NCBI GenBank assembly: GCA_913055635.1
Contig: CAJXLK010000035.1
Span: 1 to 47,335 of the forward strand
Origin: an uncultured Bacteroidota bacterium
GTDB taxonomy: Bacteria; Bacteroidota; Bacteroidia; Bacteroidales; UBA12077
Length of the DNA: 47,335 nucleotides
Direction of reading: 5' to 3'
Part shown: one piece after another, positions 1-47,335 of the stretch
How the letters are laid out: each line of letters opens with the position of its first letter
Numbering within the stretch: the first letter of the stretch is position 1
Position numbers and translations under genes: made by a program
The notes under the pieces: generated by a model
The model's database searches: none
What the model was told of the DNA's origin: nothing
What the model saw: only the letters and a program-made list of their open reading frames with translations

Positions 1-137
1 CACAAAAGGTAATGAATAAAACATGAGGGTTCCATGGCAGAGGTTACCGAGACCAACGAATTATATGCTATTATTATACTGAAATACAAACTGTTAATTA
101 AACTTTATACGAATAAAAATCAAAAAAACGATGTGTT

Positions 138-458
138 ATGGAACTGACATATGCTAAAGAAGAAAATTTCGAAAAACTATCCAATGGTGAATATTTGGAA
201 GTCACTTATAAAGGCAAAGTAGTGGCTGAATTTGAATACCTTGATGACAAGGGATTGTTTATAGGGGTGGATTATACAGAAGATTTTTACATGGCTGATT
301 CCTATATTGATGATTTGCAGGATGGTTATATCATTGACGATTTCTTCACACCCACTTCCCTTTTTAAGATGTTGAATGAGTGGAAGGAGGAATTTCCGGA
401 GATGATCATCGTTGGCCGAACGCTTCTGGAAAAAAGGATTGATGAGGGAACCTTATAA
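138..458 (+). CDS. small acidic hypothetical protein
   Basis: This encodes 106 residues starting at an ATG. I do not recognise a family. The protein is strongly acidic, with many Asp and Glu residues in the first 75 positions, and has a YKGKVVAEFEYLDDKG segment that could form a beta hairpin. There is no signal peptide, membrane segment or Cys motif, so it is probably cytoplasmic. The upstream 137 bases are AT-rich and hold no other gene. The next gene is convergent, and three small hairpins lie between them. Size and acidity would suit an immunity-type or regulatory protein, but nothing nearby supports that. The gene looks real from its codon use and complete frame. Confidence 0.7.
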   Translation: MELTYAKEENFEKLSNGEYLEVTYKGKVVAEFEYLDDKGLFIGVDYTEDFYMADSYIDDLQDGYIIDDFFTPTSLFKMLNEWKEEFPEMIIVGRTLLEKRIDEGTL

Positions 459-467
459 TCAGCAGCG

Positions 468-600
468 AGCGGGATGGCCCGCTGTGCAATACAAACCTTG
501 TATGGCCCCAAACATTCAGTATACAATTTTCCCCGGACAATTAAACCCGAGTTGTCCAGAAGGAAAGGTCAATATGTCTATAGACCAGGGCAAGCGCCCC
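468..600. terminator. intergenic cluster of three small hairpins between convergent genes
   Basis: Three inverted repeats lie in the gap: AGCGGG/CCCGCT with a 4-base loop (468-483), GGACAA/TTGTCC with an 11-base loop (535-557), and GGGC/GCCC (about 589-600). None is followed by a long T run, so a role as a bidirectional terminator is only an inference from the convergent gene arrangement. Confidence 0.3.
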
Positions 601-611
601 GGCTCCATATT

Positions 612-1250
612 TTAATCCTCGTAGTTTGTCATTTCCACCCAGTAAGTGTCACCGCCAGCTTCTTCTACGCTAACCATCAAAGCAACGGGCAAATCAGGGT
701 TAACGCACGTATTCATCGTGATTGTTTCCCCATCATCCTGAATGATTGTCTCAATGGTAAAGCCTTCATATCCGGCATACGTGTCTTTTCCCGTTACTTC
801 AAAGGAGATGGAGTTCCCGCCGTAAGAATAACTCCAGGAAGCCCCCACTCTGAGTTCCTGTTGTGAAAATCCCCCGGTCCAGTAGGGCTGGTATAGAACC
901 GGCGCCAAAGGGGTTTTACTGACTGCGGAAATGAAATTGTCCTCCAAATCTGAACTGATATTTTCGGTGATGTTGATATCCTGGCCATCTATGGTCCCGG
1001 AAATGGTTACTTCCGGATCGCCAATTTCAATCAGCATGGTTCCGGTGGTTACCTCCTCCGAACTTACATCGGTGTACTCATAATCATACTCAAAAGAAGT
1101 GTTGGCGGTAAAGTCATAGGGTTCCCATACTTCGGTTTCCCCGTTGTCGGAATTGCCATTTTCTTCATCCTCACACGAGGAGAACATGACCAGGGTGAAA
1201 ATGGCCATGGCAATAAGCATAGCGTAATACTTAAGATTTGGATGATACAT
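612..1250 (-). CDS. hypothetical lipoprotein
   Basis: This predicts a 212-residue lipoprotein. The start at 1250 is preferred over an in-frame ATG 66 bases upstream because it places a positively flanked hydrophobic stretch at residues 7-23, followed directly by a lipobox (FSSC) with Cys26. An acidic EDEENGNSDNGE spacer follows, which is typical of surface-anchored Bacteroidota lipoproteins. The remaining 160 residues are rich in Thr, Tyr, Glu and aromatic residues and look like a beta-sandwich, but I cannot name the family. It is transcribed divergently from the methyltransferase gene. Function unknown; the likely location is the outer membrane. Confidence 0.75.
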   Translation of the reverse strand: MYHPNLKYYAMLIAMAIFTLVMFSSCEDEENGNSDNGETEVWEPYDFTANTSFEYDYEYTDVSSEEVTTGTMLIEIGDPEVTISGTIDGQDINITENISSDLEDNFISAVSKTPLAPVLYQPYWTGGFSQQELRVGASWSYSYGGNSISFEVTGKDTYAGYEGFTIETIIQDDGETITMNTCVNPDLPVALMVSVEEAGGDTYWVEMTNYED

Positions 1251-1591
1251 GGCGAAAGGTTTTTTGTATAGTTGATATCCTATTACAAAAGACATGAGCA
1301 TGTCATTTATAACCATTGTTCCGATTAGAATCTGTGATATTTCTAGCGGTTGACATTATTGCTTATTCGCAGTTTATAAGCCCCTGACCCGGGATTGTTT
1401 GACTTGTTGATGGAGGCCCGGCAGATAATTATTCAGAAAGGCATTATAAGGGGTGGGTTAAAGAATACAGGGATTTCATCTTAACAATTGATTCAGGTTT
1501 ATTGGATTGCCAATTTTAACAATTAGATTAGTCGCTTTGCCAACGAATGGATGTAAAACTTCAGGTAAAATACACCATATAATAAGAGCTT
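1251..1591. other. divergent intergenic region, no gene seen
   Basis: These 341 bases separate two divergent genes and must hold both promoters. I found no exact TAnnTTTG element on either strand. The sequence is AT-rich near the methyltransferase start and has the near-repeat TTAACAATTGATT / TTAACAATTAGATT about 35 bases apart. Nothing else stands out. Confidence 0.4.
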
Positions 1592-2590
1592 ATGACAAAT
1601 GATGTAAACACAAGGATAATGGGAAAGATACGAACAAAGTGGTTTTTTTCAAAGGCAAGGATTTGGCAAGGGGCCATCATCGTTTTGATGGGTTTTTTGT
1701 TTTTCGATGCTCCGGTATATGCTCAGGAAAAGGAGAAGGATGTTCCATATGTGCCTTCACCCGATGAGGTGGTTGATAGGATGCTTGATATGGCCAGGGT
1801 GGGTCCCGGTGATTATGTTATTGACCTGGGGTGTGGTGACGGGCGCATCCTGGTTGCTGCAGCCAAACGCGGAGCTACCGGGCTTGGCGTTGATATAGAC
1901 GGAGCCCTTATAGAGGAAGCCAGAAAAAATGCAAAGAAAGCAGGGGTTTCAGACCAGGTGATGTTTTTAAAACAAGACATTTTTGAAACAGATATCAGCC
2001 GGGCCAATGTCATTACCATGTACCTGCTTCCCTCTTTAATCCGTGAGCTACGTCCACAATTCATCGAGCAACTTCAACCGGGGGCGCGTATTGTCTCTCA
2101 TGATTTTGACATGGGGGCGTGGGAGCCGGACCGACATAAAACCATCAACAACAGCAATTTGATTTCAGACACACTGATCCTTGACCCGATTAAACCGATT
2201 CAGGAATTGGAAACCGCTGATCCGATCACTAAGAAACTGAATCTGGCTCAACCAGCACAAGTTTTTCTCCACAATGTTTATTACTGGCAAGTGCCTGCAG
2301 ACGCCCGGGGCCTCTGGCAATGGGAAACCCACGGGGAAGCATTTGCTATGGAGGTGAATCAGCGTTTTCAACAAATCCATCCGGAAATTCGTGCAGGCGA
2401 CACTGATTTGACCATAAAAAGGGCCACGCTTGCGGGTGCGCGCATTAATATTATTGCTGAAAATCCGGCCACCAACCACCAGTATGTCTTCAACGGCCGC
2501 ATCAATGGAGATAAGATAAAGGGGAAGGTACAAATAAGCAGCAAAGACAATCAATGGGTAGAAAACTGGAATTCGACCCAAAACAATTAA
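1592..2590 (+). CDS. exported class I SAM-dependent methyltransferase
   Basis: The 332-residue protein has a basic N-terminus and a hydrophobic segment at about 25-44 ending PVYAQ, which reads as a Sec signal peptide or signal anchor. The methyltransferase core follows: motif I VIDLGCGDGR at 76-85, an acidic post-I residue in GVDID at 99-103, and a motif II-like strand near LKQDIFE. The C-terminal 130 residues resemble an added beta-rich domain. A SAM enzyme facing the periplasm is odd because SAM is cytoplasmic; a membrane anchor with a cytoplasmic catalytic domain is an alternative. Substrate unknown. A second ATG at 1619 (residue 10) would leave a cleaner signal. No operon partner is seen. 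Confidence 0.8.
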   Translation: MTNDVNTRIMGKIRTKWFFSKARIWQGAIIVLMGFLFFDAPVYAQEKEKDVPYVPSPDEVVDRMLDMARVGPGDYVIDLGCGDGRILVAAAKRGATGLGVDIDGALIEEARKNAKKAGVSDQVMFLKQDIFETDISRANVITMYLLPSLIRELRPQFIEQLQPGARIVSHDFDMGAWEPDRHKTINNSNLISDTLILDPIKPIQELETADPITKKLNLAQPAQVFLHNVYYWQVPADARGLWQWETHGEAFAMEVNQRFQQIHPEIRAGDTDLTIKRATLAGARINIIAENPATNHQYVFNGRINGDKIKGKVQISSKDNQWVENWNSTQNN

Positions 2591-2765
2591 CAATTTGCAG
2601 GCTGGAAGGTTGATTATCAGTGAAGGAGGGTCATTAAAAACTTTCCGCCAGTTGACGGGAAGCATTTTTGGGACTTGTGTTCCGCGGCAGAAACCATCGG
2701 CAGGATAATCAACAGGCAATTTTCACCACAAAAGGAGCCAGTGAGCGATTCGGTGTGGAGGTTGG

Positions 2766-5138
2766 TCAGTAATAGTAATGGTTGTATGTATAGCCATATT
2801 GATATTCATATCCTTTACTTTTCAGGTTGATGTCGTTGACCACCACATTGATGTGTTGGATTTTTTTCTGGGAGATGTTTTTGACCAGCGATTCGAACAT
2901 TCTTTTGCTGGTGTAGTTGTGGCGTATGACAAAGAGGTTGGTGCTGGTGTATTTGAGCAGCAGGAAAGCATCGGTAACCATTCCGACCGGCGGGGTATCG
3001 ATGATGATGTATCGGTACTGTTCCTTGAGTTGACCAAAAAGTTCACCGGTTTTACTGGCTGCGATCAACTCGGAGGGGTTGGGCGGCACCGGCCCGGCCG
3101 CGATGAAATCAAGGTTGTCGATGTCCGAGGTTTGGATGATATGATTCAGGGTGTGGTTGTTGCTGAGGTATCCGCTCAACCCTGGCTCCACCGGTAGGTT
3201 CATAAAATTGTGGAGGTTGGGGCGGCGCAGGTCAAAGCTCAGCAGCACGGTTTTTTCTCCGTACATGGCAAAGCTGGTGGCCAGGTTCAGGGAGATGAAG
3301 CTTTTCCCCTCACCCTGGCTGGCCGATGTTACCATGGCAGTGGTCACCTGCTCCCCGCCGGCGACGAACTGGAAGTTGGTGCGGATGCTTCTGAAAGCCT
3401 CGGCAATGGCCGACCTGGGGTCGGCCTGGATGATGTTGTTTTCTTTGCTTTTGCTGTGGGCTATCTGACCCAGGACGGGGAAACTGGTGATCCGTTCGAT
3501 GGTGTCGACATCGGTGATCTTGTCATTGAAATAGTCCTTGATTAATATGAAACCCCCGGGTATGACCAACCCCAGCAACAGGGCAATCATATAGTTTTTC
3601 TTGCGGTTGGGTTGCAGGGGTGCGTGCGAAGCCAGCCTTGCCCGGTCAATGATCTCGTGCACCGGGATGTTGGCGGCCTTGCTTACTTCCGTTTCCGAGC
3701 GTTTCTTCAGCAGGTAGGTGTACAATTCATTGTAGAGCTCAAACCGCCTTTTATAGGTGAACAGCTGGCGCTGCTGTACCGGCAGCTGCCTGACCCGCCG
3801 GGTGAGATCGCCCGTCCTTTGCTTGATGTCCTTTAGCCGCATGCGGTTCTTGTCTTCCAAATTATTGATGTTCTCCACCAAAGACTGGCGCAGATCCTGA
3901 ATCTTTTCCTTTACCCCCGACAAATAAGGATTTTCCTTTTTGGAGTTGACCTCCATGTTGGTTTTTTCTACGTATAAACCTGATAGCTTTTGGATCAGGT
4001 TCTGCAACAGGGGATCCTTGATCCCCATCGACGAGGGTGCCACCATCTGCTGAACGTCCTTGCCCTGTTTGAGGTAATTCCTGATGTAATCAAAGTATTT
4101 CAGCTTCATCAAAATGTCGGCCTTTTTTGCCTGGAGCCGGTCCAGATCTTCATAAGTTTTTTCGGTAAGGATGTCCAGGTTCATGATTTTCTCAGAGGCC
4201 CGGTAATTCTGCAGTTGTTCTTCCGATTCATCCAGGGAGTCTGAAATTTCACTGATCTGGCGGTCAATAAATCCCAGGGTCTCACGGGCAATGTCGTCTT
4301 TTTTGCTGACACTTCGCTCCAGGTACAATTCAATGAGCTTATTGAGGAATTTGCGGCTTTTTTCCACATTCCTGGTTTTTTGTGAGATGTGGAGTATGGT
4401 GGATTTTTCTTTGATCTCCACATCAAAATGATGGTATTTCCTGGCCAGTTGCCGGTAACTGTGAAAGGTGAAATAATAACGCCCTTTTGTATCATCCGGC
4501 CATGGTGCGGCAGGATTAGGCTGCAGGGTGAACTTACAGAAATGGTTTTCCAAGGTATCCCCCATTTTTATGGTCCTGGACAGATTGACACCGCTCACCG
4601 GACTGTGCCTTTGTTCCCTCAGGTAGTGATAAGGGGTGAGTTTTTCGGCTGTCATCTTTATCCGGTACTGCCCTTCCGCTCTTTTGCTCACAAATATGCG
4701 CGTATTCAGGGGCTGAAGGTGGGCTGTGTCAAATTCGACCCGGAAGGGCGCCTGGTGGTAAAGGGGTTGATCCACCAGGGATTTTTCCCGGTGATAGGAT
4801 ACCTCAAAGTCGAGCTGGTCGGTGGTTTTTCGTGTAAGCCTAAAGGACCGCAGAATACCTATTTCATTGTGGATGCGTTGATCTTCCATTGTGCTCCCGC
4901 CTGTGATGTTCTCGGGAATGATCGACTTCAGATCCAACGCCCCCTGATCCTGGCGGATCAAAAGCGAGGTGTGCACTTTATATACCTGCGGGGTAGACTG
5001 ATTATGATACCATGCAATGGCCAGAGCGACCAGGATGGCTATGGCGAATAAATACCAGTAATTGAGAAACCTGAACAGGTAATATTTGAACGGTATCTTC
5101 TCTTCCTCTTCTGTGTGGATGGGGTATTCTTCGTACAT
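2766..5138 (-). CDS. Wzc-type polysaccharide co-polymerase / tyrosine autokinase
   Basis: This is a 790-residue BY-kinase of the Wzc/CpsD class, which controls chain length and export of capsule or exopolysaccharide from the inner membrane. Seen in order: a Wzz-like N-terminal region with a membrane segment at about 26-44, long coiled coils in the periplasmic part (about 270-470), a second membrane segment near 512-535, then the kinase domain. The kinase has Walker A SASQGEGKS (about 602-610), Walker A' LLSFDLRRPN, and Walker B YIIIDTPP. The C-terminus ends in a Tyr cluster (YEYQYGYTYNHYYY), the usual autophosphorylation tail. It is the last gene of the export operon, 17 bases after the Wza-type gene. 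Confidence 0.95.
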   Translation of the reverse strand: MYEEYPIHTEEEEKIPFKYYLFRFLNYWYLFAIAILVALAIAWYHNQSTPQVYKVHTSLLIRQDQGALDLKSIIPENITGGSTMEDQRIHNEIGILRSFRLTRKTTDQLDFEVSYHREKSLVDQPLYHQAPFRVEFDTAHLQPLNTRIFVSKRAEGQYRIKMTAEKLTPYHYLREQRHSPVSGVNLSRTIKMGDTLENHFCKFTLQPNPAAPWPDDTKGRYYFTFHSYRQLARKYHHFDVEIKEKSTILHISQKTRNVEKSRKFLNKLIELYLERSVSKKDDIARETLGFIDRQISEISDSLDESEEQLQNYRASEKIMNLDILTEKTYEDLDRLQAKKADILMKLKYFDYIRNYLKQGKDVQQMVAPSSMGIKDPLLQNLIQKLSGLYVEKTNMEVNSKKENPYLSGVKEKIQDLRQSLVENINNLEDKNRMRLKDIKQRTGDLTRRVRQLPVQQRQLFTYKRRFELYNELYTYLLKKRSETEVSKAANIPVHEIIDRARLASHAPLQPNRKKNYMIALLLGLVIPGGFILIKDYFNDKITDVDTIERITSFPVLGQIAHSKSKENNIIQADPRSAIAEAFRSIRTNFQFVAGGEQVTTAMVTSASQGEGKSFISLNLATSFAMYGEKTVLLSFDLRRPNLHNFMNLPVEPGLSGYLSNNHTLNHIIQTSDIDNLDFIAAGPVPPNPSELIAASKTGELFGQLKEQYRYIIIDTPPVGMVTDAFLLLKYTSTNLFVIRHNYTSKRMFESLVKNISQKKIQHINVVVNDINLKSKGYEYQYGYTYNHYYY

Positions 5139-5155
5139 ATTGACAACCAGCGCGT

Positions 5156-5962
5156 TTACCTCATCAGTAAATTATAAGTGGTCAGCCCCAGGGTGATGGT
5201 CGACATGATGATGGAGTAAGGGACCTTTTCAAAGGCCAGGTTCTTGCTTCTTAAGGGTTTGACATACAACACGTCGTTGGGCATCAAATAGAACTGTTCC
5301 GATTGAAGGATGGCATTGTCGGTGAGATCCAGGTAATACATCTTCGATCCATTGTTGGTCTGACGCACCAGCACCACTTCCTGCCGGTTGCCGAAGGTAT
5401 TGATGCCCCCGGCTTCGGAAACAGCCTCCAGTACATTGATCTGTTTGTCCTCGACCATAAACGAGCCCGGGTTGTTGACTTCACCCAGCACAGAAACCCG
5501 GTAATAAACCAGCTTGACCACCACGGTGGCTTCCTTGAAATATTCATTGATCGTTTCCTGCAGCAGGTCCCTGGCTTCTCCCACTGACATGCCTTTTACT
5601 TTCACCCGGTCAATGAACGAGAAATTGACGTATCCCTGATCATCCACCTTATAGCTGTTCAGCTCCTTGGAGGTGTTGGTGTAGTGCATGGGCATGTCGG
5701 TGTTGAAAAGCCGGCTGGTTTTGGGATCAACGCTGTATACCTGGATATAGAGCTGATCCCCTGGCTGAATCTTGTATTCGGCCCTCTTTTGATTGACAAA
5801 CTCCTGGGATATATCCTTGATGCTTTTTTCCTGCAACAACTTGGTCTTATTCAGCGATATACATGAACCAAAGAGGGCCACCATAAAGGCCAGTAAAGCC
5901 AAATGCCCGATTATTCGGGTGGTTTTTCTGTATTGCATAGTATGGGGGTTTGATGTTTTCAT
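5156..5962 (-). CDS. Wza-type polysaccharide export outer-membrane lipoprotein
   Basis: The 268-residue protein belongs to the polysaccharide biosynthesis/export family that forms the outer-membrane channel working with Wzc-type kinases. A hydrophobic signal is followed by the lipobox FGSC with Cys34. The Poly_export core starts with YKIQPGDQLYIQVYS (about 58-72), and an SLBB-like domain follows (VSVLGEVNNPGSF and the GGINTFGNR segment). The C-terminal LAFEKVPYSIIMSTITLGL may be the membrane-spanning helix. Its start overlaps the stop of the upstream SPOR-repeat gene by four bases (ATGA), which supports translational coupling and this start over an ATG at 5938. Confidence 0.95.
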   Translation of the reverse strand: MKTSNPHTMQYRKTTRIIGHLALLAFMVALFGSCISLNKTKLLQEKSIKDISQEFVNQKRAEYKIQPGDQLYIQVYSVDPKTSRLFNTDMPMHYTNTSKELNSYKVDDQGYVNFSFIDRVKVKGMSVGEARDLLQETINEYFKEATVVVKLVYYRVSVLGEVNNPGSFMVEDKQINVLEAVSEAGGINTFGNRQEVVLVRQTNNGSKMYYLDLTDNAILQSEQFYLMPNDVLYVKPLRSKNLAFEKVPYSIIMSTITLGLTTYNLLMR

Positions 5963-7956
5963 TTGTTCCTTTTTTTAGCGGTTCTGACATCCACAGGCTT
6001 TCCCTTGTCAAAGGCCACAACGAAGGCGCCCGGCACACATACTTTTTTTTGCAGTTCCACGGCTTTCCCGAATGTGTTGAATTGCCCGATTGAATACTTA
6101 TAATATTTTCCCTGTTTGATCTCGGTAACTGGTCTTTTACCGGCATAGATGTATTTGAGGTCATGTTCCCTGAGCTTCAGGGTACTGGCGGCAATTTGCA
6201 CCTTAAAAACCAGGCCTTGCCGGGCCGGCCCTTTATCCCGGATGGTAGGGTTGGCATAGGTGTAAATGGGCTTGCGCACACGGTAGGCATTGATTCTTTT
6301 CCCGTCCCGGTAAGCAACCACCCAGCTGCCTTTTACGGGGGTGTGGTTGTTGAGCCGTTTGGCATGGTAATAGGAGGGGCAGTGGCCGATGGAATAGCGG
6401 TACCAGCCTTTGTTGCGGTTCAGGGTTATCTCTTTTACGCCCGAATATATCGAACTCAGGGCTTTTTTCTTCAGCTGAACCCGGTTGGCGGCAATCTGTA
6501 CCCTGAAGATCAGCTTCTTTGATGCAGCTGGTGTATCCGTTGACGCTGATGCATTTGTTGATGTTGATGCATCCTTTGATGTAGATGCATCTGTTGAAAT
6601 AGATGCATTGATGGAGTTTGATCCATCCTTTGGCGCGGAGGCCCTTGATGATTTGGAATGTGTTTTTTCCGGTGAAGCTGATGTATCGCCCCTTGTTGTG
6701 CGTTTGGCCGTATTTTTCACCGGGGTCGCTGCCTGGTGCGATGCTGAAGCATCGGTTTTCCCGGCCATGGCTTCCAGCGATTCGGGGCTGACCTTTTTAT
6801 CATCACGAAAAGCCACAATAAAGGACTCTTCTACATCCAGATCTTTACGAAACCGGCTGGCCTGATTGTAGGAGGAAAATGCGCCGATCATATATTTTTT
6901 CCAGCCGCCCTGGTCTACCCTGTATATTTTCTTATCGCCGTCATAGAGTTTTCTGAGGGCCCCCTGCGGAAGTGACTGCCGGTCTGTGGCAATCTGCACC
7001 CGGTAGCTCAATTCCGGCAGCACCTGGTTTGTGGTGTCTTTGTTGCCACCGCCATTTTTTTGCCGTGCACCAGGGTTTGCCCCTTCCTCTCGGCCTGCCG
7101 TGTCTTTTGCCCGGGCTGGCCGGGCGGCGATTTGACCGTTTTGAACCAGGGCGGTATCCCTTTTGCCGCTCCAGGCACCGCTCCTGTATTGGTCCAGCAA
7201 TGTATCAAGCATCGAATAGGAAACGGTGTCCCTGACCGACAGATGGTTGATTTTTCCATACAGGGTTTCCCCGGGTTCATAGGCCTCAAGGGCTGACTGT
7301 ATGGCTTCTAATAGCTCATGGTCGATGACCACCCTCTCATTGGGCGAAACATTTGAAGATCCGGCCCCGGCCTTCTTCTTTGTTTGATCATACAGCTCAA
7401 GGGCCCTCCTGAATTTTTTTAGTGCCAATTGCTCTATGTTATGGGCCTTTTCCAGCTTGCTGAATTTGCCCTGCTGGCCTTTTACATGATTATAGGCCTC
7501 ATTGCGCAATATGGATGCCCGGTAAAACAGCTTTTTGGCATCTTCATGGAACAGCCTTGCCTGGACGAGCCTTGCGCTGTGTTTGCGTGCATCTGCCTGT
7601 AATTGTTTTAAATGCCGCTCATAGATCTGATACCGGTGCCGGTGGGCCATCTTCTTTTTTTCAAATCCTTCAATGTCTTTCTTTAAAGCTTTTTGCTTTA
7701 GTTGCTTTGCCTTTGCATCTTTCGCCTTCCCTTTTGATTCACCTTCCATCTTCTCCAGCTGCTTGTAAAGAGTCTTTGCTTCCCCGAACAGCACCCGGGC
7801 CTCTTCGTTGAGGGTTTCTATTTGTGCCAGGTCTTCCTGATCTGCTTCACCGAGACGTTTTTCAGGTATAACGGTTTGTCCATGGGCATCAATTAACCAC
7901 CCTGTCAGAACCAGAATAGGAAAAATACAGCCTTTTAAGAGCTTAGAGTGCTTCAT
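5959..7956 (-). CDS. secreted protein with coiled coil and three SPOR-like repeats
   Basis: The 665-residue protein opens the export operon. It has a signal peptide (about 1-26, ending DAHGQ), then a Lys/Glu/Gln-rich coiled-coil region to about 200. Three related modules follow: YRVQIATDRQ (about 318), FRVQIAANRV (about 497) and FKVQIAASTL (about 590). Each is about 75 residues with a conserved core of VQIA, a Tyr-rich YSIGxFxSY-type turn and a final VVAFxDGK strand. This pattern matches SPOR domains, which bind denuded peptidoglycan; the assignment rests on pattern only. The linker before module 2 is a six-residue Ser/Thr/Ala/Asp repeat encoded by an 18-bp minisatellite. The role in polysaccharide export is inferred from the four-base overlap with the Wza-type gene. 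Confidence 0.85.
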   Translation of the reverse strand: MKHSKLLKGCIFPILVLTGWLIDAHGQTVIPEKRLGEADQEDLAQIETLNEEARVLFGEAKTLYKQLEKMEGESKGKAKDAKAKQLKQKALKKDIEGFEKKKMAHRHRYQIYERHLKQLQADARKHSARLVQARLFHEDAKKLFYRASILRNEAYNHVKGQQGKFSKLEKAHNIEQLALKKFRRALELYDQTKKKAGAGSSNVSPNERVVIDHELLEAIQSALEAYEPGETLYGKINHLSVRDTVSYSMLDTLLDQYRSGAWSGKRDTALVQNGQIAARPARAKDTAGREEGANPGARQKNGGGNKDTTNQVLPELSYRVQIATDRQSLPQGALRKLYDGDKKIYRVDQGGWKKYMIGAFSSYNQASRFRKDLDVEESFIVAFRDDKKVSPESLEAMAGKTDASASHQAATPVKNTAKRTTRGDTSASPEKTHSKSSRASAPKDGSNSINASISTDASTSKDASTSTNASASTDTPAASKKLIFRVQIAANRVQLKKKALSSIYSGVKEITLNRNKGWYRYSIGHCPSYYHAKRLNNHTPVKGSWVVAYRDGKRINAYRVRKPIYTYANPTIRDKGPARQGLVFKVQIAASTLKLREHDLKYIYAGKRPVTEIKQGKYYKYSIGQFNTFGKAVELQKKVCVPGAFVVAFDKGKPVDVRTAKKRNK
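6539..6646 (+). repeat. 18-bp coding minisatellite, six units
   Basis: Six in-phase 18-base units run from 6539 (for example GTTGATGTTGATGCATCC, TTTGATGTAGATGCATCT). They encode a six-residue Ser/Thr/Asp/Ala repeat in the linker of the SPOR-repeat protein on the minus strand. The last unit runs directly into a segment shared with the gap near 8.4 kb. Confidence 0.75.
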
Positions 7957-8014
7957 GAATGATAAAACCTCAGGATTTTATCCCGGATCAATCGGACATT
8001 GAAATCCTTTGTTA

Positions 8015-8022
8015 CAAATATA
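8015..8022 (-). promoter_or_regulatory. putative -7 element of the export operon promoter
   Basis: The minus strand reads TATATTTG, an exact match to the Bacteroidota TAnnTTTG -7 consensus, 58 bases upstream of the first operon gene. I do not see a clear TTTG at the usual -33 distance. Confidence 0.45.
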
Positions 8023-8383
8023 CGCTCCAGGAATGAATTGTTTTGGAAATTTTGATGAGATAATTTATTCCTACCCGTTGATATAAATCACTACCTGGGT
8101 GGTAGTATTGATGAATGAACTTATTGCGAAAGATCATCCATTCGGATTTTATTGCCGCTAAATGATTGCTGTGAACTGAAAAGGATTGGCCGATGAATTG
8201 AACTTTTGAATGTAAATGTAGACAATGATGCTTTGCAGGAAGCAACACCTGGAATTCTGCTGTGCCTGAATGCCTTAAAAAGAAGCATCAGCAGATGGCA
8301 TTCATCAGCCCTTCCGAAAAGCATCCGCAAGTTATTGCCTTTGAGGCTGCGGTCATCATAAAGGTTGAAAACTGGTTGATGTT

Positions 8384-8436
8384 GGCATGGAGGCCCTTGA
8401 TGATGTCGAAATGTGTTTTTTCCGGTGAAGCGGATG
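8384..8436. repeat. diverged copy of a segment of the SPOR-repeat gene
   Basis: The bases here (GGCATGGAGGCCCTTGATGA and on through TGTGTTTTTTCCGGTGAAGC) match 6632-6684 with a handful of mismatches and one single-base indel. Weaker similarity extends about 20 bases to the left. One copy is coding, the other is non-coding and abuts the sbcC stop. Confidence 0.7.
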
Positions 8437-8447
8437 CATTGGTTTGG

Positions 8448-11400
8448 TCAGGATGTGGCGGCTTTTTCTTTGACTTCCACCGAGCTGAAGCCCTGGCCGT
8501 TTCGGACAATTTCAATTTGGGTATCCATGCGTTCTTTAAGGGCTTCGATGTGGGAGATCACCCCGATGGTTTTTTCGCTTTCGGCCTGGAGTTTTTCGAG
8601 GGTATCGAGTGTTTGGTCCAGGGTGACCTGGTCGAGCGAGCCAAAGCCTTCGTCGATGAACAGGCTTTTAATCTCCACGTTTCGCGAGGCCAGGTCGGAG
8701 AGGGCCAGGGCCAGTGAAAGGCTGATCAGGAAACTTTCTCCGCCCGAGAGGGTTTTGACCGAGCGGCGTTGGGCGCCCATGTCCATGTCTTTGATCACCA
8801 GGCTCTCGTCTTCATTTTCGCCGGGGATGTCAAGTATATATCGTTCACTGAGCCGGGCGATGCGTTGGTTGGCCAGCTGGACCAGTTGCTCGAGGGTGAG
8901 CTGCTGGGCAAAGGTGCTGAAGTTTTTGCCCTCTCTATCGCCAATGTAATGGTTCAACAGCCGCCACTTTTCGTTTTGCTCTTCATGTTGCTGAATCCGT
9001 TTGCCGAGTTTGTCCAGCTCTTCCAGTTGCCGCTGCTGGTAGCTGATTTTTCCATACAGCGAATCGCGGCGCTCATGGAGGATGCTTAGGGCCTGCTTCG
9101 TTTGTTTCAGCTGTTTTTCCAGGTCTTCGCGGGTGGTTGCCACGTCCTTTTCTTTCAGTTCGCGGTGTTGTTTTTCATAGGTCTCCTTTTGTGACTGCGC
9201 CGCTGTGATGGCTTTACTGATCCCGTTGCGCTCCTCCTTCAGCTGTTCGTATTGACTGGATGACAGCAGGTGTCGTTTGGCTTCACGTATGGAGGGATAG
9301 TTGAGCTGTTCCAGCATGGGCTTCAGCCGGTTTTGCTGCTCCGTCAGCTCCTGCTCCAGGTTTTGCCTGTCCTTTTCCCACTGCTGGAAATTCATTTCAG
9401 CGGTTTTTAATTCATTTTCGGCCTGATTAAGCTGATCCCGGAGCTTTTTGATGTCTTTCCGGATGTTTTTCCCGCTGTAGAGGTTGTTGAGCTCCCTGCG
9501 CCTGTCTTTGCCCTTTTGGGTGATTTCATTCAGCTTTTCCGAAAGGGGCTCCAAATCGGTTATTTGTTGGAGCTGGCCGGACAGCCGGATGTATTCTTCC
9601 AGTTGTTGGCGACTGTTCGACAAATGGGTAGCGAGTTTTTCCGGCTCACCATCGCGATATTTTTCCGGCAGCTGTTGGCGGTATTCCTGAACCTTTTGCT
9701 GTTTTAGGTGCAGGGCCTGGGTTTGTTCTTCCAGGTCTTTTTGTTCGGTTTGAAGGTTTTCGTCCAGTTTTTTCTTTTCGGCCTGCAGCTCTTTTAGCCG
9801 GGTGAGGGCTTGTTCATGTTCTTTTTGTTTATCACCGATGGAACCGGAGAGGTCATCGGTGGCGGGGGCATATTCTTCTATGTATGGATGTTGGGTGGAT
9901 CCACACAGGGGGCAGGGCTGTCCTGGCTGCAGCTTTTGCCGTTGGTCTTCCAGTTTGGCCCTCAATTGATTGTTTTGCTGTTTCAACCGGATGTTGTCCA
10001 GCTCCTGGCGGAGAGCCTCCTCTTTATGCCGGGCCTTCTCGATTTCAGCGGGCAGGGTCTCCAGCTGTTGTTTTTTTTGGGCAATGCTTTTTTTCAGTTT
10101 ACCGATCTTGTGGTTGTAGTGCCCGGTCCATTCGGCCGCCCTCTTCCACTGATCCACCATGTCGGTGTATTCTTTGATTTTTTCCAGGCTTTGGGCCGGG
10201 TCTGCCAGGTGTTCCTGTTCCAGCGATCCTTCCAGTTCTGCCTTACGTTTTTGTTTGCGGCTCTTGGCTTCCTGGAGGTTTGCCTGCATTTGGGGGGGAT
10301 CTTGCGGGTCTGTTTCCACATCCAAACCTCCGGCCAGGTTGCTGACGTTCTCGGAGGCATAACGGTATTCCTGCTGGAGGTGCTCGAGTGCCTGGTTGAG
10401 CTTCTCGACTTGTTCCTGGCGTTCTTCCAGGGCCGGGATCAGACGGGATCGCTCCATCTTTTCCCCGAGGAAGGATTCCACCGCTTCGTGGGCCTGCCCA
10501 TCCTTTTCGCGGGCATTCTTTACGGCCTTCTCATGCCGGCCCTTCTGGTTGGTGTGTTTTTCAAGCCGGTTCCGGAGCTGCTCCCATTGCTGCAGCTCTT
10601 CAGCGTAAGGAATCAGGTTTTTATGGTCCTCCAGCCGGACCCCGTGGTTTTGGTCAAAAGCTTTCAAACGCTCGCGCGCTTTCCCTTCCTGGTCGGCCGA
10701 CTTGTGATACAGGTCCCGAGCCTCCTGTATACGCCCCTTGTGTTTGATGGCTTCTTCCAACTGCCTCTGGCTTTGTTCCTGTTCCTCGATTTGTTTTTTT
10801 ATCATCTCATGAACCTCACGGGCCTGTTGATAATTGTCATCGTCCAGGAGACTTTCCTTAATCTGTTTTTCGCTGGTTTTCATTTTTTCAAGCTCCACCG
10901 CCTGTTCTTTATACCGGGCATAGGCTTGCTGGCCAATCCGGCGGTATATTTCCCCGCCGGTGATCTTCTCCAGCAAAGCCCCGCGCTCGTCGCGGCCCGA
11001 CTGCAAAAAGCGGGCAAAATCACCCTGGGCCAGGAGAATCGATCGGATGAACTGGCTGTAGGAGAGGCCCACCAACTCTTCGTTTTTGCGGGGTACATCG
11101 CTTTTTTTCAGATCCAGCAGCTCGCCTGAAGGATGATGGCTCAGCTCCATCTCATAATTGCGGAGGTTGCCCTTGGTATTGGTCGAGATGGACCACCGCG
11201 AGCGGTATGCGCCCTGGTGAGACTCATAGACCACCTCGGCAAAAGCTTCCCCGGTGTTGCGCGTCAGAATGGTGCCGGTGGCCTCAATGAGCCTCCGTGT
11301 GACCTTTTCCCCCAGCCTCGGAACCTGATTGTAAAGGGCCAGACAGATCACATCCAACAGGGTTGATTTGCCACTGCCCGTCTTGCCAGTGATGGCAAAC

Positions 11401-11495
11401 AACCCGGCCCGGTTCAGCGGTGGACGCGTGAAATCTATGGTGTGCTCGTGCCGCAGCGAATTGATGTTCTTGAAATGGATGGACAGAATCTTCAT
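8448..11495 (-). CDS. sbcC: exonuclease subunit SbcC
   Basis: The 1015-residue SMC-like ATPase pairs with SbcD to cut hairpins and DNA ends. Walker A GKTGSGKST lies at 37-45 and the N-terminus (MKILSIHFKNINSLR) is typical of SbcC. Two long coiled-coil arms surround a zinc hook CPLCG near residue 527. The ABC signature LSGGE and a Walker B region (SLFIDEGFGSLD) sit in the last 110 residues. Length is normal for the family. sbcD lies upstream on the same strand, separated by 291 bases of repeat-like DNA rather than the usual overlap, so co-transcription is likely but not certain. The stop codon lies 12 bases from a duplicated segment. Confidence 0.97.
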   Translation of the reverse strand: MKILSIHFKNINSLRHEHTIDFTRPPLNRAGLFAITGKTGSGKSTLLDVICLALYNQVPRLGEKVTRRLIEATGTILTRNTGEAFAEVVYESHQGAYRSRWSISTNTKGNLRNYEMELSHHPSGELLDLKKSDVPRKNEELVGLSYSQFIRSILLAQGDFARFLQSGRDERGALLEKITGGEIYRRIGQQAYARYKEQAVELEKMKTSEKQIKESLLDDDNYQQAREVHEMIKKQIEEQEQSQRQLEEAIKHKGRIQEARDLYHKSADQEGKARERLKAFDQNHGVRLEDHKNLIPYAEELQQWEQLRNRLEKHTNQKGRHEKAVKNAREKDGQAHEAVESFLGEKMERSRLIPALEERQEQVEKLNQALEHLQQEYRYASENVSNLAGGLDVETDPQDPPQMQANLQEAKSRKQKRKAELEGSLEQEHLADPAQSLEKIKEYTDMVDQWKRAAEWTGHYNHKIGKLKKSIAQKKQQLETLPAEIEKARHKEEALRQELDNIRLKQQNNQLRAKLEDQRQKLQPGQPCPLCGSTQHPYIEEYAPATDDLSGSIGDKQKEHEQALTRLKELQAEKKKLDENLQTEQKDLEEQTQALHLKQQKVQEYRQQLPEKYRDGEPEKLATHLSNSRQQLEEYIRLSGQLQQITDLEPLSEKLNEITQKGKDRRRELNNLYSGKNIRKDIKKLRDQLNQAENELKTAEMNFQQWEKDRQNLEQELTEQQNRLKPMLEQLNYPSIREAKRHLLSSSQYEQLKEERNGISKAITAAQSQKETYEKQHRELKEKDVATTREDLEKQLKQTKQALSILHERRDSLYGKISYQQRQLEELDKLGKRIQQHEEQNEKWRLLNHYIGDREGKNFSTFAQQLTLEQLVQLANQRIARLSERYILDIPGENEDESLVIKDMDMGAQRRSVKTLSGGESFLISLSLALALSDLASRNVEIKSLFIDEGFGSLDQVTLDQTLDTLEKLQAESEKTIGVISHIEALKERMDTQIEIVRNGQGFSSVEVKEKAATS

Positions 11496-11786
11496 AATCA
11501 GGGTTTTATTTTTTCGTTGTTTGGGCCTTTATGGTGGCTCGGCCTTCACAATCGTTTAATTTTCAAACTTGTAAATTTTAACGGTGCTGTTATGGCCAAA
11601 AAGTTGAAGCCGATGGCTTAATCTTTTTATTTAGCTGGTATTGGTGATGGCTTGATCTTTGTAATGGATTGATATTCTAATGGTTTAAATATTAACGTTG
11701 GTTCGGTCTTTGCAATGCTTTTATTGACAATGCGTTGAAGCCAATGGTTTATTTATAACGATTAGGTGTTCAGTACGTAAGGGTGC
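11496..11786. repeat. sbcD-sbcC gap with a degenerate 34-bp tandem repeat
   Basis: Three diverged units begin at 11612 (GATGGCTTAATCTTTTTATT), 11646 (GATGGCTTGATCTTTGTAAT) and about 11679 (AATGGTTTAAATATTAACG). A further pair TTGAAGCCGATGGCTTA / TTGAAGCCAATGGTTTA frames them at about 11604 and 11733. No gene or promoter element is evident. Confidence 0.4.
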
Positions 11787-13010
11787 TCATGATGATTCTT
11801 TTTGTTCGAGGGCCTGGAGGATTTCGGTGAAGGCTTCCCGCAGCAGCTCTTTTTGGCGCTGACCGAGCCCGGAGCGTTCCAGCTTTTTCTCAAACACATC
11901 AGCCGGCCTGAGGTTCTCAATGTGCTGTGAGGAGTCATAAAGCTGGTTTGTTCCGCTGATCATGTTTTTGAAATGCACCCGGTGCTTAACCACTTGTGCC
12001 CGGGGGTTGTTAAAATCATCGATGAGGTTCTCCAGGTCTGTTATTTTTTGGGGATCCTCCTGCTCCTCCACCATTTCAACTTCTATAAGGGTGGGAAGCA
12101 GGCCATCTTCTTCTTGTGGCTGGTTCAGTACCTGGCGGATGTGCTGGAGGCTGCCCTGGATTTTTTTAAGCCGCCGAACCACGGGAATAGTGATGCTGTG
12201 TGCATTAAAGGTGCCATTATTGGTTTGGTAGATGATAACTTTTTTGTGGTCGGCCCTTTCGCTGAACGACAGGGGCAGGGGCGATCCGGAATAGCGGGCG
12301 CGCCCTGAACTTTCCGCCGGCTGGGGTTTATGGATGTGGCCCAGGGCCAGCCTGTCAAAATGGCTGTTGAAGTGCTCCGGTTCGTAGGGGGCCTGGTTGC
12401 CCACCTGGATGTCGCGTTCGCTCTCGGAGACGTCTGCCCCCCGGGCAAAAAGATGGCCCATGGCAATGGCCGGCAAACCGGGATAATCCTCCCGGCAAAT
12501 TCGGGCCACCTGGTCAAAGATCCCGGTGATGCCTGCCTTAACCGCCTCCCGGCGGTCTTCATGGCTTTCTCCCGGCACGGCATTCCTCAGATCGGCATCC
12601 CTGAGGAAGGGAATGGCAGCAATAACCGCCCGATCCCCCTTTTGACGCCCCTCTACCGGTATGATCATCTCGCGCGGGTCTTCTGGCAATCCCCCAACCA
12701 CATGGATATTCAGGGCCCGCAAGATTTCCTTCGGGGCGTTCAAAACCGTCGGGGCATCGTGGTTGCCACCAGTGATGATCGTGGTGCAGTTCATCCGCGA
12801 AAGCTCCACCAGCGTCTCGTAATAAATCTTGCGGGCTTCGCTCGAAGGATTGGCCAAATCAAACACATCGCCCGCGATAAGCACCACATCCACCTGCTCG
12901 GCTTTTACCATGTTCACCAACCATTCGGTGAAATGCCTCTGGTCATCGATCAGATCAGCCTGATGCAGACGCTTGCCCAAATGCCAGTCGGAAGTGTGGA
13001 GTATTTTCAT
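11787..13010 (-). CDS. sbcD: exonuclease subunit SbcD
   Basis: The 407-residue protein is the Mre11-like metallophosphoesterase partner of SbcC. The start at 13010 is chosen because MKILHTSDWHLGKRLH is the canonical N-terminus; an upstream in-frame ATG at 13142 would add 44 unlike residues and lie before the promoter element. Metal-site motifs visible are DWHLG, GDVFD, GGNHD, GHLF and GHIHKP. The C-terminal 120 residues form the usual capping and SbcC-binding part. A TATCTTTG element 21 bases upstream of the start likely drives sbcD and sbcC together. Confidence 0.97.
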   Translation of the reverse strand: MKILHTSDWHLGKRLHQADLIDDQRHFTEWLVNMVKAEQVDVVLIAGDVFDLANPSSEARKIYYETLVELSRMNCTTIITGGNHDAPTVLNAPKEILRALNIHVVGGLPEDPREMIIPVEGRQKGDRAVIAAIPFLRDADLRNAVPGESHEDRREAVKAGITGIFDQVARICREDYPGLPAIAMGHLFARGADVSESERDIQVGNQAPYEPEHFNSHFDRLALGHIHKPQPAESSGRARYSGSPLPLSFSERADHKKVIIYQTNNGTFNAHSITIPVVRRLKKIQGSLQHIRQVLNQPQEEDGLLPTLIEVEMVEEQEDPQKITDLENLIDDFNNPRAQVVKHRVHFKNMISGTNQLYDSSQHIENLRPADVFEKKLERSGLGQRQKELLREAFTEILQALEQKESS

Positions 13011-13030
13011 ATGAAGCCGTCTTTGATACA

Positions 13031-13038
13031 CAAAGATA
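13031..13038 (-). promoter_or_regulatory. sbcD: putative -7 element of the sbcD promoter
   Basis: The minus strand reads TATCTTTG, matching TAnnTTTG, with about 20 bases to the sbcD ATG. A TTG lies 14 bases further upstream, a little close for a -33 element. Its position argues for the 13010 start. Confidence 0.5.
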
Positions 13039-13349
13039 ATCCCTTCACCCGACAATTCATGTCGTTGGCAACAAAAGTTGGTGAAAAAATCGCTGCCCCG
13101 TTTAAAATTTCCCCGATCATTCGCCCCGGAAAAACGCCCCACTTATTGTTTATACATGGCTCATAAAATCAAATTTCAACTGCTTGTCGTCTCGATGATC
13201 TGGCGTTTTGATCCGGTATTGCTTTTTGTGTGCACAGCCACCCTTACCGGGCAAATCGTTGAATGACAGCAATTAAAAATTTTGCAGGGTAAAAATTTTG
13301 AAACCGGTGGATTTTTCCTTTTATTTTGACATTGGAAAAGCTATTGTGT
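13039..13349. other. divergent intergenic region, no gene seen
   Basis: About 310 bases lie between the sbcD promoter element and the OmpA-domain gene. The only promoter-like string for the OmpA gene is TATTTTGA at 13322-13329, an imperfect -7 element about 20 bases before its ATG. Nothing else was found. Confidence 0.35.
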
Positions 13350-14075
13350 ATGCATCGATTTAGCATTTTTGCCGTTCTTGTTGCGGCATTGCATCTTTTA
13401 CCGGGTATGCAGGAACAGGCTGGTGCCCGGGATAAGCAAAACAAGCAGGATACCGTTCAGAAAATGCCGTTGGAGGTTCTGGTAACCAATACCCAGAACG
13501 ATCCAAGACAAGGCGAGGAGGTGGTTTTTGTTGACACGGTTTCGAAACAGGAATACAGGGGGGTAACCAACAGCAATGGGCAGTTTAAGATTCAATTGCC
13601 TGAAGGCAGCACCTATCTTGTGAAGATCAAGGGCATATCTGCCCGGCAAAAATACCAGGTTTTTTCGGTGCCAGAACTTGCCGATAACAGGGTTTACCGT
13701 GCCAGCCAGTTTACCATCAAATATGATCCGCCCACCGTTTATACCCTTGACAATGTGTATTTTGGTTCCAACAAAGCCAGTCTGCGGGAGGCCTCCTACA
13801 AGGAACTGGATGAACTGGTGAAATACCTCAAGCGGAGGAAGCACATCCGGGTGGAAATTGCCGGGCACACCGACAATGTTGGTTCAAAAGAAGACAATCT
13901 GAAGCTTTCCCGGCGAAGGGCCGATCGGGTTAAGCGGTATTTGGTTAACCAGGGCATAGAAGCCGGGCGCATTGAAGCAAAAGGCTATGGTGAGGGCCAA
14001 CCGGTAGCCGGCAACAATACGCCAGAGGGAAGGCAAAAGAACCGCCGCACCGAAGTACGCATACTTGAAGAATGA
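13350..14075 (+). CDS. OmpA-family peptidoglycan-binding protein
   Basis: The 241-residue protein starts at ATG 13350; the longer frame would need a TTG. Residues 1-26 form a signal peptide. A beta-sandwich region follows (VTNTQNDPRQGEEVVFVD and TNSNGQFKIQLPEGSTY), resembling a carboxypeptidase-regulatory or Cna-B-like fold. The OmpA C-terminal domain covers about 135-241, with TLDNVYFGSNKASLR, the peptidoglycan-binding IAGHTDNVGSKEDNLKLSRRRA motif (Asp and Arg ligands present) and GYGEGQPVAGN plus RRTEVRI at the end. It is periplasmic or outer-membrane associated and likely tethers the envelope. It has no operon partner. Confidence 0.93.
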   Translation: MHRFSIFAVLVAALHLLPGMQEQAGARDKQNKQDTVQKMPLEVLVTNTQNDPRQGEEVVFVDTVSKQEYRGVTNSNGQFKIQLPEGSTYLVKIKGISARQKYQVFSVPELADNRVYRASQFTIKYDPPTVYTLDNVYFGSNKASLREASYKELDELVKYLKRRKHIRVEIAGHTDNVGSKEDNLKLSRRRADRVKRYLVNQGIEAGRIEAKGYGEGQPVAGNNTPEGRQKNRRTEVRILEE

Positions 14076-14093
14076 GGGTTCACCTACCCCTGG

Positions 14094-14238
14094 CAGTCCA
14101 TCCCGGTTACCCATAGCCTTATCCGGATTAGCCGTAGCACTGCATCCGGGTTATCTGTAGCCTTCCCTCCGGGTTGGCTGTAGCACTGCATGTGGGTTAC
14201 CCCAAGCCTTCCATCCGGATTAGCCGTAGCACTCCATC
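14094..14238. repeat. degenerate ~23-bp tandem array overlapping a stop codon
   Basis: About six to seven units alternate between two forms. On the minus strand these read GATGCAGTGCTACGGCTAATCC and GGATGGAAGGCTTGGGGTAACC. The first unit supplies the last codons (ECYG) and the TAA stop of the downstream-encoded TPR protein on the minus strand. The array fills the whole gap between the convergent OmpA and TPR genes. Confidence 0.7.
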
Positions 14239-16658
14239 AGGGTTTGATCGTCGAGGTAGGGGAAGGCCACTTTTTCGATGACCCGCTCGGGCAGCTTTTC
14301 GAAGTTGAGCTCGGGGGCATGGTTTACCATGAAATCAAGGCTCCAGTTGTAGTTCTCATTTTTTGAGATGTTGTTCCAGTCGAGCTCCTGGCTGTATTTG
14401 TTCAGCACCTTTTCCTCGAAGACTATCCAGTGGGCCTGTTCATTGAGTTCTTTTACCCCGTAGTGTTCACGCAGGGCCAGGTAAAGCTCTTCATTGATGG
14501 TTACCTCCCTGTAAAAAAGGTCGATATACTGGAAGTATCGGATGATGAATTCTACGGAGAGGTAATCATCGAAATAGCTGGGGTTGTCCATGATGTCGTT
14601 TGTTTTGGACAGGTTTTTAATGCCGTGGTAGATGCTTTGGCCCTGGTGGCTTTTCAGCTCGCTTTCGAGCATTTTGTGGCTAAAAGCTTCCTTGATGTGT
14701 TTTTCCCAGGGGAAGTTGTCGTTATGGACCAGGGCGCGCCAGTGCCAGTCATCTTCAAATTCCTTGAGGGTGCCGTAGTTCAGGGGTATGCCGGGGTTGT
14801 TGCTGAGCACTTCCCAGTCCCACCGGGCGCGGTATCGGTGAATCAGTTGTTTGCTCCAGGGCAGGGCGGAGTTGGCTGAGAGTTTTTCCCAGTACCAGTT
14901 GTGCTTGTATTTGTCGATCAGTTCAATGTCCCAGGGGAGGTACTGGTTTTCGCTGAGGATGCGCCAGTCGAGGAGGGTAGAGAAGGCATCGAGCATTTCT
15001 TCGCTCCACAGCACAGAGCGGCTGGAAGAGAGGCCGTCGAAATCACCCATGAAATAGAGTTGATCCTGGAAGGCAGTGATCATCTCGCGGTTCCAGGGGA
15101 TGCCTTCGTTGGTTGAGAGGTCCTCCCAGTTCCAGCGGTCTGAAAAGGTGCGGATCAGGTCCTTGTTCCAGGGCAGGGAAGGGTTGCGGCTGAGGGCGGT
15201 AAAATTCAGCAGGTCCTCATACTTTCTGATCAGCTCCTTGTTCCAGTTGATCGCCCTGTTGTGGCTCACCTTCCGCCAGTTGAGCCTGGCGCGGAGGCTT
15301 TGAAGCTGTTCTCCGGTAAAGGGGTATATCGCACTGATGGCCTGATTAAACACCTCAAAATTGCTTTTTACCAGCTCGGTGAACAGCTTCTGCTTTTCCC
15401 GGCCGGGGTAAGGAACGAGCTCATCGCTTTCCTTCAGGGTGATCGAGGAGAGTTCGCGGATGCGTTGCTTGATCTGCTCATCGGTGGGGTTGTATTTAAT
15501 GCTCTGGTAGAAGTAACCCAGGGCCTGGTCGTACTCCTCCTGCAGGTAATGGAGCTCCCCGATGATCTGCAGGATATCGGCGTAGGGCACCTCGCTGTCG
15601 ACCGAAGATTCATGGATCTTTTTGATGTCTTCCATCCGGTCCAGGGCCGCTTCATAATTGCCCCTGCTGCGGTAATAGCGGTAAAGGATCCAGTGTATCC
15701 GGTCGGGGACGATGAAGGGAAATTGCGGTTCCGGGGTGATCTGCATCATTTCCTTGAAATCGCTGATGAAATCAATGAATTGTTCCAGGGTTCCCATGGC
15801 TGCCTGTTCATCCCCGCTGTATAGATATCCCTTGTAAAGGCCTACATACGACCAGTGCAGGGAGGGATCAAGGATATTGATCTCTTCGGTTTCATTCTGA
15901 ATGCGCTGAAAGATATCAATGGCCCCCTCGTAATCCTTTTCCCACAGATTGATCCAGGCCTTCAGTATAAACCACAGGGGCTCGGTGTTGCCATTCAGGC
16001 GAACCCCCTGGTCAACCATCACCCGTACCCTGCTGTTGCGGGCCGCCCGCTCGCTCAATATGTCGGTCAAACCTTCCCGGACAAACCGCTCATGGGTGAT
16101 CACCGTCAGGGTCTCAGCGATCGGCAGGTAACCCGTTTCAGTCTCCTGCTGAAGCCTTTGCAATGCCTCAAGGGTGGATTCAAAATCGGTGTGGCGCTCC
16201 AACTGCTGACAGTTCTGAATGAAGGAAATGATGGCCCATGCATAGTCGTTTTGCTTGATGATCGGGATGTTGCCCACCACCTTCAGGTTGAACCCCTCTA
16301 CCTCAAAGTCAGAGCGGATCACAATGTCGAGGAAGTCCCAGAAAGGATCTTCCGATTCCAGCTGCTTGGCCTTCCGGATATAGCGAATGGCCTCGTCTCG
16401 GCTTTTTTGCTCGTACAGCAGGGCCTTCACCAGGATATAATTGTTCAGGTTGCGGAACCTTTTTTTGTTGTTATCTATAAAGCGAAGCTTCTGATCCGCT
16501 TCCTTCCTGCTTCCCTCTAAAAAATGCTCTATTGGCGTGAGGTTCAGCCCGCCTTCCCCGGACTCTTCTTCCAGTTTGCTGTCGACCAGCTTGTTGAACA
16601 GGCGCTCAAAGTAATCATTCGCCTGCTCCACCTGATTCAATATGTTTAAAGGGTTCAT
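14220..16658 (-). CDS. large TPR protein with 25-residue Trp repeats
   Basis: This 812-residue protein has no signal peptide, so it is probably cytoplasmic. The first 430 residues are helical and TPR-like (for example LHYLQEEYDQALGYFYQSI near 380-400). From residue about 472 to 650 there are seven units of about 25 residues with the pattern W-x-x-x-(L/M)-I-x-x-(F/Y)-x-x-x-(W/L)-x-(W/F)-x-x-L-S-x-N-x-x-(L/I)-P, for example WNKDLIRTFSDRWNWEDLS. Two weaker copies occur near the end (NKYSQELDWNNISKN and VNHAPELNFEKL). I do not know a named family with this repeat. Its arrangement suggests a solenoid binding surface. It is convergent with the OmpA gene; the target is unknown. Confidence 0.85.
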   Translation of the reverse strand: MNPLNILNQVEQANDYFERLFNKLVDSKLEEESGEGGLNLTPIEHFLEGSRKEADQKLRFIDNNKKRFRNLNNYILVKALLYEQKSRDEAIRYIRKAKQLESEDPFWDFLDIVIRSDFEVEGFNLKVVGNIPIIKQNDYAWAIISFIQNCQQLERHTDFESTLEALQRLQQETETGYLPIAETLTVITHERFVREGLTDILSERAARNSRVRVMVDQGVRLNGNTEPLWFILKAWINLWEKDYEGAIDIFQRIQNETEEINILDPSLHWSYVGLYKGYLYSGDEQAAMGTLEQFIDFISDFKEMMQITPEPQFPFIVPDRIHWILYRYYRSRGNYEAALDRMEDIKKIHESSVDSEVPYADILQIIGELHYLQEEYDQALGYFYQSIKYNPTDEQIKQRIRELSSITLKESDELVPYPGREKQKLFTELVKSNFEVFNQAISAIYPFTGEQLQSLRARLNWRKVSHNRAINWNKELIRKYEDLLNFTALSRNPSLPWNKDLIRTFSDRWNWEDLSTNEGIPWNREMITAFQDQLYFMGDFDGLSSSRSVLWSEEMLDAFSTLLDWRILSENQYLPWDIELIDKYKHNWYWEKLSANSALPWSKQLIHRYRARWDWEVLSNNPGIPLNYGTLKEFEDDWHWRALVHNDNFPWEKHIKEAFSHKMLESELKSHQGQSIYHGIKNLSKTNDIMDNPSYFDDYLSVEFIIRYFQYIDLFYREVTINEELYLALREHYGVKELNEQAHWIVFEEKVLNKYSQELDWNNISKNENYNWSLDFMVNHAPELNFEKLPERVIEKVAFPYLDDQTLMECYG

Positions 16659-17227
16659 TAAGGCAAAGACTTATTTAGAGTTGTGTAATTTTATTTCCCT
16701 GTGAAACCTGTATCCAGTAACCTTCATAACAAGGACATGATTATTCATGCAGGTTCCATACGGCCAATATATGAACAAAAAAATATCCGTATGAAATTTT
16801 GGTTAAAGATAATACATTTGCAACCTTTTTGTTCTTTGGCTTTAAAGGCCATGGAATCCCACATGATATTATGTATTGCCTTGTTGGGTAAATCGGGGGA
16901 TGCGGGTTTTTAGTTGGATCCTGCTCCCACTTTTACCCGTTTTGCCGCCATCATTTTTACATTGTTTGAAATCATCTTACTTTAGGGTTTATTCGTGTTA
17001 TAGGCGAACTTACCCTGTTTATACCGGTTGAAATGATCAAAATCATACACCTTCTTACCATGTGCAGGTCAATACGCAAAAGCGGCGGCAAAGTTCGGGA
17101 TCAGAAGCGACAGGCAATGTCGTTCATCCGGTTCGATGCGTTATGCGGGTGAAATTTATGATTTTATTTGGGTTTCGTTTGAAACCATGACGTATAATCC
17201 CCGTATTGAAGAAAAAAAAATCACATC
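16659..17227. other. long divergent intergenic region, no gene seen
   Basis: These 569 bases hold no convincing gene. One exact -7-type string, TACATTTG, occurs on the plus strand at 16813-16820, over 400 bases from the next start, so it may drive a long leader, a small RNA or nothing. The region around 17060-17130 is more GC-rich than its flanks but has no open frame of note. Confidence 0.4.
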
Positions 17228-17872
17228 ATGAGGGATGATCCTGTTCGTATTATCAGGGAAGCCATTGAGAATCAGTCTGATCTTGAGTCAGCGGTAGATC
17301 GTACCCTGGCCATCTATCAGGGGCGGTCGCTGGCTGTTTCGGGAAGCGAACTTTCAACGCTCAAGCCCCGCTCCAGCATTGACCATTTACTGGAAGCCCT
17401 GATGAGTCAGTGTTTGAAGGACGAGCGTTACCTGGAAGTGTTTGATTTGCTGCATGTTCGTCAGCCCAACAACATCAATGTTTTGGAGAGCAAAGCCCTG
17501 GCTTATACCTTTGTAGATGAACAGGCCACCATCGACGCCTTATCGCAGGCCATTGCCCTTTTAGAGGAGAAGGAAGGTGAAGCAGATGAGCTGCCCAGTT
17601 TTTACCTGTGGCTGGGGCGAACCATTGAACAAACCCGTCAATGGCCCCGGGCATTTTGCGCCTATAACCTGGCCCTGAGTTATTGCAGCCCGGAAGGCCC
17701 CAATAAGATTGTGCATTACCACATCCTTTACCGCCGGGCCTACCTTTATCTAAAAAACCGGCAGGAGCAGCAGGCCCGGGAGGACCTGTTTGAAATCAAC
17801 AAAATTCACAATAAAAGCATCTACCTGGCTGATTTGCACAAGGATATGAAAAAACAGGAGGAGCATTTCTGA
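17228..17872 (+). CDS. small helical, TPR-like hypothetical protein
   Basis: The 214-residue protein has no signal peptide or membrane segment. Residues about 60-200 read as helical hairpins of TPR type (YLEVFDLLHVRQPNNINVLE, SFYLWLGRTIEQTRQWPRAF, HILYRRAYLYLKNRQEQQAR). The start at 17228 follows a poly-A stretch and has no strong Shine-Dalgarno site, as is common in this phylum. It is followed after 195 bases by a WYL regulator on the same strand, but the gap is too long to assume an operon. Function unknown; a scaffold or adaptor is the most that the helical repeats suggest. Confidence 0.75.
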   Translation: MRDDPVRIIREAIENQSDLESAVDRTLAIYQGRSLAVSGSELSTLKPRSSIDHLLEALMSQCLKDERYLEVFDLLHVRQPNNINVLESKALAYTFVDEQATIDALSQAIALLEEKEGEADELPSFYLWLGRTIEQTRQWPRAFCAYNLALSYCSPEGPNKIVHYHILYRRAYLYLKNRQEQQAREDLFEINKIHNKSIYLADLHKDMKKQEEHF

Positions 17873-18067
17873 TTCACCTGCCCTCTGGCCCTCTAACAGA
17901 AGGTGCTGCCAGGGAGGATTTGTTCTTATTACAACCCGGGTTTCAGTTTTTGTTGCTGTCAAGGAGGTTAAAATGCAATGGCCTCTAAACGGGTTGGGTG
18001 CGGGAGCTTTTATTTTTAGTTGCTTTATAACCAGGCTTTGATGTAGCGCTTTTAGATCGCTCGAATT

Positions 18068-18976
18068 ATGGCAAACAACGGCAAACTTCACCGACTCTAT
18101 CTTCTCTTGGAAAAGGTTGAAAACGGTTATCATCCCAGCTTTCACGAAATATATGATCATTACTACAATCATGGGTTCGAGATTTCCCGGCGTTCTCTTC
18201 AGCGCGATTTGAAAACCCTGCGGCTGGAATTTGGCATTGAGGTTTCTTACCATCACGGGCGCAATGGCTATTATTTGGACCGCAGCCGGAGCATCAACGT
18301 CGAGTCTTTTTACCGATTTTTGGAATATGCCCAGAGTGCTGATCTTCTTTCGGAGACCATCCGCGATAACCGGACTAATCTTGAGTTCATCCATTTCGAG
18401 TCGCAGGGCAGCCTCAGAGGGCTGGAGCATTTGAGGGATTTGATGTTTGCCGTGCGCAACAAACGGATCATCAGCTTCATCCATTATAATTTTGTGAAAG
18501 AGACCCGCAAAACTTACCGCATGCACCCGCATGGTCTGAAAGAGTACCAGAACCGCTGGTATGTGGTGGGCGAGCTTCCGGGCATCGATAATCCCCTGAA
18601 GTTTGGCATCGACCGGATCGAGTCGCTGGCGGTTGAAGAGCAGACCTTTGAGCGCAACCCGGATTTCGACATCCAGGATCTTTTTGATGATGTGGTGGGC
18701 CTGTCCCATACCGAATCGCAAAAAGAGACAGTGGTGCTGCATTTAACCCCTTTGCAGGGCAAATACGTCAAAACCCTGCCGCTTCATGCATCGCAGCAGA
18801 TCCTCCATGAAGATGACCAGGGCGTCAAGATCCAAATACGGGTAAAACCCAATTTTGAGCTCATTCAGAAACTGATGACCCACTGTGATATGGTCACCGT
18901 GCTTCAACCCCAATGGCTGGCCGACCGGTTGAAGGCCATCTACCAGTCGGCCCTGCAAAATTATGGCGGCTCCTGA
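18068..18976 (+). CDS. WYL-domain transcriptional regulator
   Basis: The 302-residue protein has a winged-helix N-terminus (about 1-75, with EISRRSLQRDLKTLRLEFGIEV as the recognition part and a YHHGRNGYYLD wing). The WYL domain spans about 130-215, including KTYRMHPHGLKEYQNRWYVVG and GIDRIESLAV, followed by a C-terminal WCX-like extension. WYL regulators sense ligands, often nucleic acids or nucleotides, and commonly control DNA-repair or defence genes. No such gene is adjacent, so its target is unknown. The downstream gap carries a 41-bp tandem repeat. Confidence 0.92.
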   Translation: MANNGKLHRLYLLLEKVENGYHPSFHEIYDHYYNHGFEISRRSLQRDLKTLRLEFGIEVSYHHGRNGYYLDRSRSINVESFYRFLEYAQSADLLSETIRDNRTNLEFIHFESQGSLRGLEHLRDLMFAVRNKRIISFIHYNFVKETRKTYRMHPHGLKEYQNRWYVVGELPGIDNPLKFGIDRIESLAVEEQTFERNPDFDIQDLFDDVVGLSHTESQKETVVLHLTPLQGKYVKTLPLHASQQILHEDDQGVKIQIRVKPNFELIQKLMTHCDMVTVLQPQWLADRLKAIYQSALQNYGGS

Positions 18977-18980
18977 ATCA

Positions 18981-19220
18981 AATCCTGAAAACAACCGGGC
19001 AAGAGTCCTGTTAACATGAAACCTGATCAAGCACAGATGAATGCGCTCGGATACGCACCGACCAAAGACCTTTGACCAGCCTACCCCGGTAGCCCTCAAA
19101 AATCCTGATCTGAAGAGCCCTTTAGCAAAACATGACTCAATAATCCTGATTTGAAGAGCCCTTTAGCAAAACACATCTCAATAATCTTGATCTGAAGAGC
19201 CTTTTGGCCAATTTACACCG
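18981..19220. repeat. 41-bp tandem repeat after the WYL regulator gene
   Basis: Three clear units start at 19101, 19142 and 19183, each exactly 41 bases apart, with the core AATCCTGATCTGAAGAGCCC followed by TTTAGCAAAACA. Units 1 and 2 are nearly identical and unit 3 is diverged. Weak related units probably begin at 18981 and 19020. No long open frame is maintained, as 41 is not a multiple of three. Confidence 0.75.
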
Positions 19221-19372
19221 ACAGAGCTCAGCACGCTTCATAAGCAAAATCTATTTAACGGGCTTTCCCGGCAAGTTTGTTGCAGTCGCTGATGGGCAAA
19301 GGTCGTTTTCTTGCTAACCCGTGGAGGTATTAAAATTTTTTGCCTGCGACATATTTTGTCAGGGCAAAGCAT

Positions 19373-19380
19373 TACTTTTG
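19373..19380 (+). promoter_or_regulatory. putative -7 element upstream of the DnaB-like gene
   Basis: TACTTTTG matches TAnnTTTG and ends 14 bases before the ATG at 19395. A TTTG lies 14 bases upstream, closer than usual. If real, it gives a very short leader for the 19395 start or a long one for 19608. Confidence 0.35.
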
Positions 19381-19394
19381 TTTTTAAAAAATAT

Positions 19395-20483
19395 ATGAGC
19401 CCATCACGTAACTTACTGCATCAGATCAGGAGATGTTTTTTCAGGCCGCGGAATTTTTCAGTAAAAAAAGCCAATTCCGATTGCGGCGGGGGCTTTTTTT
19501 CTGGCGAAAGGGAGGGGCGGACTTTGGGTGACGGGCTGCGCTTTGCCTCACAACAGGTGCCAATTGGGCAGGGAACGAGATATTCTCTTCAGGACCGACC
19601 TGGAATTATGTGGAAACAGGCATTAGATCGGGCATTCGATCAATACAAGCGGCTCAGGGAGGAAGGGTGCCATCGGGGTACGCGGCTGAGGGGTGGTTTT
19701 GACAGGCTAAACCAAACCACCGGTGGACTGGCCCGGGGTACCCTCACGGTACTTGGCGGTCGCCCGGGTATGGGCAAGACCACTTTTTTGCTCAACCTGG
19801 CGCGAAAATTCATGGAATCGGAGCATCCAACCGGTTTTATCACCCTGGAGTCGACCGTAACAGATCTGGCGATGCATTTTCTGCAGCATTATTCGGGTGT
19901 TCGTCCATGCCGCAGCGAAGGTTCTGAAGCCACCGAAGATGACCTTGAAGCCCTGGAAATGGCCCGCTCAAGCCTGGCCGAGCTGCCTTTTTATCCTTTT
20001 TATGTCGGCGACCTGGGCCATGACATTCATGGAATAACGGAGCTATGCAGCCGGGCCGTTTCCCTCCATGGTGTGGAGGTGCTCATGATCGACAGCCTGT
20101 GGCCCCTTACCGATCCCGATCGGCAACTCTTCAGGGGTGGCAAACGCGCCGGTTTAATCCTGCAACGCCTGAAGCTGTTTGCCCGGCAATACAATGTGGC
20201 CGTTGTTGTGGCTTCGCCCCTGGGGACCCGTGCAATAAAGCGGGATGCTAAAAAGCGCCCTTCCATGGCTGATTTGCCTGCCCCAAAAACCGTCTCCAAC
20301 TCAGCCGATGATGTGCTGCTGCTTTACCGCCCCTATTATTACGGCATCATCGAGGATGAAGCAGGGAACCCCACCGAAAACCGAACCCATCTTATCGTGG
20401 CCAAAAGTAAGGCAGGACCGCCCGCAGAAATATTTTTCAGATATCACCCCGAACGCTCCGAACTGGAAGAAATGGAGGGCTGA
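19395..20483 (+). CDS. orphan DnaB C-terminal-like RecA-fold ATPase
   Basis: As called, 362 residues. The C-terminal 290 residues match the ATPase half of replicative helicase DnaB: LRGGFDRLNQTTGGLARGTLTVLGGRPGMGKTTFLLNLA with Walker A GGRPGMGKTT, a Walker B region VEVLMIDSLWPL, and the later LADLPAPKTVSNSADDVLLLYR and HLIVAKSKAG segments. The DnaB N-terminal domain needed for the normal hexamer and primase contact is absent. Residues 1-71 are unlike any domain I know and a start at ATG 19608 (MWKQALDRAF) would give a clean 291-residue ATPase. It may act as a KaiC/RadA-like or phage-type helicase rather than the main replicative one. Confidence 0.82.
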   Translation: MSPSRNLLHQIRRCFFRPRNFSVKKANSDCGGGFFSGEREGRTLGDGLRFASQQVPIGQGTRYSLQDRPGIMWKQALDRAFDQYKRLREEGCHRGTRLRGGFDRLNQTTGGLARGTLTVLGGRPGMGKTTFLLNLARKFMESEHPTGFITLESTVTDLAMHFLQHYSGVRPCRSEGSEATEDDLEALEMARSSLAELPFYPFYVGDLGHDIHGITELCSRAVSLHGVEVLMIDSLWPLTDPDRQLFRGGKRAGLILQRLKLFARQYNVAVVVASPLGTRAIKRDAKKRPSMADLPAPKTVSNSADDVLLLYRPYYYGIIEDEAGNPTENRTHLIVAKSKAGPPAEIFFRYHPERSELEEMEG

Positions 20484-20666
20484 GCCGGACTTAAAGTTCC
20501 CTTCAACAAAACGGCCTGACTGGTGTTGATGTTCAACGGACCTTCCAAAGGTGCGTTTGAAAGGTTTCTTTCAACAAAACATTGTCGTTTATTGTATCCA
20601 GGTGTGGAGTTCATTTATTTAATGCAAACTTTTTTTTGTATTGAAGCATTCTGGGAATATTCTCAT

Positions 20667-20674
20667 TATATTTG
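20667..20674 (+). promoter_or_regulatory. putative -7 element of the NifX-type gene
   Basis: TATATTTG matches TAnnTTTG and lies 36 bases before the ATG at 20710. A TTG at 20641-20643 is 23 bases upstream and could be the -33 element. Confidence 0.5.
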
Positions 20675-20709
20675 TACCTATTGAAACATTTTGATTAAAC
20701 GGCTTAACC

Positions 20710-21423
20710 ATGGCAAAATATTTGGTAGCAGCATCTGGCGACGGGCCGGATTCAAAGATATCGGGAAGATTTGGTCACGCCCCCTATTTTATAGCCATCG
20801 ACCCGCAAACGATGGATTATCATGTATATCCGGGGCTGTCCTCGGAAGAGGAAAATCCCGGCATACAACGGTTCATGCACCTGGGCATTGACAAGGTGCT
20901 GGTGGGCAACATCGGGCCTTCTGCCTTTGATGATTTGAAGGCTCATGGTTTGCAGGCCTTTTTGTGCCGCAAGATGACGATACGCGAAGCCGTGGAACAG
21001 GTCAGCCGGGGTGAGATTGCCCCGATGGAAGGCCCGACCCTCGGCAGCAGCCTTCATTCACCCCGGAAAGCTGGCGGTCATACTTCGGACGAGGGCCATG
21101 GCCATGGATCGGGAGGCGGAAAAAAAGAAGGTCCGCATCGCCAGGAAAGTGTTCCTCGTAAAGGAGGAAACCCTCTTCATGGGGGTGATCCTCGCTTTGA
21201 AGACAACAGTCAGCCTGAAGGTGATCGTGGCTCTGAAAGCGGTCGGCATCATGTGGGTGACCCTGGTCATGAGAGCACCCCTCGTAAAGAAGGTACTCCT
21301 CGTCATCAGGAGGGTCGACAGCGTAAAGACAAGCTGCAAGGCAAAAGTAAGGGGCGAGGTAAAGCCACCGGCGGCGGCCGGGGTCGTGGAAGCCGCCGGG
21401 GTCGCGGCAAAGGCAAAAGATGA
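20710..21423 (+). CDS. NifX/NifB-C-type cofactor-binding domain with a long basic tail
   Basis: Residues 1-105 match the dinitrogenase iron-molybdenum cofactor domain (NifX, NafY, NifB C-terminus): LVAASGDGPDSKISGRFGHAPYFIAID, then HLGIDKVLVGNIGPSAFDDLKAHG. This fold binds iron-sulfur or FeMo-co precursors; many bacteria carry copies unrelated to nitrogen fixation. Residues about 118-237 are low complexity: His/Gly/Asp-rich (HTSDEGHGHGSGGG) and then Arg/Lys/Gly-rich, ending RRGRGKGKR. Such a tail is not part of the family. It could bind metal through His and RNA or DNA through the basic end, but that is inference. A methyltransferase follows after 72 bases, probably in the same operon. Confidence 0.85.
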   Translation: MAKYLVAASGDGPDSKISGRFGHAPYFIAIDPQTMDYHVYPGLSSEEENPGIQRFMHLGIDKVLVGNIGPSAFDDLKAHGLQAFLCRKMTIREAVEQVSRGEIAPMEGPTLGSSLHSPRKAGGHTSDEGHGHGSGGGKKEGPHRQESVPRKGGNPLHGGDPRFEDNSQPEGDRGSESGRHHVGDPGHESTPRKEGTPRHQEGRQRKDKLQGKSKGRGKATGGGRGRGSRRGRGKGKR

Positions 21424-21495
21424 TCAGTTATGCCCTGGCGTCTGATGGCACAACATAAAGTCCGTAAAGTATAAAGAAGTTCCATTGTAATTATT

Positions 21496-22233
21496 ATGGC
21501 ACGAACCAGCAGCAACATCAACGATAACAACACCAACCCAAACCATGGCAACCGGAATAGTGCTTCTTCCCAAACCCGGCTGTACCCGGAGTCAATGGTG
21601 GAGCTAACCCCTTTTATCCTCAAATATTACGACCGGTTGCTGGACATCGGTACCATGGGCTTTTACCGGGCATTCATACGCACGGCCATCCGGTCGATGA
21701 ACATCCACCCGGGGGATGCCATTCTGGACCTGGGTTGTGGAACGGGGCGCAATGCCTGCTATATGGTAAAATACCTGGGCGGGAAAGGCAAAATCACCGG
21801 CCTGGATCTGTCCGACATCATGGGCAATCAGTTTGAAAGCAAATGCAGCCGGTATCCCAACGTGCAGTTCGTTAAACAGCGCATCGACCAGCCTTTTACT
21901 TTGAAAGAACAGTATGATAAAGTGTTCATGAGCTTTGTGTTTCACGGGTTCCCCCACGATGTGCGGAAAATCATCCTGCAGAATGCCCTGGATCACCTGA
22001 AAGAAGGGGGTACGCTGAATATCGTCGATTATGCCGAGTTTGACATCCATTCGGCGCCGTTTTATACCCGGATACCTTTTAACATCGTCGAGGGCAAATG
22101 CAAGTATGCCTACGATTTCATCGCCAAAGACTGGAAATCGATCCTGGAGGGCCATGGATTCGGCCGTTTCCAGGAGACTTTCTTCGCCAAAAACCACCTG
22201 CGCTTGCTTAAGGCGGCCAAAATAGGCGAATGA
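21496..22233 (+). CDS. class I SAM-dependent methyltransferase (UbiE-like)
   Basis: The 245-residue protein has motif I AILDLGCGTGRNACYM at about 77-92, a post-I acidic residue in ITGLDLSD, and a motif II/III region (YDKVFMSFVFHGFPHD, LKEGGTLNIVDYAEFD). This is the layout of UbiE/COQ5-like small-molecule methyltransferases. The first 25 residues are Asn/Ser-rich and probably disordered. There is no signal peptide. It lies 72 bases after the NifX-type gene and likely shares its promoter. The substrate cannot be read from sequence. Confidence 0.9.
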   Translation: MARTSSNINDNNTNPNHGNRNSASSQTRLYPESMVELTPFILKYYDRLLDIGTMGFYRAFIRTAIRSMNIHPGDAILDLGCGTGRNACYMVKYLGGKGKITGLDLSDIMGNQFESKCSRYPNVQFVKQRIDQPFTLKEQYDKVFMSFVFHGFPHDVRKIILQNALDHLKEGGTLNIVDYAEFDIHSAPFYTRIPFNIVEGKCKYAYDFIAKDWKSILEGHGFGRFQETFFAKNHLRLLKAAKIGE

Positions 22234-22254
22234 TCCGCACTGTTTATACTAAAC

Positions 22255-22565
22255 CGCCAGGATGGTGCCTGCCGGAGCTCTCTAACCAGCTAATAAATCC
22301 AGCCCTGCTCTCATGCTCGCCAGGAGGTGCCTGCCGGAGCTCTAACCGATGAATGAACCATGCCATACTTCCCCATCCCCGCCAGGATGCTGCCTTCCTC
22401 GGCTCTCTTTCGGCGAAGGAATTCGGCCATAGGTTTACCCTTGCCAGGTTGTTTTTTGCCGCGGATCTCTAATCGGCGAAGAATCCTGCTGTATTTCCAA
22501 AACCGGCAGAGGGTGTGTCCAGTATCTCTCTGCCCGGCGATTGTTTCCTGCCCTATCAGTCAACC
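22255..22565. repeat. 62-bp degenerate tandem array, five units
   Basis: Units start at 22255, 22318, 22380, 22442 and 22504, giving periods of 63, 62, 62 and 62 bases. The shared core reads CGCCAGG, then TGCCTGCCGGAGCTCTCTAA, then in units 3 to 5 a CGGCGA motif. Units differ at many positions but hold their length almost exactly. The array starts 22 bases after the methyltransferase stop. As 62 is not a multiple of three, it is not coding. Confidence 0.8.
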
Positions 22566-23073
22566 ATTAGCTCAATAGCTGTTGAACGGCTCTCCCCTTC
22601 CAATAGAGGAGTGTCGAATATGCTAAGTCAAAGGTTGTTGCTTCAAGCCCTAAACCTTTTTTGTATGTCCCTTTTAATGGTATATATCCGGTGAAGGGTT
22701 TAGTATGGGTAAATTTATTTTAAATACCATTAGATACTGGCGCTCAATTTCTAAATTCAATATCTTTGTTTTTTGAATTTTTTGTACAAATAAGGGCAAG
22801 TCACAAACCTACCCTGCCAATTTGCTTTTATTATCCCAGATGCGGCAGGGGGGGATGTGGTGTATGGGAATCATTAACCAGGGGGTCATTCATGCGTTGC
22901 CGGAAGATTTCTGTTTTTTATAATGGTCTACACTCCGTAAGCTAGCGTTTAGAGGGCCCGGTTTTAATAGAATGCCGGAAAAATAATTCTTACCGGGTGG
23001 AAATTGGGTGTGGGGGTGTAATTTTTTGTCAATCAGGATCGACTTATACGTTACCATTATATTTTTACAAAAG
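22566..23073. other. long leader region upstream of the efflux operon
   Basis: No gene is seen in these 508 bases. A -7-type element TATCTTTG lies at 22761-22768 and would give a leader of about 300 bases to tolC. In that leader, CCCTGCC (22812-22818) can pair with GGCAGGG (22844-22850). A second weak promoter-like string, TATATTTT, sits just before the tolC start. Confidence 0.4.
22761..22768 (+). promoter_or_regulatory. putative -7 element upstream of the efflux operon
   Basis: TATCTTTG matches TAnnTTTG. No TTG is found at the usual -33 spacing, and the distance to the first gene is about 300 bases. Confidence 0.35.
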
Positions 23074-24459
23074 ATGAAAGCATTAAGGATTTGGTTTTTT
23101 CTTGTCCTTTTTCCGGGGTTAGGTAGTGCCTATGCCCAGGGAGACACTTTGGTTTTGAGTTTGAAGGATGCCCGTCAGTATGCCACAGACCACAACAAGG
23201 AGCTTTTGAATGCGCAGCAGGATATAGCCATCATGGAGGGACGGTACAGGGAGGCGCGGGCCCAGGGATTGCCTCAGGTTCAGGGGAAGATGGATTATAT
23301 GACCAATTTCAACTATGAAGTGGAATTTGCCTTTGGTGACGGGGAAGGCGGCCCTCCCGAGATCAACTACGACGTGCTGGATGAGGGAGACGAGGAGATT
23401 CTGAGGTTGTTGAATGAGATGATGTCTTTGTCCGGGCCTTCCACCATTGTGATGGAGGATCAGCTGAATGCCCAGTTGCAGGTCAGTCAGCTTTTGTTCA
23501 GCGGCCAGTTCTGGGTAGGGTTGGAGATTGCCCGCATAGCCCGCAGCATGAGCGGGAAACAGGTGGAAAAGACGCAAGAGGACATTAAGGAACGGGTTAC
23601 CAATACGTACTATTTGATTCTTGTTACCGAGGAATCGCTGGAGATCCTTAGCCGCAACCTGGACAACCTGAAACAGACGCTTCGCCATACCCGCAATATG
23701 TACCGGACGGGTATGCTGGAGAAGGCCGATGTGGACCAGATCCGCATGAACGTTTCCCTGCTTCAGAATACCCTGGAGTCGACCCGCCGAAGTGTGCAGC
23801 TCAGCTATAATATGCTGCGCATCCACCTGGGCCTGGAAGAGCACAAACCCCTGCGCCTTACCGATGAGCTGGCTTCCCTTTTGGACCATCCGGGTGATGA
23901 TCTGCTGGACCAACCCCTGGATCCCGAAGTCAACCTTTCCTACCAACTAATGAATTATCAGGAACAAATGCAGCAGGAGCAGGTGGATCTTGAGCAATGG
24001 GCTTATGCCCCAACCCTGAGCGGATTTTACAGTTATACCGAAAAGATCATGACCACCGATTTTGACCTGAGCCCGAAAAATGCAGCCGGCCTTACCCTGT
24101 CCATTCCCATTTACTCAGGGGGGTTCAGAAAAGCCAGGGTGGACCAGGCCCGGGTCGAGCTGGACAAGGCCCGGCGAAACAAATCCCTGTTGGAAGATCA
24201 GCTCAACCTCCAGGAAAATCAACTCAAGTATGAATTGCGCAGTGCCCTGGACAATTATTTCACCCAGAAAGAAAATGTGGAGCTCGCCCGCAGCGTTTAT
24301 AATAGTTATTATAATAAATACAAACAGGGGCTGGTTTCCAGCCTTGATCTGACCCAGGCCAACAACAATTACCTGCAGGCAGAAAACAATTACCTCTCAT
24401 CGGCCCTGAAACTGTTGCAGGCACGACTGTCCCTGAGGAAGCTTTACAACCGGCTCTAG
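23074..24459 (+). CDS. TolC-family outer-membrane efflux protein
   Basis: From ATG 23074 this gives 461 residues; a start 66 bases upstream would bury the signal peptide. MKALRIWFFLVLFPGLGSAYAQ is a clean Sec signal. The body has the two structural repeats of outer-membrane efflux proteins: LSLKDARQYATDHNKELLNAQ begins the first, and a beta strand LTLSIPIYSGGFRKARVDQA begins the last helical hairpin. The C-terminus SSALKLLQARLSLRKLYNRL is typical. It forms the trimeric exit duct for the adaptor and RND pump encoded downstream. The 330-base gap to the adaptor gene is longer than usual. Confidence 0.95.
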   Translation: MKALRIWFFLVLFPGLGSAYAQGDTLVLSLKDARQYATDHNKELLNAQQDIAIMEGRYREARAQGLPQVQGKMDYMTNFNYEVEFAFGDGEGGPPEINYDVLDEGDEEILRLLNEMMSLSGPSTIVMEDQLNAQLQVSQLLFSGQFWVGLEIARIARSMSGKQVEKTQEDIKERVTNTYYLILVTEESLEILSRNLDNLKQTLRHTRNMYRTGMLEKADVDQIRMNVSLLQNTLESTRRSVQLSYNMLRIHLGLEEHKPLRLTDELASLLDHPGDDLLDQPLDPEVNLSYQLMNYQEQMQQEQVDLEQWAYAPTLSGFYSYTEKIMTTDFDLSPKNAAGLTLSIPIYSGGFRKARVDQARVELDKARRNKSLLEDQLNLQENQLKYELRSALDNYFTQKENVELARSVYNSYYNKYKQGLVSSLDLTQANNNYLQAENNYLSSALKLLQARLSLRKLYNRL

Positions 24460-24789
24460 TATAACCATAAGGTTCCTCAAGGATCAAGAAGTTCAGGGTG
24501 ATGGGAGTATCGGCTTTTATCCCTCAACCAGGCCCCTTTGTTGAGATGCCAACAAATTTCATTACTGGAAGCCAGGGGCATGTTGAAGGCGGTTCCCGGT
24601 AAATGCTTCAAACCGGAAGTAGGGTGAAGTTCTTTTTCAACATCTGAGCAGCATACGGGCTTTTGTAAAGACGGTGACCTGCTAAAGAATGAAGAAATGA
24701 GACTACTATTCGGGGCCAGCTCCTCTTATCAATGACATAGGGGAATTGAGTTTAATTCATTGAGATACAAACAATAAGAATTCAACATC
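24460..24789. other. gap between TolC and adaptor genes, no gene seen
   Basis: These 330 bases hold no gene, no exact promoter element and no strong hairpin. Short GTTGA/TTCAAC strings recur but with no fixed period. Confidence 0.4.
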
Positions 24790-25833
24790 ATGAAAAAGAT
24801 TGGAATACCTTTTGTGCTGGTCGTGGCCACTCTGTTGGTTCATGGGTGTGCGCAGCCTGAAGCCGGCGAGTCATCAGCAACGAATGAACGGGTTTATCCG
24901 GTGCGGGTAGAACCGGTGAAGATGGAGCAGATCACCCGGGATTTAGATTATACGGCCAATTTACGTGCTTTTGAGGAGGTTTATTTTGCTCCGGCCTCGC
25001 CCGGACGCATAGAGAAAATCCATGTGGCGGTTAGCGACCGGGTGAAGCAGGGGCAGGTGCTGATCGATATGGATCCCACGCAGTTGCAACAGGCCAGGCT
25101 ACAGATGGAGAACGCCCGCTCGAACTTCATGCGGCTTGATACCCTTTACCGGCTCGAGAGCATCTCCGAACAACAGTATGAACAGGCCCAAACCCAGTAT
25201 GAAGTGGCCCGCAGCAATGTAGATTTTCTGGCACAGAATACCCGGCTGACATCGCCCATTAACGGGGTGGTTACCGAACGTTTCTATGAGCCCCGCGAGA
25301 TGTATTCAGCTGCCCCCAACACCGAAGCCGGCAAAGCTGCAGTGCTGAGGCTGATGCAGATCAACCCCCTGAAGGCTTTTGTCAGCATCTCAGAACGCTT
25401 TTTCCCCCGGATCCAAACAAATATGCAAGCAGTGGTCCGCGTCGATATGTACCCCGACGAATCGTTCCGCGGAAAGGTCTACCGCATTCACCCCACCATC
25501 GATCACTCAACCCGCAGCTTCATGACCGAAATACTGATCGATAACCCCCGGGAGATACTCCGCCCCGGTATGTTTGCCCGGGTGAACCTTCAGCTGACAA
25601 CCGATCGCGCCTTTACCGTCCCTGCCGTTAGCGTCATGCAACAGGAAGGCACCAACAACCGCTTTGTCTATATCAATAACGACGGTAAAGCCCGTAAGAT
25701 CGAGGTTACCCTCGGTAAACGCCTCGACGACAAACAGGAAATCATCTCCAACGCCATCCAGGAAGGTATGCAGCTGGTCGTAGCCGGTCAGGCCAACATC
25801 GAAAACGGCGCCCGCCTCAAGGTGGTGGATTGA
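24790..25833 (+). CDS. RND efflux periplasmic adaptor lipoprotein
   Basis: The 347-residue membrane fusion protein has a lipobox LVHGC (Cys20), so it is lipid-anchored in the inner membrane. The domain order is classic: a biotinyl-lipoyl half (FAPASPGRIEKIHVAVSDRVKQGQVLIDMD), a short alpha-hairpin (about 98-145, QQARLQMENARSNFMRLDTLY and ISEQQYEQAQTQY), the second lipoyl half (LTSPINGVVTERFYEPREM), a beta-barrel domain, and a membrane-proximal domain ending VVAGQANIENGARLKVVD. It links the downstream pump to the TolC duct. The short hairpin is typical of AcrA-like adaptors. Confidence 0.96.
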   Translation: MKKIGIPFVLVVATLLVHGCAQPEAGESSATNERVYPVRVEPVKMEQITRDLDYTANLRAFEEVYFAPASPGRIEKIHVAVSDRVKQGQVLIDMDPTQLQQARLQMENARSNFMRLDTLYRLESISEQQYEQAQTQYEVARSNVDFLAQNTRLTSPINGVVTERFYEPREMYSAAPNTEAGKAAVLRLMQINPLKAFVSISERFFPRIQTNMQAVVRVDMYPDESFRGKVYRIHPTIDHSTRSFMTEILIDNPREILRPGMFARVNLQLTTDRAFTVPAVSVMQQEGTNNRFVYINNDGKARKIEVTLGKRLDDKQEIISNAIQEGMQLVVAGQANIENGARLKVVD

Positions 25834-25870
25834 TGAAATGTTGCATCGTAAATGACTAAATGGGAGAGAG

Positions 25871-26242
25871 ATGACGGAAAAAGAGGTTTTTATAGAAAGG
25901 TTTAAGAAGTGAACCCAAAAGTTCGCGGTAGATATTATTATGTTTTGCAATTCTTTGAACAACTCGAAACCATCTTCTGTGGTGGAGTATCAGTTGGTGA
26001 AAAGCGCTACTTCTTTTGGTGCTAACTACAGAGCCGCTTGCAGAGCCCGTTCAAAGCCTGAATTTTTTAGTAAGATTTGTATTATAGTTGAAGAAGCAGA
26101 TGAAGCCGAATATTGGTTGAATGTTATAGGAGAAGCCCGTTTAACCCGCGATCCGAAAGAATGATCCAGACTCAAATCAGAAGCCAATGAAATGATCCGA
26201 ATCATGACCAAAGCCAAAACCAATAGCTATAAACACATTTAA
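25871..26242 (+). pseudogene. four-helix-bundle protein (S23/IVS type) with two in-frame TGA stops
   Basis: One frame from ATG 25871 to TAA 26240-26242 is interrupted only by TGA at 25910-25912 and TGA at 26162-26164. The pieces read MTEKEVFIERFKK, then TQKFAVDIIMFCNSLNNS through SATSFGANYRAACRARSKPEFFSKICIIVEEADEAEYWLNV, then SRLKSEANEMIRIMTKAK. Together they cover the full 120-residue four-helix-bundle family first known from 23S rRNA intervening sequences. The first TGA falls where relatives usually have Arg, so CGA to TGA is likely. Other genes here use TGA as a true stop, so recoding is unlikely. A GGGAGAGAG precedes the ATG. It sits between the adaptor and pump genes, implying insertion followed by decay. 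Confidence 0.85.
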
Positions 26243-26304
26243 TCATTCACTCATTTTCTCATTTATAAAAGAATCAATAGCAACACTTAACAACAACCCA
26301 TCCC

Positions 26305-29300
26305 ATGAGTATATACGGAAATGCCGTTCGTAAGCCCATCACTACATTGATGATCTTCATCGCGGTGGTGGTTTTGGGATTGTATTCACTGGTGCAGTTG
26401 CCGGTGGATCTGTATCCCGAGATTGAATATCCGGCCATCACAGTGTTGACCTCCTATCCTGGAGCCAACGCGGCGGATATTGAAACCAACATCACCAAAC
26501 CTATTGAGGATGTGCTCAATACGGTGGACAACCTCAAGGAGATCACCTCGGTCTCCCAGGACAACAGTTCGGTGGTGTCCATGGAGTTTGAGTATGAAAC
26601 GGATTTGAGCCTGGCGGCCAATGACATCCGCGATGCCCTGGCCTTTGTGGAGGACTATCTGCCGGAAGGAGCCAGCAAGCCCACGGTATTTAAATTCAGC
26701 ACCAGCATGATGCCGGTGATGGTTTACGTGATCACGTCCGATGAGAGCTATGAAGGCATCGAGAAGATGCTCGAGGAGCGCCTGGTTAATCCTCTGAACC
26801 GCATTGAGGGCATCGGGGGCGTATATCTTTCAGGAACACCCCGCAGGGAGGTGCAGGTTCAGGTAGACCCGCGCAAACTGGAGGCTTATAATATGACCAT
26901 CGAGCAGATTGGTGGTGTGTTGCAGGCCGAAAACCTGAACCTGCCCAGCGGCAACATCAAGATGGGGCGGATGAGGTACCCGGTTAGGGTGGAGGGAGAA
27001 TTCGATGAGAGCGCTCAGATTAAAGACCTGGTGGTGGGTTACCACGACGAACAAACCATTTACCTGAAAGATGTAGCTGAGGTACGCGATTCCATCGGGG
27101 AGATGACCATTGATGAAAAGGTCAATGGCCTAAAGGGAGTCAGCCTGATGGTGATGAAGCAATCCGGGGCCAATACGGTGGATGTGGCCAGTGAAGTGGA
27201 TGCCAACCTGAAGGAGTTGCAACGTTTTCTGCCCCCCGACATCCAGATCATGTCGGTGTTTGATTCCAGTGAGTTCATCACCGACTCGGTCATGAACCTG
27301 TCGGATACCCTGACGTTTGCTTTTATTTTCGTGGTTTTGGTGGTGCTGTTTTTCCTGGGCCGCTGGCGGGCGACCTTCATCATTGCCCTGACCATCCCCA
27401 TTGCCCTGATTGTTTCATTCATCTATCTTTATGTCACCGGCAACAGCCTCAATATCATCTCCCTGTCCTCCCTGGCCATTGTCATTGGGATGGTTGTGGA
27501 TGATGCCATTGTGGTTTTGGAGAACATCTCCAAACACATTGAGCGGGGCAGCAGTCCACGGGAAGCTGCCATCTATGCCACCAATGAAGTATGGCTGGCG
27601 GTGATCGTAACGACCCTGACCGTAGTGGCGGTGTTTTTCCCGATGACCCTTATTAAAGGACTGACCGGTGTGATGTTCCGGCAGTTGGGATGGATCGTCA
27701 CCATTACGGTGGTCACTTCGACCCTGACCGCCATTTCGCTCACCCCCATGCTCAGTTCCCGGCTGATGCATCTGAAGAAAAAGAGGCGTCCGTTGCTTGT
27801 CAGTCATGACCGCACCATACTGCCCATGCTCAATGGACTGGACAACTGGTACGGCCGGGTTTTAAACTGGAGCATTCACCATAAACTCATTGTCACCATC
27901 CTGGCTTTTGCCATCTTTTTTACCTCCATTGGCCTGGCCGGAAGGGTGGGGTCTGAGTTTTTTCCCCCGTCCGACCAGGGAATGATGTCGGCGGAAGTAG
28001 AACTGATGCCGGGTACCCGTCTGGAGGAGACTTCGCGCGTAGCCCGTCAGATTGAGGACATTGTCGAGCGCTACCTCCCCGAGGTGGAGCTCATATCGGC
28101 CACGGCCGGCACCGATGAGGATGCCGTAATGGAGACCATCTGGCTGACCACCGGCTCGAACATCATTAATTTTAGCATGCGCCTGAGCGATGCCAACAAG
28201 CGGGACCGCTCCATCTGGGATATTGCCGAAGCTTTGCGTGTCAAATTGCGGAATATCCCTGAGATTAAGAATTTTAATGTAAATACCGAAGAAGGCGGTG
28301 GTATGGGTGGCAACAACGTAGACGTGGAAATCTATGGCTATGACCTGGAAGCGACCACCCTACTGGCACATCAGCTATCCCGACGCATTACTGCCCTTGA
28401 AGGAGCACGGGATGTGGCCATCAGCCGCGAAGAGATCAAACCCGAGTTGCGCGTTGAACTCGACCGCGAGAAAATATCCCGGATGGGGCTCAATACTGCT
28501 ATGATTTCTTCCGCATTGAGGAACCGCATCGATGGCATGACAGCCACCTATTTCCGCGAATACGGCGATGAATACGACATTTCCATCCGCTTCAAGGAGG
28601 AATACCGCAACTCCATTTCGGATATTGAAAGCATGACCATTCAAAATGCCATGGGTCATATGGTACAAGTGGGGGAGATCGGCCATGTGATGGAGTACTG
28701 GTCCCCGCCGAATGTTGAGCGAAAGAGCCGCCAGCGTATTGTGACTGTCTCGGCCAAGCCCTACCAGACTTCCCTGGGGGAATTGGCGATGGAGATACAG
28801 GGGGTGGTTGATCAGTCAGACATCCCCCGCGAGATCATGGTAGAGGTGGGAGGTGCTTTCGAGGACCAGCAGGAGGGTTTTGCCGATCTGGGCCTTTTGC
28901 TTTTGCTGAGCCTGATTTTGGTTTACATTGTGATGGCCTCGCAGTTCGAATCGTTCAAGATGCCTTTCATCATAATGTTTTCCATCCCCTTCGCCTTCAC
29001 CGGGGTAATCCTGGCCCTTTTGATTACCGACACCACACTGAGTGTGATAGCCGGGTTGGGCGCCATCATGCTGATTGGTATTGTGGTGAAGAATGCCGTG
29101 GTGCTGGTCGACTACATCAACCTGATGCGCGACCGGGGTTATCCCCTGGATCAGGCCATTGTGCTTTCGGGGAAGGCCCGGCTGCGGCCGGTGCTGATGA
29201 CAGCCCTGACCACCATCTTCGCCATGCTGCCCCTGGCCATCGGCATCGGCGAAGGCTCCGAGCTGTGGAGCCCCATGGGCATCTCAGTGATTGGCGGGCT

Positions 29301-29430
29301 GATCTTCTCTACCATCCTGACGATGATCATCGTGCCGGTGATATACCGCGTGTTCTCAAGTCGCGGTGAACGTGCCGCCAAGGAAAAGATGCGCCGTAAG
29401 TTCCATTTTATGGATGACAACCCCGCTTAG
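26305..29430 (+). CDS. RND-superfamily efflux pump (AcrB/HAE1-like)
   Basis: The 1041-residue inner-membrane pump uses proton flow to export drugs, lipids or metals through the TolC partner. The N-terminus (IYGNAVRKPITTLMIFIAVVVLG) holds the first membrane helix. The porter domain has YPGANAADIETNITKPIED. Membrane helices cluster at about 335-495 and 865-1025. The helix 4 segment AIVIGMVVDDAIVVLENI carries the Asp pair of the proton relay (GMVVDDAIV), as in hydrophobe/amphiphile exporters rather than metal exporters. The length is normal. The stop codon TAG lies inside the first palindrome of a downstream repeat array. A PII-like gene follows. Confidence 0.97.
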   Translation: MSIYGNAVRKPITTLMIFIAVVVLGLYSLVQLPVDLYPEIEYPAITVLTSYPGANAADIETNITKPIEDVLNTVDNLKEITSVSQDNSSVVSMEFEYETDLSLAANDIRDALAFVEDYLPEGASKPTVFKFSTSMMPVMVYVITSDESYEGIEKMLEERLVNPLNRIEGIGGVYLSGTPRREVQVQVDPRKLEAYNMTIEQIGGVLQAENLNLPSGNIKMGRMRYPVRVEGEFDESAQIKDLVVGYHDEQTIYLKDVAEVRDSIGEMTIDEKVNGLKGVSLMVMKQSGANTVDVASEVDANLKELQRFLPPDIQIMSVFDSSEFITDSVMNLSDTLTFAFIFVVLVVLFFLGRWRATFIIALTIPIALIVSFIYLYVTGNSLNIISLSSLAIVIGMVVDDAIVVLENISKHIERGSSPREAAIYATNEVWLAVIVTTLTVVAVFFPMTLIKGLTGVMFRQLGWIVTITVVTSTLTAISLTPMLSSRLMHLKKKRRPLLVSHDRTILPMLNGLDNWYGRVLNWSIHHKLIVTILAFAIFFTSIGLAGRVGSEFFPPSDQGMMSAEVELMPGTRLEETSRVARQIEDIVERYLPEVELISATAGTDEDAVMETIWLTTGSNIINFSMRLSDANKRDRSIWDIAEALRVKLRNIPEIKNFNVNTEEGGGMGGNNVDVEIYGYDLEATTLLAHQLSRRITALEGARDVAISREEIKPELRVELDREKISRMGLNTAMISSALRNRIDGMTATYFREYGDEYDISIRFKEEYRNSISDIESMTIQNAMGHMVQVGEIGHVMEYWSPPNVERKSRQRIVTVSAKPYQTSLGELAMEIQGVVDQSDIPREIMVEVGGAFEDQQEGFADLGLLLLLSLILVYIVMASQFESFKMPFIIMFSIPFAFTGVILALLITDTTLSVIAGLGAIMLIGIVVKNAVVLVDYINLMRDRGYPLDQAIVLSGKARLRPVLMTALTTIFAMLPLAIGIGEGSELWSPMGISVIGGLIFSTILTMIIVPVIYRVFSSRGERAAKEKMRRKFHFMDDNPA

Positions 29431-29595
29431 CGGGGTCTGATGAAAATTACCCCCGCTTAGCGGGGTCTGATAAAAATTACCCCCGCTTAGCGGGGATAAA
29501 AAATTCACTACCCCGCTTAGCGGGGTTGAATCTGGCGGGTTCGCCTCCCTTCCGCTTAGCGGAGTCCGTTTAGCGGGGTCCGCTAAGCGGGGGTA
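29421..29595. repeat. array of 15-bp palindromes at 30-bp spacing
   Basis: The perfect palindrome CCCCGCTTAGCGGGG occurs at 29421-29435, 29451-29465, 29481-29495 and 29511-29525, exactly 30 bases apart. The first two spacers are near identical (TCTGATGAAAATTAC, TCTGATAAAAATTAC). Diverged copies follow at about 29551 (TCCGCTTAGCGGA), 29566 and 29580, the last inverted (CCGCTAAGCGGGG). Each copy can form a six-pair hairpin with a three-base loop. The first copy contains the stop codon of the RND pump gene. Confidence 0.9.
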
Positions 29596-29610
29596 ATAAA
29601 ACCAACTTCT

Positions 29611-29904
29611 ATGAAAGCCATTTTTATTGTTTACAACCAGGCCCATTCGGAAAAAGTCGAATTTATGCTGGACCGCCTCGAGATCCGGGGCTACTCGCAG
29701 TGGCCCGAAGTCACCGGCCGGGGTTCAGTCAATGGCGATCCCCACCTGGGCACCCACACCTGGCCTGAGCTTAATTCAGCCACCCTGACTGTTGTTGAGG
29801 ATGACCAGGTCGACCGCGTTTTGGAGGGAGTCAAAAAACTCGATGCCCTCAACGAAGACATTGGCGTTCGGGCTTTCGTCTGGCATGTGGAACGCTGGAT
29901 GTGA
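29611..29904 (+). CDS. PG0541-type PII-like protein associated with RND pump
   Basis: The 97-residue protein MKAIFIVYNQAHSEKVEFMLDRLEIRGYSQWPEV has the ferredoxin-like fold pattern of PII-related proteins. It also has the GRGSVNGDPHLGTHTWPELNSATLTVV segment and the ending VRAFVWHVERW typical of the PG0541 transporter-associated family. Members are encoded next to RND pumps in Bacteroidota, and a regulatory or ligand-sensing role on the pump is assumed rather than shown. The gene starts 16 bases after the palindrome array, so the array lies inside the operon transcript if the two are co-transcribed. Confidence 0.88.
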   Translation: MKAIFIVYNQAHSEKVEFMLDRLEIRGYSQWPEVTGRGSVNGDPHLGTHTWPELNSATLTVVEDDQVDRVLEGVKKLDALNEDIGVRAFVWHVERWM

Positions 29905-30072
29905 CGACCGGCGGGTTCATGCAAGCCCCCCGGTCAGAGATTTTTACCATCCACCGGAAACCATATCAATTTGTTGCCGTACAAATTACATCCGGCGGTA
30001 TCCGTTTATCTATCGGTTAAAAGCTGAATGGCCGGCCCGCCATGCCATACGTCGAATGAAAAAAAAGCCTTG

Positions 30073-33000
30073 ATGCCTTCAAAGAAATTTTTGGATTACC
30101 TCGGGCAGAAACTTAAAACCGGTAATTTACGGTCGATTCACCTGAACACCCTTCCGGGTCGCTATGCCACCCGGTTGGACATGAACCGGCTGGATGTCAT
30201 CCAAACCGGAGTGGCGGAGGATTTTCTCGACCGGTTGCTGCGAACCCCCAACTTTAAGTTCCCCGTGTCTTTCAACCAGCTCAATTTCAACAGGATTGAA
30301 GATGAACGAAAAAAAGAACTGAATTACCTGGCCCGGAAGCTCAACGGGATGTATTACCAGAACAACGACAATTATTTTGAGCACGGCATCAAAACCTTTG
30401 GCCTGGGTTATCCCCTTCTGATCAAAAAGAGCCGCCAGGATCCGGAGAAGATCATCAAGGCGCCCCTGTTGGTGTGGCATCTGGACATCGACAAATCTTC
30501 GCGCAAGAGCAATGTCTGGGAGATCATCAAGGATGAAGACAGTCCGGTTGACATCAACGAGGTGTTGATTTCCTATCTCAAGCAGGATGAAGGCATCACA
30601 CTTCAGCAGCTCAGCAGCGATTACCTGGAGGATTCGGTCATTGACCGGGATGAATTGGTCCAGATCTGCCATGAGGTGCTGGATAAGCTTAATGCGGATC
30701 CGGAGCAGGATTTCACCGTGCAGGTCAACCCGGCCCCGGAAAGCCGAAGCATTGACCGGAAGACCGGGGACGTGCCATGGATAAGCTGGTCGGGCGTTTT
30801 TGGCCTGTACAAAGCCCAAAAGGAAAGCCTCATCAATGAAGTGGAGTACCTGAAGGCGAACCGCAAATCTTTTTACTTTGAAAAGTTGCCGCCACAGCCT
30901 TACCAAAAGACGAGCGTTTCGGGTGTAGCGACCGATCCCAGCCAGGAGCAGATCGTTAACGCCCTGAACCATAATTTGGCCCGGATCATACAGGGGCCAC
31001 CCGGTACCGGCAAGAGCCAGTCGTTGACGGCTATCATCACCAATGCCCTGGAAAGTGGTGCCAAATGCCTGGTGGTTTGTGAAAAGAAGACGGCCATGGA
31101 CGTGATCTACCACAACCTGGAGCAGAAGGGTCTGGGCCGGTTCGCGGCCATCATCGATGATGTGGGTCGTGACCGGCGAAAAATCATCGGGAAGGTTCGC
31201 AATACAGTCGACGAAGTGAAAGATTACACAGATTTCTACCGGCAAGTGGATTATCATTCCGCCCTGGACCGTTACAACCAGATCCGGACGGAGATCAACC
31301 GCCGCCACCAGGCTGTTTTGACACAGGTCCTGGGCGACGACACCTGGCAGGATGCCATCGGCCATTATATGGCCAACCGACACCTTAACAGGGATTCGGA
31401 TCCGTTGAAGACCCTGAGAAGTTCCCTCAACAGTTCCGACTATAGCTTTGATCATGAAGAGTTTAAGGCGCTGAGCCAGACCCTTAGAGACGGCCGATAC
31501 CACTGCGAAAAGATTAAAACCCGGCAGCATCCCCTGGAAAAACTGCGCTCAGATATTTTTCATCAACCTTACCTGAGAAGTACCCATCAGCAAATGGAAG
31601 AGGAGCTGGGTGCACTGGCAGAAGCCTGCCGCAACCTGATCAGCATGTATGACCAGTATGCGCAGCTGTATGGCAGGAAATTCTCCGCCAATAAACCCCT
31701 TCGGCGCAAAGCATTAGGCCTTCTGGCCTTGTTCACCGGGTATCATAAAAAAATTGTCAGGGCCAAACGCCAGGTTTATGCCCGGTATCTGGAATTGGCC
31801 CGCCGGCACGATCAGCAGCAACTTTTTGACTTTCATTTCGTTTACCGCAAACCAAAGGATTATAAGCAGCTGCGCAATAAAATTGAAGCTTATCAGGGTG
31901 AACTGAACACCCTGCTGGAGGCATTCGATCAATACCGTGAATTTCACGAATGGAAAAATTTTTATTTCAATCTGCCCGCCAAGCACAAGAATTTGCTGGA
32001 TGCGATGATTGACTGGAATGTGGAGGACCGGGAGGCGGCCTTCAGGGCCTGGTATTATGACCATGTGCTGGCCCGGTATGAAGAACAGCTGAGGCCTTTC
32101 CACGAGGACAGTTCCTTAATCAATGAATTCTTTGAAGTTGAGCGTTTTTTGAAAGAGAAGCAGGTTGAGCAGATCACCAATCTTTGGATTAAACGTCAAC
32201 AGGGGGCCATTGCGCGGTTTAAGCGGGAAAAGGGCAAGATCAACAGCCTTTATAATTACCGCAAGAATAAGAAATACGGGCGGAAGAACTCACTACGGAA
32301 GATTATCCATACCGATTTTCAGTTTTTCAGTGATATTTTTCCAGTGCTGATGGTCAATCCGGTTGTTTCGGGGTCTGTGTTGCCGATGGAAGAGGGACTT
32401 TTCGATGTGGTGATCTTTGATGAGGCCAGCCAGCTCAGGTTGGAGGATACGTTTCCTTCCTACCTGAAGGGCCGCTATAAGATCATATCGGGCGATGAGC
32501 ACCAGATGCCACCGAGCAACTATTTTGGCAAGGAAATCCCGCTGGGTATGGAGGAGGAAGAAGAGGATGGGCCGGATGCGGGGGATGAGTCTGAAGGTCC
32601 GGACACCGGCGAATGGGACGATTCCCTGGAGAATGCCACCAAAGAATCATTGCTTCAGTATGGGGTGGATTCAGGTTTTAATAAGTCCTATTTGGATTTC
32701 CATTACCGTTCGCGCCACCCTTTCCTGATCGACTTTTCCAACGCCGCTTTTTATGGTTCACGCCTGACTCCAACCCAGCCTAAGAATGGGGAAAGGCCGA
32801 TCCGTTTTATGCAGGTTGACGGCATTTACCGGAAAGACCGGACCAATCCGGCCGAAGTGGACTGGGTGGCGGATCTGCTGTTCAACCAGATCCCGGCCCT
32901 GTATGAAAAGGAGATGCCTTCGGTGGGTGTGGCTACCTTCAACATGAACCAGCGCGACCGCATCAATGACCGCCTGTTTAAGGAGATTTATGCCGATGAG

Positions 33001-34563
33001 GCAAAATACCATACTTATGAGAAGTTGCGCGAAAAGGGTTTGTTTGTAAAGAATTTGGAGAACATCCAGGGGGAGGAGCGCGACGTGATCATTCTTTCCA
33101 CCACTTTTGGCCGCGATGAGCAGGGCCGGCTGAAGCAGCATTTTGGTCCGATCAACCAGCGCCAGGGGTACAAGCTGTTTAATGTGATCATCACCCGGGC
33201 CCGGGAGAAGCTTTATGTGTGCACATCCGTCCCATCGGAGTTTTATGAGCGTTACAACCAGGAAATACCGGAGAAGGGCAATACAGGCAGGGCGGTTTTC
33301 TATGCCTATCTGGCATATGCACGGGCCGTTGAAAATGGGGATGAAGACACGCGCCAGGGTATCCTGAACCTTTTAAGTGAACAATATACCGATGATCAGC
33401 CTGCCCGGATGGGTGGAGACGGGGCTTCTCCCTTTAAACAGCAGGTGCGCCGTTACCTGGAGCAACATATTGATGCCGGCCGGATTGAGACCGGGTATGA
33501 GTATGGTGGTTTTCGTTTTGATTTTGTCATCCGCACGCGCGATACCGGGCATCCGATGATGGTTTTGGAGTGTGATGGGGCTTCACATCATTCCTCGCAG
33601 ACGGCTTATGCCCATGATCTTTTCCGGCAGAAGATTGTGGAACAGGACATGGGCCTTGAGTATTACCGGATATGGTCGACCCGGTGGTGGCCTGATCCCG
33701 AAAAGGAAGTGCAGGGTTTGGTGAACCACATTCAGCTGAAGGATGAAGAGGTAAAGGAGGAAAGGCAGGCCCATTCAGCGGCCGGAAAGGAAACGCCTTC
33801 GGGTGGGATCTTTTCCGGGGAAGAACAATCCGGATTCGAACCCCCTGATTTTGAACCCGTGGAGTCCGAACCTGCTGAGTCCGAACCCACCGATTCTGAA
33901 CCCGAGGAGTCCGAATCTTCTGATTCCGGGCTATCCGGCTCCGAGGCATCCGCTTCCACAAGGGCATATCGGGAAGACGATGCCGGTGAAGCTGCGGCCT
34001 CTTCCGGCCATAGTGGGCAAAACAGGGATCCTGGCAGGGGTCCGACCGGCAGATCGTCCGGGAATTTATCCGGGGAATCGTTTGAAGCTTCATCTGATCC
34101 GTCTTTCGGGCAGTCATCCGGCCGGTCTTCCGAAGAGCCGCCCGAAGATTCTTCCCGGGGGTCTTCCGAGGGGGCGCCCGAAGAGGGGTCTTCAGAAGGG
34201 CCGTCCGGGGAAGCCTCCAGAATCTCTTCCGTTGCGTCGTCCGGAGGGCCGTCCGGGGAGTTTCCGGCGAAGGAGGCGTCCACTCCCACCCAGGGGTTTG
34301 ATCAATCGGGCCGGAGAAAAAAGGTGACGGAGGATTCACAAGTGACGGTCAAAAACCTCAACGATTATCAACGCATTACTTTGGCCTTTACCAGGGATAA
34401 GGACAGGGAAGGAGCACGGGGAACCGGCCAGAAAGTGCTCCATATCCACTCGCCCGTGGCCAAATTGTTGCTCAGCAAAAGCCTTGGCGATCGTTTCAGA
34501 CTCGAAGGCCCCGAAAGCCACTACTACGAGATTATAGACATCGACGAGGGAGCTGAACAATAA
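30073..34563 (+). CDS. Upf1-like SF1 helicase - Vsr-type nuclease - GreA/B-like fusion
   Basis: As called, 1496 residues; an in-frame ATG at 30028 is less likely because the added 15 residues look random. An N-terminal region of about 290 residues precedes the helicase. Helicase motifs: Walker A QGPPGTGKS at 307-315, DEAS at 783-786 with GDEHQMPPS at 807, HYRSRHPFL, NIQGEERDVIILS, and VIITRARE near 1038. A long insert lies between motifs I and II. The nuclease is PD-(D/E)XK type: FDFVI (D1150), VLECDGASHHS (E1166, D1168) and YRIWSTRWW, the MTES_1575/Vsr pattern. A Ser/Glu/Pro-rich linker spans about 1228-1420. The last 75 residues (HIHSPVAKLLLSKSLGDRF, YYEIIDI) resemble the GreA/GreB C-terminal domain. 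No partner gene is adjacent. Roles in phage defence or transcription-linked repair are guesses. Confidence 0.9.
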   Translation: MPSKKFLDYLGQKLKTGNLRSIHLNTLPGRYATRLDMNRLDVIQTGVAEDFLDRLLRTPNFKFPVSFNQLNFNRIEDERKKELNYLARKLNGMYYQNNDNYFEHGIKTFGLGYPLLIKKSRQDPEKIIKAPLLVWHLDIDKSSRKSNVWEIIKDEDSPVDINEVLISYLKQDEGITLQQLSSDYLEDSVIDRDELVQICHEVLDKLNADPEQDFTVQVNPAPESRSIDRKTGDVPWISWSGVFGLYKAQKESLINEVEYLKANRKSFYFEKLPPQPYQKTSVSGVATDPSQEQIVNALNHNLARIIQGPPGTGKSQSLTAIITNALESGAKCLVVCEKKTAMDVIYHNLEQKGLGRFAAIIDDVGRDRRKIIGKVRNTVDEVKDYTDFYRQVDYHSALDRYNQIRTEINRRHQAVLTQVLGDDTWQDAIGHYMANRHLNRDSDPLKTLRSSLNSSDYSFDHEEFKALSQTLRDGRYHCEKIKTRQHPLEKLRSDIFHQPYLRSTHQQMEEELGALAEACRNLISMYDQYAQLYGRKFSANKPLRRKALGLLALFTGYHKKIVRAKRQVYARYLELARRHDQQQLFDFHFVYRKPKDYKQLRNKIEAYQGELNTLLEAFDQYREFHEWKNFYFNLPAKHKNLLDAMIDWNVEDREAAFRAWYYDHVLARYEEQLRPFHEDSSLINEFFEVERFLKEKQVEQITNLWIKRQQGAIARFKREKGKINSLYNYRKNKKYGRKNSLRKIIHTDFQFFSDIFPVLMVNPVVSGSVLPMEEGLFDVVIFDEASQLRLEDTFPSYLKGRYKIISGDEHQMPPSNYFGKEIPLGMEEEEEDGPDAGDESEGPDTGEWDDSLENATKESLLQYGVDSGFNKSYLDFHYRSRHPFLIDFSNAAFYGSRLTPTQPKNGERPIRFMQVDGIYRKDRTNPAEVDWVADLLFNQIPALYEKEMPSVGVATFNMNQRDRINDRLFKEIYADEAKYHTYEKLREKGLFVKNLENIQGEERDVIILSTTFGRDEQGRLKQHFGPINQRQGYKLFNVIITRAREKLYVCTSVPSEFYERYNQEIPEKGNTGRAVFYAYLAYARAVENGDEDTRQGILNLLSEQYTDDQPARMGGDGASPFKQQVRRYLEQHIDAGRIETGYEYGGFRFDFVIRTRDTGHPMMVLECDGASHHSSQTAYAHDLFRQKIVEQDMGLEYYRIWSTRWWPDPEKEVQGLVNHIQLKDEEVKEERQAHSAAGKETPSGGIFSGEEQSGFEPPDFEPVESEPAESEPTDSEPEESESSDSGLSGSEASASTRAYREDDAGEAAASSGHSGQNRDPGRGPTGRSSGNLSGESFEASSDPSFGQSSGRSSEEPPEDSSRGSSEGAPEEGSSEGPSGEASRISSVASSGGPSGEFPAKEASTPTQGFDQSGRRKKVTEDSQVTVKNLNDYQRITLAFTRDKDREGARGTGQKVLHIHSPVAKLLLSKSLGDRFRLEGPESHYYEIIDIDEGAEQ

Positions 34564-34596
34564 AAGGCCCATGCCTGATGCCGGCATGGGTCTTTT
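34562..34596 (+). terminator. strong intrinsic terminator after the helicase gene
   Basis: The helicase TAA is followed at once by AAAAGGCCCATGCC paired with GGCATGGGTCTTTT around a seven-base loop, a 14-pair stem including one G-T pair. T-rich and A-rich flanks on both sides would let it work in both directions, which suits the convergent S9 peptidase gene. Confidence 0.85.
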
Positions 34597-34597
34597 A

Positions 34598-34677
34598 TTC
34601 GGTCATCTGGACCTTTTGTTCGGTCATCTGGACCTTTTCTTTGGTCACCGTGGACTTTTTCTTCGGTCATTACAAGG
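34598..34677. repeat. 21-bp tandem repeat in the convergent gap
   Basis: Units begin at 34598, 34619, 34640 and 34662. The first two are TTCGGTCATCTGGACCTTTT plus one base, the third is diverged and 22 bases long, and the fourth is partial. They follow the terminator directly. Confidence 0.75.
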
Positions 34678-34880
34678 AGCCTTTAACAAGCCATTTCCAT
34701 TTAAAGCCCCCTGCAAGTCATTTCATGAATCATTCCCTTCAAGGACAAACTATACAGGCGGGCCGGTTTGGGGCTGGCCATCTTCCTGCCAGGTCATTTC
34801 ATGAATCATTTTTTGACGAATCCTACCCGTTGTCTCCATTTAACTTTGATTGAGGATTTTTTTGTGGTCCTTTCCTTGAT
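34678..34880. other. rest of the convergent gap, with an 18-bp direct repeat
   Basis: GTCATTTCATGAATCATT occurs at 34717-34734 and again at 34793-34810, 76 bases apart, each preceded by a CTGC string. No gene is seen here. Confidence 0.6.
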
Positions 34881-37670
34881 TCATTCCACCAGCTCATAAC
34901 CCATGTCCACTTTCCGGTCGACCGCGGGTATGCCTTCCTTCATCCATTCGGGCATGGGTTTTTCTTTCAGGTAATGGTCAAAGAACTGGGAAAGGCGTAT
35001 CTGGAAATCGTATTTGTCGCGCACTTTGGTGGGCCAGTGATCGCCTTCCCTGTAATCCAAAAGCCATGCTGGTTTACGCAGGCGGCGCAGGGCGATGAAG
35101 AATTCGATGCCCTGGCTTTGGGGCACAGCGCCGTCTTTTTGGTTGTGCATAATCATCATGGGGGTATTGATTTTTTTGGCCCAGAACAAGGGTGAATTTT
35201 CCAGGTACCTCATGGGGTATTCCCACATGGAGCCGCCGATGCGGCTCTGGCTGTGTTCATACTGGAAGGAGCGGTTCAGGCCCGACCATCCACGGATGCC
35301 GCCATAGGAGCTAAACATATTGCTGACTGGTGCCCCGGCTTCGATGGCGGCAAACAGGTCGGTTCGGGTGGCCAGGTAGGCGACCTGGTACCCGCCCCAG
35401 CTATGGCCCTGTGCTGCAATGTGGTCCTTGTCGATGAAGCCTTCCGATATCAGCTGGGTGATGCCGGGCATTACGCAGTTGAAGGCGTCCTGGCCCGGAT
35501 AACCCGTGTTGTAATACACATCGGGATTGAAGATGATGTAATCGTTGCTGGTATAGTAGTGATAATCGACCGTGGAGCGATCTGCTTCAGGAACACGGTG
35601 ATCATAGAGGTTTTGTGAACTCTTCTCGTAAAAATTGACGATCAGCGGGTATTTCTTGTTGGGGTCAAAATCCTCGGGTTTGACCAGCAGGCCCTGGAGC
35701 TTGCGGCCGTCGGCCGAGGTCCAGTTGTAGAGCTCGGCCGTACCCCATTTGAATTTCTTTTGCTGCGGGTTGGCATGGCTGATGCGGGTGGCCTCATTAA
35801 AGTCTTCGGTAAGAAGCAGATCGGGGAACCTTTGGAACGTTTCGCGGGTGTAGAGGTAGGCTTGTTCATTTTTGGCCCGGATGGGCTCGTTCAGCTTATA
35901 GGTTCCACCCAGTATGCGTTCGGGCTTGGCCGGTTTTTCCAGGTTCAGCGTGTAATAGCGGTCTCCGCGTGTTTTGATGTTGTGCCCGTGCAGGTGGTAG
36001 GTTTTGTTGGCCTTCAGCCCTTGTTCTTCGTCATCTTCCTGGTTGTAGCGGATCAGCCGGTACTGGTTGTTGGTTTGCCGGCCGTTTTGGGTCATGTTAA
36101 CCGGTTCCTCCCTGTTTTGGGGGTCTACCCGCCAGATGTCGAAGCGGTCATAGACCAGCAGGGCTTCGTCGTCTTCCAGCCAGCCGGCTGTGCCGTAGGA
36201 GGATGCCGGGCTGGGTCGGTCGTGCAGGGCCCTGGCACATTGAACCTCTCCCGGACGGGTCACGGTGTACTCCCTGCCCGTTTCGATGTGGTAGGTGTTC
36301 CAGGTGGTGTCAGTGGCCTGGTACCAGTAAATGAAATTGCCGTCGGGCGAAGTTTGGGGCACAGCCCGGCAGTTCTTTTTGAACATTTCTGCCTTGCCGG
36401 TCTGCATGTCAACCAGGTAAAAGTCGCGGCGGTAGGGGAAACCTTCCCACATCCTGCGCACTGCATAGGGGAGGTTGGACCATGCCAGAACCTTCGGGGC
36501 ATCCCCCTGGTTGATCAGCTCAATGCCGGTGAAATCCTTGTCTTCAAGCTGTACCATCCTGCCCTGGTCACGGTGATATACCGCCAGGTAGCTTTTGTTG
36601 AGCTTTTCTTCCCGCAATTCCAGCTGCCGGGAATGGAGAACGGGCTCGTTCCAATGCCAGATGTCCAGTTTGGGGATGTCTTCTTCCAGGGTGGTGCTGT
36701 CCGGCTCCGGGCGAATGGGGGCGGTGCCGAAAAATATCCGCTCGTTGGATTCGGAAAAACGAACCTTGCCGTTTTCACTGACCCGCCAGTTGTCAGGAAT
36801 GGCCGAATGTCCATGCTTAACAAGTTTCTGTGCCTTCTGGCCTTCTTCCGACAGGTAAAGGGCATATCTTTTGTCCGCTTTTCCGCTCACACTGTCGGCC
36901 ACAAATGCCATCAGCCGGCCATTGTCGCTGATGGTGAGTTGTTTGTAGCTGGCATCGCCCGTCATAACCGGGGTGGAAGTGCCCGATTTCAAATCATAAC
37001 GGTAAACGCCGGGCTGAAAGTCCTTTTTGTTGCCGGTGGAAACAAAAGCCAGCACCTTCTCCTCTTCAGCAAAAACATAATCGGTTACACAGGGAAACTC
37101 CACGGCTTCACCCGGTAATTTTTTGATGTGAAGGGTGTAACTGTTTTCCCCGGACTGCCCTTTCTCGGACCCGTTATTTGCTGAGGTGTCTTTGCTTGCT
37201 TCGGGTTGGGTTTGATAGGCCATCCAGCCGCTCCACTTTTCCGGTACCTCGAAGGATTCCAGGTTTGGGACTGTTTCTTTCTGTCCCGATTCGATATGGT
37301 AGATTAACAATTGATCCCGGGGAAGTTTTTTTTCTTTGACCCCTTCCAGCTTGAGGTGGTCGATGGTGTCTTCCCGGGGTTTGATGCGGGCGATCAAATA
37401 TTTGGAGTCTTCGGTCAAATGCAGGTCGGTTCCCCCGACTTGGGTAAACAGGGTTTCACCGTCCTTGTCAGCCAGTTTAAGGACCGGATCGCCTTTCCAG
37501 GGCTCGAGTTTGTAAGCCGCCACTTCGCCGTTGTTGGAGAGTTTTTTTTCGGTGATCCGGTTCCATTTGAGGATCTCGTCAAAGGTCAGGGCCTTCTTCT
37601 CCTGGGCATAAACGCTGATGGCCAGGAAAATCAAGCATGTTAGGAAAGTTAGTTGTTTTAGATACTTCAT
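34881..37670 (-). CDS. secreted prolyl-oligopeptidase-family (S9) serine peptidase
   Basis: The 929-residue protein has a signal peptide (MKYLKQLTFLTCLIFLAISVYAQ). Residues about 25-640 form the beta-propeller-like region that limits substrate size. The alpha/beta-hydrolase domain follows, with the nucleophile in AAQGHSWGGYQVAYL (Ser near 755), an Asp in HNQKDGAVP (near 845) and a His in REGDHWP (near 876), so the triad is complete. An oxyanion-type segment FYEKSSQNLYDHRVP is also seen. It is likely periplasmic or surface-located and cleaves short peptides. It is longer than typical S9 enzymes (about 700) because of an extended propeller region. It is a single-gene unit, divergent from the hemerythrin gene. 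Confidence 0.94.
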   Translation of the reverse strand: MKYLKQLTFLTCLIFLAISVYAQEKKALTFDEILKWNRITEKKLSNNGEVAAYKLEPWKGDPVLKLADKDGETLFTQVGGTDLHLTEDSKYLIARIKPREDTIDHLKLEGVKEKKLPRDQLLIYHIESGQKETVPNLESFEVPEKWSGWMAYQTQPEASKDTSANNGSEKGQSGENSYTLHIKKLPGEAVEFPCVTDYVFAEEEKVLAFVSTGNKKDFQPGVYRYDLKSGTSTPVMTGDASYKQLTISDNGRLMAFVADSVSGKADKRYALYLSEEGQKAQKLVKHGHSAIPDNWRVSENGKVRFSESNERIFFGTAPIRPEPDSTTLEEDIPKLDIWHWNEPVLHSRQLELREEKLNKSYLAVYHRDQGRMVQLEDKDFTGIELINQGDAPKVLAWSNLPYAVRRMWEGFPYRRDFYLVDMQTGKAEMFKKNCRAVPQTSPDGNFIYWYQATDTTWNTYHIETGREYTVTRPGEVQCARALHDRPSPASSYGTAGWLEDDEALLVYDRFDIWRVDPQNREEPVNMTQNGRQTNNQYRLIRYNQEDDEEQGLKANKTYHLHGHNIKTRGDRYYTLNLEKPAKPERILGGTYKLNEPIRAKNEQAYLYTRETFQRFPDLLLTEDFNEATRISHANPQQKKFKWGTAELYNWTSADGRKLQGLLVKPEDFDPNKKYPLIVNFYEKSSQNLYDHRVPEADRSTVDYHYYTSNDYIIFNPDVYYNTGYPGQDAFNCVMPGITQLISEGFIDKDHIAAQGHSWGGYQVAYLATRTDLFAAIEAGAPVSNMFSSYGGIRGWSGLNRSFQYEHSQSRIGGSMWEYPMRYLENSPLFWAKKINTPMMIMHNQKDGAVPQSQGIEFFIALRRLRKPAWLLDYREGDHWPTKVRDKYDFQIRLSQFFDHYLKEKPMPEWMKEGIPAVDRKVDMGYELVE

Positions 37671-38073
37671 ATTGCAGGATTGTTTTCGGGGTTAAGAATT
37701 AAATGCCTTGGTTAAATTCCCAATGGTGGTTGTTTCGATGGTGTAAGGCGTGATTCAAATTTTTCATTGATAATTAGCCTGTAAATTTAATGGGCAACCC
37801 CCATTTAGAATATTTCAATATGTGTTTTGACTTAAAAATAACAAAAAGGTTGAAAGGAGAAGAAAAAGATGGGGACATCTTCCATTTCGGGGAAATGATA
37901 TTGAGTTGATTGATGTGATGACTATTTTTTGATTATCGCCCTTTTCTAATGCGGGTGAGCATTCTTTCAGTTTTTACCAGTAAACTATTAGTCAGTTAAC
38001 AATTAAATCCATTAAAGATCATTTGGAATATATCCATTTTCTTAAATTTGTTCGAAACACAGATATTTGCTCT
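37671..38073. other. divergent intergenic region with hemerythrin promoter
   Basis: The gap is AT-rich and carries the promoter at 38022-38050 for the plus-strand operon. I found no TAnnTTTG match for the minus-strand peptidase gene and no small gene. Confidence 0.45.
38022..38050 (+). promoter_or_regulatory. putative promoter of the hemerythrin-LuxR operon
   Basis: A -33-type TTTG at 38022-38025 is followed after 17 bases by TAAATTTG at 38043-38050, matching the Bacteroidota pattern. The predicted transcript start would lie about 20 bases before ATG 38074, which excludes an in-frame ATG at 38023. Confidence 0.6.
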
Positions 38074-38811
38074 ATGATGGGGAAAAACACTGTAACCTCC
38101 GATATGAAGATGGCCGAGGTGATTCATATGAATTATCTGTTGCTGCCGGTGATCAATCGCTTTGGAATAAAACTTGGTTTTGGTGATAAAACGGTGGAAA
38201 AGGTGTGCCGGGATCACGGTTTGAACCTTTCCTTTTTTTTGGACATTGTCAATACCTACCATGACCCATCCTATTTTCCCCGGGATAAGATGCGCGGATA
38301 CCCGGCCACCCTGATCATCGATTATCTGCTTCAATCGCATGAATATTACAACCGCACGATGTTGCCCGAAGCGGAGGGAATGATCGAAAAGCTGGTCAGC
38401 ACCTGCAGCGGGCATTGCGAAGATTTAAGGCTGATCGAAGATTTTTACAGGAAGTACAAGGAGGAACTTCAGAATCATCTGAGCGGGGAGGAAATCCATT
38501 TTTTTCCCTATGTCCGGGCTTTGGTTGAGGGAAAAACGGGGGGAAAGGACCTGGAGACCCTGCGGAGGGAATACAATTTTTCTTACCAGGCGCACGCTGA
38601 CGAGCATGAAAGTGTCATTGCCAAGCTGGTGGATTTAAAAAACATCCTGATTAAATACCTTCCCCCGGATTATGATGTGGAGGTATGCAACAACCTTTTA
38701 TACTGGCTGTTTATATTTGAGGACGATCTCAAGGACCATGAGCGGCTGGAAGATGTCATTCTGCTGCCAGTGCTGGAAAACATTGAGCAACAATTCAGGA
38801 ATCAGCAATAG
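38074..38811 (+). CDS. hemerythrin-like (RIC/YtfE-related) di-iron protein
   Basis: From ATG 38074 this encodes 245 residues (38077 is equally possible). The N-terminal part, MNYLLLPVINRFGIKLGFGDKTVEKVCRDHGL, matches the short DUF542-like helical domain of the ScdA/YtfE repair-of-iron-centres group. The C-terminal four-helix bundle carries the expected metal ligands: SHEYYNR, a GHCEDL helix, NHLSGEE, AHADEHES and KDHERLEDVILLPVLE. These proteins handle iron or oxygen and repair iron-sulfur clusters after NO or oxidative stress. The conserved Cys of the DUF542 CxxCxx motif is not obvious. It is followed after six bases by a LuxR-type regulator, forming an operon. Confidence 0.9.
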   Translation: MMGKNTVTSDMKMAEVIHMNYLLLPVINRFGIKLGFGDKTVEKVCRDHGLNLSFFLDIVNTYHDPSYFPRDKMRGYPATLIIDYLLQSHEYYNRTMLPEAEGMIEKLVSTCSGHCEDLRLIEDFYRKYKEELQNHLSGEEIHFFPYVRALVEGKTGGKDLETLRREYNFSYQAHADEHESVIAKLVDLKNILIKYLPPDYDVEVCNNLLYWLFIFEDDLKDHERLEDVILLPVLENIEQQFRNQQ

Positions 38812-38817
38812 CCCACC

Positions 38818-39417
38818 ATGAATCCATTGCGCACCGTGGCCCAACCCGTGATCATTGCTGAACCGGCTTACCTGTTAAAAAGGGGTATTGCGGCCCTGGT
38901 CAGCGATATGGTCAGGACGGATGTTTTGTTCATCGATGATATGGGTGAGCTCAACAGCCATCTTGATAAAAACAAGGTACATGCTGTTTTTATTGACGAG
39001 CAGCTGCTGACCGATAAACCATCGACTGACCTTTTTTTTCAACTTAAGGAGCAGACTTTATATGTTGGCCTTTCTGCCAATCCCGGGCAAATTCGCCATA
39101 AGAACAAGTTTGATGCGGTAATGGACCGCAGCGGCACCAAAGAAGAACTGGTCGCCGCCGTCGAATCGGTGCTCCAGCCTGGTACCGGGGAATCGGATAA
39201 GGCAGGCTCGTTATTGAGCAGCCGGGAGCAGGAAGTCCTCAAAGAGGTTGCCCTGGGTTATACCAATCAACAAATTGCTGCAAAACTATACATCAGCCGG
39301 CATACGGTTATCTCCCACCGGAAAAATATAACGGCCAAACTGGGCATCAAAACGGTCAGCGGCCTTACCGTCTATGCTGTCTTGAACGGATTGATCCCCA
39401 AAGATCAGATTCGTTAG
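38818..39417 (+). CDS. LuxR/NarL-type regulator with degenerate receiver
   Basis: The 199-residue protein ends in a LuxR helix-turn-helix (about 133-190: LLSSREQEVLKEVALGYTNQQIAAKLYISRHTVISHRKNI). The N-terminal part has the shape of a response-regulator receiver. The likely phospho-acceptor is the Asp in AVFIDEQLL, but the usual acidic pair near residue 10 is reduced to IIAEPAY and the conserved Lys is not clear, so normal phosphorylation is doubtful. No histidine kinase is adjacent. Its six-base spacing from the hemerythrin gene suggests that it regulates in response to the same stress, perhaps including the downstream iron genes. Confidence 0.9.
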   Translation: MNPLRTVAQPVIIAEPAYLLKRGIAALVSDMVRTDVLFIDDMGELNSHLDKNKVHAVFIDEQLLTDKPSTDLFFQLKEQTLYVGLSANPGQIRHKNKFDAVMDRSGTKEELVAAVESVLQPGTGESDKAGSLLSSREQEVLKEVALGYTNQQIAAKLYISRHTVISHRKNITAKLGIKTVSGLTVYAVLNGLIPKDQIR

Positions 39418-39473
39418 GATTCTTCCAACTTGTGTTTTTCCTTTCTGTGCCGCCAATGTCAACGCTTTTAGAA

Positions 39474-39493
39474 AATCCCAACATGTTGGGATT
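39474..39493. promoter_or_regulatory. 20-bp perfect palindrome between LuxR and porin genes
   Basis: AATCCCAACATGTTGGGATT is a perfect 20-base dyad. It overlaps a TTG that could be the -33 element of the porin promoter, so it may be an operator. It could also fold as an eight-pair stem with a CATG loop followed by GTTTGTTATT, a weak intrinsic terminator for the LuxR operon. Confidence 0.6.
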
Positions 39494-39522
39494 GTTTGTT
39501 ATTGCGTTAACAGGTAGTTTTG
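39492..39522 (+). promoter_or_regulatory. putative porin-feo promoter with a dyad in its spacer
   Basis: TTG (39492-39494), a 20-base spacer and TAGTTTTG (39515-39522) fit the -33/-7 pattern. The spacer contains TGTTA-N6-TAACA (39497-39512), a dyad of the CRP/FNR-like geometry. A site lying between the promoter elements would favour repression. Confidence 0.5.
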
Positions 39523-39563
39523 TTTTTTATAATTAATCTAAATAAACACAAAAATAATCCACC

Positions 39564-40730
39564 ATGCGTTTTGCTACATTTAAATACGTATTGGCAAGTC
39601 TTCTGCTGGCTGTTGTTTTTATTTCCCCTGCCAACAGCCAACATTATGGTTATACCACTGCTGTATCAATTGATCAGGACGTTGCAGGCAATTTCAACGG
39701 GGGGAAGGAAACTGGTTGGGCTCATGCCGGATTGATCAATTTATGTTTCACTATGAACACCGGGGAATTGGGAATGTGGAACAACGGAACATTCAGAGTT
39801 CACCTGCAGAACACCTATGGCCAGCAACCTTCTGAAAACCTTGTTGGAGACCTGCAAGTCTTTAACAACATTGAAAGTCAGCCACACACTTATCTTTTTC
39901 AGTTATGGTATAAGCACAAAATGAATGACCTGACAGTTATTGTCGGCAAGCATGATCTGAATGCAGTTTTTTTTGTCAGCGAGCGGGCAGGTTTGTACAT
40001 CAACAGTTCCTTTGGCATCATGCCCCTGGCTTCGCTGAATGTGCCGGTATCAATTTTTCCCAACACCACCCTTGGTTTAGTGGGTATTTACGAGGGGAAG
40101 GAAGGGATGGCTTTCCGGGCAGGCGTCTATAATGGACGGCCCGGAGAGATCACTCGTTCCAACTTCGGGACTGATCTGAACCTGGAAAAGGGCAACGGAC
40201 TGTTTTATGTCGGTGAGATTCACCTTGAGGATCTTTTCCCACAAGCAGCGGGTACCTATAAATTAGGGGCTTTTCATCACAGTGGACAGGTGAAGCCGAT
40301 GTACGGGACCTCTTCCGCCGGAAACGGAGACAGCGGGGTTTACTTCATCGCTGATCAAAACTTACTTTCGGACATGGACAATTCGGAGCCGGGGATGGGC
40401 GCCTTGCTTCAACTGGGATATGCGCCCGGAAGGAGCAATTTGAATGATTTCTATCTTGCCGGTGGATTGAACTATACAGGGCTTTTTTCCAACAATCGGC
40501 CGGGGCGACTGGGTTTGGCAGTAGCCCGGGCCTCTTTTAACAGGGCGTTGCCCACCATTGGGTCAGGGATCTATGAGGACTGTGAAACCGTGGTTGAGTT
40601 GACCTATCGTTATCGATTACCGGGGAACCTGGTCATTCAGCCCGACTTGCAGTACATTATTCATCCGGGTATGAAAAATACATTGGACAACGCTTTTACC
40701 GGGCTCTTTAGGGTGTCATGGAGGTATTAA
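39564..40730 (+). CDS. OprB-family (carbohydrate-selective type) porin
   Basis: The 388-residue protein has a signal peptide (about 1-25, ending ANSQ) and then the amphipathic strand pattern of a 16-strand porin, ending in an aromatic residue (FRVSWRY), the usual outer-membrane assembly signal. Family-like segments are GHAGLINLCFTMNTGELGMWNNGTF-type N-terminal strands, VGKHDLNAVFFVSERAGLYINSSFG, and AFRAGVYNGRPGE. OprB porins are named for sugars, but here the gene is 19 bases upstream of feoB, so a role in passage of iron or an iron complex is possible. The promoter region has two dyads. Confidence 0.85.
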   Translation: MRFATFKYVLASLLLAVVFISPANSQHYGYTTAVSIDQDVAGNFNGGKETGWAHAGLINLCFTMNTGELGMWNNGTFRVHLQNTYGQQPSENLVGDLQVFNNIESQPHTYLFQLWYKHKMNDLTVIVGKHDLNAVFFVSERAGLYINSSFGIMPLASLNVPVSIFPNTTLGLVGIYEGKEGMAFRAGVYNGRPGEITRSNFGTDLNLEKGNGLFYVGEIHLEDLFPQAAGTYKLGAFHHSGQVKPMYGTSSAGNGDSGVYFIADQNLLSDMDNSEPGMGALLQLGYAPGRSNLNDFYLAGGLNYTGLFSNNRPGRLGLAVARASFNRALPTIGSGIYEDCETVVELTYRYRLPGNLVIQPDLQYIIHPGMKNTLDNAFTGLFRVSWRY

Positions 40731-40749
40731 AGATTTGAAAATTTCATCT

Positions 40750-42768
40750 ATGGGTATAGAACAGGAATATAAACAAAAACAGTGCAAAGGTGCATCGGCT
40801 TCCTGTCATGGTGTTGGATCACCTGATGTTACAAGTGAACGGTGGATTGCCCTGACCGGGCAGCCCAATGTGGGTAAAAGTTTGCTTTTTAATCGCCTGA
40901 CGGGTTCCCGGGTGGCTGTATCGAATTATCCCGGAACGACCGTGGCGGTTGAAAAGGGCCAGTTTACCCTGGCCCGGGATAAGTATGACATTTGGGATCT
41001 GCCCGGTATGTATTCATTGCTTCCCATCACCGAGGAGGAACGGGTTGCCAAAATGGCCCTTTTCCGAAATCGCCCCAGTTTCGTTTTACATGTAGTGGAT
41101 GCCAGGAACCTGAAGCGGATGTTGCCCCTGGCCATGGAGCTTTCTGAGACCGGCCTGAAGGTGATTTTGGTGGTCAATATGATGGATGAGGCCGAGAAAG
41201 AGGGCCTGGAGATTGATAGCGAACAACTCTCCAGGGAAACGGGTATACCTGTGGTTCCTACCGTTGCTGTTACCGGCAGGGGCCTTAATGGCATCCTCAA
41301 ACATGTTTTGAATTATCGGCGGAGTAATCATCACAGGGTTATACCTTTTGAAGAATCGGTTGAACGGGGTATATCAGGTATTGAAGAGCTTCTGGATGAC
41401 GGCTATCCCCTCTGTAAGCGCAGTCTGGCTCAACTTTTACTTCAGGATGATAAAGATGCCTTTAACATGGTGGCTCATTCTCAGCCGGAAGCCAATGGCA
41501 CCATCCGGCGAATCATTGATGAGGCGAGTACCCGGGCAGGTGAATCCCTGCTTTACCTGATGCGCCTAAGCATTCATCATGAGGCTGATCGGATCAGCCA
41601 TGAAACCACCACCCGGGAGGAAAACCATAAGATTCAGTGGAGTGAAAAGCTGAGCCGGTTGATGACATGGCCGGTTACCGGGGTTCCCCTGTTGCTGGTG
41701 GTTATATACCTGGTGTTCTACAAGTTTGTGGGGGTCTTTGGTGCCGGAACGCTTGTCGATTTCATTGAGGGACAGCTTTTCGGGCAGTATATTAACCCGG
41801 GAATTTCGGGTTTTGTGCGTGATCTGACTGGTGTGGAGGCCATCCGCGAGCTGATTATAGGCAACTACGGGCTGGTCACTTTGGGGTTGACCTATGCCAT
41901 TGCCATCATCCTGCCAGTGGTGGGTACTTTTTTCTTTGCCTTTTCCATTATCGAAGATACCGGCTATTTGCCCCGGCTTTCATTTATGATCGACCGGGTG
42001 TTTAAAAAGATTGGACTGAGCGGGCGGGCTGTTATACCCATGGTCCTGGGGCTGGGATGCGACACGATGGCGACGGTCACCACCCGGACCCAGGAAACCA
42101 GCAGGGAGCGGGTGATTGCCACCCTTTTGCTGGCCCTGGCCATTCCCTGTTCGGCCCAACTGGGGGTGATCTTTGCCCTGCTGGCCCCCTTCCCCAAAGC
42201 CCTGCTGATATGGGCGGGGGTGATCATCGGCAATTTTTTGCTGGTGGGCTACCTGGCCTCGCGGATTATACCCGGACACAAACCGGCTTTCTTCATGGAA
42301 CTTCCCCCACTGAGGCTGCCCAAAATCTCAAATGTGCTGGCCAAAACCTATACCCGCATCGTTTGGTATCTGAAAGAGGTCTTCCCTTTGTTCATCATCG
42401 CCAGCCTCGTTATTTGGCTGCTTCAACTAACCGGGGTGTTTCCCTTTATATTGAAAAACCTCGAACCCCTGGTCAATGGCATGGGCCTGCCCGATGCCAC
42501 CTCGGAGGTGTTCTTTTTCGGCTTTTTCAGGCGCGATTATGGCGCGGCCGGTCTCTACGACATGAAAGAAATGCTCTCGGCCGGGCAACTGACCATCGCC
42601 GCGGTGGTGCTGACCCTCTTTGTGCCTTGTATCGCCCAATTGATGGTCATGTTCAAAGAAAGAGGCGCCAAAACCGCTGTCGGCATATTCCTTTTTGTGC
42701 TCGCCCTTGCATTCTCAATGGGGTGGTTGCTCCACTATATCTTTACCACGTTTAACATCATGATCTAG
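40750..42768 (+). CDS. feoB: ferrous iron transporter FeoB
   Basis: The 672-residue inner-membrane Fe(II) transporter starts at ATG 40750; a start 15 bases upstream would need TTG. The G domain has G1 GQPNVGKS, G2 in NYPGTT, G3 DLPGMYS and G4 NMMD. A helical guanine-dissociation-inhibitor region follows, and then two Gate membrane blocks (YAIAIILPVVGTFFFAFSIIEDTGYLPR and IPMVLGLGCDTMATVTTRTQET). The Cys in GLGCDT is the conserved Gate residue. No FeoA domain is fused, unlike many Bacteroidota FeoAB proteins; a separate FeoA lies 240 bases downstream. The N-terminal extension holds two Cys (QCKGASASCHG). Confidence 0.97.
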   Translation: MGIEQEYKQKQCKGASASCHGVGSPDVTSERWIALTGQPNVGKSLLFNRLTGSRVAVSNYPGTTVAVEKGQFTLARDKYDIWDLPGMYSLLPITEEERVAKMALFRNRPSFVLHVVDARNLKRMLPLAMELSETGLKVILVVNMMDEAEKEGLEIDSEQLSRETGIPVVPTVAVTGRGLNGILKHVLNYRRSNHHRVIPFEESVERGISGIEELLDDGYPLCKRSLAQLLLQDDKDAFNMVAHSQPEANGTIRRIIDEASTRAGESLLYLMRLSIHHEADRISHETTTREENHKIQWSEKLSRLMTWPVTGVPLLLVVIYLVFYKFVGVFGAGTLVDFIEGQLFGQYINPGISGFVRDLTGVEAIRELIIGNYGLVTLGLTYAIAIILPVVGTFFFAFSIIEDTGYLPRLSFMIDRVFKKIGLSGRAVIPMVLGLGCDTMATVTTRTQETSRERVIATLLLALAIPCSAQLGVIFALLAPFPKALLIWAGVIIGNFLLVGYLASRIIPGHKPAFFMELPPLRLPKISNVLAKTYTRIVWYLKEVFPLFIIASLVIWLLQLTGVFPFILKNLEPLVNGMGLPDATSEVFFFGFFRRDYGAAGLYDMKEMLSAGQLTIAAVVLTLFVPCIAQLMVMFKERGAKTAVGIFLFVLALAFSMGWLLHYIFTTFNIMI

Positions 42769-42774
42769 GAGGTG
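42767..42774 (+). promoter_or_regulatory. strong ribosome binding site that sets the next start
   Basis: AGGAGGTG overlaps the feoB TAG and ends three bases before ATG 42778. It is the clearest Shine-Dalgarno site in the window and shows that ATG 42778 is used rather than the GTG at 42772. Confidence 0.7.
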
Positions 42775-42777
42775 AAT

Positions 42778-42969
42778 ATGATCCGATGCTCATTTTGCGG
42801 AATGCAATATTCAGAGGAACAGGGAGTGTCGGCCTGCAGCAGCTGCCCGGTGGCAAGCTGCAAAATGACCCGGTGCCCCAACTGTGGATTCGAAAATTTA
42901 CCTGAACCCTCGTCACTGAATTTCTTCCGTAAACTGTTTACCCCAAAGGGTAAAAAAACCGATCAATAA
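42778..42969 (+). CDS. small seven-cysteine protein in the feo cluster
   Basis: The 63-residue protein starts at ATG 42778, nine bases after the feoB stop. Seven Cys occur within 36 residues: a CSFC pair, a CSSC pair, one in ASCKM and a CPNC pair, the pattern of a zinc ribbon or iron-sulfur site. The C-terminus is basic and Lys-rich. There is no membrane segment, so it differs from the FeoB-associated Cys-rich membrane protein. Given its place between feoB and feoA, it may be an iron-binding chaperone or a redox sensor for FeoB, comparable in role to FeoC. That is inference from position. Confidence 0.8.
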   Translation: MIRCSFCGMQYSEEQGVSACSSCPVASCKMTRCPNCGFENLPEPSSLNFFRKLFTPKGKKTDQ

Positions 42970-43009
42970 TATTGTGCCGCGTTTTTATAACAAATGAACT
43001 CCATAAGCT

Positions 43010-43372
43010 ATGCTTCGAGCCGTATTGAAAATGTTCCCCGTTCCTTATTTCTGCCCAATTTGCCAGCGGGTTTCCCTTTTTTTGTTCAAAGACAGGAAAA
43101 CCGGAAAAACGACCAATAAATACCAATCATCGCAGGATATCAGTGGTGAGGAGGAGTTTACCCTGACAACCCTTAAAAAAGGAGAATCGGCCGTGGTCAA
43201 ACGCCTGGTAACCCACGAGAGCAAAAACCTTCAAAAATTTCTGGCCATGGGGATATTGCCAGGTAGGATCGTGCGGGTGTTGCAGCGTTACCCGGCCTAT
43301 ATCGTTGAGGTTGACCGCACCCGGGTGGCCATGGACCAGGAACTGGCCCGGGGTATTGTCATCCAAAGGTGA
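43010..43372 (+). CDS. feoA: FeoA-domain protein
   Basis: The 120-residue protein has an SH3-like FeoA domain over about 48-120: LTTLKKGESAVVKRL, KFLAMGILPGRIVRVLQRYPAYIVEVDRTRVAMDQELARGIVI. FeoA is the small cytoplasmic partner of FeoB. The first 45 residues are unusual for FeoA and include a CPIC pair and a basic DRKTGKTTNKY stretch. A start at ATG 43031 would remove seven residues but keep the Cys pair. It closes the porin-feoB-Cys-rich-feoA cluster. Confidence 0.9.
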   Translation: MLRAVLKMFPVPYFCPICQRVSLFLFKDRKTGKTTNKYQSSQDISGEEEFTLTTLKKGESAVVKRLVTHESKNLQKFLAMGILPGRIVRVLQRYPAYIVEVDRTRVAMDQELARGIVIQR

Positions 43373-43668
43373 ACCCTTCGCCGCCCCCCTTCCCTTTACC
43401 TCCATCCTTTAATGGATTGAATGTTTTTGAAGATGCAGTGCCTGCAACCATTTTTTGAGAGGTGCGATGTATCCTTTGCAGAAAAGTATGAATACCATTT
43501 TCGGAATTGATAACAAGTGTTTTTCTGAAACAAAAGGAAAGCAATAAGAGTATTTTGTAAGTGAAAGGGAAATTTTTTACATTTTTCCGTTAACAAAAGC
43601 GGCCTTTTTGCCCTGATTCAATAAGGAATCAAAGTTTCCCAACATATTCATTTCAAAATGCCCTTGAT
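43373..43668. other. gap between feoA and the caspase gene, no gene seen
   Basis: A weak hairpin TCCAT/ATGGA near 43402-43417 is followed by TTGAATGTTTTTG and may end feo transcription. A TACATTTTT string near 43577 is a poor -7 match. The rest is unremarkable. Confidence 0.35.
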
Positions 43669-46617
43669 ATGAGACCTTCATTTCATCTTAACCGGATCGT
43701 TCTCCTTTTAGCTGTTCCTTTATTTTTGTTATTCAGCTGCCGGACGGTGGTGGAAACCGAAGAATATTCCCCGGTAATCGACCAGGAGAGCCGTGAACTG
43801 GTGGATCAGAATTATAAGGCTGTCATGGATGAGAAGCCTTCCGTGGACAATGCCCGGGCCAATTTACGGATGCTGGAGAAAAATAAATACCGCTACGAAA
43901 CCACCATAAAAAAGTACATCAAATATGAAAAGGGAAAAGGCGGAAAGGTGGGTATGCATTCATTTGGTGTACTTCTTGATGGTTTGGCTATCGCGGCTCT
44001 GGTACATCAGGGTGGCCTGGATTCATTTGGAGAGCAACTCCTGCTGGCCGGATTAAGTGGCGGCTTTGGTGTGGTACTCCATATTGCAGCCGGGAAAAAC
44101 GACACCCATTATGCCAGTAAAATCAAAAAACGCGACGGGCCGGTCAAATTTAAATACAAACAGGAACCCATTAAAAATAAGCCCATTGATGTATCTTCCA
44201 ACGGCCATATCAACAGCTATCAAACCAATGCGCACGGAGAGATATCGGTTCCTGTAGATGATTTTGGTGTGCCCTCCTTTATGCGGACCTCCAAAGCCTA
44301 CACCTTTCATTTTGCACTGAATGATCAGCCATTTATAAACACCCTTCAGCTGAACAGTTCCAGTTGGATGGAGCCTTATGGGGTGGTTAGCCGGGATAAG
44401 ACTCCCCTGCAAAAAAGCACTTCTCAGTATAGCACCACCCTGGCAAAGCTTCCCGGAGGTTTCAACGCTCCGGTAGTAAAACAAGATGAATCCTGGAATT
44501 CAATGGTTTATAAAGGAGATAAAGGCTGGGTGCGGGATAAGCACTTAAATGTTTTTTATTTCAGGTCTGATCTGGACTTATACAATTGCCAGACTGATCA
44601 ATTTGCTCAGTACACGAAATATTTCGAGCCCAAGAGTGAATTTGAATACCAAAAAGAATATAAAAAACGCCTGGAGGAAGGCAGGAAACTTCAGGCCTCT
44701 GTATTAAAGGACTGCATGAAGCAAGCCCGGCGGGAGCGAAAGATGCAGATCAAAAATTCCTATGAGCAGATCAAATTGGCTGGTTTCAGGCTTGGCGATT
44801 ATGATTTATCGGATCAGACTTATTCGATCACTGTCAAAGGGGAGACCTACCGGTTGAAGATGGACCGTGATGCTGCCCGGCAATTGAAGCAGCACAGGGA
44901 AGATGTTCGGATTTCTGCGGTGCGCCAGTTGCAGGAGGATGGCGAATCTTATGATCTTTTCAACATGGAACTGACGCATCCGGTTACAGGTAAAACCTAT
45001 GCCTTTGGGCAACAGAAAGAGCCCTTGTATGTTGATTATGAGCCACAGGGGGAAACCGGCATGGGCGGCATACCGGAGTTGGAAGTTACTGATCTGTCTT
45101 TTTCTGAGCCTTCGGGGAATGATAAGCTTGATGCAGGTGAGGATGCTTCCTTCACTTTGAAAATCAAAAACAAGGGGAATGGGCGGGCGCAAAACATCAC
45201 CGCTTCGATGTCCTCACAGGTCAGTCAGGGCCTTTCTTATGAACAACAGCAATATCTATCGGGCATTGCTCCGGGAAAAAGCCGGAAGGTTACTTTCTCC
45301 GTGTCGACCGATAAGAAGTTGCCCGAAGGCGACATTGGTTTTGACTTTTCTTTCCGAGAGGCCAATGGTTTCCCCCCTGATGATTTCACTTATCCGGTCA
45401 CTGCCGAAGCTTTCAAGGCACCCCATTTGGCTTTGTTCAATACCACCATCGAAGAGCAGAGGAGCCACAACAACAACGGGCAAATCGAGAAGGCCGAAGT
45501 GATCCGTGCCCGTATGAAGGTGATCAACCAGGGAGAAGGTACTGCCCGCGATGTTCATGCCAACCTTCACATCGCCAACCCCAACATCAAACTCATCAAC
45601 AGCCGAACAAATCATGCCCTGGGCAAGATGGAGCCCGGTGCCATCGAAACCGTTGATTTTAGCTTTGCCGTCAACAAAGAATATGATGGCTCGTCAGAGC
45701 TGCCCGTTCAATTAACATTGCTATCAGAGGATAGCAAACAATACGGAGGGGATTATCCCCTCAAGCTTTCTCTTCACCGGGGAAATCCCCCCAGGCCCCC
45801 GGAATTCATCCCCGATGTGGATCAAAATATTCCCACCACCGGCAGGTCGAAGGACAATGCCGTGGCGGTGGTGATCGGCAATGAGGATTACAAGGAGACT
45901 GAAGATGTGGAATACGCCATTAACGATGCGGAAACGGTGAAGCAGTACCTGGTCAGGATGCTGGGGTATAAGGAGGAAAATGTGTATGTGGAAAAGAATG
46001 CCTCTAAAGGGGTCTTCGAGACCTATTTCGGCACCGAAGACAATTACAGGGGTAAGCTCTACCACCAGGTAAAACCCGGCAAGTCGGAGGTGTTTGTATA
46101 CTATTCCGGCCATGGCGCCCCCGATGTTCAGCAACAGAAGGGCTATTTTGTGCCGGTCGAATGTGATCCCCAATACGTGGCACAAGGAGGTTACCAGCGG
46201 AACATCCTTTACAACAACCTGGCCCGCTTACCTGCCCGCAAAACCACGGTGGTGGTGGACGCCTGTTTCTCGGGTAAAAACATCCTGGGAGATGCCAAAA
46301 TCATCCAGCCGAAGATCAATAACCCTTCATTCACCATGCAAAACGGGGTGCTGTTGACTTCTTCCAGGGGAAACCAGGTTTCGAGGACTTACAACGAGAA
46401 ACAGCACAGCCTCTATACATACTATTTCCTGAAGGCCCTCAAGGAAAAGGAAACAACCGATCAAAACGGCGACGGGCAGCTCACCTATGGGGAGATCCAC
46501 GATTATGTGTCGGATAACAGCGAAGGGGTTCCCTATATATCGAGGAGTAAATTCGGTAGCGTGCAGATGCCTACCATCACCGAAAGCGGCGCGGATGAAG
46601 TGTTTATAACCTACTGA
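43669..46617 (+). CDS. lipoprotein with C-terminal caspase-like (C14) domain
   Basis: The 982-residue protein has a lipobox LFSC (Cys24). A region of unknown fold occupies about 30-460 and includes a hydrophobic stretch near 105-145 and a Lys/Arg-rich coiled segment near 330-380. Two CARDB/APHP-like beta-sandwich domains cover about 465-725 (ASFTLKIKNKGNGRAQNITASM; ARMKVINQGEGTARDVHANL). The caspase domain runs from about 745: VAVVIGNEDYKE, catalytic His815 in YYSGHGAP and Cys866 in VDACFSGK. An EF-hand-like loop DQNGDGQLTYGE starts at 931, suggesting calcium control. It is anchored in the envelope, so it is probably a protease of surface or periplasmic targets rather than a cell-death effector. 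Confidence 0.92.
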   Translation: MRPSFHLNRIVLLLAVPLFLLFSCRTVVETEEYSPVIDQESRELVDQNYKAVMDEKPSVDNARANLRMLEKNKYRYETTIKKYIKYEKGKGGKVGMHSFGVLLDGLAIAALVHQGGLDSFGEQLLLAGLSGGFGVVLHIAAGKNDTHYASKIKKRDGPVKFKYKQEPIKNKPIDVSSNGHINSYQTNAHGEISVPVDDFGVPSFMRTSKAYTFHFALNDQPFINTLQLNSSSWMEPYGVVSRDKTPLQKSTSQYSTTLAKLPGGFNAPVVKQDESWNSMVYKGDKGWVRDKHLNVFYFRSDLDLYNCQTDQFAQYTKYFEPKSEFEYQKEYKKRLEEGRKLQASVLKDCMKQARRERKMQIKNSYEQIKLAGFRLGDYDLSDQTYSITVKGETYRLKMDRDAARQLKQHREDVRISAVRQLQEDGESYDLFNMELTHPVTGKTYAFGQQKEPLYVDYEPQGETGMGGIPELEVTDLSFSEPSGNDKLDAGEDASFTLKIKNKGNGRAQNITASMSSQVSQGLSYEQQQYLSGIAPGKSRKVTFSVSTDKKLPEGDIGFDFSFREANGFPPDDFTYPVTAEAFKAPHLALFNTTIEEQRSHNNNGQIEKAEVIRARMKVINQGEGTARDVHANLHIANPNIKLINSRTNHALGKMEPGAIETVDFSFAVNKEYDGSSELPVQLTLLSEDSKQYGGDYPLKLSLHRGNPPRPPEFIPDVDQNIPTTGRSKDNAVAVVIGNEDYKETEDVEYAINDAETVKQYLVRMLGYKEENVYVEKNASKGVFETYFGTEDNYRGKLYHQVKPGKSEVFVYYSGHGAPDVQQQKGYFVPVECDPQYVAQGGYQRNILYNNLARLPARKTTVVVDACFSGKNILGDAKIIQPKINNPSFTMQNGVLLTSSRGNQVSRTYNEKQHSLYTYYFLKALKEKETTDQNGDGQLTYGEIHDYVSDNSEGVPYISRSKFGSVQMPTITESGADEVFITY

Positions 46618-46627
46618 AATCATTGAA

Positions 46628-46705
46628 AAAATGCCCGAAATGGCATATAATGTTTCATGCCAATTTTCGCAAAGTTATTTTGCCATTTCATTCTTTGGGC
46701 ATTTT
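46628..46705. terminator. long two-part hairpin after the caspase gene
   Basis: AAAATGCCC and GAAATGGCA (46628-46645) pair with TGCCATTTC (46681-46689) and GGGCATTTT (46697-46705), with a seven-base bulge and a 35-base loop. T-rich DNA follows on both strands, which suits a bidirectional terminator for the convergent genes. Confidence 0.65.
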
Positions 46706-46804
46706 GTTTATTACGTTCATATAGGCATCACTCCGCCAAGCTCATGAAAAGGCCTACTAAGCATTAACCGGATGAAAAATTTTTTAATTTGTAAGAGAAC
46801 CGAA

Positions 46805-47335
46805 TCAATCATTTCTTACGCAGCGAACCGAAAAGCCATGGTTTTTATCAATACTGAGACGGTAGACGTTCGTATAGTTGAAATATATGCTCCGATACCA
46901 TGCACTTAGATTTGATGCCCTGGTGGATGACCACCAGGAGCCTTCATCTTCGATGTTGAAATAATTCCATGTGTCGCCTCGATAACCGCTTGGAAGAGCA
47001 GTGAAACCGGAGGTGTTAAATTTGGCGTTATTTTTCAATTTGCCTTTTATCCAAAGGGAAGCCTTCCCTGCTAATTTACTGCCCTCATTTGTTCCTCTCA
47101 TTCCAGTTTCATCCGCTTCATACTGACTCATCCCAAGTTCCATTTCCAGTTCTTTCCACTCCTCATCGCTCGGCACATGCCAGCCGTCAGGGCATACTCC
47201 TTGTACGCCGCTTGGATTGCTGTTGCTGCTGCTTTCTCCCTGCATAACGGCAGCCCAATCGTATAGGCGACCGTACGTATCGCAGTTGGATGAGTTGTTG
47301 TCATAGCACCAGTCATTGCCATAAGAACTTTGGTT
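46805..47335 (-). CDS. FISUMP-domain protein, N-terminus beyond the window
   Basis: The frame is open to the window edge, so the 5' part is missing; 176 residues are visible. They match the Fibrobacter succinogenes major paralogous domain: WCYDNNSSNCDTYGRLYDWAAVM, GVCPDGWHVPSDEEWKELE, GFTALPSGYRGD, WWSSTRAS and the terminal GFSVRCVRND. This C-type-lectin-like fold occurs in many secreted or surface proteins of Bacteroidota and Fibrobacteres, and its role is poorly known. Most relatives carry a signal peptide or lipobox in the part not seen here. Confidence 0.9.
   Translation of the reverse strand, partial: NQSSYGNDWCYDNNSSNCDTYGRLYDWAAVMQGESSSNSNPSGVQGVCPDGWHVPSDEEWKELEMELGMSQYEADETGMRGTNEGSKLAGKASLWIKGKLKNNAKFNTSGFTALPSGYRGDTWNYFNIEDEGSWWSSTRASNLSAWYRSIYFNYTNVYRLSIDKNHGFSVRCVRND

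What the first reader, a model, noticed from the sequence alone, without database searches (positions are those of the whole stretch)
30073..34563. Helicase, Vsr-type nuclease and GreA/B-like domain in one protein
Seen: complete SF1 motifs, a D1150/E1166/D1168 nuclease site, a 190-residue Ser/Glu linker, and a last 75 residues with the HSPVAKLLLSKSLGDRF pattern of the GreA/GreB C-terminal domain. Known: Upf1-like helicases with MTES_1575/Vsr nucleases occur in defence and conflict systems; GreA/B C-terminal domains contact RNA polymerase near the secondary channel. Inference: the tail may tether the helicase-nuclease to transcription complexes, giving a transcription-linked defence or repair enzyme. 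I do not know a described system with this order.
Basis: partly seen in the sequence, partly recalled or inferred. Interest (0 to 1): 0.72.

Follow-up and report, generated by a model that had tools for sequence, protein, structure and literature searches.

The report
Helicase-nuclease with RNA-polymerase-docking tail
A bacterial gene joins a helicase and a DNA-cutting domain, of a kind used against viruses, to the docking domain with which GreA-type factors sit on RNA polymerase; other bacteria carry the same join on distant versions of the enzyme, so it may be an immune enzyme that rides on transcription.

Summary
With Gre-type rows added, a model of the tail (pLDDT 80.5) has Gre-family chains as its best 14 PDB matches. 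The Gre coiled coil with the catalytic tip is absent.

New here: the tail is not unique. I found it on 12 proteins of three distant helicase-nuclease lineages; 10 tails are shown over the Pfam cut-off. A core tree needs 6 gains or losses (5 forced), and tails look exchanged between lineages. One lineage groups with Hhe, which NCBI names anti-phage and which lacks the tail. Five of 12 loci lie beside strong matches to defence genes; the window copy does not.

Best reading: an accessory, probably anti-phage helicase-nuclease docked on RNA polymerase by its tail. Polymerase binding and defence are inferred, not shown. I found no description of this order in a limited library. New variant of a known kind.

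The parts
30073..34563 (+). whole gene, 1496 aa: DUF4011, SF1 helicase, MTES_1575 nuclease, linker, Gre C-terminal domain
   Evidence: in-frame upstream ATG at 30028 also possible
30310..30579 (+). DUF4011 match, residues 80-169 (only model positions 71-158 of 158)
   Evidence: 27.7 bits, cut-off 22.2
30937..31413 (+). helicase first part (AAA_11, residues 289-447) with Walker A K314
   Evidence: invariant in 9 sequences
32641..33222 (+). helicase second part (AAA_12, residues 857-1050), motifs IV-VI
   Evidence: motifs
33433..33732 (+). MTES_1575 (Vsr-like) nuclease, residues 1121-1220, D1150/E1166/D1168
33778..34317 (+). low-complexity Ser/Glu/Gly/Pro linker, residues 1236-1415
   Evidence: composition
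34318..34545 (+). GreA/GreB C-terminal domain, residues 1416-1491, with S1460-P1461 loop and G1472-D1473
34568..34596 (.). inverted repeat CCCATGCC...GGCATGGG followed by a T-rich run: terminator-like, between the gene and the convergent S9 peptidase gene
   Evidence: read by eye; no terminator scan was run

Best explanation
An accessory, probably anti-phage, helicase-nuclease that uses a captured Gre C-terminal domain to dock on RNA polymerase. Shown: the domain order, and that this domain sits on three distant lineages of one helicase-nuclease family with several gains or losses and signs of tail exchange. Inferred: the tail binds the beta-prime rim helices at the mouth of the secondary channel, as globular domains of Gre factors do. 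It cannot itself provoke transcript cleavage, since the coiled coil with its acidic tip is missing. The flexible linker lets the Upf1-like motor and the Vsr-like nuclease reach nucleic acid beside the docked polymerase. On invading DNA, heavily transcribed and perhaps rich in stalled polymerases or R-loops, the motor would load on exposed single strands and the nuclease would cut. The tail would be an interchangeable targeting module, in the position where relatives carry DUF3320, WGR or other tails.
For: Pfam PF01272 over the cut-off is shown for 10 of 12 tails (window 33.0; G009 32.3 and G018 30.8; G655 43.5; G804 52.2, G1094 38.7, L126 34.6, G1088 34.1, L174 31.6, G737 28.8); G434 matched too, bits not shown. 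Fold with Gre rows. Tail presence needs 6 changes on the core tree, 5 forced. Tail exchange: tails of G655 and G009 48.7% identical while cores are 27.6%; tails of G009 and G018 32.5% while cores are 60.5%. Accessory: no near-full-length match in the 24 other genomes of the family. Defence neighbours at 5 of 12 loci: G655 DzbA/DzbB and G018 HsdM with PDC-S13 and G645 Avs4, L126 HsdM-HsdS-HsdR, L174 GmrSD-type gene then relatives of the L126 HsdM, HsdS and HsdR. L126 scores 842.6 bits to Hhe and 1117.7 bits to PDC-S37. Literature: Gre and DksA globular domains bind the rim helices and GreA S121P binds poorly (PMC7527559); Rnk, with a coiled coil too short to reach the active centre, binds RNA polymerase and competes with Gre and DksA (PMC4598747).
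Against: PMC7527559 states that both GreA domains seem required for specific binding. GreA S121, whose change to Pro cuts binding, aligns with H1457 here, and S124L in GreA still binds, so the kept Ser-Pro is weak evidence for binding. The Ser is lost in G737, G645, L126 and L174. The G645 tail scores only 20.9 bits, under the cut-off. The single-sequence fold shows no Gre match. The window copy has no strong defence neighbour among 10 neighbours scanned (weak caspase 30.4, methyltransferase mad2 81.7 and CARF/HTH matches only), and 7 of 12 loci are not counted as beside defence genes. No background rate of defence neighbours was measured. Hhe has no Gre tail, so defence in this family does not need it.
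Confidence: 0.45

Rival explanations
1. Transcription-coupled genome maintenance: the tail brings helicase and nuclease to the cell's own stalled or backtracked RNA polymerase, to clear R-loops or remove the polymerase, as HelD, UvrD or Mfd do (UvrD and Mfd recalled).
For: HelD is an SF1-like NTPase with a Gre-like arm that recycles RNA polymerase (PMC7749165, passages); HelD chains appear at ranks 15 and 21 of the fold search, not significant. 7 of 12 tailed loci, the window among them, are not counted as beside defence genes.
Against: Patchy spread: absent from the 4 other genomes of the genus searched, one of them only 57% complete. Defence neighbours at 5 of 12 loci. Kinship of one tailed lineage with Hhe. 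HelD has no nuclease.
Confidence: 0.2
2. The Gre fold is used as a protein-protein module for something other than RNA polymerase, for example a type I R-M subunit or a partner of the helicase; or as a decoy that senses phage proteins aimed at the secondary channel.
For: GreA S121 and the EAD segment are not kept in the helicase tails; tails of G737, G645, L126 and L174 lack the loop serine; tailed genes stand beside HsdM in lineages two and three.
Against: The proline, the following alanine or glycine and the glycine before the turn are kept across three lineages, and 10 of 12 tails are shown over the Pfam cut-off; the P0001-like loci mostly lack R-M neighbours.
Confidence: 0.2
3. The tail is a passive remnant of domain shuffling with no separate function.
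For: Tail comes and goes between near relatives; the G645 tail is strongly diverged (20.9 bits).
Against: Tail fold recurs on three lineages, and tail identity between close relatives is near that of the core (G655/G434 95.0% against 91.7%, G1094/G1088 67.5% against 66.7%, L126/L174 73.8% against 81.0%), so it is held as well as the core.
Confidence: 0.1

Closest known systems
Hhe (NCBIfam NF042953, PADLOC PDLC02194), DUF4011 anti-phage protein
   Same: DUF4011/SF1 helicase with MTES_1575-type nuclease; lineage three (L126) scores 842.6 bits to it and groups with it
   Different: Window protein scores 297.2 bits against a cut-off of 2000. The Klebsiella Hhe looked at has another C-terminal tail and no Gre domain
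ProA (NCBIfam NF058533) and PADLOC candidate PDC-S37
   Same: Same core; ProA 458.7 bits, PDC-S37 456.9 bits
   Different: ProA cut-off of 1500 not met; the matches stop before the Gre tail
GreA, GreB, Gfh1, Rnk
   Same: Globular C-terminal domain by Pfam and by model
   Different: No N-terminal coiled coil; joined to a helicase-nuclease
HelD
   Same: SF1-type NTPase with a Gre-like RNA-polymerase-binding element (PMC7749165, passages)
   Different: Gre-like part is N-terminal with a long coiled coil, UvrD-like core, no nuclease; here only the globular domain, at the C-terminus of a Upf1-like core with a nuclease

Membership tests
GreA_GreB C-terminal domain (PF01272) | profile score over the curated cut-off | tested here: met
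   33.0 bits for the tail alone, 31.8 bits, cut-off 26.9; 25.8 bits in the whole protein, just under
GreA_GreB C-terminal domain (PF01272) | Gre globular fold | tested here: met
   with Gre rows in the alignment; not seen from the sequence alone
GreA_GreB C-terminal domain (PF01272) | binding to RNA polymerase rim helices | not testable with these tools
   inferred from PMC7527559 and PMC4598747 passages
Gre transcript cleavage factor | N-terminal coiled coil with acidic tip (PF03449) | tested here: not met
   no PF03449 match at E up to 1 in the window protein; a GreA control matches it
DUF4011/SF1/MTES_1575 helicase-nuclease | DUF4011, helicase and nuclease matches over cut-offs, conserved motifs | tested here: met
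Hhe (NF042953) | equivalog cut-off of 2000 bits | tested here: not met
   297.2 bits
ProA (NF058533) | equivalog cut-off of 1500 bits | tested here: not met
   458.7 bits
Anti-phage defence gene | protection against phage | not testable with these tools
   indirect only: neighbours at 5 of 12 loci
HelD | N-terminal Gre-like arm with long coiled coil on a UvrD-like core | tested here: not met
   Gre part is C-terminal and without coiled coil; core is AAA_11/AAA_12, best PDB sequence hit SMUBP-2; HelD features from PMC7749165

The most novel reading that the evidence does not exclude
A class of transcription-riding immune nucleases: several lineages of Hhe-like helicase-nucleases have repeatedly gained, and exchanged, a Gre docking domain that puts them on RNA polymerase, so that foreign DNA is found by its being transcribed (or by a phage's attack on the polymerase) and is unwound and cut there. 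Some type I R-M operons carry such a protein as an extra member.
Probability: 0.35. Interest if true: 0.85.

Novelty: new variant of a known kind. Interest (0 to 1): 0.62.

Why it matters
Known anti-phage nucleases are mostly thought to find their target by DNA sequence, modification, ends or damage (established knowledge, not from a call). A docking domain for host RNA polymerase on several lineages of one immune-type helicase-nuclease would point to target choice through transcription. It gives a simple test: remove or swap the 75-residue tail and ask whether polymerase binding and protection go together. It would also show Gre-type globular domains put to a use outside transcript cleavage.

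Tried and rejected
Considered and rejected. (1) Chance similarity of the tail: 10 of 12 tails are shown over the Pfam cut-off, and my own Gre profile gave no hit on 23 tail-less relatives. (2) A one-off fusion or assembly slip: 11 further proteins carry the tail. (3) A vertical housekeeping gene: against this, and flanks in relatives. The RND pump with its P-II-like neighbour occurs in G004 (L200) and G010 (L203), and the S9 gene in G001, G002 and G004 (L201, L202, L204), without the helicase in the stretches read. The two flanks are not side by side there, so no clean empty site was shown. (4) Membership of Hhe or ProA: cut-offs not met. (5) One origin of all tails: neither shown nor rejected (p-AU 0.438; long branches make that tree weak).

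Led nowhere: single-sequence fold; viral-contig scans with A3, L044, L089 and own GreA; phmmer of the tail against PDB sequences (0 hits); phage records (1 record matched the whole protein, not looked at further); paper searches for the domain order; two Gre structure papers not held; no paper about Hhe itself seen in the listings. The library holds open-licence papers only, so absence is weak evidence.

Rows dropped: L088 (ORF chosen looked like LeuRS) was left out of the segment scan, so 29 of 30 class loci plus L126 and Hhe were scanned, and those 30 loci are only the best of the MTES_1575 matches. Relatives G713, G428, G623 and G733 (1211-1228 aa), which match only to about residue 1105, many further weaker matches, and the plasmid relatives except Flammeovirga and one Sinorhizobium were not put in the tree. 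L149 (a Gre-like C-terminal domain on a 176-aa frame that is not an ordinary GreA) was kept apart in the tail tree. One search lists only the best matches, so 5 of 385 is a lower bound.

Full report
What is there. window:30073-34563 (+) is one open frame of 1496 codons. Pfam finds DUF4011 (residues 80-169), AAA_11 and AAA_12 (within 289-1050), the MTES_1575 restriction-type nuclease (1121-1220, 67.4 bits) and at the end the GreA/GreB C-terminal domain: 25.8 bits in the whole protein, 33.0 bits in the tail alone, cut-off 26.9; the own-genome search gives 31.8 bits. SF1 motif residues and the D1150/E1166/D1168 triad are invariant in 9 aligned sequences, window and 8 relatives. Best PDB sequence hits are SMUBP-2, then, weakly, SEN1 and UPF1. 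Between nuclease and tail lies a low-complexity linker of about 180 residues.

Is the tail a Gre domain? The profile says so. The tail folded alone gave a poor model (pLDDT 51.8) with no useful match. With 11 more rows, two of them tails of other helicases and nine GreA-type domains from viral contigs, it gave pLDDT 80.5 and pTM 0.69, and the best 14 PDB matches are Gfh1, Rnk, GreA, GreB or chimeras of them (9 at E 0.001 or less). HelD, an SF1-like NTPase bound to RNA polymerase, follows at ranks 15 and 21 without significance. The model leans on the GreA rows; the Pfam result does not. The Gre N-terminal coiled coil (PF03449) is not found, so this is not a cleavage factor. The genome has a separate GreA (G000:C9, 86.8 bits).

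The tail recurs. Several near relatives of the core end soon after the nuclease: Chitinophaga costaii, a Flammeovirga plasmid protein, and G190, G350 and G117 of the same order. Others carry the tail. P0001-like: G655, G434, G804, G1094, G1088 and, strongly diverged, G645. A second lineage of about 1800 aa, 25% identical to the window protein over the compared 760-795 core positions: G009 and G018 of the window's own family, and G737. A third lineage in two viral contigs: L126 (1709 aa, open at its start) and L174 (partial). With the window that makes 12 proteins. PF01272 over the cut-off is shown for 10: window, G009 and G018, G655, G737, G804, G1094, G1088, L126 and L174. G434 matches as well, bits not shown, and is 95.0% identical to the G655 tail. 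G645 stays under the cut-off (20.9 bits). In a sample of 385 genomes of the phylum, 5 had a tailed frame of over 1400 aa; every other listed match lies in a frame of 156-222 aa (the list is cut, so a lower bound).

Gains, losses, exchange. On a tree of 35 cores with the tails taken off, tail presence (12 with, 23 without) needs 6 changes, 5 of them forced by well supported branches (a quick tree with long branches flagged). The third lineage falls in one group with Hhe, L125 and L124 (SH-aLRT 99). The tails of G655 and G009 are 48.7% identical while the cores are 27.6%; the tails of G009 and G018 are 32.5% while the cores are 60.5%. A tree of the tails puts eight tails of lineages one and two together (91/96), but cannot say whether all tails have one origin (p-AU 0.438). 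The simplest reading is exchange of a tail module. In 29 class loci plus L126 and Hhe, the C-terminal segment carries DUF3320 in 9, GreA_GreB in 6 and WGR in 4 of 31.

Surroundings. At the window the upstream genes are an RND efflux operon (OEP, HlyD-type, AcrB-type) and a PG0541-family P-II-like protein; downstream is a convergent S9 peptidase, with a terminator-like repeat between, read by eye. Of 10 neighbours scanned with PADLOC, none gave a strong specific match: a caspase domain protein 9 kb downstream (30.4 bits), a general methyltransferase match (mad2, 81.7 bits) and a weak CARF match in a LuxR-type protein. The gene is accessory: no near-full-length match in the 24 other genomes of the family, 4 of them in the genus, and relatives hold the flanking genes without it in the stretches read. 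Elsewhere: G655 lies beside DzbA (481.3 bits) and DzbB (204.3 bits); G645 beside a KAP-type NTPase and Avs4 (1526.4 bits); G018 beside HsdM and a PDC-S13 match. In L126 the stop overlaps the next start (TAATG), and HsdM, HsdS and HsdR follow. In L174 a GmrSD-type restriction gene follows (131.5 and 82.1 bits), then relatives of the L126 HsdM (81%), HsdS (41%) and HsdR (69%). That is 5 of 12. Not counted: G1094 beside a kinase with broad PADLOC matches and G1088 with weak ones, G434, G804, G737 (neighbours not all scanned), G009 (contig ends) and the window. No background rate was measured.

How it probably works. [quoted passage not shown] GreA S121P binds poorly, while S124L still binds (PMC7527559, passages). 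[quoted passage not shown] Against this, PMC7527559 says that both GreA domains seem required for specific binding. In the helicase tails the proline that matches GreA P125 is kept in 12 of 12 and the serine before it in 8 of 12; GreA S121 aligns with H1457. I infer that the tail docks the enzyme on RNA polymerase and that motor and nuclease act on nucleic acid near transcription. Defence is favoured over repair by the patchy spread, the neighbours, and the kinship of the third lineage with Hhe (842.6 bits), which NCBI names an anti-phage protein; Hhe itself has no Gre tail. I did not see the experimental basis of Hhe and know it from recall only.

Comparison. It works like an RNA-polymerase-bound SF1 enzyme (HelD is nearest in kind: PMC7749165, passages) and like a Hhe-type helicase-nuclease, but I file it as neither: the Hhe and ProA cut-offs are not met, and HelD's Gre-like arm is N-terminal with a long coiled coil. 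It is a DUF4011/SF1/MTES_1575 helicase-nuclease with a GreA_GreB C-terminal domain, a new variant. No paper with this order was seen in the listings; PMC10250203 (passages) mentions a DUF4011 gene as a flank of a defence hotspot. Public domain databases may list the architecture; none was consulted beyond the libraries named.

Verdict. Observation confirmed; interpretation partly supported, and strengthened by recurrence on three lineages; binding and defence remain to be tested.

Noticed in passing
window 43669-46617 (+): 982-aa protein with CARDB and a caspase-type Peptidase_C14 domain; weak PADLOC caspase match of 30.4 bits.
   Followed up: no
L093 3041-8482 (-), and L081, L082, L084, L085: Other MTES_1575 helicase-nucleases end in a WGR domain (4 of 31 segments; L093 by eye), a second kind of interchangeable tail.
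   Followed up: partly
L088 34-3258 (-): A frame whose end looks by eye like leucyl-tRNA synthetase overlaps a MTES_1575 match of 44.2 bits, perhaps a nuclease-like insert.
   Followed up: no
L149 1420-1947 (-): 176-aa frame with a Gre-type C-terminal domain but an N-terminal part unlike GreA; it groups weakly with helicase tails (82/78).
   Followed up: no
L171 586-6321 (+), L124 and L125: Hhe and the viral relatives L124 and L125 share a further C-terminal segment that looks alike by eye and gave no named tail family that I could single out.
   Followed up: no
L044, L045, L092, about 280 residues before the Gre tail: The second lineage has a conserved segment of unknown fold between nuclease and Gre tail (alignment A3).
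   Followed up: no
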